This document shows positions 1 through 50,495 of a stretch of DNA of 50,495 nucleotides, piece by piece (position 1 is the stretch's first letter; each line of letters opens with the position of its first letter). A model generated the notes under the pieces. That model was not told where the DNA came from. It did no database searches and saw only the letters and a list, made by a program, of their open reading frames with translations. A program made the translations under genes and the position numbers. The DNA lies in the NCBI GenBank assembly GCA_009885545.1, contig VFKM01000128.1, positions 1-50,495 of the forward strand, in the 5' to 3' direction. Source of the DNA: Flavobacteriales bacterium. GTDB lineage: Bacteria; Bacteroidota; Bacteroidia; Flavobacteriales_D; Crocinitomicaceae.

Positions 1-1233
1 TAATTGTTGAATGCCATTGGTACCTTTGATGAATTTCTTGAAAGGGAAAAATCGTGTGACGTTAACATTTAAAACTGGTGAAATTAATGACATATTTTGC
101 GTTAATGAATTTTGGCGAACAGACATTTTCATTCCCATTGAAAGAGGTTTGCCAGGAAATGCTCGGTTAATGTTTATGTCAGAATTAAAACTATTATTGA
201 AATATTGTGAATTCAAAGGGTCCAAATTGTTTTTTGATTTATTGTCAGAAATAAAATTCACATTTGCTGTGAAATTCCAAAATGGATTAGATTTTAGCTC
301 TTTTCTGTGAACCCAAATTACACTGAGTTTATTAGCGTTTGTATTTGTAGGGAAGCCACTTTTAAATTGCTGAAATCCTAAATCCAAATTTCCACGATAA
401 CCATATTTTTTAGCGTATTCCAAATTGTTTCGCAATCCCCAACTACCTCTTGAATAAATGTTGGCATAAACAGAGGTTTGAATGTGTTCATTTATTGGTA
501 AATAATACCCAAGGTTTTGAACACCGAATCCATAAATTGATAAAGGGACCAATTCTGGAAAAAGAATCCCATGTGTGCGTTCTTTTTGCTGTGGAATAAC
601 ACTAAAAGGCAATCCCAGTGGAGTAGGTACACCTTTCACCCAAAGGTTCATTGGGCCAGTAACGATTCTTTCATCAGGAATCATAACTGCTTTGGAAAGT
701 TGGAAATGATAATGTGGTTCTTCTAAATTACATGTTGTGAAACGACCATTTTTAAAATGAATTTCATCATTTGGATGCCGTTTTGCAACTCCCATATAAA
801 GATACATTTCGTCTTGTTGAATGGCCAATTCTTCAATGTATCCTTTTTCTGTAGTGAAATTATATCTGATACTAGAAGCTTTGATTTCTTCAGTTCCTTC
901 TGAAAATTTAGGAAATTCTACTTTATTACTATCCTTGTCATACGCGTATTGAGCTAAAATTTCATTTTTATCAAGGTCAATTAAAATATATCCAGCAGAC
1001 ATATTGATTTCCCCATTATTAACTTTTGCATCACCATAAAGATGGACTTGCTTGTTTTTTAAATCGGTATATATCGAATCTCTAGCCCTGTAATAAATTA
1101 TTTCTTCAAAGGAATCATCGTTTAAACGCAGTGTATCTTTAATCTGATTTGTTTGACAGTAACCAACCGAAGAATCAAACATTATTAACAATAAGCCGAA
1201 GATAAGTATCAGTATGGAACGTTTTTTGGTCAA
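1..1233 (-). CDS. LptD-like LPS assembly outer-membrane protein, C-terminal part beyond window
   Basis: An open frame of 411 codons runs without a stop from about 1233 to the left edge, so the 3' end is missing. It starts with a hydrophobic signal peptide (TKKRSILILIFGLLLIMFD), followed by an OstA-like region (residues about 45-170, with IYTDLKNKQVHLYGDAKVNN and SAGYILIDLDKNE) and then beta-barrel strands (VPLSIYGFGVQNLGYYLPIN). This is the layout of the Bacteroidota LptD-like family, which places lipopolysaccharide in the outer membrane. The only start giving a complete signal peptide is TTG at 1233; the first in-frame ATG (1182) would cut into the hydrophobic core. It is divergent from the amidase operon, sharing a 68-base intergenic region. 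Family call fairly sure, start less so. Confidence 0.75.
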   Translation of the reverse strand, partial: MTKKRSILILIFGLLLIMFDSSVGYCQTNQIKDTLRLNDDSFEEIIYYRARDSIYTDLKNKQVHLYGDAKVNNGEINMSAGYILIDLDKNEILAQYAYDKDSNKVEFPKFSEGTEEIKASSIRYNFTTEKGYIEELAIQQDEMYLYMGVAKRHPNDEIHFKNGRFTTCNLEEPHYHFQLSKAVMIPDERIVTGPMNLWVKGVPTPLGLPFSVIPQQKERTHGILFPELVPLSIYGFGVQNLGYYLPINEHIQTSVYANIYSRGSWGLRNNLEYAKKYGYRGNLDLGFQQFKSGFPTNTNANKLSVIWVHRKELKSNPFWNFTANVNFISDNKSKNNLDPLNSQYFNNSFNSDININRAFPGKPLSMGMKMSVRQNSLTQNMSLISPVLNVNVTRFFPFKKFIKGTNGIQQL

Positions 1234-1243
1234 AAATGAAATG

Positions 1244-1251
1244 TAAATTTG
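1244..1251 (+). promoter_or_regulatory. Candidate -7 promoter box of the amidase operon
   Basis: TAAATTTG matches the Bacteroidota -7 consensus TAnnTTTG exactly and lies 50 bases upstream of the ATG at 1302. The nearest upstream TTG (1226-1228) leaves a 15-base spacer, slightly short of the usual 17-23. Confidence 0.5.
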
Positions 1252-1301
1252 TTTTAAGTCATTAAATATGACTGCAAAACTATTAAAATTAGCTCTTCGT
1301 A

Positions 1302-2435
1302 ATGGAAAAAATATTGACATATAACAGATTCAAGCTGTTTTTATTGCTTCTTGCCATTTTTGGTGGAAGAAATTACTATGCTCAAAATACCATTGTGGAA
1401 CGACCTACAATTAAAACAATTGTTATTGATGCTGGACATGGAGGTAAAGACCCTGGATGTCATGGCGCTTCAGCCAATGAAAAGACTGTATGCCTATCAA
1501 TTGCTTTAAAGCTTGGTGATCAAATTAAGAAAAAATACCCTGGAATTAAAGTTGTTTACACGCGTGATAAAGACGTTTTTGTTGAATTAGATGAACGTGC
1601 AAATATTGCAAACAAGGCAAAAGCTGATCTATTCATTTGTATTCATGCGAATGCCGCAAGTCCAGCTGCATATGGTGCTGAGACATATGTATTAGGTTTG
1701 CACAGAACGGAATCTCAGCAAAAAGTAGCTGAAAGAGAGAATTCAACAATTTTTCTTGAGGATGATAAAGGAGAGAAATACAAAGATTTTGATATGTCAC
1801 CAGATGCTTTAATTGCAAGGCAAATCCAATTATCTGTATTTTTAGATCAATCTATAAGTTTTGCCGATAAGCTTCAGAAAGAATTCACGAAATTAAATAG
1901 ATATAACAGAGGTGTTAAACAAGCAGGATTTTTAGTCTTATACAAAACTACAATGCCGAGCGTTTTAATTGAAACGGGCTTTTTAACAAATCCATCCGAA
2001 GAAAAATTTCTAGCTGATACAACAGGACAAAAGAAAATGGCAACATCTATGTTTTCTGCGTTTGAGAGTTATAAAAATGAGCTGGAAGGGATTGACGATA
2101 AGACTGCTAATTCTGCAAATGAAATTACAGAAGAAGTTTCAATCCCAATTGAGAAAGATATCCATAAAGATAAAGTAGTTTTTAGAGTTCAAATTGAAAC
2201 CTCAGAAGTGAAAATTCCTTCTACATCAAACAAGTTTAAAGGGATTAAAGTATTTGAATACAAACAGGATAATTTATTTAAATACACTTTTGGCGAATAT
2301 GAAAAAGATTTTGCAGGAGCCAATAAATACAAATCTGAATTGAGAGAAATGGGTTATCAACATGCATTTGTTGTAGCCTTTCTTAACGGAGAGCGTATTA
2401 ATTTAGAAAAAGCGATTAAATTAGCAGAAAATTAA
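1302..2435 (+). CDS. N-acetylmuramoyl-L-alanine amidase (Amidase_3 family) with C-terminal SPOR-like region
   Basis: This is a periplasmic zinc enzyme that cuts the bond between N-acetylmuramic acid and the stem peptide during cell separation. A signal peptide covers about residues 1-28. The Amidase_3 domain begins at IVIDAGHGGKDPG; expected zinc and catalytic residues are H46, E60, H115 (FICIHANA) and E224 (VLIETGFLTNP). A charged insert at about residues 135-165 is typical of the Bacteroidota branch. Residues about 290-375 (VFRVQIETSEVKI, then AFVVAFLNGERI) look like a SPOR peptidoglycan-binding domain. It is the first gene of a tight operon; the next begins 4 bases after its stop. ATG start chosen because the signal peptide follows directly. 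Confidence 0.9.
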   Translation: MEKILTYNRFKLFLLLLAIFGGRNYYAQNTIVERPTIKTIVIDAGHGGKDPGCHGASANEKTVCLSIALKLGDQIKKKYPGIKVVYTRDKDVFVELDERANIANKAKADLFICIHANAASPAAYGAETYVLGLHRTESQQKVAERENSTIFLEDDKGEKYKDFDMSPDALIARQIQLSVFLDQSISFADKLQKEFTKLNRYNRGVKQAGFLVLYKTTMPSVLIETGFLTNPSEEKFLADTTGQKKMATSMFSAFESYKNELEGIDDKTANSANEITEEVSIPIEKDIHKDKVVFRVQIETSEVKIPSTSNKFKGIKVFEYKQDNLFKYTFGEYEKDFAGANKYKSELREMGYQHAFVVAFLNGERINLEKAIKLAEN

Positions 2436-2439
2436 AGTT

Positions 2440-3477
2440 TTGAAGATCTCTAAAGAAATTAAAACAGGTTTAATTACCATTGCAGCAATTGGATTATTGA
2501 TAGCTGGAGTCAACTTTTTGAAAGGAAATAGTTTCTTTGGTGGTGACGATGTGTATTATGCGTATTTCCCCAATTCTGGAGGTGTACCAGTTGCCGGATC
2601 AGTTATGGTAAATGGAGTTGCCGTTGGTAAAGTTTTAAGTATTGACCTTACTGACAGTAAGGATAGTTTAAAAAAGGTTTTGATTACTTTTAATATTCAA
2701 GAAGACAATTTTAAAATCTCTAAAGGTTCTAAAATTGAAGCTGGTTCTGTTGATTTATTTAACAAGGGCTTATTGCTTTCACTTAATCCTGATATTTCGA
2801 AAGGCTTTTACAAACCAGGAGATAAAATGCAAGGAGTTGTTACAACAGATATAACGACCCAAGTAAAAGCTTACGCCGACCCTTTAGTTCAGAAGGTTCA
2901 AACGGCATTGAGTTCAATTGATAAAATGGTGAATTCCTTATCTGCATTTTGGGACACTACAGCCACTTCGGAAATAAAAGGAAGCTTGAAAGAATTGCAA
3001 ATAGCGATTCATAAATTAGGAAATGTTGCAGGTGAAGTTGAATCACTTGTTGGGGAAGAAAAAGTGAAGTTTGGAAGAATTATGTCGAACGTAGAAAGTA
3101 TTTCACTGAATCTTAAGAAAAGTAATGATCAGATAACAGCAGTGCTTGGAAACGCGAAAAAAATTACAGACGATTTAGTGACTGCAGATTTCAAAACTGT
3201 TATTGGAAATGCATCTTCAACATTAAAGAATCTTAATAATGTTTTAGATAAAGCTCAGAATGGAGAAGGTACACTTGGTAAACTGTTAGGAGATGAAAAA
3301 CTGTATAATGAATTGGTAAACACCAATAAAGAACTTCAAAATCTCGTTAACGATTTGCAATTACATCCTGAAAGATATATACACTTCTCCCTTTTAGGCG
3401 CAAAAACTAAGGGTGTCCCTATGACATCAAGTGAGGAAAAGAAATTAAGACAACTATTGGACTCTGTTCCAAATTAA
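2440..3477 (+). CDS. MCE/MlaD family lipid-transport protein
   Basis: The product is anchored by one N-terminal helix (residues about 10-26) and carries an MCE domain (about 38-118, with YYAYFPNSGGVPVAGSVMVN and GVAVGKVLSID). A long helical, coiled-coil-like tail (about 140-320) follows, as in MlaD-type proteins that move phospholipids between the inner and outer membranes. It starts with TTG at 2440 (reading MKISKEIKTGL); no ATG lies near, and the family's conserved N-terminus begins exactly here. It is 4 bases behind the amidase and 9 bases ahead of the Fe-S protein, so translation is probably coupled. No MlaE or MlaF partner is in the window. Confidence 0.85.
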   Translation: MKISKEIKTGLITIAAIGLLIAGVNFLKGNSFFGGDDVYYAYFPNSGGVPVAGSVMVNGVAVGKVLSIDLTDSKDSLKKVLITFNIQEDNFKISKGSKIEAGSVDLFNKGLLLSLNPDISKGFYKPGDKMQGVVTTDITTQVKAYADPLVQKVQTALSSIDKMVNSLSAFWDTTATSEIKGSLKELQIAIHKLGNVAGEVESLVGEEKVKFGRIMSNVESISLNLKKSNDQITAVLGNAKKITDDLVTADFKTVIGNASSTLKNLNNVLDKAQNGEGTLGKLLGDEKLYNELVNTNKELQNLVNDLQLHPERYIHFSLLGAKTKGVPMTSSEEKKLRQLLDSVPN

Positions 3478-3486
3478 AAATAAGAA

Positions 3487-4803
3487 ATGATTTCAAGTAT
3501 TCTATTTGGATTATTGTTTATAGGTGGATTTGGATTTTTTACTTATAACATATATAAAATTCGTGCAAACGTACTCTTAGGAAGAGATATCGATAGAAAA
3601 GGAAACAAGTTTGAGCGTTGGAAAACAATGACACTTGTTGCTTTAGGGCAAAAGAAAATGTTTTCTCGTCCAATTCCAGCATTGTTACATTTGGCGCTAT
3701 ATGTTGCTTTTGTAATTACACAAATTGAGTTAATCGAAATCATAGTTGATGGCCTTTTCAACCAGCATCGTTATTTTTATGAGTCATTAGGGAGTTTTTA
3801 TACCTTCATAATTAGCTTCATAGAAGTGCTATCTGTTTTAGCTCTTATTGCTACAGTTATCTTTTTGTCAAGAAGAAACTTATTGAAGCTTCCTAGACTA
3901 AATATGAAAGAATTAGCTGGTTGGCCAAAAAAGGATGCCAATTTGATTTTAATAATGGAAATTGTATTAGTCACATGTATTTTTACAATGAATGGGGCAG
4001 ATGAGGCAATTAGATTATTAGAAAATAAAGGAAGCTACGGTTTTTCAATTAGTAGTTATGTTGGTCCTTTGTTTTTTGGAGGAATACAATCTATAGAAAC
4101 ATTACATATTATTGAACATATTGGATGGTGGGGTCATTTCTTTATGGTTTTAATGTTTCTAAATTACCTGCCTTATTCAAAGCATTTCCATATTCTATTG
4201 GCTTTTCCTAATACGTATTTTTCTAATCTCGAAAAGAAAGGAAAACTTACTAATATGGAGTCAGTTACAGCTGAGGTTAAATTAATGATGGATCCGACTG
4301 CTGATCCGTATGCAACACCTGCAGAATCTTCGTCGGAACCGCAGCGTTTTGGTGCAAAAGATGTAACAGATTTGACTTGGAAAAACTTGCTTGACGCCTA
4401 TACATGTACTGAATGTGGAAGATGTACATCATCCTGTCCTGCTAATATCACAGGTAAATTGTTATCACCACGAAAAATCATGATGGACACAAGGGATCGA
4501 TTAACTGAAGTTGGTGATAATCTTAGAAAACATGGAAAAGCTTTTTCCGATGGAAAAAGCTTACTTGGAGATTATATAACTGAAGAAGAAATTTGGGCTT
4601 GTACTTCGTGTAATGCATGTGTTCAAGAATGCCCTGTCAATATTGATCCATTATCGATAATCGTTGATTTAAGAAGATTTTTGGTGATGGAAGAATCTAA
4701 AATGCCAACGGAATTAACTGGAATGTTAACGAATATTGAAAACAATGGCGCTCCATGGCAATTTTCCCCAAATGATCGTTTAAACTGGGCAAATGAAGAC
4801 TAA
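3487..4803 (+). CDS. Membrane (Fe-S)-binding oxidoreductase subunit with two 4Fe-4S clusters
   Basis: The N-terminal half has several membrane helices (residues about 1-20, 60-80, 95-125, 155-170, 215-230) and resembles the cytochrome-b-like gamma subunit of nitrate reductase or HdrE. The C-terminal half carries two ferredoxin motifs: C307-x2-C310-x2-C313-x3-C317 and C372-x2-C375-x2-C378-x3-C382. This HdrC-like arrangement, with the CCG-domain protein at 5228 as partner, suggests a membrane-bound complex passing electrons between quinone or thiol substrates. The physiological substrate is unknown. The last 11 bases overlap the start of the HAD gene. Confidence 0.8.
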   Translation: MISSILFGLLFIGGFGFFTYNIYKIRANVLLGRDIDRKGNKFERWKTMTLVALGQKKMFSRPIPALLHLALYVAFVITQIELIEIIVDGLFNQHRYFYESLGSFYTFIISFIEVLSVLALIATVIFLSRRNLLKLPRLNMKELAGWPKKDANLILIMEIVLVTCIFTMNGADEAIRLLENKGSYGFSISSYVGPLFFGGIQSIETLHIIEHIGWWGHFFMVLMFLNYLPYSKHFHILLAFPNTYFSNLEKKGKLTNMESVTAEVKLMMDPTADPYATPAESSSEPQRFGAKDVTDLTWKNLLDAYTCTECGRCTSSCPANITGKLLSPRKIMMDTRDRLTEVGDNLRKHGKAFSDGKSLLGDYITEEEIWACTSCNACVQECPVNIDPLSIIVDLRRFLVMEESKMPTELTGMLTNIENNGAPWQFSPNDRLNWANED

Positions 4804-5224
4804 GAAACAAACTGAGTTAATCGGAATAATTGAGAATGGTAAATCTTTATCACCAATTCTCCCAAAAGATATTAAGAATTATTTAATTGACATAGACGGG
4901 ACAATTTGTGATGATATTCCTAATGAGGAGCCAGAAAGAATGTTAACAGCAGTGATTTTTCCAGATACGTTAGAGACAATTAGTAAGTGGTATAACGAAG
5001 GGCATATAATAACCTTTTTTACATCGAGATTAGAAGAACATAGAGAAGTTACAGAAGAATGGCTAAAAAACCATAATTTCAAATATCACGGTTTACTGAT
5101 GGGGAAACCTAGAGGAGGTAATTATCATTGGATCGACAACCATATTGTGAGAGCAACGCGTTACGAAGGAAAGTTTTCCGATTTGGTTGAAACAAGTGCT
5201 AGTATTCAAGTTTTTGAAAAATAA
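4793..5224 (+). CDS. Small HAD-superfamily hydrolase
   Basis: A 143-residue protein with HAD motif I LIDIDGTICDD (nucleophile D33, acid D35), a motif II-like FFTSR, and a later lysine and acidic pair (MGKPRGGNYHWIDNH). It lacks a large cap domain, so a phosphatase acting on a sizeable or phosphosugar substrate is likely. Relatives in Bacteroidota are often labelled phosphoheptose isomerase, but there is no SIS fold here. It overlaps the preceding Fe-S gene by 11 bases and ends 3 bases before the HdrB-like gene, so it sits between the two halves of the Fe-S complex. Superfamily is sure; substrate unknown. Confidence 0.75.
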   Translation: MKTKKQTELIGIIENGKSLSPILPKDIKNYLIDIDGTICDDIPNEEPERMLTAVIFPDTLETISKWYNEGHIITFFTSRLEEHREVTEEWLKNHNFKYHGLLMGKPRGGNYHWIDNHIVRATRYEGKFSDLVETSASIQVFEK

Positions 5225-5227
5225 GAT

Positions 5228-6016
5228 ATGAGTTTGAATGTACCAACAATGGCCTCAATGATGGCTCAAGGTGAAACACCTGACGTTCTTTTTTGGGTTG
5301 GGTGTTCAGGTAGCTTTGATGATCGTGCGAAGAAAATCACCAAAGCAATCGTGAAAATATTAAATAATTGCAATGTGAAATTTGCGGTTTTAGGAACAGA
5401 AGAAAGTTGTACTGGAGATCCTGCAAAAAGAGCTGGAAATGAATTTACTTTTCAGATGCAAGCAATGATGAATATCCAAGTTTTGAATGGATATGAAGTT
5501 AAGAAAATTGTTACAGCATGCCCACATTGTTTCAACACACTGAAAAATGAATACCCAGAGCTTGGAGGAAATTATGAAGTAATACACCATACTCAACTTA
5601 TTCAAGATCTAATAAATACTGGAAAAATTAGTCTGAAAGACGGCGGTGTCTACAAGGGAAAGAAAATTACTTTTCATGATCCATGTTATTTAGGCAGAGC
5701 AAATGACGTCTACGAAGCACCTAGAGAACTGATTGAAAAGTTAGACGCTGAGCTTGTGGAAATGAAACGTTGCAAAACGAATGGTTTGTGCTGTGGAGCA
5801 GGAGGAGCTCAGATGTTCAAGGAAGCAGAGAAAGGCAACAAGGAGATTAATATTGAAAGAACAGAGGATGCTCTTGAAACAAATGCTGATATAATAGCAA
5901 CTGGATGCCCATTTTGCAATACAATGATGACAGACGGTGTTAAGAATTTCAACAAAGAAGACTCAATACAAGTGTTAGACGTTGCTGAATTAATTGCTAA
6001 TGCAGCCGAATTGTAA
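5228..6016 (+). CDS. CCG-domain (Fe-S)-binding protein, HdrB/LutA/GlpC-like
   Basis: Two cysteine-rich CCG domains are visible. The first has WVGCSGSFDDRA and VTACPHCFNTLKNEYP; the second has FHDPCYLGRAND, GLCCGAGGAQMF and IATGCPFCNTMM. Such domains bind a non-cubane or 4Fe-4S cluster in heterodisulfide-reductase subunit B, lactate-utilisation LutA and glycerol-3-phosphate GlpC. The membrane partner is encoded at 3487-4803. In E. coli-type systems the two parts can be fused; here they are separate and split by a HAD gene. Cytoplasmic, with no signal peptide. A CoB-CoM (methanogen) substrate is not implied. Confidence 0.82.
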   Translation: MSLNVPTMASMMAQGETPDVLFWVGCSGSFDDRAKKITKAIVKILNNCNVKFAVLGTEESCTGDPAKRAGNEFTFQMQAMMNIQVLNGYEVKKIVTACPHCFNTLKNEYPELGGNYEVIHHTQLIQDLINTGKISLKDGGVYKGKKITFHDPCYLGRANDVYEAPRELIEKLDAELVEMKRCKTNGLCCGAGGAQMFKEAEKGNKEINIERTEDALETNADIIATGCPFCNTMMTDGVKNFNKEDSIQVLDVAELIANAAEL

Positions 6017-6020
6017 AATT

Positions 6021-6467
6021 ATGTTTGAATCATTCCCTGAAAACAGTCAAGTTTGGATCTATTCTTCAACACGTTTCTTCACAACTGAAGAAGAAAATTT
6101 CTTATCAAAAAATCTGGACCTATTTATTAATCAATGGGCGACACATGGAACAGAGTTATTTGCACAAGCGGCGGTTCTTCACCACTCATTTATTGTTATC
6201 GTTTCAGATGAAAGCAAAGTTAAATCTTCAGGATGTTCAGTTGATTCATCGGTCCGATTTGTAAAAGATCTTGGAAGGGAATTGAACATAGACTTTTTTA
6301 ATAGAATGTCAGTTTTACTGAAGAAAGAAGATGAATACAAACGCATTCATTTTTCTGAATTATCTTCCAATTTGGATTTTGAAATGTTTAATCCCCTTGT
6401 GAAAACTTTAAAAGATTTAAGAACGAATTGGCTCATCCCAGTTTCGAATTCTGAATTTGTCAATTAA
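6021..6467 (+). CDS. Conserved small Bacteroidota protein of unknown function (often mislabelled ABC transporter ATPase)
   Basis: A 148-residue soluble protein starting MFESFPENSQVWIYSSTRFF. The pattern WIYSSxRxFT..E, then W.THG and GCSVDSSVRFVKDLG, recurs in a Flavobacteriia family whose genes usually follow this same amidase-MCE-FeS-FeS run. It has no Walker A, Walker B or ABC signature, so the common database label ABC transporter ATPase is not supported. The ATG at 6021 is preferred over in-frame starts that overlap the previous gene, because family similarity starts there; it lies 4 bases after the upstream stop. Role unknown, presumably tied to the Fe-S complex or envelope operon. Confidence 0.7.
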   Translation: MFESFPENSQVWIYSSTRFFTTEEENFLSKNLDLFINQWATHGTELFAQAAVLHHSFIVIVSDESKVKSSGCSVDSSVRFVKDLGRELNIDFFNRMSVLLKKEDEYKRIHFSELSSNLDFEMFNPLVKTLKDLRTNWLIPVSNSEFVN

Positions 6468-6501
6468 TTTCGTTATTTGGCAAACTTCGAGTTAGATAGA
6501 T

Positions 6502-7494
6502 TCATCGTTCCTTATTCTTTTTCCCTCCAAATCGTATACCACCAAGTAGTTTTATCGTGTAAAATGTTTGTCTATAAATAAAATCATCAAAGCGAATAGA
6601 TTTATTATCAAAATCGGTTATTAGGAATACAAAAAACTTCGGAACAGAATATCCTCCAATCAGTCGAATGTCATATCTTGGAGCTAATCCTAAGAAACTC
6701 CGTGAAACATCATCCTTACTGTAAAACTTTGATTGTACAGAAAATCCTACACCAAATAAGGTTGAAAATTGCCAATTTTTCACTTTGTTGACATAAGCGT
6801 AACCAGGAATAACTCCAAAATCAACAGAAGAAATGGTGCTCGCAGAAGTTTTAGTATTTGATGAGTCGATTAAAACTTCCGGAACAATGGAATTACTTCC
6901 ATTGTTAAGACCAAAGATATTTAATGAATATTTTAAATACCAGGTTTTTACTTCTCTGTTGTAGTGCCCAGTTTTTCCTTTTAATGCAGATATTTTAAAG
7001 TTTTTGTCATGGAAATACCAAGCATTGGCTGAAAAACTTAAAGTATTTATGTTGGACTGAATGTCATGTGGTTGTAGTTTATTAAGGGTATCGTTCCATT
7101 TGTAAGCGTCGATGATTGCATATCCTTTATAGCTTCTAAAATCAACGTCAAAAAAAGTTTTTTTTATGGTAAAATCAAACCCGAGATTAAATGGTATTGT
7201 CTTACCATAATTACTAACAGATTTTACATTTCCTGGTAATGGGATGCCAATTCTAAAAGAAAACCATTTATAAGAAATACCAAAACCTAAAATCGTCCTG
7301 AAATTGTTTTTATATTTTAATTTATCTAAAGTTGAATTATACGGATAATGTACTGAGAATGGGGCAGAAGTATAACCTATATCAGTATATAAAATCACTT
7401 TGTTTTTAAATAGGGTATAGGGTAATGAATCCTGTTGACCCAACAAGTTAAATGAAAGTAAACCAAATAATGACAATAATATTTTATTTTTCAA
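6502..7494 (-). CDS. DUF4421 family outer-membrane-like protein
   Basis: A 330-residue protein with a signal peptide (MKNKILLSLFGLLSFNLLGQ) and many short amphipathic beta strands, such as FRTILGFGISYKWFSFRIGI and IPFNLGFDFTIKKTFFDVDF, ending IKLLGGIRFGGK. This fits the DUF4421 family, predicted outer-membrane barrels common in Bacteroidota with no known function. The start overlaps the 3' end of the S9 peptidase gene by 11 bases on the same strand, so the two are probably co-transcribed. It is tail-to-tail with the gene ending at 6467, with only 34 bases and no clear terminator between. Confidence 0.75.
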   Translation of the reverse strand: MKNKILLSLFGLLSFNLLGQQDSLPYTLFKNKVILYTDIGYTSAPFSVHYPYNSTLDKLKYKNNFRTILGFGISYKWFSFRIGIPLPGNVKSVSNYGKTIPFNLGFDFTIKKTFFDVDFRSYKGYAIIDAYKWNDTLNKLQPHDIQSNINTLSFSANAWYFHDKNFKISALKGKTGHYNREVKTWYLKYSLNIFGLNNGSNSIVPEVLIDSSNTKTSASTISSVDFGVIPGYAYVNKVKNWQFSTLFGVGFSVQSKFYSKDDVSRSFLGLAPRYDIRLIGGYSVPKFFVFLITDFDNKSIRFDDFIYRQTFYTIKLLGGIRFGGKKNKER

Positions 7495-9589
7495 TCCCCT
7501 CCAGATGTAAAATAAATGAATATTCTTTAGCAGTTTCTAAACGTTCTTGAGTTCTGCCAGAACCACCACCGTGTCCAGCATCCATATTACAATCAAATAT
7601 CAACGGATTAGCATTTGTTTTTAATTCACGCATTTTTGCTACCCATTTCATAGGTTCCCAATATTGGACTTGTGAATCATGATAACCTGTCGTAACTAAC
7701 ATTGATGGATAATCCATTGACTTAACATTATCATAAGGAGAGTAATTAAGCATGTAATAATAATACTCTTCCTCATTTGGATTTCCCCACTCTTCATATT
7801 CCCCAACCGTTAATGGAATTGTTTCGTCAAGCATTGTTGTTACTACATCGACAAATGGAACTTGAGCAATAACCCCTTTCCATAAATAAGGTGCCATATT
7901 TACAACAGCCCCCATTAATAACCCACCAGCACTTCCTCCTTGAGCATAAATTTTGTTTTGATCACAATATCCTTTCATTCCAAGATATTCTGCAGCATTT
8001 ATGAAATCAGTAAACGTATTTTTCTTTTTCAAAAACTTACCATTCGTATACCAATCTTCGCCCATATATTTGCCCCCTCTAATGTGAGCTACAGCATAAA
8101 CAAATCCTCGGTCTAAAAGACTTAATCTAGTTGCGTTAAATACATCTGGAAGCGTGTAGCCATAAGAACCATAACCATACAATAAGCAAGGAGCTTTTGA
8201 TAAATCCGTTCCTTTTTTATAGACCAATGAAACTGGTATTTTTGATCCGTCGTTAGCTGTTGCCCAAATTCGTTGAGATTCGTAGTTGTCAGGTGTAAAG
8301 GTCTTGTCTAATAATTCTTTTCTAAACCAGATTTCTTGAGAATTATTACTTAAGTCATAATTATAGATCGTTGAAGGTGTGGTCATTGAATTGTAAGTGT
8401 ACAATAATTTCGTTGCTTCAAAATCATCATTGAAACTAAGTCCAGTGTAATATGTTTCCTCTCTAAAGGAGATGTCTTTTGATGTATTGGATTTCAAGTT
8501 AAGAATATTGATTTTTCTTAATCCATTGACTCTTATTTCTGATATTATATAATCTTTTAAACCTAAAAAACTCTCGATTAATACATCGTCAGAATGAGCA
8601 ATAATCACTTTGCATTCTTCAGTCGATTTAGGAATAGATTCACAAAAGAGCAATTGATTGTTAACTGCATTTTTATTCGAAAGCACATAAAATCCATTGA
8701 TATGATCACTAACTTCGTAAATATGCCCTTTCTCACGAGTTAGAAAAACAATAGCTTCTGAAGCTGGTTTATCAGCATTGATAAGTCTCATCTCAGAGGT
8801 TGTCGAACTATGACAATAGATAAAGATGAATTTATCTGTTATTGATTTAGCAATTGAAACGCCAAATTTCTCATCATTTTCTTGATAAACAAGTTCATCA
8901 TTTTTTGAATCTGTTCCAAGAACATGCCTAAACACTTGAAATTCTCTAAGCGTTTGAGCATCTTTTTTTACATAAAAAATAGTTTTATTATCATTTGCCC
9001 ACACAATTGAACCATCCGTGTCTTTAATTTGATTCTTTAAAAATTTGTTATTTGCATTTTGTCTAATGGTAATAGTATATTTTCTTCGCCCTATGAAATC
9101 TTCACTAATAGCAAGTAATTCATTATTTGGAGACGGAGCCCAAGATGCCAATTCATAAAAGGATTTTCCTTTAGCCCGGCTGTTTTCGTCAAGAAATAGT
9201 TTATTTTTATCTGCGGACAATTGATATATCAATTCATAATCTTTACCCTCTTCATTACGAATTTGATATGTTTTGTTATTCATTTTGAAAGGAGAAGTCG
9301 ATTCATTAGGATCAATTCTCTTATTAAACTCATTTAATAAGTTTTGCTGAAGTACTTGAAGTGAATTGAAATAATTTTTAGCGTATTGATTTTCCAAAGC
9401 CAAATGATCTAAAACTGGTTTAGAATCCCTTTCATTCATCCAGAAATAATCATCAATTCTAACGTGATTGTGTAATTCCAGTGTTTTTGGTGTCTTTGTT
9501 GCGACAGGTTGATCTGACATAGTATTTGTTGTTGACTGAGAAAAAGTGATAAATGGAGTCGATAAAATGAGAATTAATGATTTTCGCAT
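7484..9589 (-). CDS. S9 family prolyl oligopeptidase (oligopeptidase B type)
   Basis: A 701-residue serine peptidase. The N-terminal propeller (residues about 60-420) includes YFWMNERDSKPVLDHL. The C-terminal alpha/beta hydrolase domain has the nucleophile S553 in GGSAGG, D638 in GYHDSQVQYW and H673 in DAGHGG. PtrB-type enzymes trim peptides after basic residues, while other S9A enzymes cut after proline; the exact specificity cannot be read here. A signal peptide (MRKSLILILSTPFITFSQ) predicts export to the periplasm, as usual for Bacteroidota. It heads a minus-strand pair with the DUF4421 gene. Confidence 0.9.
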   Translation of the reverse strand: MRKSLILILSTPFITFSQSTTNTMSDQPVATKTPKTLELHNHVRIDDYFWMNERDSKPVLDHLALENQYAKNYFNSLQVLQQNLLNEFNKRIDPNESTSPFKMNNKTYQIRNEEGKDYELIYQLSADKNKLFLDENSRAKGKSFYELASWAPSPNNELLAISEDFIGRRKYTITIRQNANNKFLKNQIKDTDGSIVWANDNKTIFYVKKDAQTLREFQVFRHVLGTDSKNDELVYQENDEKFGVSIAKSITDKFIFIYCHSSTTSEMRLINADKPASEAIVFLTREKGHIYEVSDHINGFYVLSNKNAVNNQLLFCESIPKSTEECKVIIAHSDDVLIESFLGLKDYIISEIRVNGLRKINILNLKSNTSKDISFREETYYTGLSFNDDFEATKLLYTYNSMTTPSTIYNYDLSNNSQEIWFRKELLDKTFTPDNYESQRIWATANDGSKIPVSLVYKKGTDLSKAPCLLYGYGSYGYTLPDVFNATRLSLLDRGFVYAVAHIRGGKYMGEDWYTNGKFLKKKNTFTDFINAAEYLGMKGYCDQNKIYAQGGSAGGLLMGAVVNMAPYLWKGVIAQVPFVDVVTTMLDETIPLTVGEYEEWGNPNEEEYYYYMLNYSPYDNVKSMDYPSMLVTTGYHDSQVQYWEPMKWVAKMRELKTNANPLIFDCNMDAGHGGGSGRTQERLETAKEYSFILHLEGIEK

Positions 9590-9666
9590 AGTCTTATAGT
9601 TTAGAATGTAAAATTAAAAGAATAAAGAATGACATACCCAACTATTAAAGATTCTTTTTCTTTCAT

Positions 9667-9674
9667 TAAATTTG
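9667..9674 (+). promoter_or_regulatory. Candidate -7 box of the methyltransferase-MbnP-MbnH operon
   Basis: TAAATTTG matches TAnnTTTG exactly, with only 6 bases between it and the ATG at 9681. If it is used, transcription starts at or next to the start codon. No TTG lies 17-23 bases upstream. Confidence 0.5.
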
Positions 9675-9680
9675 TATTCT

Positions 9681-10457
9681 ATGAAAAAGCTTTATAAATT
9701 TTTATTGAACAGTTTGCCTCGTCCATTATTGATTCGTTTAAGTTATCCATTTAAACTTATTGCACCATTACTATACAAAGGAAATAATGTAAAATGTCCT
9801 GTTTGTGAAAAATCTTTTTCGAAGTTTTTATCATATGGTTCTGATATTGCGCATAGAGAAAATGTCCTGTGTCCATATGATTTAACGCTTGAACGCCATC
9901 GTTTAATGTGGCTGTATTTAAAAGAATCTTCAGATTTCTTTACAGCAGAAAAGTTAAATGTCCTGCACATAGCACCAGAACAATGTTTTCATAAACGTTT
10001 TAAAGCACAAGCTAATTTGAATTATTTAACTGGTGATTTAGTTTCTCCAATAGCTGATATGCATTTCGATTTACATGATATTCCTTTGGGAAATGATAGG
10101 TTTGATGTTGTTTTTTGCAATCATGTGATGGAGCATGTTGATGACGCTTTACAATGCATGAAAGAATTACACCGCGTTATAAAGCCTGGCGGATGGGCAA
10201 TAATGCAGGTGCCTCAAGATTTTTCAAGAGAAGAAACCTTTGAGGATAAGAGTATCGTTACTCCTGAAGATAGAGAAAAACATTACTGGCAAAAAGACCA
10301 TGTACGTTTATTTGGATTGGATTACCCAAAATGGTTAGAAAAGGCTGGTTTTACTGTGACTGAGTTTAGAAAGGAATCCAAGTATGATGAGAAACTAATT
10401 TCTCTTTATCGTCTTCAGAAAGAAGAAGTTTTGTACATTGCACATAAAAACATATAA
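9681..10457 (+). CDS. Class I SAM-dependent methyltransferase with N-terminal cysteine knuckle
   Basis: A 258-residue protein. The methyltransferase core runs from about residue 95: LHIAPEQCF as motif I-like strand, FDVVFCNHVMEHV as motif IV region, and RVIKPGGWAIMQVPQ as motif VI. N-terminal to it is a small metal-binding-like segment, C39-P-V-C42, then C64-P-Y-D67-LTLERHR. In relatives the second pair is usually CxxC, so D67 replaces the fourth cysteine. The start is ATG 9681 (MKKLYKF), not the upstream TTG inside the promoter box. The stop is 2 bases before the MbnP-like gene, so it is co-transcribed with the copper-protein pair; its substrate is unknown. Confidence 0.8.
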   Translation: MKKLYKFLLNSLPRPLLIRLSYPFKLIAPLLYKGNNVKCPVCEKSFSKFLSYGSDIAHRENVLCPYDLTLERHRLMWLYLKESSDFFTAEKLNVLHIAPEQCFHKRFKAQANLNYLTGDLVSPIADMHFDLHDIPLGNDRFDVVFCNHVMEHVDDALQCMKELHRVIKPGGWAIMQVPQDFSREETFEDKSIVTPEDREKHYWQKDHVRLFGLDYPKWLEKAGFTVTEFRKESKYDEKLISLYRLQKEEVLYIAHKNI

Positions 10458-10459
10458 GT

Positions 10460-11446
10460 ATGAATAATATATTTCTCACCCTAATTATTACATTTTCATC
10501 AGCTCTTACGTGGGCTCAGCAAAATGTGTTCATTACATTTTCTCCAAAAGTCGCAAATGCAGATTTAGTTATGGGGACAAATGTGTCAAATCTTGATGGT
10601 GTTGATTTTAATTTAGAATATTTTGATTATTACATTTCAGGAGTACATATTATTCATGATGGAGGACAAGATTTGGACTTATCAGAGAATATCTATTTAA
10701 TTGAACCAAATAATAATGTGATGTATTTGGGTTTTTGGAATATTACAAATATTGAACAAATAAATTTTGCTGTTGGTGTTCCACCAAATTTAAACACCCA
10801 AAATGGTGCAGATGCGATTGATATTTCAGTTTACCCACATGGACATCCGTTGAGCTTTCAAGAACCTTCTATGTATTGGGGGTGGACTTCAGGTTATGCA
10901 CATGTTATAATTGGTGGACTTGCGGATTCAGATGGTGATAATAATCCTGATGCCCTTTTTCAGATTCATAATCTTGATAATTCTAATTATTTGCCTTTCG
11001 AACTTCCTGTTGTTCAAACACAATCGAATCCTTCTCAAATTGACGTTTATGTGAATTGCAATGTTGATGTATGGATAAAAAACATTGCAATTGAGACAAT
11101 TGGAGTTCAACATGGTTCAAATGCTGAAAACGTTTTAATGATGCAAAACATTCTAACAGACCCAGTATTTAATCAATCTGCAAGCGCATCACTTTCGAAT
11201 GCATCAAAAGAAATTGGAACATTGACTTTTTTAAGTGAAAATTCAACTTTATCTATTACCTGGAAAAACATTAAAGGAGTTGACTCTTATGAATTGACTG
11301 ATGTTTCTGGTAAAAAAGTAAGAACTGGAGCTATACTCGACGAAACTGGAAAAGTGGACTTTAACAATTTATCAAATGGAATCTATCAATTTAAGATTTT
11401 TGACAAAAACTCAAATTCACTAAACACGATAAAGGTTGCAATTTAA
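10460..11446 (+). CDS. MbnP-like copper-binding protein candidate with T9SS type A sorting tail
   Basis: A 328-residue exported protein with a signal peptide (MNNIFLTLIITFSSALTWAQ). The middle matches the MbnP domain pattern: YFDYYISGVHII, then VYPHGHP and the tryptophan-rich PSMYWGWTSGYAHVIIGG, then LFQIHNLDN. In characterised MbnP a tryptophan is oxidised to kynurenine by the di-heme partner MbnH, creating a copper site; W residues in YWGW are candidates. The last 70 residues (YELTDVSGKKVR, LSNGIYQFKIF) are a T9SS sorting domain, so the protein should reach the cell surface. The stop overlaps the start of the MbnH-like gene (TAATG), indicating coupling. No methanobactin genes are present. 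Confidence 0.72.
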   Translation: MNNIFLTLIITFSSALTWAQQNVFITFSPKVANADLVMGTNVSNLDGVDFNLEYFDYYISGVHIIHDGGQDLDLSENIYLIEPNNNVMYLGFWNITNIEQINFAVGVPPNLNTQNGADAIDISVYPHGHPLSFQEPSMYWGWTSGYAHVIIGGLADSDGDNNPDALFQIHNLDNSNYLPFELPVVQTQSNPSQIDVYVNCNVDVWIKNIAIETIGVQHGSNAENVLMMQNILTDPVFNQSASASLSNASKEIGTLTFLSENSTLSITWKNIKGVDSYELTDVSGKKVRTGAILDETGKVDFNNLSNGIYQFKIFDKNSNSLNTIKVAI

Positions 11447-12441
11447 TGAGGATGCAATATCCATTTTCAATTATTCTTTTAATTGGGACAATTTGTTTGT
11501 CCCTTTTTTTATTTCAGTGTAAAGCGACAAACCAAATTATAACACCAATGGGGGAGGCGTTAATACCTTCTGAAAACCCTACAACCCAAGATAAAATTGA
11601 ATTGGGAAGGAAATTATTTTTTGACAAACGACTTTCGTCTGATGAAACGATTTCTTGTAGTTCCTGTCACTTACCAGAATTTGCCTTTACTGATCGAAAA
11701 AAATTAAGCGATGGAGTTGAGGGACGTAAAACGCAAAGGAATTCCCCATCTATATTGAATGCTGGATATTTACCAACGGTAATGTTTGATGCACATCTTA
11801 AAACACTAGAATTACAAGTAATAGTGCCAATTCAAGAACATGTTGAAATGGATATGAATATGGTCAACTTAATAAGAAGACTTAAAAATATAGATGATTA
11901 TAATGAATCAGCCAAGCGAATTTACAATCGAGAATTCGACGCCTATGTATTAACTAGAAGTATATCTGCTTTTGAGAGATCTTTAATATCACAAAACTCT
12001 CGTTATGATCAATATAGTGCAGGGAATAAAAAAGCGTTATCAAAAGATGAAATTCAAGGATGGAAATTATTTTCAGAAGTATTACATTGCATTAAATGTC
12101 ACCCAGCACCTAGCTTTACAAACTATTTACCTGAAAACAATGGATTGTATCTTGATTACGGTTCAGATTTGGGCCGTTTTAGAATATTCAATGATTCAAA
12201 TGATATTGGAAAATTCAAAGTGCCTTCACTGAGAAATATAGCATTAACGTTTCCATACATGCATGATGGCAGTTTAGAAAGTTTAGATGCTGTTTTAGAA
12301 CATTATCAATCTGGAGGGAAGGCACATCCCAATAAAAACAAGATTATTCAGCCGTTTCAATTAACTGATTTACAAACGATGCAATTAAAAAAATTCCTTT
12401 TTTCATTGACAGACACAAGCTATATGTCTGAATTTCGTTGA
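11446..12441 (+). CDS. Di-heme cytochrome-c peroxidase/MauG family lipoprotein, probable MbnH
   Basis: A 331-residue protein with a hydrophobic leader ending at a lipidation cysteine, C25 (LFLFQC). Heme-binding motifs are C71-S-S-C74-H75 and C215-I-K-C218-H219. A late PYMHDGSLESLDAVLEHY segment (M272) is typical of the bacterial cytochrome c peroxidase, MauG and MbnH group. Adjacency to, and a one-base overlap with, the MbnP-like gene favours MbnH, which oxidises a tryptophan on MbnP, over a peroxide-detoxifying peroxidase. It acts in the periplasm or on a membrane surface. A plain cytochrome c peroxidase remains possible. Confidence 0.82.
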   Translation: MRMQYPFSIILLIGTICLSLFLFQCKATNQIITPMGEALIPSENPTTQDKIELGRKLFFDKRLSSDETISCSSCHLPEFAFTDRKKLSDGVEGRKTQRNSPSILNAGYLPTVMFDAHLKTLELQVIVPIQEHVEMDMNMVNLIRRLKNIDDYNESAKRIYNREFDAYVLTRSISAFERSLISQNSRYDQYSAGNKKALSKDEIQGWKLFSEVLHCIKCHPAPSFTNYLPENNGLYLDYGSDLGRFRIFNDSNDIGKFKVPSLRNIALTFPYMHDGSLESLDAVLEHYQSGGKAHPNKNKIIQPFQLTDLQTMQLKKFLFSLTDTSYMSEFR

Positions 12442-12638
12442 CTTTCAAGTAGTATTGATATCAATTCTACTTCCAATAAATAGTTTTTGTTTTTATAAAA
12501 TTTCAATTTTTTATGTGCATGCATATAATAATTGGAAAGATTATTGCGTTAACGGTGTAACGAATTAAAAGGAATTCGTTTTACTCCACGTGAAGTCTGC
12601 AAGCTTCACAAACCAAACTAGAAATAAAACCAAGAATT
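12442..12638. other. Gene-free stretch with two hairpins upstream of the sigma factor gene
   Basis: A perfect 8-bp inverted repeat AACGAATT/AATTCGTT (12559-12580, loop AAAAGG) is followed by TT then A. It may be a weak terminator of the MbnH operon. A 6-bp repeat GTGAAG/CTTCAC (12590-12609) lies 29 bases before the sigma-factor ATG. No exact TAnnTTTG box was seen. Confidence 0.4.
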
Positions 12639-13211
12639 ATGACAGTGAACCCATTGTATCATCACACCAACCAAAGACTGGAAGAGGAGTTGAGTTGGAT
12701 AATGCGTGCGCAAAAAGACCCTGAGAGTTTCAGCCCTTTGTATAAGAAATATCACGAACAAATATTTCGATACATCTACCAAAGGATGGACGATGAAGAA
12801 TTAGCATTCGATATCACTTCTCAGGTTTTTATGAAAGCGTTGAATAATATTAATAAATACGAGTATCGAGGCGTACCGTTTTCATCTTGGTTGTATCGTA
12901 TTGCGAAAAGCGAATTATATCAAGCTTTTAGAGATAGAAAAGCGGAGAGGACTGTAAACATTGAAAGTTTTCATTTATATGAGATTATTGAAGAGATCGA
13001 TGATGATTATACTGAAGAAAAGAAAAAGAGATTATTTGATGCGCTAGCAAAAATGAAGGAAAAGGATATGCAATTAATTGAAATGAGATTTTTTGAAAAA
13101 CGATCATTCAAAGAAATAGGAGAAATATTAGAAATAACAGAAAACAATGCAAAAGTAAAAGCTTTTCGAGCAATCGAAAAACTGAAACATATAATTAACC
13201 CCAAACAATAA
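12639..13211 (+). CDS. ECF-type RNA polymerase sigma factor
   Basis: A 190-residue sigma-70 family protein. Region 2 is at about residues 30-95 (YKKYHEQIFRYIYQRM, then AFDITSQVFMKAL and PFSSWLYRIAKSELYQAFR). Region 4 is at about 130-185 (IEMRFFEKRSFKEIGEILEI, then AKVKAFRAIEKLK). This architecture, without regions 1 and 3, is the extracytoplasmic-function group that redirects RNA polymerase to a small stress regulon. No classical anti-sigma domain is nearby, but the next gene, 3 bases downstream, encodes a small one-helix membrane protein that could serve. Its own promoter is not recognisable as housekeeping, consistent with autoregulation. Confidence 0.9.
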   Translation: MTVNPLYHHTNQRLEEELSWIMRAQKDPESFSPLYKKYHEQIFRYIYQRMDDEELAFDITSQVFMKALNNINKYEYRGVPFSSWLYRIAKSELYQAFRDRKAERTVNIESFHLYEIIEEIDDDYTEEKKKRLFDALAKMKEKDMQLIEMRFFEKRSFKEIGEILEITENNAKVKAFRAIEKLKHIINPKQ

Positions 13212-13214
13212 ACT

Positions 13215-13517
13215 ATGGAAGTTAAAAAATTCATTTTGGACAGAAAAAATCTTACATCATCATACATTGAACTTAGACAAGATTTGATACCAATATTGAA
13301 ACAAGCAAAACACACAAGAATAACCGATTGGAATAGCCCTTGGTTTTACGGGGCTATCGGTTTGTCTTCGATGGCAATATCCGTATTTTTGAATAACGAG
13401 TTAACACAAAAAAATGAAGTTAATGAAGAAAAGATTACATTAATAAAGTCAGAAAAATCGTCAGTTTTGAGTGCTAATAGAAAGTCTGAAAATGATTTTT
13501 CAATTAAAAAAGTATAA
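13215..13517 (+). CDS. Small single-helix membrane protein downstream of ECF sigma factor
   Basis: A 100-residue protein of no recognised family. About 40 mostly polar residues are followed by one hydrophobic helix at about residues 43-60 (WFYGAIGLSSMAISVFL), then a charged tail. The short cytoplasmic N-terminus and single helix resemble a minimal anti-sigma factor, though no ZAS or HCC motif is present. It is almost certainly translated with the sigma factor, given the 3-base gap. The function is inferred from position only. Confidence 0.6.
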   Translation: MEVKKFILDRKNLTSSYIELRQDLIPILKQAKHTRITDWNSPWFYGAIGLSSMAISVFLNNELTQKNEVNEEKITLIKSEKSSVLSANRKSENDFSIKKV

Positions 13518-13783
13518 TATTCAATTGGTCAAATACATGATTAAATGATTGATTCAAATTGACATTAAAAGTTCAAGAATTAATGATTTAGTTTTGTCAA
13601 TAAAACCGAAAAAATCCTGCTCTTAAGTTTTGTTTTGAGCAGGATATTTTTGTTAATAAATGTATAGATAAGACTTTGAACAATTGATTATTAGTATTTA
13701 TTGTTGATTTTTTTTTTAAATCAAAAAACTATTCATAAATTCGTATCGTTATATAATGGCTTAAGTCATTTTAAAAACAAAAT
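13518..13783. other. Gene-free stretch after the sigma operon
   Basis: AT-rich DNA holding a strong terminator hairpin (13611-13652) and then about 130 bases leading to the next ATG. No exact TAnnTTTG box, ORF or RNA gene was seen in the second part. Confidence 0.4.
13611..13652 (+). terminator. Intrinsic terminator of the sigma-factor operon
   Basis: A perfect 9-bp stem ATCCTGCTC/GAGCAGGAT (13614-13622 with 13637-13645), with a 14-base loop, is followed by ATTTTTG. An A-run also precedes it, so it could work in both directions. Confidence 0.85.
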
Positions 13784-14719
13784 ATGAAAAACATTTTTAC
13801 GCTATTATTACTTTTTATTTGTTCGGTTACGTTCTCTCAACATACTAATTTTAACACCCAAAGAAACTGGTCTCTTAACAAGAAAGAAATTATGTTTGGT
13901 TTTGGTGTCACTCAATTTACTGGGGATTTAGGAGGGAAAGATCAAATTGGAACAGATTATCGATTAAAGGATATTGACTTACCTTCAACCAGTATCGGTG
14001 GAGTAATAGGTTATAGATATCGTTTCCACCCTTATTGGGCAACAACAACTACTTTTAACATTGGAAGACTAAAAGGTGATGACGCTTTAACAAATGAAGT
14101 CATTCGTGAAAGTCGAAATCTCTCTTTTAGAACGTTGTATTTAGAATTGCAACAAAGAATTGAATGTATTGTATTAGCTCATGAAAAATTCGGAGCACGA
14201 TATAAACTTCCTGGTCATAAAGGATTCAAAGATCATAATGAGCAAATATATTTATTCACTGGTGTTGGAATTAGTTATTTTAATCCAAAAGCACTTTATA
14301 ATGGCGCATGGGTAGCTTTAGATCCTCTAAATACTGAAGGGCAAGGTTTGCCTGACGGAGCAAGGGAGACATTACCAATAACAGCAACCATTCCTTTTGG
14401 AATTGGAATGAGGTTTGGAGTTGGGAGAATGTGGAGATTTGGTTTAGAGGTTTCTTATCTTAAAACTTTCTCTGACTATATTGACGATGTTCACGGTACA
14501 TATTATGACCCTGCAGCATTAGCTTCTCCTGAAGCCCAATATCTCTCAAATCCTGCAATTAACAATACGAATTGGTTTGCGCCAGGCCAAATGAGAGGTC
14601 AACCTCAAAAAGATGCTTATTACACTGCAAATATTGTGATTCAAAGAAATATTACTTATAAGGATTACGCGAAGCAACGTAGAGGATATCATTGGAGTAA
14701 AGGGCGATATAAATTCTAA
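13784..14719 (+). CDS. DUF6089-like outer-membrane beta-barrel protein
   Basis: A 311-residue protein with a signal peptide (MKNIFTLLLLFICSVTFSQ). The mature start EIMFGFGVTQFTGDLGGKD resembles the opening strand of the Bacteroidota DUF6089 group (pattern FLGGSNYFGDL). Further barrel strands include GGVIGYRYRFHPYWATTTTF and IPFGIGMRFGVGRMWRFGLE. The end is basic and tyrosine-rich (RRGYHWSKGRYKF). No function is known; probably structural in the outer membrane. It is a single gene bounded by terminators on both sides. Confidence 0.65.
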   Translation: MKNIFTLLLLFICSVTFSQHTNFNTQRNWSLNKKEIMFGFGVTQFTGDLGGKDQIGTDYRLKDIDLPSTSIGGVIGYRYRFHPYWATTTTFNIGRLKGDDALTNEVIRESRNLSFRTLYLELQQRIECIVLAHEKFGARYKLPGHKGFKDHNEQIYLFTGVGISYFNPKALYNGAWVALDPLNTEGQGLPDGARETLPITATIPFGIGMRFGVGRMWRFGLEVSYLKTFSDYIDDVHGTYYDPAALASPEAQYLSNPAINNTNWFAPGQMRGQPQKDAYYTANIVIQRNITYKDYAKQRRGYHWSKGRYKF

Positions 14720-14744
14720 TTGTTGAAAATATTTTTAATGAAAG

Positions 14745-14773
14745 AAACGAGGTGGCTATTGTCACCTCGTTTT
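14745..14773 (+). terminator. Intrinsic terminator between the barrel protein and pyrD
   Basis: A 10-bp stem AAACGAGGTG/CACCTCGTTT (14745-14754 with 14763-14772), loop GCTATTGT, runs into T residues. The loop also contains the TTG that may serve as the -33 element of pyrD. Confidence 0.85.
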
Positions 14774-14788
14774 GCATTTATACCTTTA
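14759..14788 (+). promoter_or_regulatory. Candidate pyrD promoter (TTG-N19-TACCTTTA)
   Basis: TTG at 14759-14761 and TACCTTTA at 14781-14788 are 19 bases apart, close to the Bacteroidota TTG-N17-23-TAnnTTTG arrangement with one mismatch in the last base. The box ends 13 bases before the pyrD ATG. The -33 element lies in the loop of the preceding terminator. Confidence 0.5.
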
Positions 14789-14801
14789 TCAAAAAAAAAA
14801 C

Positions 14802-15836
14802 ATGTACAAAATAATTCGATTCTTTCTATTTCTATTTGACCCAGAAAAAGTTCATTATTTCACCGCTTTTAGTATGAGGGTTTTATTAAAAATACCTGGA
14901 ATGAAATGGTGTTGGAAGCAATTGTTTTGTTTGGATGACAAGAATTTGGAAACTGAAGTGTTTGGAATTAAATTCCCAAATAAAGTTGGCTTAGCGGCAG
15001 GGTTTGATAAAAACGCATCAATGTTCAATGATTTGGCATCATGCGGATTTGGGTTTATTGAAATTGGAACAGTAACACCAAAGGGACAGCCAGGTAATGA
15101 TAAACCAAGATTGTTTAGGTTGAAGAAAGATCAAGCGATTATTAATAGAATGGGATTCAATAATGGGGGCCTAACTGAGGTTATTAATAATTTAAAGAAT
15201 CGAAGAACAAAGATTATCATTGGAGGTAATATTGGAAAGAATAAAATTACGCCAAATGAGGAAGCAATTAATGATTACCTAATAACATTTAATGAACTTT
15301 TTGAGTATGTCGATTATTTTGTGGTGAATGTTTCATCTCCGAACACACCAAATTTGAGAGAATTACAGGAAAAAGAACCTCTTAAATTTTTGCTTTCAGA
15401 ATTAATGAAAGAAAATGAGAAAAAAGTAGTGCAAAAACCCATACTTCTAAAGATTGCACCCGATTTAACAAATGAACAATTGGATGATATTATTGAGATT
15501 GTTGATGAAGTGAAAATTGCAGGTGTTATTGCGACCAATACAACAATAAGTCGTGAAAATCTCGAAGCTTCCGATGATTCTTTAAATACTATTGGAATGG
15601 GTGGTCTTTCAGGTAGGCCATTAAAAAATCGCTCAACTGAAGTAATTCGCTATTTATCTCAAAAATCGAATAAATCTTTTCCCATAATAGGAGTAGGGGG
15701 AATTCACTCTGTAGAAGATGCCTTAGAAAAATTGGATGCTGGCGCTGTATTAATTCAACTATACACTGGTTTTATATACGAAGGGCCTGGATTGGTGAAA
15801 AGAATTAATAAAGCTATTCTGAAAAGAAAATCGTAA
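14802..15836 (+). CDS. pyrD: Dihydroorotate dehydrogenase (quinone), class 2
   Basis: A 344-residue flavoenzyme oxidising dihydroorotate to orotate, the fourth step of pyrimidine synthesis, with electrons going to membrane quinone. The N-terminal hydrophobic helix ([17 protein letters not shown]) is the class 2 membrane-binding part. The FMN domain shows [20 protein letters not shown], the class 2 catalytic serine in [18 protein letters not shown] and IGVGGIHS. The ATG at 14802 (MYKIIRF) is chosen over an upstream TTG lying in the terminator. Another pyrimidine gene, pyrG, lies 19 kb away. The HMG-lyase-like gene starts 12 bases after its stop. Confidence 0.95.
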
Positions 15837-15848
15837 TTTTAGTTAACT

Positions 15849-16712
15849 ATGTTAAATTCGAAATTAAAATTGATTGAATGTCCTCGTGACGCAATGCAAG
15901 GATTGCACGAATTCATTCCAACGGAAATCAAAGCTCATTATATAAATTCTTTAGTGAACTGCGGATTTGATACAATTGATTTTGGGAGCTTTGTTTCTCC
16001 AAAAGCAATACCTCAGATGCGAGATACAGCCGATGTTTTATCAAAATTAGAGTTAACAAATTCGACGAAGCTTTTAGCAATAATAGCCAACGAAAGAGGA
16101 GCACAAGAAGCCAAATCGTTTGACGAAATAACGTATTTAGGTTATCCATTTTCCGTTTCCGAAGAATTTCAAAGAAGAAACACCAATTCTTCAATTCATG
16201 ACTCATTATCTCTTGTTGAAGTCATTCAAAATAACTGTATTAAATCGAATAAAGAATTGGTGGTTTACCTCTCAATGGGATTCGGTAATCCATACGGCGA
16301 GGTTTGGAATCCTGAAATTGTGCAAAAATGGAGTGAAATACTTTATTCAAAATTCGACGTGAAAATATTAGCCGTTTCAGATACAATTGGCTCTTCGGAT
16401 CCTAATCAGGTTAGAAATCTATTCTCAAAGTTAATAGAGCAATTACCTGAAGTCGAATTCGGAGCTCATTTACACACAAGACCTGAAAATGGCAAAGAAT
16501 TAGTTTCAGCGGCCTATGAAGCTGGCTGCAGAAGATTTGACGGCGCTATTAAGGGTTTTGGTGGTTGTCCAATGGCTAAAGATGACTTAACCGGCAATAT
16601 GCCAACAGAAATTATGTTAGATTGGTTTAACGAAAATTCGATTAATACTGGAATTGATGAAATTCAGTTCAAAAAAGCATATTTAGAAGCAAATACTGTT
16701 TTTCCAACGTAA
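15849..16712 (+). CDS. Hydroxymethylglutaryl-CoA lyase-like protein
   Basis: A 287-residue TIM-barrel protein of the HMGL family. It shows IECPRDAMQGLHEFIPT (equivalent to the metal-binding GPRDGLQ), DFGSFVSPKAIPQM, GAHLHTRPENG (metal histidines) and the loop GGCPMAKDDLTGNMPTE with the catalytic cysteine. HMG-CoA lyase splits HMG-CoA into acetyl-CoA and acetoacetate at the end of leucine breakdown. The departure from GPRDGLQ to CPRDAMQG is shared by a Bacteroidota branch, so a related substrate is possible. It probably reads through from pyrD, 12 bases upstream. Confidence 0.85.
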   Translation: MLNSKLKLIECPRDAMQGLHEFIPTEIKAHYINSLVNCGFDTIDFGSFVSPKAIPQMRDTADVLSKLELTNSTKLLAIIANERGAQEAKSFDEITYLGYPFSVSEEFQRRNTNSSIHDSLSLVEVIQNNCIKSNKELVVYLSMGFGNPYGEVWNPEIVQKWSEILYSKFDVKILAVSDTIGSSDPNQVRNLFSKLIEQLPEVEFGAHLHTRPENGKELVSAAYEAGCRRFDGAIKGFGGCPMAKDDLTGNMPTEIMLDWFNENSINTGIDEIQFKKAYLEANTVFPT

Positions 16713-16739
16713 CTTTTTACATTAAAAGCACTTATTTCA

Positions 16740-17393
16740 ATGATGAATAAATTCGCATATATCTTACTGATTGTTGGTCTTTCAAGTTGTACTGGAGAAG
16801 AAGATTTACCAGTAAAAAAACCTATTAATAATGCCATAGGAGAGATCACAGGCATAGAAACATTATTTGACAGTGATGCTTTTGTTGATCCTAAGCATGT
16901 TGCATTGTTAAAAGAATTAAAGATATGTTCCGAATTTCAAAAGGACACCTCAGACTATATGAAACCGGCATGCTCACCTCGATTTTTTAAGTTATTTCCA
17001 ATGCGAGATGATGCTCCTGTTGAAAATGCATTTTTACTGCAAATTAAGTCAAAAGTTGGAGGAATAAAATTAAGAAGGTTGGTGACTTTTGTAAGAGAAA
17101 AGGGCGAATTGATTAAAATCAATGCTTTTGTGGCAAATTTAATAGGTACTAGAAAATCAACAACACATTATCCTGATTTAATATTACGCTTCAATGATAA
17201 CATAGATGGAGATGTGATTTTTTACAATTGCATTTTTACTTGGAATGGGAAATCGTATAAATTTCTATCTGCTGAAACAATTGAAGGGCATGATTCTCAA
17301 GGTCCATGGCGTCAACGTATAAAAGCTGAACTCAAGGATTCGGTGTCAAATGATATCTATAAATCGCTTGTGAAAAATGAAATGATTCTATAA
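16740..17393 (+). CDS. Hypothetical lipoprotein
   Basis: A 217-residue protein whose leader ends in a lipobox (YILLIVGLSSC, C17 or so). No family recognised. The mature part is mixed alpha/beta with a WNGKSYKFLSAETIEGHDSQ segment and no catalytic motif. Its stop overlaps the start of the next lipoprotein by one base (TAATG), so the two are translated as a pair. Likely anchored facing the periplasm or outer membrane. Confidence 0.6.
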   Translation: MMNKFAYILLIVGLSSCTGEEDLPVKKPINNAIGEITGIETLFDSDAFVDPKHVALLKELKICSEFQKDTSDYMKPACSPRFFKLFPMRDDAPVENAFLLQIKSKVGGIKLRRLVTFVREKGELIKINAFVANLIGTRKSTTHYPDLILRFNDNIDGDVIFYNCIFTWNGKSYKFLSAETIEGHDSQGPWRQRIKAELKDSVSNDIYKSLVKNEMIL

Positions 17394-17815
17394 TGAAAAA
17401 CTACTTTTTTATATTGGTTATTGGAGTATTTACAAGCTGTTCAAGCGGCGTTGAATTAAAGCCAATAAGACTTGCACCACTTTTCAATGACTCAAATAGT
17501 AAAATTTGGGTTGTAGATGAAGTGAATTCCGGAAATAAAAATTTCGCGCCAAAAATCAATGTGGAAAAGGATGTTGTAATCTTTTATAAAAACGGTAAAT
17601 GTATTTTTCAACCAATGAATACAATTGGTGATCTGGATGGGAAAAAAGGTGAGTATTCTTTATATTCAGAAGACAATACTATTTGCTTATTTTTTGTGCA
17701 AGAAAAGTGGGAGTTCAATATTGATATTCAATCTCAAGACAAGATAATTTTAAATCCAACTGCAAATTCAGATATTAAATATCAATTGGTTTTGGTGCCT
17801 TTTCCTGAAATTTAG
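17393..17815 (+). CDS. Hypothetical small lipoprotein
   Basis: A 140-residue protein starting MKNYFFILVIGVFTSCSSGV, with a lipobox FTSC. The rest (WVVDEVNSGNKNFAP, VVIFYKNGKCIF, WEFNIDIQSQDKI) resembles small lipocalin-like or copper-resistance-NlpE-like barrels in strand spacing, but no family can be assigned. It is coupled to the lipoprotein upstream. The last 4 bases overlap the stop of the convergent T9SS gene. Confidence 0.55.
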   Translation: MKNYFFILVIGVFTSCSSGVELKPIRLAPLFNDSNSKIWVVDEVNSGNKNFAPKINVEKDVVIFYKNGKCIFQPMNTIGDLDGKKGEYSLYSEDNTICLFFVQEKWEFNIDIQSQDKIILNPTANSDIKYQLVLVPFPEI

Positions 17816-18612
17816 TTTTTAACAACTTTTACATTAGTGAATCCTTGGTCTGTTTGAATATTTAAGAAATAAACACCATTCGAAAAATTTTCAAGATCTA
17901 TTTTAGATTGATTAGTTGTTAATACAATTTGTCCTAAAGAATTTGAAACATTAATCTGTTGAATTTTATGCTGACTTGAGATATTAAATACGCTTTTAGA
18001 AGGGTTCGGATAGATAGAAATTGGATCTGTTTCATTCAACTCACCAATTGTAACTGGATCATCTTTCCAAGCGTGAATATCATCTATGTACAACTTAAAA
18101 CCATCATTTGTTATGTTAACAAAAGCTATGTAAATAGTTTGATCATTATATCCCGCTTCACTCAAATCTACTGATCTAGTTGTCCATTCAAAACTTTCTT
18201 CAATAACTTTTATTAGTGTGTCCGTGAAGCTAGAAATTTGATTGTCAGTTGTTGAAACAAGTACAAGGTAATCGTCTGGAACAGCTGCATCTTGAGATTT
18301 AGCTTCCCACTCAATAAAATTCCCGAAACTTCCTAATGTAAAAGGTGCCGTAATTAACCAACGGTTTGCAGTGCCAGCAGGCGAAAAATAGGATGTTGAA
18401 GCTGCAATTGTGTCACTTATGTTTTCTGGATCTAAAACAGCAATCCATGCTGAAGTATATTCAGCAACTTGAGTTGCTGGTGTAAAACCATCATTATCAA
18501 CTAAAGTATAGCTAACTGGAATTCCTGTTTCAAAATCGGTCGTAAATAAATCTGTTTGAGAAAACCCTATGAATGATATGTTTAATAAAATTACTAAAAT
18601 CGATTTTTTCAT
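17812..18612 (-). CDS. Secreted cleaved-adhesin-domain protein with T9SS type A sorting tail
   Basis: A 266-residue protein with a signal peptide (MKKSILVILLNISFIGFSQ). Residues about 20-185 look like a choice-of-anchor J / cleaved adhesin domain (FTTDFETGIPVSYTLVDNDG, NRWLITAPFTLGSFGNFIEW, LYIDDIHAW). Residues about 195-266 are a T9SS tail (ISIYPNPSKSVFNISS, LENFSNGVYFLNIQTDQG, ending VKVVKN). It is probably displayed on the cell surface and binds carbohydrate or protein. A TAAATTTG box lies 30 bases upstream of the ATG. Confidence 0.85.
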   Translation of the reverse strand: MKKSILVILLNISFIGFSQTDLFTTDFETGIPVSYTLVDNDGFTPATQVAEYTSAWIAVLDPENISDTIAASTSYFSPAGTANRWLITAPFTLGSFGNFIEWEAKSQDAAVPDDYLVLVSTTDNQISSFTDTLIKVIEESFEWTTRSVDLSEAGYNDQTIYIAFVNITNDGFKLYIDDIHAWKDDPVTIGELNETDPISIYPNPSKSVFNISSQHKIQQINVSNSLGQIVLTTNQSKIDLENFSNGVYFLNIQTDQGFTNVKVVKN

Positions 18613-18642
18613 TTCTGTTATTTAAAGGATTAACTATTTATA

Positions 18643-18650
18643 CAAATTTA
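18643..18650 (-). promoter_or_regulatory. Candidate -7 box of the T9SS adhesin-type gene
   Basis: On the minus strand this reads TAAATTTG, an exact TAnnTTTG match, with 30 bases between it and the ATG at 18612. No TTG at the expected distance. Confidence 0.45.
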
Positions 18651-18661
18651 GTGAAAGCAAT

Positions 18662-19126
18662 CTAATCTGTGAGAGAAATTAAGATTTCTTTAAACTCTTG
18701 ATAAAACATATCAAATTCAACTAAACGGTTTTTAAGGAATTCGAAAATCAATAGTCTGTCTTTCGCAAGATAATAATCTAATCCTTCTTGTTGCCACATA
18801 ATTCTAGAGTAGATTCTTCCTTCTTCGTTCCACATTTTTTCAAGCCAGATTGTTTCATGTGTCATATTACTTTCCATAACCTTTTTTAATTCGGTCATTT
18901 GCTCCCATATAATTGCACGAATCCCGTCATCTTTTGGTTGAATATCAAGACATAATCGAGTTCCTTTTCCGTCAGCTTGTAAGCGTATGTAAACATTTTT
19001 AACATCAGAAGGGTAACTTAACCAATTTATTCGCTTTCCATTTGAGGATTTAAAATGGCTCATATGTTTCCTGAATTCAGTCCAGAATTCAATATTCATA
19101 CATTTTTGTTCTTCGCGGGACAACAT
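18662..19126 (-). CDS. DUF4268 domain-containing protein
   Basis: A 154-residue soluble protein. The pattern FWTEFRKHMSHFKSSNGKRI..W and VYIRLQADGKGTRLCLDI, with a DGIRAIIWEQMTELKKVME helix, is that of DUF4268, found alone in Bacteroidota and fused to nuclease-like domains elsewhere. No function is known. The ATG at 19126 fits the family's N-terminus (MxSKEE..xFW). It starts one base after the stop of the lipoprotein gene on the same strand, so the two form an operon. Confidence 0.8.
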   Translation of the reverse strand: MLSREEQKCMNIEFWTEFRKHMSHFKSSNGKRINWLSYPSDVKNVYIRLQADGKGTRLCLDIQPKDDGIRAIIWEQMTELKKVMESNMTHETIWLEKMWNEEGRIYSRIMWQQEGLDYYLAKDRLLIFEFLKNRLVEFDMFYQEFKEILISLTD

Positions 19127-20026
19127 TTAATTATACTCTATTTCGTAAACTTTTTTGTTGAAGGTAAAAGATCGCATGATTTTATCCTCGCTATAATTGA
19201 AAGTAAAATCTTTCACAATTTGATTACTAATGTATTTCTTGTATCCAATTAGTTTTTTACTGTTTTCATAAATCCATTCGTTAGACAAGTATTCTTTCAC
19301 CAGGTTTTCTGTTAATTGATATGCTTTTTGCGGCAATCCTTTCTCTGTAAATGTTACAACTCTATCAGCCGTTAAGAATTGTTCTGTTGAAATGTTTAAA
19401 CGTTTGATCATAGAATTGAGCGAAACTATTGGCTTATTAATATCTAGAATAAAGTTTATTTTCGAAACGAAATTGTCTAATTTTTCTATAATCACTAATG
19501 GTTGCCCATTTCTGGAATAAATAAAAGTCGAGTCTCGAACGACATTTGTTTTGTTTTTCACTAAAATCTGACAATCTAATTTATTTGTTATTGTAATTTT
19601 TTGATCTTTGTTTTGACCAAAAAACACTGGTGTATTCATTGTAATCAATTGACCATCATTGTAATCGTAAATTATTTCTGTGAATTTGTTTTCTGAAAGT
19701 TCAAAATTGAAATAGAAATAATTTGTGATCTGACCGTGTTGGTTGAAAATATTCGTGTAAGTTTCAGCTATATTGCCAGGATTTTTTTCTCCTTTATATA
19801 TAAATTGTATTTTATTAATTCTGCATAGAGAAATTAAAGAATCGTTCCAAATGTTGCCAGTTTTCAATGGCGCATCTATGAAATTTTCAATAAATAAGGG
19901 ATTCATAAATGAATATGAACTTAATTGAACTGTTTTGGGTAATTCATATTTTGTGTTTTCACTATCTTCACAAGAGCTCAGAAAAATCAGAAGGATAATA
20001 GGCAATAAATGAACTTTATTCAGCAT
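19127..20026 (-). CDS. Hypothetical lipoprotein
   Basis: A 299-residue protein with lipobox LIFLSSC (about C19). No family recognised. It is rich in beta strands and aromatic residues, with repeated patterns such as FTEIIYDYNDGQLITM and KDFTFNYSEDKIMRSFTFNK. These recall YD/RHS-like or toxin_15-type strand repeats in Bacteroidota lipoproteins, but the match is loose. It heads a two-gene operon with the DUF4268 gene and has one of the best promoters in the window. Confidence 0.6.
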   Translation of the reverse strand: MLNKVHLLPIILLIFLSSCEDSENTKYELPKTVQLSSYSFMNPLFIENFIDAPLKTGNIWNDSLISLCRINKIQFIYKGEKNPGNIAETYTNIFNQHGQITNYFYFNFELSENKFTEIIYDYNDGQLITMNTPVFFGQNKDQKITITNKLDCQILVKNKTNVVRDSTFIYSRNGQPLVIIEKLDNFVSKINFILDINKPIVSLNSMIKRLNISTEQFLTADRVVTFTEKGLPQKAYQLTENLVKEYLSNEWIYENSKKLIGYKKYISNQIVKDFTFNYSEDKIMRSFTFNKKVYEIEYN

Positions 20027-20042
20027 TATTATTTATTTGGTA

Positions 20043-20071
20043 CAAAAGTAATTTTTATTCCTTGAATACAA
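20043..20071 (-). promoter_or_regulatory. Full Bacteroidota promoter (TTG-N18-TACTTTTG) of the lipoprotein-DUF4268 operon
   Basis: On the minus strand, TTG (20071-20069), an 18-base spacer and TACTTTTG (20050-20043) match both elements of the consensus, 16 bases before the ATG at 20026. Confidence 0.65.
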
Positions 20072-20163
20072 CATTCTATTATGAATTCTTAGCTTTTTCT
20101 ATATATGTAACCCAAGTTGCTTAATTTTCTTGTGACAATCACTAAATTTCAACTCAATTTAAA

Positions 20164-20574
20164 ATGAATCAAATGAAAAAACAATTTCTATTATTTGCAG
20201 TTGCCGTATCAATGGTGTCGTGCGGAGATGCACAAATCTCAAGTTCTAAAACGAAAAACAAAAACGAACAATCTTCTTTAGTAATTAACAAGGTAGTGAC
20301 AAAATCAGAATTTAAAACTTTGATGAGTAACAAAGAAGCTCAGTTGATTGATGTAAGAACAAGTGGTGAGTATAACGATGGGCATATCGCAAATGCTAAA
20401 AATATTGATTTCAACGGGGCTAACTTCAAAACAAACATAGCTAAATTGGACAAAAACAAACCGGTATTGGTCTATTGTCAAGCGGGAGGGAGAAGTGGAA
20501 AAGCGGCAACAATGATGAAAGAGATGGGATTTACAAAAGTATATGATCTTGAGGGAGGATATGGTGAATGGTAG
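20164..20574 (+). CDS. Rhodanese-domain lipoprotein
   Basis: A 136-residue protein with lipobox VSMVSC (near C20) and one rhodanese domain: LIDVRTSGEYNDGHIANAKN, then the active-site loop LVYCQAGGRSGKAA (catalytic cysteine), then YDLEGGYGEW. Single-domain rhodaneses carry sulfane sulfur as a cysteine persulfide; a lipid-anchored one acts in the envelope. The loop CQAGGRS is intact, so it is probably active. Start could be ATG 20164 or 20173; both keep the signal. The HMA protein gene follows after a 150-base gap with repeat-like sequence. Confidence 0.85.
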   Translation: MNQMKKQFLLFAVAVSMVSCGDAQISSSKTKNKNEQSSLVINKVVTKSEFKTLMSNKEAQLIDVRTSGEYNDGHIANAKNIDFNGANFKTNIAKLDKNKPVLVYCQAGGRSGKAATMMKEMGFTKVYDLEGGYGEW

Positions 20575-20575
20575 G

Positions 20576-20640
20576 AATTTGTAGTTGAGAGTTAATAGTT
20601 GCTAATTACAAGTTTATAGTATACAGTTTACAGAGAGGCA
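20576..20640. repeat. Degenerate repeat patch containing AGTTGCTAATTACAAGTT
   Basis: Just past the rhodanese stop is a run of AGTT-type words (TAGTTGAGAGTTAATAGTT, AAGTTTATAGTATACAGTTT). Positions 20597-20614 are the reverse complement of the 18-mer AACTTGTAATTAGCAACT, which also occurs at 48688-48705 (exact) and 31893-31910 (one mismatch). Confidence 0.6.
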
Positions 20641-20726
20641 TCTTCTATTTAACATAAGAAAAGTATTGTTAAAGCAATAAAAAACGAAAGATTATAAGAG
20701 TAGTGAAAATATAAAACAATGGATTC

Positions 20727-20999
20727 ATGACAAAGACAGAGATTTTACAGAATTTAAAATGTAAAGGGTGCGCTAATGCTATAACTGAGTCTTTAAATAA
20801 AATTCCCGGTGTATCAAAGGCAAAAGTTGAAATTGAAACACATTCAGTAAGTTTTGATTTTAGTGATGAAATTCAAATTGATATAGTAGAAAGAAAGTTG
20901 GCTAGTTTTGGGTATCCAATTGATAAAGATTCAAATTCAATCTTTCAAAAAGCCAAGTCTTTCGTAAGTTGTACAATTGGAAGAATAGGTGATAAGTGA
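20727..20999 (+). CDS. Heavy-metal-associated (HMA) domain protein
   Basis: A 90-residue cytoplasmic protein. Residues 1-70 form an HMA fold with metal motif LKCKGCAN (CxxC; C12 and C15), then ESLNKIPGVSKAKVEIETH and the closing VERKLASFGYPID. Such domains carry Cu(I) or other soft metals between partners. The tail adds VSCTIGRIGDK with one extra cysteine, unusual for the family. The partner, normally a P-type ATPase, is not in the window. Confidence 0.85.
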   Translation: MTKTEILQNLKCKGCANAITESLNKIPGVSKAKVEIETHSVSFDFSDEIQIDIVERKLASFGYPIDKDSNSIFQKAKSFVSCTIGRIGDK

Positions 21000-21166
21000 G
21001 AGGAAATCATAACCTAATAAATGCTATATAGAGAGATAATAAATGTTTCCCTGTAATACTATTTAACATAATATTAATTATAAGACAAATGTAATAATAA
21101 TTAATTAACAATCATTGCTTATTAGATACCTTTCATGTTTTTTTTGATATCTTTAAATAAAAAAAG

Positions 21167-21691
21167 ATGAAACAACTATTTTCTATCGCATTGATTCTGT
21201 CAAGTTTTATCAGTTTCGGACAAATAAGTTTTAAAACTGGAGATGCAACACTAGAAGCGGAACTTAATGTTGTGAACAAAGATGCTTTGGCTGATTTGGC
21301 AACTTTTAAAAAGAACTTAAGTACTGACTTTGGTGTTACTATAGACAAAGTAGAGACATTACTGAAAAGTATGATTCCTGCGGAAGCTTTGTTGGCAGTA
21401 AAAATTGCCAGCATTACAAAACAACCTGTAGAAAAAGTTGAGACGCTATTAAAAAGTATGATTCCTGCGGAAGCTTTGTTGGCTGTGAAGATTGCAAGCA
21501 TTACAAAACAACCTGTAGAAAAAGTTGCAGAGAGTTACAAAGCAAATAAAGACAAAGGTTGGGGCGTTATTGCCAAAGAAATGGGCATTAAACCTGGATC
21601 AGCTGAATTTCATGCGTTAAAAGGAAATAAAAGTAAAGGTGCTAATCCAGGAAATGGAAACGGAAATTCTAAAGGAAAAGGAAAGCCTTGA
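21167..21691 (+). CDS. Secreted protein with internal 29-residue duplication and glycine/lysine-rich tail
   Basis: A 174-residue protein with a signal peptide (MKQLFSIALILSSFISFGQ). After about 60 residues come two identical copies of a 29-residue unit (residues 62-90 and 91-119, beginning VETLLKSMIPAEALLAVKIA), then VAESYKANKDKGWGVIAKEM and a GNGNGNSKGKGK tail. The GWGxIAKEMGIKPGSxEFH block recurs in short exported Flavobacteriia proteins without known function. The low-complexity basic tail could bind anionic polymers. Single gene, transcribed alone. Confidence 0.65.
   Translation: MKQLFSIALILSSFISFGQISFKTGDATLEAELNVVNKDALADLATFKKNLSTDFGVTIDKVETLLKSMIPAEALLAVKIASITKQPVEKVETLLKSMIPAEALLAVKIASITKQPVEKVAESYKANKDKGWGVIAKEMGIKPGSAEFHALKGNKSKGANPGNGNGNSKGKGKP
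21350..21523 (+). repeat. Tandem duplication of an 87-bp coding unit
   Basis: Units 21350-21436 and 21437-21523 differ at 9 of 87 bases, all silent, so both encode the same 29 residues. It lies inside the secreted protein gene at 21167-21691. Confidence 0.9.
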
Positions 21692-21693
21692 AT

Positions 21694-23253
21694 TTAATGA
21701 GATAGTAATTCATATGCTTCGGCCTCCGCTAAATTCCAGGATAACCATCCTTTTGATTCCCATCTTTTCTTAAAAAGTTTTTTGCGGAAGTTAATTTCGT
21801 TGAAATAATTTTCTGGTGACATATAATAACTTTCAAATGAACCAGATGAAGATTTAAAAGAATATCTCTCCTCTTGCTTAATATCCAATTTAGAAAGCAT
21901 ACTCATCGGTTTATCAAGATATGGAAGTGAACTGTCAGATAATCCTGATAAAAAATCAAGGTGTACAAATGACTTGTCAGAATTTCTAAAATTGTATTTA
22001 GCAATGATTCGATCCCAATTAAAAAAGGTGGAAAAAATCAATACTACAAGTAATGAAAATGTATTTGTTCTGAGTAAATAAAATTTAGATTTTTGATCCC
22101 TGACTTTTATGAAAACCGTATACAAACCATAAATTACAAGACCCAAAAAGAAAATAATAGCAATCCGTTTGTAGGCTAGAGCAAAATGATTGATATAATA
22201 CAAATTTCGTATAGAAACAGAGATTACTAGAATTACGTTTTGAAATAACCAGATGTAACATAAATATTTCAGCCATTTGTTCTTAGTTAAAAAATTCAAG
22301 TTGTTTCTGAAAAAATAAAGTACAAGGACAATGGAAATAAGAATGGCAAAAATTAAAAAATAAGTTCCTGTATGAACGAACTGTTTGAGGTACTCCCCTT
22401 TCCATTCGAAATCAAACCATACATAACGGATATCAATTATATTTAGCAATAGTATAAGGATATTCAACGCTGCGAACAGAAAAATTGCCGAATGATATTC
22501 GTTCTTTAAAGCTAAAATTTTAAAACCCCTCATAGAATTTAATTTCAACCTAAATAACGTATCGCTTTTGAGTAATTCGTTGTTGATTATTGAGTTTTCG
22601 ACGACACGATTAAAAATAAAGTTACTTATAACCAAACCTAACAGAAAAGTGAAAATGATACTTAATTCGACATTGCTGAATAAGAAATTAAACGTATCCC
22701 CAATAAAATCCAGAAATCCACAAATGATGTCATTAAACTTTGGGCTAGATATGCAATACATCATAATGAAAAACAAAATGATTATCATTGGAATCAGGAA
22801 AATTCGACCTTTTTTTAAATAATAGAATAGACCTTTCTTCTTACGTTCTTTAAATAACTGACGAACGAATTTAATCTGTGATGCTCCGGAATTTGTAATT
22901 GACAGAAGAATTGAATTGAAAATTGATCTAATTTCAGGTGCAATCACCACACCTGTAAAAATGAAAAACACACTAAAATTGACAATGTAGCTCAATAATG
23001 AATGATGAATCACCGTGAAAAATGCTGTTACAAGTATGCCTGCAGCACTTGTAATTTGATTCTTTCCTTTAAATTGAAACTGTTTTGTAAGGTATAGCCA
23101 AATAAGAACAAAAAGTTCGAAAATTAATAGATTAAGTCCAAGAGTTTGTTTGTAAAACAAGATTGTGATTAACACAGCACTAATGGTCACTAATAATCCG
23201 TCTTTTATTCTGTTCATAGTTTTTTCGTTTGTTTTGAGAAAAAACGAGAGCAT
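21694..23253 (-). CDS. DUF4173 (DUF4153-like) integral membrane protein
   Basis: A 519-residue protein with about ten to twelve membrane helices spread from residue 15 to about 410, and a soluble C-terminal part. The segment FDFEWKGEYLKQFVHTGTYF followed by two helices is the signature of the DUF4173 group, membrane proteins of unknown function in Bacteroidota and Firmicutes. Start could be ATG 23253 or 23217 (MNRIKDG). The stop is 2 bases from the convergent secreted-protein gene, with no room for a terminator. Confidence 0.75.
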   Translation of the reverse strand: MLSFFLKTNEKTMNRIKDGLLVTISAVLITILFYKQTLGLNLLIFELFVLIWLYLTKQFQFKGKNQITSAAGILVTAFFTVIHHSLLSYIVNFSVFFIFTGVVIAPEIRSIFNSILLSITNSGASQIKFVRQLFKERKKKGLFYYLKKGRIFLIPMIIILFFIMMYCISSPKFNDIICGFLDFIGDTFNFLFSNVELSIIFTFLLGLVISNFIFNRVVENSIINNELLKSDTLFRLKLNSMRGFKILALKNEYHSAIFLFAALNILILLLNIIDIRYVWFDFEWKGEYLKQFVHTGTYFLIFAILISIVLVLYFFRNNLNFLTKNKWLKYLCYIWLFQNVILVISVSIRNLYYINHFALAYKRIAIIFFLGLVIYGLYTVFIKVRDQKSKFYLLRTNTFSLLVVLIFSTFFNWDRIIAKYNFRNSDKSFVHLDFLSGLSDSSLPYLDKPMSMLSKLDIKQEERYSFKSSSGSFESYYMSPENYFNEINFRKKLFKKRWESKGWLSWNLAEAEAYELLSH

Positions 23254-23309
23254 TAAAAGCTTATTGCTTTACTAAATCGATTTTAGGATTTATTGTGAAA
23301 ATTAGTTCA

Positions 23310-23344
23310 ACAAAAAAAATGAGCCGTGTAATACACGGCTCATT
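23310..23344 (-). terminator. Strong intrinsic terminator of the cold-shock gene
   Basis: On the minus strand a 12-bp stem AATGAGCCGTGT/ACACGGCTCATT (23344-23318) with a 3-base loop is followed by a run of eight T. It lies about 20 bases after the cold-shock gene stop. Confidence 0.95.
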
Positions 23345-23363
23345 CAATATGGGTGATTTATAT

Positions 23364-23822
23364 TTATTCAGGTTTAAACTTCTTTACTCTTACTGCATTC
23401 ATTCCTTTAATACCACGCTCAACTTCAAAAGTTACCATATCATTTTCAGCAATTTCTTCTGTTAAGCCATTAACGTGAACAAAAACGTTTTCTTGCGTCA
23501 TTAAATCCTTGATAAAACCATAACCTTTTGAATCATTGAAATAAGTAACTTTACCTTGGCGACCAGTTTCCTGAGGTTCGTCAGATCTTTTCGGTATTCC
23601 AATTTCAATACTACTAGCATTGATTTTCTTTTTCACAACTGTTGGATCTGGCGGAGTATCAGAAATGTTTCCAAATTCATCTACATAAGCCATCATGCTT
23701 TCTAAAGATCCACCTGGTGAATTTGCTTTACGCTCTTCCTTAATTAAAAGTTTATCTTGACGTTTTTTTAAACGCTTTTTTTCTTTTTCTTTTTTATTAA
23801 ATGTCTCTTGAGATTTTGCCAT
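23364..23822 (-). CDS. Cold-shock-domain protein with long charged N-terminal extension
   Basis: A 152-residue RNA-binding protein. The C-terminal cold-shock domain (residues about 86-152) shows RQGKVTYFNDSKGYGFIKD (RNP1 KGYGFI) and NVFVHVNGL (RNP2). The N-terminal 85 residues are unlike classic 70-residue CspA: a lysine-rich helix (NKKEKEKKRLKKRQDKLLIK) and a linker. This longer form is common in Bacteroidota. It probably acts as an RNA chaperone. The leader before the ATG is about 120-180 bases long and structured, as in cold-regulated csp genes, and a strong terminator follows. Confidence 0.9.
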   Translation of the reverse strand: MAKSQETFNKKEKEKKRLKKRQDKLLIKEERKANSPGGSLESMMAYVDEFGNISDTPPDPTVVKKKINASSIEIGIPKRSDEPQETGRQGKVTYFNDSKGYGFIKDLMTQENVFVHVNGLTEEIAENDMVTFEVERGIKGMNAVRVKKFKPE

Positions 23823-24002
23823 TCGATTGTATTGGTATTATGATTAATTAAGGTTTCAAAAACAGTCGAAACCTGCATTCTCGACACTAATAATACGAGA
23901 TGACTTGTCTTACTGTGAAAAATTCGTTTGTCGAATTTCCCCCGAAACTTGGGCGAAGATAGCGTTTTTATTTTGATTGTTAACGAAAGATTTTGATAAT
24001 TA
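23823..24002 (-). promoter_or_regulatory. Structured leader region of the cold-shock gene
   Basis: Three successive inverted repeats lie here: 23851-23874 (AGGTTTC/GAAACCT), 23879-23900 (TCTCG/CGAGA) and 23920-23938 (AAATTCG/CGAATTT). A near -7 box TATCTTCG (minus, 23961-23954) would give a leader of about 125 bases. Long folded leaders act as RNA thermosensors in known cspA genes; whether this one does is inference. Confidence 0.45.
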
Positions 24003-24200
24003 TCAATCTTCTAGAATTTCCTGAACACGGCCTACTAAACCATCTTCTAACCTAACTTTTATTCCATGAGGATGAAAATTCGAATTGGTGAGTAATTTTT
24101 CTACAATTCCTTCAGTTAATTTTCCTGTACGCTGGTCTTCTTTTAGAACAACTGCAACCAACATTCCGATTCTCACCTCTTCCCTCCTACTAATTGGCAT
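24003..24200 (-). CDS. ywbE: YwbE family protein
   Basis: A 65-residue protein matching the YwbE family along its whole length: RxxVRIGMLVAVVLKEDQRT, GKLTEGIVEKLLTNSNFHPH and GIKVRLEDGLVGRVQ. The function is unknown; the fold is a small beta barrel that may bind nucleic acid. It starts 17 bases after the aminotransferase stop on the same strand. Confidence 0.88.
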   Translation of the reverse strand: MPISRREEVRIGMLVAVVLKEDQRTGKLTEGIVEKLLTNSNFHPHGIKVRLEDGLVGRVQEILED

Positions 24201-24217
24201 ATTACTTTATTATTGGC

Positions 24218-25090
24218 CTAAGATTGTTCAGAAAAGTGATTTTCCCAATGATCGTTTAATAAAGCGACAAAACGTCGTGACATATTATTGAAATAACGTT
24301 TAGTACGATATCCACTTACCCAATTGACACCTCGAATAGCATTAGTAAAGAAGATTTCATCCGCAGCTAATAGGTTTTGTGGTAGAATGTTACATTCGTA
24401 TACCTTGATTCCGTTCTTTAAAGCCAAATTAATTATTTGCATCCGCATAGTTCCGGCTAAACACCCTTCTTCTAAACCTGGCGTATAAAGTACACTATTA
24501 CTTACAACAAAAATATTACAACTCGAACTCTCAAGAATACCACCTGCATCGTTGGCAATTAATACGTCATCCAATTTTCGATCGGTAGCATTAATCGCAG
24601 CCATAACGTATATTAAGCCACTTTTGGTTTTAAAATTTGATAAGAAGTTTCTTTGTTTTTTCATTTCTGAATATTGATCTACCTCTAATCCTTTTGAATT
24701 CAATTCAAAATTATTTGTTTCGTAATGATAAACCTCTATGAAATATGATGCCTCATTTGATTCAGGCTTATATGCTCCTCCAGTAACTCGATCTAAAGAT
24801 ATACGGCATCTTCCGCCTTCAAGAATCTCAGATTTTTGGCACAATTCAATTATTTTTTCCTCGAAAAATTGATAGGTAAAATAACTCGCAGGACGCATTT
24901 TAATTGCTTTGGCCCCGTCTAATAAACGACGTACGTGATTTTCCACATTTAATGGAACACCATTCATAATTCTTATACTTTCAAAAACACCATCTCCATA
25001 TACATGCCCTCTATTTCCTGCGTGTATTGTTGGAGATTCACTTGTAAGAACAGTACCATTGTTATTAATATAAAGCATCTTTTTACCCAA
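24218..25090 (-). CDS. Class IV PLP-dependent aminotransferase (branched-chain aminotransferase or aminodeoxychorismate lyase type)
   Basis: A 290-residue fold-type IV enzyme: YGDGVFESIRI near residue 31, RRLLDGAKAIKM, PLP lysine likely K154 in NFKTKSGLIYV, then IANDAGGILESSSCNIFVV and GCLAGTMR. These features are shared by branched-chain aminotransferase, D-amino-acid aminotransferase and PabC, which makes p-aminobenzoate for folate. The length and lack of a branched-chain substrate loop favour a PabC-like enzyme, but this cannot be settled by eye. The start overlaps the rhomboid gene by 8 bases; ATG 25078 (MLYINNN) is an alternative. Confidence 0.8.
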   Translation of the reverse strand: MGKKMLYINNNGTVLTSESPTIHAGNRGHVYGDGVFESIRIMNGVPLNVENHVRRLLDGAKAIKMRPASYFTYQFFEEKIIELCQKSEILEGGRCRISLDRVTGGAYKPESNEASYFIEVYHYETNNFELNSKGLEVDQYSEMKKQRNFLSNFKTKSGLIYVMAAINATDRKLDDVLIANDAGGILESSSCNIFVVSNSVLYTPGLEEGCLAGTMRMQIINLALKNGIKVYECNILPQNLLAADEIFFTNAIRGVNWVSGYRTKRYFNNMSRRFVALLNDHWENHFSEQS

Positions 25091-25703
25091 AAATTATATT
25101 AAAAAATTCTTTTCCTTTATCAATATTAATAATTAATATGTAAAGTATCCCAAAAATTGCACCTCCAATGTGTGCATCATGTGCAATTCCTGTATTTCCG
25201 CGTTTATCAGCCCAGTATTCAAAAGCCAAATATAAAGGACCAAAAATGTATGCTGGAATAGGAATTGGGATAAATAAGATTCCAAGTTCCATTGTTGGAT
25301 TCCAAATGATAGCTCCGAATATCACGGCAGAAACAGCACCAGAAGCTCCTAAAGATCTATAGTTTGGATTGTCTTGGTTTCTTATGTATGGAATCAACGT
25401 GGCAAATAAACCACCTAATATGTACAAAATCAGAAAGTGAAGTTCGCCATTCATACTTCCATATTGAAACATAAACTCGTTTTCCAACATACTTCCTAAA
25501 AAATAAAGAGACATCATGTTGAAAATCAAATGAGTTGAATCAGCATGAATCAATATGTGACTTAGTGCTCTGTAGTGTTCGCGATAATGCTTGGCTCTAT
25601 AAGGTGAGTATAATAATTTATCCATCAAAGCATTGTCCTTAAATGCATTGAGGGAGACAATTATTGTAACTATAAGTATGATTGTTAATAAAGTAAAAGA
25701 CAT
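25083..25703 (-). CDS. Rhomboid family intramembrane serine protease
   Basis: A 206-residue membrane protein with six helices. Rhomboid features: HADSTHLIFNMMSLYFLGS (helix 2), the catalytic serine in LGASGAVSAVIFG (helix 4), and the catalytic histidine in HDAHIGGAIFG (helix 6). It cuts membrane proteins inside the bilayer. The Ser and His are both present, so it is probably active. It heads the minus-strand run rhomboid, aminotransferase, ywbE. Confidence 0.9.
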   Translation of the reverse strand: MSFTLLTIILIVTIIVSLNAFKDNALMDKLLYSPYRAKHYREHYRALSHILIHADSTHLIFNMMSLYFLGSMLENEFMFQYGSMNGELHFLILYILGGLFATLIPYIRNQDNPNYRSLGASGAVSAVIFGAIIWNPTMELGILFIPIPIPAYIFGPLYLAFEYWADKRGNTGIAHDAHIGGAIFGILYILIINIDKGKEFFNIIFG

Positions 25704-25766
25704 ATATGGAAATAAGTTTTATCTTGCATTATCTTTAGCAAAAGTAATTAATTCAACTGACTATTC

Positions 25767-27350
25767 ATGCGTTATATTATCATTCTGATTTTGAGCATTT
25801 CCTTATTTAATAGCTGCTCTAATACGCCTCCTGAAGTTTCTATTGATTTTTTTGAAGATGATTCAATTTCTTTGAAAAAGAAAATACAAAAAGTGTTAGA
25901 GAATTCATATTTATCAACTTTAGGGTTTAACAATTATCAAAGTGAATGGTTACAGAATCATTATGAAAACAACGGTTTTAAACCACATTGGGTCAATGAT
26001 TCTATGGTAATCGAATCAGGAATTAAGTTGAAGGAAACATTATCTAAATCAATGTGGTTCGGTATTCCTGAAAACAGAATTTCATTTGACAAAAAGAAAA
26101 ATAAAAACTGGGTCGAGGAAGAAATAATTTTAACAGCTCAAACGGCTTTAATACTTAATGATTTAAATAAAGGTTTTTTGAATGTTAAAGAAAAAAAATA
26201 TAACGCCAAACATTTCTTTAGTATTGACTCGTTCGACACAACGATTGTGTCAAGTAAAGATGTTAGTTACGATGAAATATTCTTGAAACAGCGTATTGCA
26301 GATACAAATTATCAGTTCATTTCAAGCAAGTTATATACTTTTTGCGCAACTTATCCTTTAGATAAAAATACTTTCGATATAGAGTCTTACAAGAATGATT
26401 CAATCTATACGATTCCAAAGGCTAGAAAAGCATTGATTTCAAAAGGTTATCTGAATGAAAAGTCTAAAGACAGTCTTGAATTCGTGGAGGCCCTTAAAGT
26501 TTTTCAAGATCATAATGGGCTTAAAAAAGATGGTAAGGTCGGAAAATATACTGCTTGGGCATTAAATGAAAGCACATATGACAAAGTTCTAAGGGCTTCT
26601 TTTGTAATGGATAAGTTGAGGTCATCAATCATTTACCCTTCTAAATGCATAAGAATTAATCTTCCTGAGTATTTATTGCGGTTTTACGCTAACGACAGCT
26701 TAAAACAGATTCACCATATCGTTATTGGGAAAACGGAAAATCAGACACCACAACTAGAGTCCAAAGTTCGAAACATTGTTGTTTATCCCTATTGGAAAGC
26801 ACCTTTTTCAATAGCAAGTAAGGAAGTTTTGCCAGCTGCTAAAAATAGCGCTGGTTATTTTGCAAAAAACGATTACAAACTGTTCAAAGGAAAAACAGAA
26901 ATAAATCCTTATTCAGTTAATTGGAAAAAAATTAAAGACGAAACTTTTCCATATCAAATTGTTCAGGAACCAGGACCGAAAAACAGCTTGGGTATAATAA
27001 AGTTTGAATTTCATAACGAATTCAGTGTTTATGTGCACGACTCCCCTGCTAAGTCGCTTTTTAAAACAGATGTTCGTTCCTATTCGCATGGTTGTATGCG
27101 CTGCGAAAACCCGGTTGATTTAGGAAAAGTAATTTTAGATTATGATTCTATAGGTCGTAAAAGAAATGATTTGACGAGAGATTCTCTTGATACTTTATTA
27201 GGTAGAGCAAAGAATTTTGTAATTGAACTTAAAAAGCCAATCCCTATTTACGTTGAATACAATACGGTTTTTGCTGATAAAGAGAAATTGATTTTTCATT
27301 TAGATATCTACAAAAGAGATGAGGAATATTTGAAAATCATGAAGGAATAA
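25767..27350 (+). CDS. L,D-transpeptidase lipoprotein (YcbB/LdtD type)
   Basis: A 527-residue protein with lipobox LFNSC (about C16). An N-terminal scaffold domain is followed by a peptidoglycan-binding region (residues about 212-275, VEALKVFQDHNGLKKDGKVG). The YkuD catalytic domain (about 290-500) has YSHGCMRCENPVDLG: H441, C443 and R445 are the expected active residues. It forms 3-3 crosslinks in peptidoglycan or links wall to lipoproteins, in the periplasm. Divergent from rhomboid. Confidence 0.9.
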   Translation: MRYIIILILSISLFNSCSNTPPEVSIDFFEDDSISLKKKIQKVLENSYLSTLGFNNYQSEWLQNHYENNGFKPHWVNDSMVIESGIKLKETLSKSMWFGIPENRISFDKKKNKNWVEEEIILTAQTALILNDLNKGFLNVKEKKYNAKHFFSIDSFDTTIVSSKDVSYDEIFLKQRIADTNYQFISSKLYTFCATYPLDKNTFDIESYKNDSIYTIPKARKALISKGYLNEKSKDSLEFVEALKVFQDHNGLKKDGKVGKYTAWALNESTYDKVLRASFVMDKLRSSIIYPSKCIRINLPEYLLRFYANDSLKQIHHIVIGKTENQTPQLESKVRNIVVYPYWKAPFSIASKEVLPAAKNSAGYFAKNDYKLFKGKTEINPYSVNWKKIKDETFPYQIVQEPGPKNSLGIIKFEFHNEFSVYVHDSPAKSLFKTDVRSYSHGCMRCENPVDLGKVILDYDSIGRKRNDLTRDSLDTLLGRAKNFVIELKKPIPIYVEYNTVFADKEKLIFHLDIYKRDEEYLKIMKE

Positions 27351-27363
27351 TAGTTTTAGTTCT

Positions 27364-27371
27364 TAGTTTTG
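27364..27371 (+). promoter_or_regulatory. Candidate -7 box of rpe
   Basis: TAGTTTTG fits TAnnTTTG and ends 18 bases before the rpe ATG. It follows the L,D-transpeptidase stop, so rpe can be expressed separately. Confidence 0.5.
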
Positions 27372-27389
27372 TGAAAAAAAATATAGAAA

Positions 27390-28040
27390 ATGGGAGTTCT
27401 AATATCACCGTCAGTTTTATCATGTGATTTTGCTAATATTCAACGTGACGTTGAAATGATCAATGCCTCTTCAGCGGATTGGTTTCATATAGATGTAATG
27501 GATGGTGTTTTTGTACCAAATATTTCTTTTGGATTTCCAGTAATTAGTGCAATCAAAAAACATGCAACAAAACCTTTGGATGTTCATATTATGATTGCTA
27601 ATCCGGATCAATACATTGAAGATTTTAAAAAAGCTGGGACTGATATATTAACTGTGCATTATGAGGCTTGCACTCATTTACATCGAACAATTCAAGCTAT
27701 AAAAGCTGCTGGAATGAAAGCTGGAGTAGCTTTGAATCCGCACACACCTGTAGATTTATTGCAAGATGTTATCGCTGATTTAGACCTTGTTCTTATTATG
27801 TCAGTGAATCCTGGATTTGGTGGACAGAAATTCATTAAAAATGCCATTTTGAAGGTTGAACAAGCTAAAAATTTAATACATAGATATGGATCTAAAGCAC
27901 TTGTTGAAGTAGATGGTGGTGTCAATATGGAAACGGGTAAAGAATTAGTAGAAGCTGGTGCTGATGTGCTTGTAGCTGGTAGTTTTGTGTTTAATTCAAC
28001 CAATCCTACTCAAACAATTTCAGATTTAAAAAGCCTTTAG
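27390..28040 (+). CDS. rpe: Ribulose-phosphate 3-epimerase
   Basis: A 216-residue TIM-barrel enzyme interconverting D-ribulose 5-phosphate and D-xylulose 5-phosphate in the pentose phosphate pathway. Seen: ISPSVLSCDFANI, WFHIDVMDGVFVPNISFG with the metal and catalytic Asp and His, LDVHIMIANP, VNPGFGGQKFI, VEVDGGVN and the phosphate loop VAGSFVF. Length and motifs are standard. Single gene with its own candidate promoter. Confidence 0.96.
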   Translation: MGVLISPSVLSCDFANIQRDVEMINASSADWFHIDVMDGVFVPNISFGFPVISAIKKHATKPLDVHIMIANPDQYIEDFKKAGTDILTVHYEACTHLHRTIQAIKAAGMKAGVALNPHTPVDLLQDVIADLDLVLIMSVNPGFGGQKFIKNAILKVEQAKNLIHRYGSKALVEVDGGVNMETGKELVEAGADVLVAGSFVFNSTNPTQTISDLKSL

Positions 28041-28076
28041 GTTATATTTTTTTAAAACTTTTTTCACGCTTAATTT

Positions 28077-28084
28077 TACTTTTG
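28077..28084 (+). promoter_or_regulatory. Candidate -7 box before the secreted protein gene at 28132
   Basis: TACTTTTG matches TAnnTTTG and lies 47 bases upstream of the ATG. No TTG at the usual distance. Confidence 0.4.
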
Positions 28085-28131
28085 TTTATGAACGAAAGTA
28101 ACAAACAGATGTAAAAGACGTTAACTTCAAT

Positions 28132-29226
28132 ATGAAACAGATAATTCTATTCTTTTTTATTCTTTTAACTTCTAAAGTGTTTGGAATAACTGACTCTTCT
28201 TTAGTGGTAAGAGAAAACAAGTTAATCGAGCTATTAGCAAATTTAAGAGCATCAGTTTCAGACGAGGAAAAATCAAATAACAATTTTATTTTCAAAGAAT
28301 ATCTTTCTGAAACCCTTCAACAAGATGGCGCTTTTAAATATCCTTTTTCTAAATTAAAATCAGTTGGTTTCATTGATAGTCCTGACGGGTTATTAAGGAT
28401 TGTCAATTGGAATATTGAACAAGCGGATGAAACTCAAAAGTATTATTGTTATTTGATGCATCAAGATTCAAAAAGGAAAAAAGTTAAAATTACCGAACTT
28501 GTAGATAATTCATTTATGCTTCCCCCTCGCCCTGAAGGAGTTTTAGAAGCTGACAATTGGTATGGTGCTCTTTATTATAAGATTATCCCTATTGATAAGG
28601 GTTCAAAAACTGTTTACACTCTTCTCGGGTGGGATGGAAATAATTCAATGAGCACAATAAAGTTAATTGATGTTTTATATTTTGCTGGTAATGCACCAAA
28701 ACTAGGTAGTCCTATTTTCAGAACGAATGAATTAACATATAAGCGTATGTTTTTTGAGCATTCTAAAAAAACAACAATGTCACTTAAACATGAAGATGAA
28801 TACAATCGCATTATTTTTGACCATTTATCACCGGAAGCACCAAATTTAAAAGGATTTTATTCTTTTTATGTACCAGATTTATCCTATGATGCTTTTGTTT
28901 TGGAAGACAACAAATGGATTCTAAAAGAAGATGTTATTGGTGTTAATAAAGGAAATGAAGAGAAAGCATATGTTTATGTTCAAGATGAACGAAATGGAAG
29001 TGTAGAAAAAAAAGAAATTAAGAACAAATGGGTAGACCCTAGTGATAAAAATGCACCAGCTGGAGGAATTGAACATGTTGCTGTAACCCCAGATAAAGAT
29101 CTTCAGAACCCTGTTGCTCAAAAAAATGAACTGGACAAAAAAGTGTCCAAACGCGACAAACGAGATCCAAGTAACTTGAGTTCGACTTTAGGAAAGAATA
29201 AACATCGAAAAAAAATGAAATCGTAA
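28132..29226 (+). CDS. Secreted protein of unknown function
   Basis: A 364-residue protein with a signal peptide (MKQIILFFFILLTSKVFG). I do not recognise the family. The first 250 residues are globular and strand-rich, with GFIDSPDGLLRIVNWNIEQA, DNWYGALYYKIIPI and YTLLGWDGNNSMSTIKLIDV. The C-terminal 70 are a charged, disordered tail ending in KRDKRDPSNLSSTLGKNK. No sorting domain, lipobox or catalytic motif seen. It stands alone between rpe and the stress-protein operon. Confidence 0.65.
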   Translation: MKQIILFFFILLTSKVFGITDSSLVVRENKLIELLANLRASVSDEEKSNNNFIFKEYLSETLQQDGAFKYPFSKLKSVGFIDSPDGLLRIVNWNIEQADETQKYYCYLMHQDSKRKKVKITELVDNSFMLPPRPEGVLEADNWYGALYYKIIPIDKGSKTVYTLLGWDGNNSMSTIKLIDVLYFAGNAPKLGSPIFRTNELTYKRMFFEHSKKTTMSLKHEDEYNRIIFDHLSPEAPNLKGFYSFYVPDLSYDAFVLEDNKWILKEDVIGVNKGNEEKAYVYVQDERNGSVEKKEIKNKWVDPSDKNAPAGGIEHVAVTPDKDLQNPVAQKNELDKKVSKRDKRDPSNLSSTLGKNKHRKKMKS

Positions 29227-29306
29227 TTATTTGTGGCTAATAATCAATAAGATGTACCGTTTATTCATTCTTCTATATTTAATTTTAAACTACTCTTTTT
29301 TTTACG

Positions 29307-29314
29307 TATTTTTG
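29307..29314 (+). promoter_or_regulatory. Candidate -7 box of the universal stress protein operon
   Basis: TATTTTTG matches TAnnTTTG, 16 bases before the ATG at 29331, implying a 5' untranslated region of about 10 bases. Confidence 0.5.
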
Positions 29315-29330
29315 AACAAACAACCATATT

Positions 29331-30137
29331 ATGAGCCAGAATTTATATATCGTTCCTTATGACTTCACCCCTGTTGGTGACGCTGCAATACGTTATGCAT
29401 TGCATCTTGCAAAAAATGTAAAGGCCGAAATTTTGGTATTGCATTTAGCTAGTTCAAAACCGGAAGGACAAAAAGCTATTGCGCGATTAAACAGTGCTAT
29501 TGATCGATTCGAAAAGCCTTATGGAGTTCAATTAACAACATTGGTACGTGTAGGTTCAATTTTTGAAGATTTAGGGAAAATTGCTAAAACAGAGGGCGCT
29601 CAATTGGTTATTATGGGAACGCACGGCTCAACTGGTATGCAAAGATTACTTGGTAGTAATGCTATGAAAGTGATCACTGCGGCTGACACACCTTTTCTTG
29701 TTGTTCAAAAAGATACTCAGTTAAACGACATTAAAAATATTGTTGTTCCAATAGATTTAACGAAAGAGAGTTTACAGATTACAAATATTGCTGGAGACAT
29801 AGCATTAATGTTCAATGCCTCAATTCACGTAATAGGAGAAAAACACAACGACGCACTTTTAAGCCAGCAAATGAAGAACCGTGTTTTAATTGTAAAAAAT
29901 CAATACGACGACCGAAATATTGAATGCCATGTTGAATTAATTAAAAGTGGCGGTTCATATCAAAAGAAAATTTTAACGTATTCAAAAGAAAAATCAATAG
30001 ATTTCATAGCTATTGCATATCATTCAGAAAGTTTATTGCCACAATTTGATACCTTTGCACAATCTCTGATTACGAATGATCAGAAGTTACCGTGCATGGT
30101 GCTTAACTCAAAACTAGCGTCTGCACTTTATTTTTAG
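29331..30137 (+). CDS. Universal stress protein, tandem UspA domains
   Basis: A 268-residue cytoplasmic protein made of two Usp domains. The first (residues about 1-130) starts YIVPYDFTPVGDAAIRYAL and holds the ATP-type loop MGTHGSTGMQRLLGSNA. The second (about 135-262) starts IKNIVVPIDLTKES but its loop (IAYHSESLLPQFDTFAQSL) lacks the glycines, so only the first is likely to bind nucleotide. Tandem Usp proteins of this type are common in Bacteroidota and respond to starvation or oxidative stress. The CvfB gene starts 3 bases later. Confidence 0.88.
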   Translation: MSQNLYIVPYDFTPVGDAAIRYALHLAKNVKAEILVLHLASSKPEGQKAIARLNSAIDRFEKPYGVQLTTLVRVGSIFEDLGKIAKTEGAQLVIMGTHGSTGMQRLLGSNAMKVITAADTPFLVVQKDTQLNDIKNIVVPIDLTKESLQITNIAGDIALMFNASIHVIGEKHNDALLSQQMKNRVLIVKNQYDDRNIECHVELIKSGGSYQKKILTYSKEKSIDFIAIAYHSESLLPQFDTFAQSLITNDQKLPCMVLNSKLASALYF

Positions 30138-30140
30138 CAG

Positions 30141-30965
30141 ATGACTATTGGACAATACAACGATTTAACAATTCTTAGATTTACTGCGCCTGGAGCTTAT
30201 CTTGGTGATGAAGAAGATAATACTGTACTACTTCCGGGTAAATACATCACTGACGACATGAAAGAAGGCGATATTATCAATGTCTTTCTATACAAAGATT
30301 CTGAAGATAGAATTGTTGCAACTACAGAAACACCTTTAATTACAATAGACGGTTTTGCTTTTTTAAAAGTGATTGAAGTTACTGCTTTTGGCGCATTTCT
30401 AGATTGGGGACTTGAAAAAGATTTAATGGTTCCATTTAAGGAGCAGAACCAACTCATGGAAGATGGTAAATACTATCTCGTCACATTACAATTAGATACT
30501 TTAACTGATAGACTTTTTGCTTCGACTAAAGTAAATAGATACATGAAGGAATGCACTGATGAAGAGATTTTAAATCAGGAGATTGACATTCTTATCGGCG
30601 ATACAACAGATTTAGGTATAAAAGTTATCGTAGATGACAAATATTCCGGGATAATTTATCGCAATGATGTCAGTAAACTAGTTCGACGTGGTTCTTACGA
30701 CAAAGGCTATGTTTACAATATTCGTGAAGATGGAAAAGTGGATGTTCGTTTCACGAAAGACGGATTTGAGAAATTTGATGAAGCCGCTGAGGGATTGTTA
30801 GAGCTTCTAAAAGAAAGAAAAATCCTTTATTTATCTGATAAAAGTGACCCAGATGATATTCGTGAGCAAATCGGAATGAGTAAGAAATTATTCAAACAAT
30901 CAATTGGGAAATTATACAAAGCTCGAGCGATTAAAATTAACGAAGGATCAATAGAGATAATTTAA
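30141..30965 (+). CDS. CvfB-like S1-domain RNA-binding protein
   Basis: A 274-residue protein with S1-like barrels at about residues 1-60 and 65-130 (VIEVTAFGAFLDWGLEKDLM is the S1 signature), a third at 140-205 (LGIKVIVDDKYSGIIYRNDV), and a C-terminal winged helix (REQIGMSKKLFKQSIGKLYK). This order is that of CvfB/YitL, which in Staphylococcus aureus affects virulence gene expression and binds RNA. Located between a stress protein and a peptidase in one operon. Confidence 0.85.
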   Translation: MTIGQYNDLTILRFTAPGAYLGDEEDNTVLLPGKYITDDMKEGDIINVFLYKDSEDRIVATTETPLITIDGFAFLKVIEVTAFGAFLDWGLEKDLMVPFKEQNQLMEDGKYYLVTLQLDTLTDRLFASTKVNRYMKECTDEEILNQEIDILIGDTTDLGIKVIVDDKYSGIIYRNDVSKLVRRGSYDKGYVYNIREDGKVDVRFTKDGFEKFDEAAEGLLELLKERKILYLSDKSDPDDIREQIGMSKKLFKQSIGKLYKARAIKINEGSIEII

Positions 30966-30976
30966 CCAAACAGAGT

Positions 30977-31891
30977 GTGAGATTTCTTCTTTCTATATTA
31001 CTGTTACTCTCATTTAACTTCAATAATTCAGCGCAATCGACAGATACAAATTTGATTATTCATCATTTAACAGAAATCACTAAAACAAAAGGTTTTAGAA
31101 ATTTTTTGAATGTTGATTTATTGAACAAAACGGCAGATTATATTTCAAAAGAGTTTGAAAAGTATGCTGATACTGTCTATTTTCAGGAATATCAGGTTGA
31201 AGGATTGACGTATAAAAATGTTATTTGTTCTTTCGGGATAAGAAATAAAGACAGAGTTATTGTCGGTGCTCATTATGACGTTTGTGGCGCCCAAGAGGGA
31301 GCCGATGACAATGCTAGTGGAATTGTTGGTTTATTAGAGATCGCTCGTCAGTTAAAAGGAAAGTGCCTTAATCACCAAATTGATCTTGTTGCATATACTT
31401 TAGAGGAACCTCCTTATTTCAGAACTGAGAATATGGGAAGTTACGTACATGCGAAATCTTTAAAAGATAACGATGTGGCAGTTTACGGAATGATTTCTTT
31501 AGAAATGATTGGCTTTTTTAAAGAAGAAAAGAGAACTCAAGACTACCCTATTGGTTTGTTAAAGCTGTTTTACGGCTCTCGTGGAAATTATATTACGTTG
31601 GTCAATAAATTTAGTAAAGGAAAATTTGCTCGAAATTTCACAGATGATTATAAAAACTCGAAACTACTTCCCATCAAGAAATTCAATGGACCAAGAGCTT
31701 TACCTGGGATTGATTTTTCTGACCATCTTAATTATTGGAACTTTGGTTTTAGTGCTTTAATGCTGACTGATACTGCTTTTTATCGAAATAAGAATTATCA
31801 TCAAACAACTGATGTAATGGAAACATTAGACATCTCAAAAATGGCAAAAGTTATTGATGCTACTCTAAAAACGTTAACTAAATTGAAATAG
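30977..31891 (+). CDS. Exported M28 family zinc peptidase
   Basis: A 304-residue peptidase with a signal peptide (MRFLLSILLLLSFNFNNSAQ), starting with GTG at 30977. Zinc and catalytic positions of M28: H99 in VGAHYDV, D110-D111 in GADDNASG, E143-E144 in TLEEPP, and H275 in NYHQTTDV. It is probably a periplasmic aminopeptidase. It is the last gene of the Usp-CvfB operon; the stop's last base begins a dispersed-repeat copy. Confidence 0.85.
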   Translation: MRFLLSILLLLSFNFNNSAQSTDTNLIIHHLTEITKTKGFRNFLNVDLLNKTADYISKEFEKYADTVYFQEYQVEGLTYKNVICSFGIRNKDRVIVGAHYDVCGAQEGADDNASGIVGLLEIARQLKGKCLNHQIDLVAYTLEEPPYFRTENMGSYVHAKSLKDNDVAVYGMISLEMIGFFKEEKRTQDYPIGLLKLFYGSRGNYITLVNKFSKGKFARNFTDDYKNSKLLPIKKFNGPRALPGIDFSDHLNYWNFGFSALMLTDTAFYRNKNYHQTTDVMETLDISKMAKVIDATLKTLTKLK

Positions 31892-31913
31892 CAACTTGTA
31901 ATTAGCAGCTAAT
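31891..31913. repeat. Dispersed short repeat, copy 2
   Basis: GCAACTTGTAATTAGCAGCT shares 17 consecutive bases with the copy at 48686-48709 and differs by one base from the 18-mer at 20597-20614. It starts at the last base of the M28 stop codon. Confidence 0.6.
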
Positions 31914-31927
31914 AAAGATCAACTAAT

Positions 31928-32671
31928 TTAAAGACTCATCATTTCTTTAAATCGAATAGCCTGTCTTCGAGAGATCTCAACCTTCTCCCCTTCTCGTAAC
32001 TCCACTTGTAAGCCGCCATTGAACCAATTTTCAACATTCGATACCCATTGTAGGTTTATAATGTATTTTCTGTTCGCACGAAAGAATTGTTCGGGATCTA
32101 AACGGTCTTCAAAGCTATTCAAAGAACGAAGTATCAATGGCCTGAAATTATCAAAATAAACTTTCACGTAATTCCCATCTGATTCCAGCATTCTAACCTT
32201 ACTCAACTCAATAAACCAACACTTCTCTCCGTCTTTGATAAAAACTCTGTCAGAAGCACTTAAAACACGATCTTTTCTTGTTATTAAAGCTTGGTGACTT
32301 GAAACAAAATCATCCTCACCACTAGTTAATTTTTGAATTCCTTCTTTCAAGCGCTCGGGATCAACTGGTTTGAGAATATAATCTAATGCATTGACCTCAA
32401 AAGCCTTTAATGCATATTCATCATACGCTGTCACAAAAATAACTCTTGGAATTTCCTCAAGATTCTTTATCATCTCGAACCCATTCAAACCGGGCATATT
32501 GATATCCAAAAAAATTAAATCTGGTTTTAATTCTTTTATTTTTTGAATTCCTTCTTCCCCATTCTTTGCTTCATCAATAATTTCGATTTCATGATAATCT
32601 TTCAATAATGACTTTAACTCCTCTCTTGCAAGTCTCTCATCATCAATTAATATAGTTCTAAAATTTTTCAT
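31928..32671 (-). CDS. LytTR-type response regulator
   Basis: A 247-residue regulator. The receiver domain (residues about 4-118) has the acid pair D10-D11, phosphorylated D56 in LIFLDINMPG, and YILKPVD. The LytTR DNA-binding domain (about 145-245) has KVRMLESDGNYVKVYF and NRKYIINLQWVSNVENWF. The partner histidine kinase lies immediately upstream, with the kinase TGA and this ATG overlapping by one base (TGATG). An in-frame TTG one codon earlier is less likely. Confidence 0.93.
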   Translation of the reverse strand: MKNFRTILIDDERLAREELKSLLKDYHEIEIIDEAKNGEEGIQKIKELKPDLIFLDINMPGLNGFEMIKNLEEIPRVIFVTAYDEYALKAFEVNALDYILKPVDPERLKEGIQKLTSGEDDFVSSHQALITRKDRVLSASDRVFIKDGEKCWFIELSKVRMLESDGNYVKVYFDNFRPLILRSLNSFEDRLDPEQFFRANRKYIINLQWVSNVENWFNGGLQVELREGEKVEISRRQAIRFKEMMSL

Positions 32672-33711
32672 CAATTTTGTGTTTTAAATATCAGTTGAGC
32701 AATCACATTATTCCCGCTTTGAGTCAGTTCAAATTCAGCACTATCTTTAAATTGTAGTGCTAATCGTCGTTTTGTATTTTCAATTCCAATTCCTTTTTCA
32801 ACGTTTGATTCATCTACAATTTCACCAGAATTGGTAACTGAAATAGTGATTTTTCCAGCAATTTTCTTTGTTTCAATAATTATTTCTCCTCCATCAACAA
32901 GATTAGAAATTCCGTGTTTAATTGCATTCTCAACAAGCATTTGAAGTGAAAATGGTGGTAACATAAAGTCGTTTATCTCAGCATCTAACGTCATCTTTAC
33001 ATCCAATCGTTCTTCAAATCTGATTTTTTCAAGTTCAAGATAATTTGAAACCATTTCCAGCTCCTCATCTAGCCTTACGAGGTTCTCTCTGCCTAAAATA
33101 AGTGATTTTCTTAGTAAATTTGATAACGTCGTAACGGAAACTTTTGCTTTTGAAGGCTCAATATCAATCAATGCTCTAATACTATTCAAAGAATTAAAAA
33201 GAAAATGTGGATTCAATTGAGAACGAAGATTCTTAAGTTCAATCTCGTTCCTACTTGATTCTAAACTTAAATTATTTAACTCTTGCTTCCTAGATTTCTG
33301 AAAGAAATGGAAGGTGAAATAAATGGAATTCCAAAATAGAATCAAGACAAGAACTGCAAAAACATTGATAATTACATTTAATGTAGTCAAGTTTTCATTT
33401 TCTTTTACGTCTATCATCAAGGATAAAAAAGTTGTTGAGCCCGCAATTAATATTGAACAAATCAATGAACTTATCAAGACCCGAGGAATTAGCGGAGGTA
33501 AACGCAAATCAAGCCAATCCAATTTAAAAAAAGCAAAACGCATCGTATGGGTCCATACTATTCCAAAAATGATAAGACTAACAATATTCGTGATGAATAT
33601 TGCATCAATCTGCTTAGGGTCGTCGGCATAACTAGCTAAGAAAATCAATGAAGCATAAGAAGTCCAACCAATAAATTGCGCAATCCAATAAAGTCTTTTA
33701 CTTGTAGACAT
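32671..33711 (-). CDS. LytS-type sensor histidine kinase (His_kinase/HATPase)
   Basis: A 346-residue membrane kinase. Four helices fill residues about 5-140. Then comes the phospho-acceptor region with H169 in LRSQLNPHFLFNSLNSIR, and a HATPase domain (MLVENAIKHGISN as N box, GIGIENTKRRLALQF as G box). No extracellular sensor domain is seen, so the signal may be sensed in the membrane. It forms a pair with the LytTR regulator that follows. Target genes cannot be read from the sequence. Confidence 0.92.
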   Translation of the reverse strand: MSTSKRLYWIAQFIGWTSYASLIFLASYADDPKQIDAIFITNIVSLIIFGIVWTHTMRFAFFKLDWLDLRLPPLIPRVLISSLICSILIAGSTTFLSLMIDVKENENLTTLNVIINVFAVLVLILFWNSIYFTFHFFQKSRKQELNNLSLESSRNEIELKNLRSQLNPHFLFNSLNSIRALIDIEPSKAKVSVTTLSNLLRKSLILGRENLVRLDEELEMVSNYLELEKIRFEERLDVKMTLDAEINDFMLPPFSLQMLVENAIKHGISNLVDGGEIIIETKKIAGKITISVTNSGEIVDESNVEKGIGIENTKRRLALQFKDSAEFELTQSGNNVIAQLIFKTQN

Positions 33712-33715
33712 ACAA

Positions 33716-33723
33716 CAAAAATA
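33716..33723 (-). promoter_or_regulatory. Candidate -7 box of the two-component pair
   Basis: On the minus strand TATTTTTG matches TAnnTTTG with only 4 bases between it and the kinase ATG at 33711, so the transcript would be leaderless or nearly so. Confidence 0.5.
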
Positions 33724-33824
33724 AGTTCTTCCTTCGATAAATTACTATTTAATTGACAATTGGTAAATGTTTGCTGTTTTATGGATTTATATCGTTTTGG
33801 AATGTTTTTTGACATCTTTACGCC

Positions 33825-34730
33825 GTGAAAAAATTATTCCTTTTATTGATCTTAATTCCTGTTTCTGGATTCACTCAAACTTTTAAAGCAGAAAGGATTG
33901 GTGCATCAATCGGATTATTATTCAATATTGGAACTCACTCAAACAGAGTTGGTGTTTCAGTAAACACATATTATCAAGATCATTTTTATCAAATAAATGT
34001 TGGTTCTTCCTTCACATTCAACCATAAAGGCTATGGAGGAAGAAAAAAATTTTGGGAGTCACAAAATAGCCTAGGGCTAGTTCTTTTAGGAGGAAAAAAA
34101 GAAATTTCACCGGACTTCCAGTTAAACGGTTTGTTACACAATACTTCTTACAATTACGGATTAGGCTACAATTATATTTGGTATTTCGACAACGCCAAAA
34201 CAAGCCAATTGTCTGGTGGTTGGGGTCTACATTTAAAAGCTTTTTCATTTTTATTCGAGAATGATATTTTTGGTGGACAAGGGAAAGATAGATTCAGAAC
34301 AGGTCATATATCTCTTAATTATCGATACGAAGATTTCAAAATCACTGCTGGATTGAATATATGGACGGGTGAAACTGCAAAGTCTGTATGGCATAAAGAC
34401 TCGTTTTATAAATGTCCGAATGGTTATAGGGAATTAGATAACTTGGATTACGGAAAAACAAGTCATGGGATTTTATACGGAGGTATTGCATATAATATTG
34501 GTTACGGGCAATTTGCTGACCTTAGAATTGGAGTTGACAGTGAAAAAATAAGACATGTATTTCAGAATAGACTGATGCATGATTTGATTTTTCTACCAAA
34601 GTCCATTAAGCGTAAAACACCTCATTATCCTAGATTAGATGATGATGGCTGTCCTGTTTTCGAAGATACATTGGTGAGAAAAAGTAGATTTTATTACCAA
34701 CATGGGTTCAATGAAAATTGGTCTAATTAA
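33825..34730 (+). CDS. Secreted protein resembling the polymorphic toxin type 23 (Ntox23) domain family
   Basis: A 301-residue protein with a signal peptide and many beta strands. Starts: ATG is absent; GTG at 33825 (reading MKKLFLLLILIPVSGFTQ). The run FNHKGYGGRKKFWESQNSLG, YNYGLGYNYIWYFDNAKTSQ, NDIFGGQGKDRFRTGHISLN and HDLIFLPK..KTPHYPRLDDDG resembles proteins annotated in Bacteroidota as polymorphic toxin type 23. It is not attached to a delivery module and has no immunity-like neighbour, so a toxin role is doubtful; the strand pattern would also fit an outer-membrane barrel. Single gene. Confidence 0.55.
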   Translation: MKKLFLLLILIPVSGFTQTFKAERIGASIGLLFNIGTHSNRVGVSVNTYYQDHFYQINVGSSFTFNHKGYGGRKKFWESQNSLGLVLLGGKKEISPDFQLNGLLHNTSYNYGLGYNYIWYFDNAKTSQLSGGWGLHLKAFSFLFENDIFGGQGKDRFRTGHISLNYRYEDFKITAGLNIWTGETAKSVWHKDSFYKCPNGYRELDNLDYGKTSHGILYGGIAYNIGYGQFADLRIGVDSEKIRHVFQNRLMHDLIFLPKSIKRKTPHYPRLDDDGCPVFEDTLVRKSRFYYQHGFNENWSN

Positions 34731-34778
34731 CGATTGTTGGCTATTTGTTGATATTATTTTTATTCTGTTATCAAATAA

Positions 34779-36452
<1,674 letters not shown>

Positions 36453-36453
36453 G

Positions 36454-38451
36454 ATGGATAGAAAAACGATCATTGGACTCGTAATTATTGGACTGATTCT
36501 TTCGGTTTTTACAATTGTAAACCAGCCTTCTGAAAAAGAATTGAAAGAGCAACAAAAAGAAGTTGCTTTAATAGATAAAAAAGAAAAGGAAACTGAAATA
36601 GCTGATAAAAAATCCGCTGTTATTGAAGCAAAAAAAGAAGCTGTTGTAAGTACTTTAATCCCTAAGAAAGATGAGAATGGAAAGCAAATTTCAAATGACA
36701 AAGGTTTAGTCTTTATTAATTCTGTCACTAAGCAGGATACAACAATTGCTGAATCGAAGGTTAAAACTCAATTGGCTTCTGCAGAAGAAAAGGGTGAATT
36801 AATTCGATTGGAAAACGAGAAGTTAATCATTGATTTTTCTACTAAAGGTGGCAAAGTTGCAGCTGTGTATTTAAAGGAGTTCGAATCGTATAAAGATTAC
36901 GCAAAGAAAACTAAAAAAGAGAAAAAGGATAAGAATGAGAAAATCAATCCCTTATTGTTATTTAGTGATGGTGATGCAGTGAACGAATTGGTTTTTCCTT
37001 TGAATGGCAAAAAAATCAAAACTGGGAATTACATTTTCTCTGTCAAAAACCAAACTAAAGACGCTATAACTTTTGAATTGGATTTAGGCGATGGACAAAA
37101 AATAGCTAATGTTTACAACCTAAATAAAGATGCATATGATCTTGATTACGCTATCAATATCGATGGATTTGGAGGAAAAGTAAATCCGAAAAGCATTCAA
37201 TTCAATTGGGAAACGGCTTTCAAGAAAACAGAACGTTTGTTCAGTGAGCAAAGAAGAGTTTCTACTATTTGCTTCAATTACCAAAAAGAAGGATTTGATT
37301 ATTTATCTGAAATGGGTGATGATGATATTGCTGCCGAAGATAAAATCGAATGGATTTCATTTAAACAAAGCTACTTCTCAATGTTTTTGCGTCCAGAAAA
37401 TGGTTTTGGTAAGAATGGAACAAGTATGAAGATTAAACAATACCAGCCTGGTGATGTGCGTGAATGGACTCATTTGAAAGACTTTTCAACGAAAGCAAAT
37501 TTAAACATAGATGACTCAGAGAATACGACTATTAAAATGAATTGGTTCTTTGGCCCAAATGATTATGAAACATTGAAATCATACGATCAAGGTTATGATG
37601 ATGTTTTGAATTTTGGATGGGGATTATTCCGTTGGATAAATTTATATGCTGTTCAGCCTTTATTTAATTTGCTAGCAGGAACAGGAATGGGATTAGGAAT
37701 CGCTATATTAATGTTAACGTTAATATTGAAATTTGTCCTAATGCCTATTCAATGGAAGATGTTCGTTTCATCAGCAAAGATGAAAATCTTAAAACCAGAA
37801 GTGGACGAATTAGCAGCTAAATATCCAAATAAAGCTGATGCTACAAAAAAACAAATGGAAATGATGACCTTGTACAGAGAATCTGGTGCTAGTCCTCTTG
37901 CCGGCTGTGTGCCAATGCTGATTCAAATGCCAATATTATTAGCGGTATTCCGATTCTTTCCATCTGCATTCGAATTGCGTCAAAAACCATTCTTATGGGC
38001 AGAAGATTTATCTTCTTACGACTCAGTTTGGGATTTTGGAGTGAACATTTGGCCGTATGGTGATCACATGAGTTTATTTACCATTTTGATGGCTGTAACT
38101 ACCCTTGTTTATACTTACTTGAATAGCGGTAATATGCAGCAGCCACAACAACCTGGAATGCCAAACATGAAAGTTATAATGTACATTTTCCCTTTCATGA
38201 TGATTTTCTTCTTTAACAACTATTCTTCAGGCTTGAGTTATTATTACTTTATTTCAACACTTGTTTCGATTCTAATTATGTTGATGATCAAACAGTTTTT
38301 TGTAGATGAAGCGAAATTAAAACAGAAAATGGCTGACAGAAAAGCTTCAAACTCAGGTCCAGGTAAAGAAAAGAAAAAATCTAAATTTCAAGAGCGATTG
38401 GAGCTAATGCAAAAAATGCAACAAGAGCAAAAGAATAATAGAAAGAAATAA
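36454..38451 (+). CDS. yidC: Membrane protein insertase YidC
   Basis: A 665-residue inner-membrane protein that inserts and folds membrane proteins, alone or with SecYEG. It has an N-terminal helix (IGLVIIGLILSVFTIVN), a charged linker, the large periplasmic beta domain (about 115-370), then the conserved core helices: LLAGTGMGLGIAILMLTLIL, MPIQWKMFVSSAKMKILKPE, SPLAGCVPMLIQMPILLAVF, and NYSSGLSYYYFISTL. A basic C-terminal tail could contact the ribosome. Co-transcribed with pyrG, an order seen in other Bacteroidota; a strong terminator follows. Confidence 0.96.
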   Translation: MDRKTIIGLVIIGLILSVFTIVNQPSEKELKEQQKEVALIDKKEKETEIADKKSAVIEAKKEAVVSTLIPKKDENGKQISNDKGLVFINSVTKQDTTIAESKVKTQLASAEEKGELIRLENEKLIIDFSTKGGKVAAVYLKEFESYKDYAKKTKKEKKDKNEKINPLLLFSDGDAVNELVFPLNGKKIKTGNYIFSVKNQTKDAITFELDLGDGQKIANVYNLNKDAYDLDYAINIDGFGGKVNPKSIQFNWETAFKKTERLFSEQRRVSTICFNYQKEGFDYLSEMGDDDIAAEDKIEWISFKQSYFSMFLRPENGFGKNGTSMKIKQYQPGDVREWTHLKDFSTKANLNIDDSENTTIKMNWFFGPNDYETLKSYDQGYDDVLNFGWGLFRWINLYAVQPLFNLLAGTGMGLGIAILMLTLILKFVLMPIQWKMFVSSAKMKILKPEVDELAAKYPNKADATKKQMEMMTLYRESGASPLAGCVPMLIQMPILLAVFRFFPSAFELRQKPFLWAEDLSSYDSVWDFGVNIWPYGDHMSLFTILMAVTTLVYTYLNSGNMQQPQQPGMPNMKVIMYIFPFMMIFFFNNYSSGLSYYYFISTLVSILIMLMIKQFFVDEAKLKQKMADRKASNSGPGKEKKKSKFQERLELMQKMQQEQKNNRKK

Positions 38452-38465
38452 GTCTTTATTTATAA

Positions 38466-38508
38466 CTAAAAAGTCCCAATTTGAAATCAAAATGGGACTT
38501 TTTTTTAG
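38466..38508 (+). terminator. Strong intrinsic terminator after yidC
   Basis: An A/T-extended stem AGTCCCA/TGGGACT (38472-38478 with 38493-38499), continued inward by TTTGA/TCAAA after one mismatch, closes a 2-base loop and runs into eight T. The preceding A-run makes it usable on both strands. Confidence 0.95.
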
Positions 38509-38565
38509 GGAAATATAGAATAATTATGTGTGTTTAACGTTTAAGATATCTAAACTATACTTTTT

Positions 38566-39264
38566 ATGAAAATAATTGTTTTTCTTATTCTTTTTATCCC
38601 AGTTATTTTTTTCGCTCAAATAAAAGAAAAAGGATATACTTACGGCTATGATATATCAACTGAGATAATTTCCACTCAGAATTTTACTCCAATTCAAAAT
38701 TATCAATACAAAACAGGAGGAATAATCACTTATAACAGCTTACCTTTTCCCATAGATTCAACTTGGATATTGAATATTTACGAAGGAGACATTGTGAAAA
38801 TTACTAATTATCAAAATGATTATGGTCCAGGTGTCGATTACAATGATCCTTTTACAATCTATTACGGTAACGCTGATACAGCGTCATTTGCGTATGTTGG
38901 CAGTGATCCAAATCTTTTAATAATAAAAGAATTTAGTGATTCTGCATATTTTAGAGTTTTAACTGATAATAGTAGTCCAATTTATATTAAGATTATTTTG
39001 AATGAAAAAGCACCTGAAATTGAAACTAATTTATATTCATTAAGTTTTGTTAATCAAAGTGTAATTGATAATAATGTTTCAATTTTCACAGGTTTAGATC
39101 AAGAAGTAAAAGTGCAACTCTATTCAGTTTCAGGTCAAAAAATTGCAGAATGGATTGTAACCAACAAGAAAGTGATTGATATGAGTTCATACCCTGAATC
39201 TCTATATTTTTTCAAATCAATTATTAATAATGAAATTGTAACTGGAAAATATATAAAATATTAA
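38566..39264 (+). CDS. Secreted protein with T9SS type A-like sorting tail
   Basis: A 232-residue protein with a signal peptide (MKIIVFLILFIPVIFFAQ). The body (residues 20-150) is strand-rich with no recognised family; it includes NDYGPGVDYNDPFTIYYGNA. The last 65 residues (VSIFTGLDQEVKVQLYSVSG, QKIAEW, SSYPESLYFFKSIIN, ending GKYIKY) fit a T9SS tail. Convergent with the thiamine-binding-like gene; the two stops overlap by a few bases. Confidence 0.75.
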   Translation: MKIIVFLILFIPVIFFAQIKEKGYTYGYDISTEIISTQNFTPIQNYQYKTGGIITYNSLPFPIDSTWILNIYEGDIVKITNYQNDYGPGVDYNDPFTIYYGNADTASFAYVGSDPNLLIIKEFSDSAYFRVLTDNSSPIYIKIILNEKAPEIETNLYSLSFVNQSVIDNNVSIFTGLDQEVKVQLYSVSGQKIAEWIVTNKKVIDMSSYPESLYFFKSIINNEIVTGKYIKY

Positions 39265-39512
39265 TACAATTCCAACGCTCCTTTCAAGACCTTAACAACA
39301 AAAATCATTTGTCCATATTTCTCAAACGATGTTTTAATCTCTTTGTTTAAAGCGGTCATAACTTCATCATAATCACCAACAAGATGTGTGCTTGTAGTAT
39401 TCACTTTCACTTGTATAGCTGGGTATTGTTTGATTCTTCCGATAAAATCTAAAATTTGAGATTCGTATTCCAATGTTAAAGGGTAATTGCTGATTTCGAT
39501 TGTAGTTTTCAT
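39261..39512 (-). CDS. Thiamine-binding-like (YkoF/MTH1187-type) small protein
   Basis: An 83-residue protein with a ferredoxin-like fold pattern: EISNYPLTLEYESQILDFIG, VKVNTTSTHLVGDYDEVMTA and FVVKVLKGALELY. This resembles the thiamine- or hydroxymethylpyrimidine-binding MTH1187/YkoF group, here as a single half-domain that would work as an oligomer. It starts 17 bases after the proC stop on the same strand. Ligand not provable from the sequence. Confidence 0.7.
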   Translation of the reverse strand: MKTTIEISNYPLTLEYESQILDFIGRIKQYPAIQVKVNTTSTHLVGDYDEVMTALNKEIKTSFEKYGQMIFVVKVLKGALELY

Positions 39513-39528
39513 ATAATTGTTTGTTTGT

Positions 39529-40314
39529 TTATTTCTTTTCGATTTTCTCGTAAGATGTAACGATTCCTTTGATCAAAGCAGAACTAAAACCACTGTGTTC
39601 CATTTCATTCAGACCAACAATTGTGCAACCTTTTGGAGTTGTTACTTTGTCAATTTCTTCTTCTGGATGTGTGCCGTTTGTGATAATTAATTGTGCAGCA
39701 CCTTTAACGGTCTGACTAACAATCTTCGTTGCTGTTTTAGCATCAAACCCTACTTCTATTCCTCCTTGGATCATTGCACGCATAAAACGTAAAACGTAGG
39801 CAATTCCACAAGCGCCAACAATTGTAGCTGATTCCATTAATGTTTCATCAATTACAATGGTTTCTCCCAAAGAATTAAACAATTCGATAATTGCCTTTTC
39901 ACGATTTAAATGGTCATTTTTAAGTGAAATTGCTGTGATTGATTCATTTACAGAAGCCGCTGTATTTGGCATTGCTCTGAAAACATCAAAGTTATCACCA
40001 AGCTCTGCTCCCATTTCTTTTAATGTAATCCCAGATGCAACAGAAACAATTGTATGTTTTTCAGAATCAAAGTATTGCTTGTTTTCGTTTAAAAAAGAGA
40101 TTACGTTGTATGGTTTCAAAGCAATGATAATTATATCACTTTTCTTTATAAGCTCCGGGTTTGATGCTGTAAATAAAGTTTTGGGGCTTTGTAAATGTGC
40201 AAATTCTTTAATTGATCTTTTAGATGCAATAATTTCAACATTTTCATCTTTTAAACGAATTCCGTTCAACAAGGAAAAACCAAGGTTTCCACAACCCACA
40301 ATACCGATTGTCAT
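39529..40314 (-). CDS. proC: Pyrroline-5-carboxylate reductase
   Basis: A 261-residue NAD(P)H enzyme making proline from pyrroline-5-carboxylate. The Rossmann loop is IGIVGCGNLGFSLLNGI; further signatures are IIIALKPYNV, FRAMPNTAASV and the C-terminal KVTTPKGCTIVGLNEMEHSG, which matches the family pattern TPGGxT. It has its own promoter and is co-transcribed with the small thiamine-binding-like gene. Confidence 0.94.
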   Translation of the reverse strand: MTIGIVGCGNLGFSLLNGIRLKDENVEIIASKRSIKEFAHLQSPKTLFTASNPELIKKSDIIIIALKPYNVISFLNENKQYFDSEKHTIVSVASGITLKEMGAELGDNFDVFRAMPNTAASVNESITAISLKNDHLNREKAIIELFNSLGETIVIDETLMESATIVGACGIAYVLRFMRAMIQGGIEVGFDAKTATKIVSQTVKGAAQLIITNGTHPEEEIDKVTTPKGCTIVGLNEMEHSGFSSALIKGIVTSYEKIEKK

Positions 40315-40328
40315 TTTATTTTTTTTGA

Positions 40329-40336
40329 CAAAATTA
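40329..40336 (-). promoter_or_regulatory. Candidate -7 box of proC
   Basis: On the minus strand TAATTTTG matches TAnnTTTG, 14 bases before the proC ATG. Confidence 0.5.
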
Positions 40337-40371
40337 CTATTCTGTAACTTAGATTACGAACATCGTAGACT

Positions 40372-40388
40372 TAATTTTGTTAAATTTG
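40372..40388 (+). promoter_or_regulatory. Two adjacent candidate -7 boxes of the DUF6702-M1 operon
   Basis: TAATTTTG (40372-40379) and TAAATTTG (40381-40388) both match TAnnTTTG, the latter ending 19 bases before the ATG at 40408. Together with the proC box they make a compact divergent promoter region. Confidence 0.5.
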
Positions 40389-40407
40389 TTTCAACTGTTA
40401 AAACTAA

Positions 40408-40932
40408 ATGAGAATTCTCCTATTTATTCTTACTTTATTATTTGCGACTAGTTCGTATGCTCATGAGTATTTTTTTGCATTTGCGGAAGTTGAATACGAT
40501 GAAATGAATGGTCGTATCGAAGCTACAATCACAGTGTCAACACATGACTTCGAATTTTATTTGCAACAGGAAGGAATAATCCAAGGTGATTTAAATAAAA
40601 ATAAAAGTGATTCTGTTAAAATGCTTTTGATTGAAAATGAGATTATTAGACATTTCGATATTAAGGAAAGCTATACAGACGAAGACCAAGAATTAAAAAA
40701 GAAATTAAGTAAAATGAAACTTGAGGGCTTCGAGACTAATCTAAATGGAACAGTCGAGTTTTACCTAAGTTCTCAAGTTTACGAACCATTAAAGACAATT
40801 GAATTTACTTTTGATATTTTAATGGACCAATATCCCAAACAGCAGAATAAAATAAATTTTATTACTAGAGATAAAAAACAAACAATCGATTTTCTTCAGT
40901 CCAATAAGACTCAATTCATCGACATTAATTAA
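40408..40932 (+). CDS. DUF6702 family exported protein
   Basis: A 174-residue protein with a signal peptide (MRILLFILTLLFATSSYA) and mature start HEYFFAFAEVEYDEMNGRIE, the hallmark of DUF6702. The rest (IEATITVSTHDFEFYLQQEG, FYLSSQVYEPLKTIEF, MDQYPKQQNKINF) is a strand-rich domain of unknown role. In Bacteroidota it commonly precedes an M1 peptidase, as here, with a 4-base gap, so it may assist that enzyme. Confidence 0.8.
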   Translation: MRILLFILTLLFATSSYAHEYFFAFAEVEYDEMNGRIEATITVSTHDFEFYLQQEGIIQGDLNKNKSDSVKMLLIENEIIRHFDIKESYTDEDQELKKKLSKMKLEGFETNLNGTVEFYLSSQVYEPLKTIEFTFDILMDQYPKQQNKINFITRDKKQTIDFLQSNKTQFIDIN

Positions 40933-40936
40933 CTAT

Positions 40937-43225
40937 ATGAAAAAACTAGCAATTCTCCTTATTGGTTCTTTACCAATTATCTCCAACGCTCAATCTAAAT
41001 TTGCTCAATTAGAGCAAGAACTGCCAACGCCTAACGAATACAGAACGGCTAGCGGTGCACCAGGACACAACTATTATCAGCAAAAAGCGGATTATAAAAT
41101 TTCTTTAACAATTGATGATGTTACTCAAAAGTTAACAGGTGATGAGACTATTACTTATACCAACAATTCTCCTGATAAATTGGAGTATTTGTGGTTGCAA
41201 CTTGATCAAAATATTTACGACGTAAACTCTGATTCAAAATTGATTGACGTTGAGAAGATGGAAGATTTCAGAAGTATTGGTGATATAAAGAAGAAATTAT
41301 TTTACTATGACGGTGGTTTTAAAATTGAATCTATAACCTCTACTTCTGGACAAAAAATGAGTTATGCAATCAATAAAACGATGTTGCGAATTAATCTAGA
41401 GAAGCCATTACTTCCAAATTCTAGCATTTCTTTTAAAGTAAAATGGTGGTACAACGTGAACGATAGAATGGCAGTTGGCGGTCGTTCAGGATACGAACAT
41501 TTTGAAAAAGATGACAATTACCTTTATACAATCGCTCAGTTCTTCCCAAGAATGTGTGTTTATAATGACGTAACTGGTTGGCAAAATAAACAGTTTTTAG
41601 GGAGTGGTGAATTCACATTACCATTTGGTGATTACGATGTATCTATTACTGTTCCTTCCGATCATATCGTTGGCGCAACTGGAGAATTACAAAACGGTAG
41701 TTCTGTATTGACTTCTGAACAGCGAAAAAGATTTGAACAAGCAAGATTGTCAGACTCTCCAATATTAATTGTAACACAAGCCGAAGCTGAGAAAAAAGAA
41801 TCAAATAGAGAAAAAGGAACCAAAACTTGGAATTTCAAAGCAACGAATGTTAGGGACTTTGCTTTTGCAACTTCGCGTAAATTTATTTGGGACGCACAAG
41901 CTGTTAAGGTAGGCGGAAAAACAATTATGGCAATGTCTTATTATCCAAAAGAAGGAAATCCACTATGGGAGAGATATTCAACGAAACTTGTTGCACACAC
42001 AATTAAAACATATTCAAAATACACAGTAGACTACCCTTATCCAGTCGCAATATCTGTTCATTCGAAATGGATTGGTATGGAATACCCTATGATTTGCTTC
42101 AATGGCGGCCGTCCAGAAGAGGATGGAACTTATTCAGTTGAGACAAAATACGGAATGTGGGGAGTAATCATTCATGAAGTTGGACATAATTTCTTTCCAA
42201 TGATCATCAATTCAGATGAGCGTCAATGGACCTGGATGGATGAAGGGTTGAATACATTCGTTCAATATCTAACAGAACAAGAATGGGAAAGAGGATATCC
42301 GTCAAGCCGAGGGCCAGCCTATTTAATCGCTAATTACATGCGTGGTGATAAAAAGAATATTTCGCCAATTATGACAAATTCAGAGTCGATTTTACAATTT
42401 GGAAATAACGCTTATGGTAAACCAGCAACAGCGTTAAATATTCTTCGTGAAACGATTATGGGACGAGAACTATTTGATTATTCTTTTAAAATGTATTGTG
42501 AAAGATGGAAATTTAAACATCCATCACCGGCAGATTTTTTCAGAACAATGGAAGATGCTTCTGCTGTTGATTTAGATTGGTTTTGGAGAGGTTGGTTCTA
42601 CTCTACTGATAATGTCGATATATCACTGGATCAAGTGAAATGGTTCCAAATGAATACAATGAACCCAGATATCGAAAAACCCTTTAAAGAATCACAAGAT
42701 AAAGCGAAAGATAAATTCGTAGGCGATACGCGTAACAAAGAGTTAATTAAAGAAACAGTAAATGAAAAAGATTCACTAATTGACGATTTCTACGCTAAAC
42801 GGAACATCTATTTGATTGATGCTTTGGACATGAAAGAGTATACTGATTTTAAAAACAAACTAACAGAAGAGGATAAAAAACTATTGAATTCCAACAAGCA
42901 ATTTTATGAATTAAGTTTTTCAAATGTTGGAGGATTAGTTATGCCTTTAATTATTGAAGTAACGTATGTTGACAATTCGACTGAAGTAATTCGCATTCCT
43001 GCTGAAATATGGGCGCAATACCAAGACAAAGTATCTCGTGTTTTGATCTTGGATAAAGAGGTGATTTCATTTCGTTTAGATCCATTTTTAGAAACTGCGG
43101 ACACTGACTTTAGTAATAATAATTGGCCGAGAATTGTAACACCTACTCGATATGATTTGTTTAAACAAAAACAAACTGGGGAGAATCCAATGCAAAGACA
43201 AAAAAGACTTGATGAATTGAAGTAG
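40937..43225 (+). CDS. M1 family metallo-aminopeptidase
   Basis: A 762-residue exported zinc peptidase. A signal peptide (MKKLAILLIGSLPIISNAQ) is followed by the N-terminal beta domain and the catalytic domain with H413-E-V-G-H417 and the third ligand E436 in WMDEGLNTF (HExxH-x18-E). The GxMEN exopeptidase motif appears as IGMEYPMICF, with Y instead of the usual N or A. It removes N-terminal residues in the periplasm or at the surface; no sorting tail is seen. Second gene of the DUF6702 operon. Confidence 0.92.
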   Translation: MKKLAILLIGSLPIISNAQSKFAQLEQELPTPNEYRTASGAPGHNYYQQKADYKISLTIDDVTQKLTGDETITYTNNSPDKLEYLWLQLDQNIYDVNSDSKLIDVEKMEDFRSIGDIKKKLFYYDGGFKIESITSTSGQKMSYAINKTMLRINLEKPLLPNSSISFKVKWWYNVNDRMAVGGRSGYEHFEKDDNYLYTIAQFFPRMCVYNDVTGWQNKQFLGSGEFTLPFGDYDVSITVPSDHIVGATGELQNGSSVLTSEQRKRFEQARLSDSPILIVTQAEAEKKESNREKGTKTWNFKATNVRDFAFATSRKFIWDAQAVKVGGKTIMAMSYYPKEGNPLWERYSTKLVAHTIKTYSKYTVDYPYPVAISVHSKWIGMEYPMICFNGGRPEEDGTYSVETKYGMWGVIIHEVGHNFFPMIINSDERQWTWMDEGLNTFVQYLTEQEWERGYPSSRGPAYLIANYMRGDKKNISPIMTNSESILQFGNNAYGKPATALNILRETIMGRELFDYSFKMYCERWKFKHPSPADFFRTMEDASAVDLDWFWRGWFYSTDNVDISLDQVKWFQMNTMNPDIEKPFKESQDKAKDKFVGDTRNKELIKETVNEKDSLIDDFYAKRNIYLIDALDMKEYTDFKNKLTEEDKKLLNSNKQFYELSFSNVGGLVMPLIIEVTYVDNSTEVIRIPAEIWAQYQDKVSRVLILDKEVISFRLDPFLETADTDFSNNNWPRIVTPTRYDLFKQKQTGENPMQRQKRLDELK

Positions 43226-43251
43226 ATTTTAATTCAGGAGGTAATCAAGCG

Positions 43252-44475
43252 TTATTTTTTTCTGTAAAAATCGAGGTACTTGAAATATTTTTCTCGTACA
43301 AATTGAATTAACTCCTCTTGTGATGCTGAGTTAAGAAATGATTCTTTAAGATTTAAAAACGTGATAAACTTAGGGTATTCTTCTTCATCTAGTTGAATTA
43401 CTTTATGTTCATTGTACATCTTTACTAGCGACATTGTTGCAGCTTTAAATCCTTTATGTTTCAAGTCCCATTTCCAGTCTTCATTGTCAGTTTCTGTGAG
43501 GTTGTAATTCATATCCACAAGGCGAATATCAATCTTGTAAAAAGCGATAAAATCAGTATATTTAGTATAAACTAAGTTAAAAACATCTGCGTCTGAATGG
43601 CTATTCAAGAAATCGTTATCTAAGTTCATATAAGCTATAAAATGCTCAATTTCAGAAGTAGGTAGTTCAATTGCTTTGTTTGACATATATAATTTTAACA
43701 TTTCATTTATTGCACGTTTTGGGTCAGACTTCATGCTTGTTCTCCAATCTGGTTTGTCAGTGGTGTGTAATTGTCCAACAATTCTAAAATGAGCAAATTT
43801 ATCTTGAATAAAAGTAATTAACTCCATTTCTGTAGCGGTTTTAAGGAAGGTTTCACTAACATTTAAAAAGGAAATGAATTGATCGAATTCATCTTCACTT
43901 AAATCAATAATATCGTAAGAAACATAAAGTCTCAGTAATTCCTGAACAATTTTCCGTTGGTTATCTTTATAAGTTTGCTTTTCTATCCATCGTTTATTTT
44001 GTTCCTTTTTAGAAAACGCCTGATAAAGAGCAGTTATTGGACTCTGTAAAACCTCAATTCCTGTAACCAATCTTGTGTCACGCATTGCCAAATTTTCGCG
44101 TTCTTCTTTGATTTGTTCTAGTGTTTTTATAGGACGAACTACTACTTCTTGAATATCTCTAAGTCTTGGATTGAGATACACCTTTCTACGGAATTGACAA
44201 TCTGCATCAGCATCAACCTTAAAATTAATTACGTAATAACCTGTAACTGAAATTGAAATGCTATCTCCATTTGAAACATAAATTGAAAATGAGCCATTTG
44301 GCTGACCAAAAACTCCTTGCCCAGTTCTTCGATTAACAATCATTAAATTATAAAAACTTTGAAGACTAGTCGAATCGATCACTCTACCAGTAAACAACAC
44401 TTTATCACAAGTTTGTGTAATACCTGTAAAAGAAGTTAAACAAAATAAAGAAAGTAAAAAAAAGGTGTTTTTCAT
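43252..44475 (-). CDS. Carboxypeptidase-regulatory-like domain protein with three C-terminal repeats
   Basis: A 407-residue exported protein: signal peptide (residues 1-21), then a CarboxypepD_reg-like beta sandwich (about 25-115: FTGRVIDSTSLQSFYNLMIV, GSFSIYVSNGDSISISVTGY, DIQEVVV), as found before TonB receptors. Residues 176-232, 256-313 and 347-404 are three diverged copies of one helical unit (pattern LLRLY..ii.L...E...FI.FLN....FL....ELi.Fv..KY..f). I do not know the repeat family. Convergent with the M1 gene, 26 bases apart, without a terminator. Confidence 0.75.
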   Translation of the reverse strand: MKNTFFLLSLFCLTSFTGITQTCDKVLFTGRVIDSTSLQSFYNLMIVNRRTGQGVFGQPNGSFSIYVSNGDSISISVTGYYVINFKVDADADCQFRRKVYLNPRLRDIQEVVVRPIKTLEQIKEERENLAMRDTRLVTGIEVLQSPITALYQAFSKKEQNKRWIEKQTYKDNQRKIVQELLRLYVSYDIIDLSEDEFDQFISFLNVSETFLKTATEMELITFIQDKFAHFRIVGQLHTTDKPDWRTSMKSDPKRAINEMLKLYMSNKAIELPTSEIEHFIAYMNLDNDFLNSHSDADVFNLVYTKYTDFIAFYKIDIRLVDMNYNLTETDNEDWKWDLKHKGFKAATMSLVKMYNEHKVIQLDEEEYPKFITFLNLKESFLNSASQEELIQFVREKYFKYLDFYRKK

Positions 44476-44480
44476 TAAAA

Positions 44481-44488
44481 CGAATTTA
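44481..44488 (-). promoter_or_regulatory. Near-match -7 box of the regulatory-domain repeat protein
   Basis: On the minus strand TAAATTCG differs from TAnnTTTG at one base and ends 5 bases before the ATG at 44475. Confidence 0.3.
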
Positions 44489-44547
44489 GAAAAAAGATTT
44501 CTAAATCAACAAGTCATATATGTTATATAACGTTAAATAGTAATGTT

Positions 44548-44580
44548 ACATTTGTAATCTTATAATTGCAACATTTGTAA
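44548..44580 (+). promoter_or_regulatory. Two copies of ACATTTGTAA upstream of mnmA
   Basis: The 10-mer ACATTTGTAA occurs at 44548-44557 and 44571-44580; the first sits in TTACATTTGTAA (arms TTACA/TGTAA). The same 10-mer overlaps the promoter of the XRE regulator at 46151-46160. A palindrome GTTATATAAC is at 44522-44531. Confidence 0.4.
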
Positions 44581-44605
44581 ATAGTTATGATTTTCGAATT
44601 TGTTG

Positions 44606-44613
44606 TATTTTTG
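44606..44613 (+). promoter_or_regulatory. Candidate -7 box of mnmA
   Basis: TATTTTTG matches TAnnTTTG, with 7 bases between it and the ATG at 44621; the message would be nearly leaderless. Confidence 0.5.
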
Positions 44614-44620
44614 TTGTCAA

Positions 44621-45799
44621 ATGAAAAGAGTTGTAGTTGGCCTTTCTGGAGGCGTTGATTCAAGTGTTGCAGCACACTTACTTATTGAGCATGGTTATGA
44701 AGTAATCGGAATGTTTATGCGCAATTGGCATGACGAAAGTGTTACTTTATCTGATGACTGTCCTTGGATTGACGATTCAAATGATGCTTTATTAATTGCA
44801 CAACAACTAGGGATACCATTTCAAGTAATTGACTTAAGTGCAGAATACAAAGAAAGAATCGTCGATTATATGTTTAACGAATATGAAGTCGGACGAACGC
44901 CAAACCCGGATATTCTATGCAACCGAGAGATCAAGTTTGATGCTTTTTTAAAGGCCGCTCTCGAACTTGGAGCCGATTATGTCGCTACAGGACATTATTG
45001 CAGGAGAATTGAACACAAAGACGGTACTTTTGGTTTATTGGCAGGCAAGGATGATAATAAAGACCAATCATACTTCTTATGTCAACTCAACCAAGAACAA
45101 CTAAGTAAAGCACTTTTCCCAATTGGAGAATTACAAAAATCCGAAGTTCGAGCTATCGCAATGCAGATGGGGCTAGTTACGGCGGATAAAAAAGACTCTC
45201 AAGGCCTTTGCTTTGTCGGGAAAATAAGCTTACCGCAGTTCCTACAACAAAAATTGAAATCGATAAAAGGAGATGTAATTGAGATTCCTTCTACGTTGGA
45301 TGAATTCAAAAATTACGACTCTATCCCCGTTTCTGTAAAAAATGTTGAGCATTTAACAGTACCTTTCGAATTCACTCCAGACATAGGTAAAGTTGTAGCA
45401 GAGCATCAAGGTGCTCACTTTTACACTATCGGACAACGAAAAGGATTGCATATCGGCGGTCGACCTGAACCCTCTTTTGTTATTGGAATTGACACCGTTA
45501 AGAATGTTGTTTATTCTGGACAAACAGACGAACATCCAGGGTTAAATAGAATTGCTTTAAGAATTGACAATCAAGATGTTCATTGGCTTAACTTAAATTA
45601 TAAGATTAAAAACGGAGAAGATTTACCATGTCTTGTGAGAATAAGATACCGTCAAAAGCTTAAGAAAGCGACGATTATACAAAAAGAAAGTGGTTTTTAC
45701 ATTTTATTTGAATCAAAGCAAAAAGGAATTACTCCTGGTCAGTTTGCTGCTTGGTACATTGGAGAAGAATTAATAGGATCCGGAGTTATATCTAGCTAG
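44621..45799 (+). CDS. mnmA: tRNA-specific 2-thiouridylase MnmA
   Basis: A 392-residue enzyme that puts sulfur on uridine 34 of Lys, Glu and Gln tRNAs. It has the PP-loop [17 protein letters not shown], the catalytic C100 in [15 protein letters not shown], the second cysteine C197 in [11 protein letters not shown], and C-terminal barrel domains with [18 protein letters not shown] 44621 ([11 protein letters not shown]) is used rather than an upstream TTG inside the promoter. The last 8 bases overlap the 3' end of the convergent XRE gene. Confidence 0.96.
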
Positions 45800-46154
45800 G
45801 TAGATACGATTTAAACGTCTCGTCAGCATAAAATTCAACTATTTTCACAATCTCTTTTGAAGAACGAACTTCGGTTTCACTATTAACGCTTGATTCTTTG
45901 TCTTCTGCCCCTAATTTAACGTTTTCTTTTTGTTCATCTTGGATTAACTTTGGCATCTCCCCTGTGATTAGCCAATGAGCGTTAACACGTGGAAAAGTGT
46001 TAATTATTTTTTCTAGGAAATCTAAACTAGGCTTGTTCCTGCCAGAGATTACATGGCTTACATTTGAGCGCTGAACACCTATTTGATCTGCAAAAGCAGA
46101 AGGTGATAAACTATGCATTTTAAGTATTAACTGGAGTCTTTCCTGAATTAACAT
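45792..46154 (-). CDS. XRE-family helix-turn-helix transcriptional regulator
   Basis: A 120-residue DNA-binding protein. The HTH (residues about 2-60) reads [40 protein letters not shown] and [22 protein letters not shown]-terminal acidic linker and helix ([19 protein letters not shown]) may mediate dimerisation. The HTH type with the NAHWLLTGE ending resembles Bacteroidota phage-repressor-like regulators, but no prophage is near. The ATG at 46154 is chosen because a TAAATTTG box ends 6 bases upstream, overlapping a perfect inverted repeat; autoregulation is plausible. Confidence 0.85.
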
Positions 46155-46168
46155 TTGTAACAAATTTA
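46151..46168 (-). promoter_or_regulatory. Promoter and candidate operator of the XRE gene
   Basis: On the minus strand the -7 box TAAATTTG (46168-46161) is followed by the start codon after 6 bases. The perfect inverted repeat ATTTGT-A-ACAAAT (46153-46165) overlaps both the box and the ATG, as expected of a repressor operator. Confidence 0.5.
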
Positions 46169-46234
46169 ATGTACACAAATATACACTATTAATTCACAAA
46201 TGACAACTTAATGTGTAATTAGAAAGTAATTGAC

Positions 46235-46262
46235 AAAAAAAAAGGAGCTTATGCCCCCTTTA
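46235..46262 (-). terminator. Intrinsic terminator for a small minus-strand gene
   Basis: On the minus strand AAAGGGGGC-ATAA-GCTCCTTTT forms a 9-pair stem with two G-U pairs and then runs into five T. It lies about 20 bases after the stop of the small ORF at 46283-46459. Confidence 0.7.
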
Positions 46263-46282
46263 ATATGTTGGTTTTGAATTTC

Positions 46283-46459
46283 TTAATTATTGTAAACAGA
46301 GTAGAAGATTGAACTCGATACATTATTTTTCATTTGTTGTGACAATTTGATTGAATCCATTAATTGCGCAACTTCAAAAATATTTAATTTACTTTTTTCT
46401 CCTTGTAATCTATGTTGAGACAACTTGTATTGAGCTAGTTTTACTGAGTTATTTATCAT
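46283..46459 (-). CDS. Small hypothetical protein (58 residues)
   Basis: Reads MINNSVKLAQYKLSQHRLQG and ends FYSVYNN. It is hydrophilic and helical with no recognised family. Support: a normal residue mix, an ATG start, and a good terminator 20 bases past the stop on the same strand. The opposite-strand frame here is hydrophobic and unlike a real gene. No exact -7 box was seen upstream. It lies between the XRE and DUF3820 genes. Confidence 0.45.
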   Translation of the reverse strand: MINNSVKLAQYKLSQHRLQGEKSKLNIFEVAQLMDSIKLSQQMKNNVSSSIFYSVYNN

Positions 46460-46649
46460 CTTACTATTTTTTATTTTGGATTTCTAAATCTGTTTCAGGT
46501 CGGGTTTACGGCCCTAACTTAGATAAAGTTTCAAAATCAATAAAAATAATTAAGTATTGTATACAACAAGACTATTGAAGAACGTTTTTAATCAGATTAA
46601 CTTTCAATAAATCAATGGTTTAATTGTTTTGATTCAAAGTTTTTAAATG
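46460..46649. other. Gene-free stretch between the small ORF and DUF3820
   Basis: About 190 AT-rich bases. It includes the upstream region of the small ORF (TAACTTAGATAAAGTTTC at 46517-46534, with imperfect symmetry) but no clear promoter box, ORF or RNA gene. Confidence 0.3.
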
Positions 46650-46874
46650 TTATTTTTTAATTAAAGGATAAATCAAATCCTCTAATCCATTTGCTTTTAT
46701 TTCATACATCAGTTGTAATTGTTGTCCGATCTTTCCTTCTGGAAACCCCTTCCCTCTATACCATACCAAATAATATTCAGGCAACTGAATAAGTAAATGC
46801 CCTTTGAATTTTCCAAAGGGCATTCTAGTATTTGCGAGTTTCACTAGCTCTTCACGTGAATCTTGAGTGTTCAA
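46650..46874 (-). CDS. DUF3820 family protein
   Basis: A 74-residue protein matching DUF3820: NTRMPFGKFKGHLLIQLPEY, YLVWYRGKGFPEGKIGQQLQ, with the MPFGKYKG core. Similar segments occur near exonuclease-like domains, suggesting a nucleic-acid link, but no activity is known. It starts 12 bases after the pepD stop and ends the minus-strand run from the right edge. Confidence 0.85.
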   Translation of the reverse strand: MNTQDSREELVKLANTRMPFGKFKGHLLIQLPEYYLVWYRGKGFPEGKIGQQLQLMYEIKANGLEDLIYPLIKK

Positions 46875-46886
46875 ATTAGAATAAGA

Positions 46887-48344
46887 TTAACTTGCTTTAG
46901 GTGTTCTTTTGATCACCTCCAATAAATACGGCCAATATTTTTGAACTGAAGAAATTTGTACCTTTTCATCAGGAGAATGGGCTGCTCTAATATTTGGCCC
47001 AAATGAAATCATATCAACTCCTGGTAAGTGTTTTCCTAGGATACCGCATTCGAGACCTGCGTGGCAGGCTTTTACTTTTGGCTCTTCTTTATACATTTCA
47101 CGGTATAAATCAGCCATTAATTTCAATATTGCCGAATTAGGATTTGGTTGCCAGCCGGGATAATCACCACTCTGAACAACATCACAACCCATATTTTCAA
47201 ATGAAGTTCGGATGGTATTTGCAACATCATCTTTAGATGTTTCTACACTGCTGCGTTGTAATGATTGAGTTATAAATTCCCCATCTTTTAATATTACTCT
47301 AGCTAAACTCGAAGATGCTTCTACCAAATCTTTTATGTCCGGACTCATTCTAAAAACACCATTATGCACAGAATATAAGGAATTGATGATTTTTTTGAAG
47401 TCATCTTGACTGACAGCCTTAGATGTTGAATCAGCAATTGATGTCGAAATGGTGAAGTTTGGTTCTATCGCAGTGTATTCTGCTTTTAGAACGGCTAAAA
47501 AATCATTAATAGATTTATAGATAGCTTCTTTATTTGTTTGATTATAAGCAATTACTGCAGTAGCTTCTCTAGGGATTGCATTTCTCAAACTACCTCCGTC
47601 GAATGAAATCAATTGAATTGAAAATTTAGGATTTAAATCGTAAAGAAGTCGAGTCATCATTTTATTTGCATTCCCTCTCCCCTTATCAATATCCATCCCT
47701 GAGTGACCTCCTAATAATCCTCGTAAAGAAATTGTTAATACTTCTGAATCTTGATTAATAACAACTTGACTATACTTATATAAAGTATTAGTATCAATTC
47801 CACCAGCACAACCGATAGACAATTCGTCATCATCTTCCGTGTCCAAATTCAATAAAATCTTACCATCGAAGTTTGAACCGTCCAGTTGCATCGCTCCTGT
47901 CATTCCAGTTTCTTCATCAATTGTAAACATCGCTTCTAATGCTGGATGTGGAATATCAGTTGATGCTAATAATGCCATAATCGAAGCAACACCAATTCCA
48001 TTGTCTGCACCCAATGTTGTACCATTCGCTCTCAACCAATCACCTTCAACAATCATTTCAATTCCTTGTGCATCGAAATCAAAAGTTGTATCCGCATTTT
48101 TCTGGTGAACCATATCAAGGTGCGATTGTAATATCAACGTTGTTCTGTCCTCCATCCCTACTGTTGCAGGTTTTTTGATAATCACATTCTGGATGGAGTC
48201 CTTTTTTGTTTCTAATCCCAATGAATTTCCAAAATCCACCATGAATTGAATAACTCTTTCTTCTTTCTTTGAAGGACGCGGAACTGCATTCAAATCAGCA
48301 AAATAATTCCACAATGCTTTTGGCTCTAAATTTCTAACACTCAT
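46887..48344 (-). CDS. pepD: Aminoacyl-histidine dipeptidase (beta-alanyl-histidine dipeptidase type), M20 family
   Basis: A 485-residue cytosolic zinc dipeptidase. M20 metal sites: LQSHLDMVHQK (His, Asp), GADNGIGVASI (bridging Asp), DEETGMTGAM (catalytic and ligand Glu), LLNLDTEDDDE, and the late HAGLECGIL and IRAAHSPDE. This sequence set is that of PepD, which splits Xaa-His dipeptides and other short peptides. ATG 48344 (MSVRNLEPKALW) is preferred to a TTG two codons earlier. It is co-directional with VF530 and ettA upstream. Confidence 0.92.
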   Translation of the reverse strand: MSVRNLEPKALWNYFADLNAVPRPSKKEERVIQFMVDFGNSLGLETKKDSIQNVIIKKPATVGMEDRTTLILQSHLDMVHQKNADTTFDFDAQGIEMIVEGDWLRANGTTLGADNGIGVASIMALLASTDIPHPALEAMFTIDEETGMTGAMQLDGSNFDGKILLNLDTEDDDELSIGCAGGIDTNTLYKYSQVVINQDSEVLTISLRGLLGGHSGMDIDKGRGNANKMMTRLLYDLNPKFSIQLISFDGGSLRNAIPREATAVIAYNQTNKEAIYKSINDFLAVLKAEYTAIEPNFTISTSIADSTSKAVSQDDFKKIINSLYSVHNGVFRMSPDIKDLVEASSSLARVILKDGEFITQSLQRSSVETSKDDVANTIRTSFENMGCDVVQSGDYPGWQPNPNSAILKLMADLYREMYKEEPKVKACHAGLECGILGKHLPGVDMISFGPNIRAAHSPDEKVQISSVQKYWPYLLEVIKRTPKAS

Positions 48345-48357
48345 TCTCAAAAAATTT

Positions 48358-48378
48358 GTAATTCGTAATTTATAATTC
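48358..48378. repeat. AATTCGTAATT-type short repeat
   Basis: GTAATTCGTAATTTATAATTC lies between the VF530 stop and the pepD start. A related run GGAATTCGTAATTCAT is at 48613-48628. These AT-rich words resemble each other but are too short to prove common origin. Confidence 0.35.
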
Positions 48379-48379
48379 T

Positions 48380-48592
48380 TTATTTCTTAAAATCAACAAT
48401 TCTTTCCAAATACATTTTCTCCACTTTCGCTCTCGCCCACGGGGTTTTGCGCAAAAAAGTCAAACTACTTTTAATACTCGGATCACTCAAAAAACAATTA
48501 ATTTTCAACAATTCACCCATATGCTTCCACCCGATTTCTTCTACAAGTTCAGTAAGTATTCTTTCAAGGGTTATACCGTGTAATGGATCCAT
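48380..48592 (-). CDS. VF530 family DNA-binding protein (DUF2132)
   Basis: A 70-residue protein matching VF530 over its whole length: [40 protein letters not shown] and [20 protein letters not shown]. The family has a four-helix fold and is thought to bind DNA. It sits between ettA and pepD on the same strand, separated by about 120 bases from ettA and 35 from pepD. Confidence 0.9.
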
Positions 48593-48685
48593 TCCTTCGG
48601 ATTAATTAATTTGGAATTCGTAATTCATTTAAACTATTATCTAGGCTAATTATTTATGTCGTGGCACAGAATTATTAGAAAACTA

Positions 48686-48709
48686 GCAACTTGTAATTAG
48701 CAACTTAAT
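48686..48709. repeat. Dispersed short repeat, copy 3
   Basis: GCAACTTGTAATTAGCAACT begins at 48686. The inner 18-mer AACTTGTAATTAGCAACT (48688-48705) is identical to the reverse complement of 20597-20614. It lies right after the ettA stop, in the ettA-VF530 gap. Confidence 0.6.
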
Positions 48710-48711
48710 AC

Positions 48712-50397
48712 CTACTTCACCAGTTTTCTATATTTAATTCTCTTCGGCCCAGAATCGCCAAGACGTTTCTTTTTATTTTCTTCGTATTCAGAATAAGAAC
48801 CTTCAAACCAATAAGCTTGTGAATCTCCTTCGAACGCCAATATATGTGTGCAAATACGATCTAAAAACCATCTATCGTGAGAAATAACTACAGCACAACC
48901 CGCAAAATTCATGATTCCTTCCTCTAGAGCACGAAGCGTATTAACGTCGATATCATTGGTTGGCTCATCTAACAATAAAACATTCGCTTCAGTTTTAAGT
49001 GTCATTGCCAAATGCAATCTATTTCTTTCTCCACCTGATAAAATTCCAACTTTCTTATTTTGATCAGAACCATTGAAATTGAATTTCGATAAATAAGCTC
49101 TAGAATTGATTTTTTGATTGCCAACTTCCACATATTCTAAACCATTAGAAACAACGTCGAATACTGTTTTTTCTGGTTGAATATCTTTGTGCGTCTGATC
49201 TACATAACCAATTTTCACTGTTTCACCAACAGAAAATTCTCCAGAATCAGGATTCAATTCATCCATAATCATTTTGAAAATCGTTGTTTTACCTGCACCA
49301 TTTGGCCCAATAATACCAACAATTCCTGCAGGTGGCAATTTAAAGTTCAAATCATCATACAATAATTTTTCCCCGAACGATTTTGCAACATGCACTGCAT
49401 CAATTACGTTATTCCCCAAACGTGGTCCGTTCGGAATTGGCATTTCCAATAAATCTTCCTTGTCACGGCTATCTTCTGCCATCATTTTATCGTAATTCGC
49501 AATACGAGCCTTATTTTTAGCGTGTCTACCTTTTGGATTTAAACGCACCCATTCTAATTCTCGGGCTAACATTTTTTGACGTTTAGATTCTGTTTTTTCT
49601 TCTTCCTTTAAACGATTTCCTTTTTGCTCTAACCAAGATGTATAATTTCCTTTCCAAGGAATCCCTTCTCCTCTATCCAATTCAAGAATCCAACCTGCAA
49701 CGTTATCTAAGAAATATCTATCGTGGGTAACAGCAATTACAGTTCCTTGATATTGTTGTAAATGTTGTTCTAACCATTCAATAGATTCAGCATCCAAGTG
49801 ATTGGTAGGCTCATCCAATAATAAAATGTCGGGATTTTGAAGTAATAAACGGCACAATGCAACACGGCGTTTTTCCCCCCCAGATAAAGTTGAAATCAAT
49901 TGATCATCAGGAGGGCAGCGCAAAGCATCCATTGCTCTATCCAGTTTTGAATCTAATTCCCAAGCGTCTAATGCATCAATTTTATCCTGAACGGCACTTT
50001 GACGAGCAATTAACTTGTCCATTTTATCAGCATCGTTCAAAATCTCTTCATCCATGAATGAATTATTGATCTCTTCGTATTCTTTTAATACGTCAACTAT
50101 TTCTTGAGCTCCTTCTAATACGACCTCTTTTACTGTTTTCGTTAAATCCAAATCTGGCTCTTGAGAAAGATACCCAACTGAATAACCAGAAGAAAACACG
50201 ACATCACCTTGATATGCCTTATCTAATCCAGCAATGATTTTCATTACAGTTGATTTACCAGAGCCATTCGCGCCAATAATTCCAATCTTTGCTCCATAGA
50301 AAAAAGAGAGGTAAATATTTTTAATGATTAATTTTCCTTGTGGAGTAGTTTTTGAAACTCCAACCATAGAAAATATGACTTTTTTATCGTCTGACAT
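48712..50397 (-). CDS. ettA: Energy-dependent translational throttle protein EttA (ABC-F)
   Basis: A 561-residue ABC-F protein with two ATPase domains and no membrane part. Domain 1 has Walker A GANGSGKST, signature LSGGEKRR and Walker B DILLLDEPTNHLD. The linker (residues about 245-320) has WVRLNPKGRHAKNKARI. Domain 2 has GPNGAGKTT, LSGGERNR and LLLDEPTNDID. EttA binds the ribosomal E site and gates the first peptide bond by energy state. It starts 17 bases after the partial gene at the right edge. Confidence 0.95.
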   Translation of the reverse strand: MSDDKKVIFSMVGVSKTTPQGKLIIKNIYLSFFYGAKIGIIGANGSGKSTVMKIIAGLDKAYQGDVVFSSGYSVGYLSQEPDLDLTKTVKEVVLEGAQEIVDVLKEYEEINNSFMDEEILNDADKMDKLIARQSAVQDKIDALDAWELDSKLDRAMDALRCPPDDQLISTLSGGEKRRVALCRLLLQNPDILLLDEPTNHLDAESIEWLEQHLQQYQGTVIAVTHDRYFLDNVAGWILELDRGEGIPWKGNYTSWLEQKGNRLKEEEKTESKRQKMLARELEWVRLNPKGRHAKNKARIANYDKMMAEDSRDKEDLLEMPIPNGPRLGNNVIDAVHVAKSFGEKLLYDDLNFKLPPAGIVGIIGPNGAGKTTIFKMIMDELNPDSGEFSVGETVKIGYVDQTHKDIQPEKTVFDVVSNGLEYVEVGNQKINSRAYLSKFNFNGSDQNKKVGILSGGERNRLHLAMTLKTEANVLLLDEPTNDIDVNTLRALEEGIMNFAGCAVVISHDRWFLDRICTHILAFEGDSQAYWFEGSYSEYEENKKKRLGDSGPKRIKYRKLVK

Positions 50398-50414
50398 ATC
50401 TTTTAAAATTATAC

Positions 50415-50495
50415 TTATTGATTATTTTGATCTTCTTTCCCCTCCATTGGTCCGCGCATATGAATGATTAAACCATTCAAAAAATTACGTAACAA
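50415..50495 (-). CDS. C-terminal end of an unidentified gene cut by the right edge
   Basis: A frame open from the edge to TAA at 50415-50417 ends LLRNFLNGLI..MRGPMEGKEDQNNQ. It has the same strand and spacing as a co-transcribed gene upstream of ettA. Too little is visible to assign a family. Confidence 0.5.
   Translation of the reverse strand: MLRNFLNGLIIHMRGPMEGKEDQNNQ

Follow-up and report, generated by a model that had tools for sequence, protein, structure and literature searches.

A methyltransferase, an MbnP-family protein and a di-heme enzyme on one strand

The window, the whole stretch of 50,495 nucleotides that was analysed, carries three consecutive genes on its forward strand: a class I SAM-dependent methyltransferase (positions 9681-10457, 258 aa, with N-terminal helices and a C39xxC42/C64 motif), an MbnP-family protein with a C-terminal T9SS-type domain (10460-11446, 328 aa) and an MbnH/MauG-type di-heme enzyme (11446-12441, 331 aa). 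The gene order and spacing given in a preliminary description of this DNA were exact, with a 2-base gap between the first two genes and a 1-base overlap between the last two. Judging from these distances, the methyltransferase is probably co-transcribed with the MbnP/MbnH genes. The overlap also provides the adjacency to an MbnP gene by which MbnH is recognized in genomes. Two more MbnP/MbnH pairs were found in the host genome besides the window pair.

The MbnP-like features attributed earlier to the middle gene were confirmed by a profile search, in which its product matched PF20243 with 77.4 bits (curated cut-off, 27), and by the predicted fold. Indeed, VIA-align matched model residues 19-247 (MbnP domain, 10514-11200) to Methylosinus trichosporium MbnP (7l6g_F) with a Z score of 17.1 and an rmsd of 2.9 over 205 residues. 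Since the score for TIGR04052, an equivalog model of an MbnP subfamily, was 34.7 bits, under the cut-off of 140, the protein was not filed in that subfamily. The four-Cys motif in the name of 7l6g is missing from the window protein, which has a single Cys (C200), and phmmer searches of the PDB with this protein and with the C83 MbnP as queries matched no MbnP. The YWGW stretch (residues 139-142, 10874-10885) contains W140 and W142, the candidate kynurenine precursors. This WxW motif was invariant in 71/71 aligned MbnPs, and in a weak profile match (A4 profile against the PDB, E 0.06) YWGW lay opposite WNW of 7l6g. Candidate copper ligands are H170 (10967-10969), which is His in 23/23 MbnPs from methyltransferase-MbnP-enzyme trios and in 43/48 other MbnPs, and H218 (11111-11113), which is His in 23/23 and 37/48, respectively. 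Two apparent fusions were rejected: a "625-aa" product (L099) that looked like a natural MbnP-MbnH fusion turned out to be two genes sharing a frame, MbnP and MbnH, whose single intervening TAG stop had been read through, and a 454-aa product (L100) joined MbnP to a stretch that appeared endonuclease-like by eye and was open at the contig end.

The T9SS tail of the preliminary description corresponds to a C-terminal Ig-like domain (residues 250-328, 11207-11443) resembling a T9SS type A sorting domain. This assignment was supported by the predicted model, in which the domain folds separately, by an alignment of 29 members including the window protein, 21 of which match PF18962 at E<=0.01, and by SprA in the host genome (TIGR04189, 2425 bits), which identifies a T9SS translocon. 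However, the window protein itself scored just under the curated cut-offs (23.2 versus 27 for PF18962; 22.6 versus 23 for TIGR04183). Because these cut-offs were missed and relatives match, the tail was filed as T9SS-type and not as certain T9SS type A cargo. Each of the 23 trio MbnPs has such a tail, 77-82 residues long. A search of the PDB with the A1 profile matched the tail, giving weak matches to the solved T9SS domains 8glk and 8glj and none to MbnP structures.

The di-heme enzyme and its inter-heme position

The last gene product belongs to the CCP_MauG domain family, with a PF03150 match of 170.5 bits and two CxxCH motifs. Both heme motifs were present as claimed, C71SSC74H75 at 11656-11670 and C215IKC218H219 at 12088-12102, and they are intact in 23/23 trio enzymes and in 23/23 enzymes that follow the methyltransferase without MbnP (duos). 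Among named relatives, motif 1 was found in 77/77 and motif 2 in 74/77, the other 3 being gaps. When the protein was compared with MbnH, MauG and peroxidases, 6e1c, TIGR04039 and TIGR03791 ranked ahead of the peroxidase models. With the highest scores going to 6e1c and to the models for MbnH and MauG, a classical cytochrome c peroxidase was rejected. The best PDB match (E 6.8e-47, ahead of peroxidases and MauG) was 6e1c, an entry titled "Di-heme enzyme" which we take to be MbnH of M. trichosporium. TIGR04039 was the best NCBIfam match at 257.8 bits, and the enzyme was filed as MbnH-like only because this lies under the cut-off of 362.85, which was passed by 0/25 related genomes' matches. Y287 (12304-12306) is a candidate sixth ligand of the second heme, as Tyr is in MauG; its column holds Tyr in 23/23 trio, 21/23 duo and 47/48 other MbnP-paired enzymes. 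The enzyme had also been described as lipidated. Its N-terminal Cys stands at a usual place, but 55/78 enzymes have K, R or Q at residue -1, and a simple lipobox pattern was found in 0/23 trio enzymes versus 32/48 other MbnP-paired enzymes, so that lipidation appears doubtful from the sequence.

According to alignments with 6e1c and 3hq6 and to column counts, F114 (11785-11787) occupies the inter-heme Trp position of peroxidases and 6e1c, which we infer to be equivalent to Trp93 of MauG. This column holds F or Y in 23/23 trio enzymes and in 77/77 named relatives, two overlapping sets (27 of the 77 named-record enzymes have a 60-residue stretch in common with the 105-row set), and Trp is kept by 8/23 duo enzymes. 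The di-heme enzyme set left out proteins of <280 aa. In the tree, 23/25 duos entered as duos; the G124 enzyme, whose methyltransferase is truncated by the start of the contig, entered as "H", and the broken G289 enzyme was left out. The enzymes of all 23 trios fell into one clade, and the methyltransferase-linked enzymes formed one 55-row group (SH-aLRT 93), distinct from the clade of 40/48 MbnP-paired MbnHs that have no methyltransferase link. That the trio enzymes are a single clade with Phe or Tyr in place of the inter-heme Trp is a new observation. BthA of Burkholderia is likewise a CCP_MauG-family di-heme enzyme without this Trp, a bis-Fe(IV) enzyme with Ser there instead of Phe/Tyr, and the excerpt of its description states no MbnP partner for it (PMC6405878).

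Conservation and linkage of the methyltransferase

The first gene product matched PF08241 with 50.7 bits; its alignment contains invariant columns, and its predicted model has a pLDDT of 86.7. The best Foldseek match of this model was 6f5z (E 1e-9, TM 0.47), and varied methyltransferases alone were among the matches listed in sequence and fold searches. No signal peptide or export signal was seen by inspection. Full-length methyltransferase orthologues share 63-88% identity, versus about 25-67% for long MbnP matches; the alignments of relatives took 58 of 79 available sequences (A2) and 34 of 67 (A3).

A gene neighborhood survey bore out the linkage noted earlier: the methyltransferase lies directly upstream in 68/78 related named loci, and MbnH lies directly downstream of MbnP in 77/78 named loci with room. 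The family survey comprised 101 methyltransferase places, after 6 fragmentary, weak or second-copy methyltransferase rows had been left out, along with MbnP rows weaker than about E 1e-16. The enzyme follows without MbnP in 25 of these places, out of 48 where the enzyme follows, and at 49 places the enzyme or MbnP does not adjoin the methyltransferase. Another MbnH lies no more than 1.5 kb from each of the 46 MbnPs in the 25 duo genomes. Both the position of the methyltransferase directly upstream in most related loci and the duos beside MbnPs that have other MbnHs are new. Across the phylum, the methyltransferase was found in 53/247 sampled genomes, and neither MbnP nor MbnH was near it at any of the 28 loci checked from 51 outside-family genomes that have it. 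Since the methyltransferase occurs without the pair and the surrounding gene order is generally conserved, the link may be passive. The task of the methyltransferase is probably cytoplasmic, separate from the pair and older. None of the contrary outcomes named beforehand (no MbnP profile match, clustering with peroxidases, linkage absent in relatives) was seen, peroxidase clustering being judged by profile and PDB scores.

Proposed copper-site maturation and alternative readings

The window pair is related to a gene pair that builds copper sites through tryptophan oxidation. It resembles the pair of M. trichosporium in its MbnP fold, its WxW motif (in a weak alignment), the di-heme partner directly downstream and the best match to 6e1c. 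Unlike that pair, it has a T9SS-type domain, an inter-heme Phe and an upstream methyltransferase, and no four-Cys motif or MbnB was found. The MbnB-type profile PF05114 matched 2/14 control genomes but nothing in the host genome, which is 89% complete, and the MbnC profile TIGR04160 matched neither the host genome nor any control genome. With no PF05114 match, a methanobactin system was rejected, in line with the earlier proposal of a pair without methanobactin. Such an arrangement is not special, however, since the available part of a 2013 paper describes MbnP/MbnH pairs far beyond methanobactin producers (PMC3621798). The locus also resembles MopE/SACCP of Methylococcus capsulatus and CorA/CorB of Methylomicrobium album, surface copper proteins beside di-heme peroxidase-like genes that, in the sections consulted, contain kynurenine; the CorA site consists of two His and kynurenine, and its di-heme partner is co-transcribed (PMC3912023, PMC3621798). 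The earlier suggestion that modified MbnP is placed on the cell surface is favored by the sorting tail, but kynurenine copper proteins at the surface are not new. CorA and MopE were absent among the fold matches listed for the window MbnP. T9SS export of MopE or CorA is not known. Literature searches found nothing joining T9SS with methanobactin, nothing under "metallo-mystery pair" and nothing joining at least three of Crocinitomicaceae, cytochrome c peroxidase, copper and T9SS.

We favor, with roughly even confidence, a variant MbnP/MbnH system in which kynurenine/copper-site maturation in the periplasm would precede T9SS export. This reading builds on the observed gene order, MbnP fold, sorting domain, heme motifs, phylogenetic placement and inter-heme Phe. 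It is further favored by the PF20243 match, the invariant WxW with the conserved H170 and H218, the regular downstream position of MbnH, the 6e1c match, SprA in the genome and the parallels with CorA and BthA. MbnP and the di-heme enzyme would enter the periplasm via Sec, where the peroxide-driven enzyme would oxidize one YWGW tryptophan (W140 or W142) to kynurenine. Together with H170 and H218, the kynurenine would form a mononuclear copper site like those of CorA and MopE, and the finished MbnP would be moved by T9SS to the cell surface, there to bind or buffer scarce copper. With Phe between the hemes, oxidizing equivalents would pass without a Trp relay, as they do in BthA with Ser. Counting against this reading are the enzyme's clade, which is not that of 40/48 MbnP-paired MbnHs without a methyltransferase link, the low TIGR04052 score, the missing four-Cys motif and the tail scores under the curated cut-offs. 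The preliminary description had proposed the same chemistry without methanobactin; the pair and the lack of an MbnB match agree with this, but the proposal is weakened because the inter-heme Trp is missing and about half of the methyltransferase-linked relatives have no MbnP.

Those relatives could instead mean that the linked enzymes are a separate oxidase/peroxidase line, with the methyltransferase (or its product) as the steadier partner and MbnP as an optional substrate gained or lost. We consider this unlikely. It would account for the 25/101 places with an enzyme and no MbnP, for the other MbnHs beside all MbnPs of those genomes, for the heme motifs and Tyr retained by the orphan enzymes and for the single group of linked enzymes; yet it fits poorly with the 49/101 places that lack the enzyme or MbnP next to the methyltransferase, with the pair's absence at 28/28 outside-family loci and with a gene order conserved widely enough for a passive link. 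Quite unlikely is a mere peroxidase that removes periplasmic hydrogen peroxide beside an MbnP that binds copper without kynurenine. The Phe or Tyr of the trio enzymes could be read in this way, and in the excerpt of one study growth results in another methanotroph were interpreted as a sign that copper is bound independently of the di-heme protein (PMC3912023). However, the inter-heme Trp occurs in peroxidases too, according to the excerpt on BthA (PMC6405878), so that its loss does not favor one. Moreover, 6e1c and TIGR04039/TIGR03791 outrank peroxidase models, a Tyr that may replace the peroxidase Met lies near the second heme, and MbnP is closely paired with the enzyme in trios. Methylation of MbnP or the enzyme before export, which the 2-base gap and the frequent upstream position on the same strand might suggest, is highly improbable, and the methyltransferase was rejected as a dedicated MbnP modifier, since no signal peptide was seen in it, its conservation far exceeds that of the proposed target, and it is retained at places that have no MbnP and occurs across the phylum at loci without the pair.

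A wider reading, tentative and rather doubtful, is that MauG-type enzymes of the family include a line of their own, the majority of which work without the inter-heme tryptophan. Its lasting genetic partner would be the cytoplasmic methyltransferase and not MbnP, and it would mature a T9SS-exported surface copper protein in some lineages and act on another substrate elsewhere. The orphan enzymes beside the methyltransferase raise the question of their oxidation target. The trios, with the presumed substrate still adjacent, are a natural setting in which to test whether the inter-heme Trp is required for MauG-type tryptophan oxidation. For the variant MbnP/MbnH system itself, the finding ties MbnP-type copper proteins to T9SS. 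MbnP genes were found in 234/249 genomes sampled from the order; copper handling by such proteins may therefore be a general trait in this order and not a methanotroph speciality.

The locus and its MbnP-like protein

The three genes share the + strand, the first two separated by 2 bases and the last two overlapping by 1, at the coordinates given in the preliminary description: a class I methyltransferase (9681-10457), an MbnP-like protein (10460-11446) and a di-heme protein (11446-12441). The MbnP-like features attributed to the middle gene were borne out. PF20243 matched residues 21-213 at 77.4 bits (cut-off, 27), and residues 19-247 of an AlphaFold2 model (pLDDT 88; alignment of 59 sequences) matched M. 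trichosporium MbnP 7l6g (Z 17.1; 205 residues; 2.9 A); the remaining fold matches listed, with Z of 10 and below, all fell within residues 247-328. TIGR04052, the stricter MbnP subfamily, was not reached (34.7 bits; cut-off, 140), and its four-Cys motif was not found in the window protein. W140 and W142 were invariant across 71 aligned MbnPs, and all 23 MbnPs from methyltransferase-MbnP-enzyme loci (trios) kept H170 and H218, which were present in 43 and 37 of the 48 others, respectively. Since copper in CorA is bound by two His, water and kynurenine (PMC3912023), H170 and H218 are reasonable candidates for copper ligands.

The protein is ordinary as one among the many MbnPs of its order, in which 234 of the 249 genomes sampled carried MbnP genes. 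Its closest relatives in named records (best 80 of at least 481) were MAGs titled mostly Flavobacteriales or Crocinitomicaceae, some titles, such as Polynucleobacter or Kuenenia, being improbable. Profile searches of the draft genome (3.16 Mb, 89% complete) returned three matches each for PF20243 and PF03150, in the same three places, giving two more MbnP/MbnH pairs on contigs C83 and C202; no further CCP_MauG match was found in this genome at E<=0.001. Ahead of the C83 pair (L007:3594-8077) stand a sigma factor of ECF type and a protein of 150 aa labeled Spy-like by eye, which had no match in Pfam, and the pair is followed by a YHYH protein (PF14240) whose T9SS tail is strong; the order MbnP-MbnH-YHYH was likewise seen by eye in L100, a locus from another family. 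On C202 (L008:4135-5969), both proteins are lipoprotein-like; starting at the lipid Cys they read CKDD and CKKD, which comes near the C-X-K-(D/E)2 signal for export of surface lipoproteins (PMC5080379) but is out of register.

The C-terminal tail of MbnP

Residues 250-328 are predicted to form a separately folded Ig-like domain. The proposed T9SS tail was upheld for the group, with PF18962 matched at E<=0.01 by 21 of 29 aligned members and SprA encoded in the same genome, but the window protein itself narrowly missed the curated sorting-domain cut-offs. A profile built from the 29 members weakly matched the lipase tail 7pzj (E 0.0014) and, at E about 0.02, two T9SS sorting domains of solved structure, 8glk and 8glj. 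Tail length was 77-82 residues in 23/23 trio MbnPs. The tail is not a trio-only trait: 40 of the 71 aligned MbnPs are tailed in all, and some of these adjoin an ordinary Trp-bearing MbnH. Tandem tailed MbnPs occur in the loci L109:1-5092 and L110, in the former downstream of genes judged by eye to be of cupredoxin-like multicopper-oxidase type.

The di-heme enzyme

Both heme motifs are kept in the third gene product, confirming its di-heme character; its best models were TIGR04039 (MbnH, 257.8 bits) and TIGR03791 (MauG, 186.6 bits), both below cut-off. The TIGR04039 cut-off looks too strict for this group, since no match exceeded it in 25 related genomes. The PDB ranking placed 6e1c first (E 6.8e-47), followed by peroxidases and then MauG. 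Residue 114 is Phe where 6e1c and peroxidase 3hq6 have an aligned Trp, and by way of these two it would correspond to MauG Trp93. As reported in PMC6405878, that inter-heme Trp participates in charge sharing between the hemes, and BthA forms bis-Fe(IV) though the Trp is absent.

Position 114 was F or Y in all 23 trio enzymes and W in 38 of the 48 others that are paired with an MbnP; the two heme motifs and Tyr287 were otherwise kept. Among 77 enzymes adjoining trio-like MbnPs in named records, 27 of which are shared with the alignment and tree set, it was F in 69, Y in 8 and W in none. The 23 enzymes that follow the methyltransferase without an MbnP (duos) had W in 8 cases, Y in 8 and F in 7, a mix that counts against a clean rule. 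As to the suggested lipidation, the N-terminal Cys (window:11515-11535) is present, but K, R or Q precedes it in 55/78 enzymes, unlike in a normal lipobox, and a simple lipobox occurs in 0/23 trio enzymes versus 32/48 other MbnP-paired ones. Four loci from other genera (L101, L105, L107 and L108) combine a tailed MbnP with two di-heme enzymes: immediately downstream lies one of the ordinary kind (WDG), and nearby, in the orientation opposite to the pair, one of the Phe type (FDG).

Methyltransferase linkage and orphan enzymes

The methyltransferase, of generic fold, was found at E<=1e-30 in 102/120 Crocinitomicaceae genomes sampled, nearly always as a single copy, and full-length orthologues share 63-88% identity. 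The 101 places kept comprised 23 trios, 3 more trios cut at a contig end, 25 with the enzyme directly next and no MbnP, 1 convergent with MbnP and 49 with neither adjacent, one of which (genome G278) has a convergent MbnP/MbnH pair nearby. Methyltransferase and following enzyme shared a strand in 48/48 cases. In named records (best 80 of at least 481), MbnP was directly preceded by the methyltransferase in 68/78 loci that had room and directly followed by MbnH in 77/78; this selection, made with a trio-rich query, biases the methyltransferase share upward. The trio linkage holds more firmly than the right flank does and about as firmly as the left, since a divergent peptidase or outer-membrane-type neighbor was found upstream in 54/64 trio loci with room, a sigma factor downstream in only 13/56, and both flanks differed in 10 loci retaining the trio. 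The conserved left flank consists of a divergent prolyl oligopeptidase (window:7484-9589) and an outer membrane protein (6502-7494) called DUF4421-like from PF14391 matches in two relatives, the window's own protein having no Pfam match. Outside the family, neither MbnP nor MbnH was found within about 1.5 kb of the methyltransferase at any of 28 loci checked; the methyltransferase therefore has a task of its own. Selection for its linkage to the pair is possible.

Each of the 46 MbnPs in the 25 duo genomes lies within 1.5 kb of an MbnH, and that MbnH is never the methyltransferase-linked enzyme. In a 105-enzyme tree (quick method, midpoint root), all 46 linked rows (23 trio, 23 duo) fell inside one 55-row group (SH-aLRT 93, not starred), the rest of which comprised 6 MbnP-paired enzymes without the linkage and 3 further rows; another group held 40 of the 48 MbnP-paired unlinked enzymes. 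MbnP presence switches at least three times among the linked rows of this tree.

Kynurenine-dependent copper binding in the MbnP family was reportedly described by Manesis in 2021. A 2013 paper had used TIGRFAM models and a genome property to describe pairs beyond the producers of methanobactin (PMC3621798), and the surface copper proteins MopE and CorA, with kynurenine, were already known (PMC3912023). What is new is the combination of a T9SS-type tail, Phe/Tyr at the inter-heme Trp site of trio enzymes, methyltransferase linkage and orphan (duo) enzymes, which no paper in the open-licence literature was found to join, among the matches listed. The trio is a real, well-placed variant of the known MbnP/MbnH system, and the interest of the locus lies in its enzyme and its orphans, the oddest feature being a MauG-type line that retains its hemes where the presumed substrate, MbnP, is absent.
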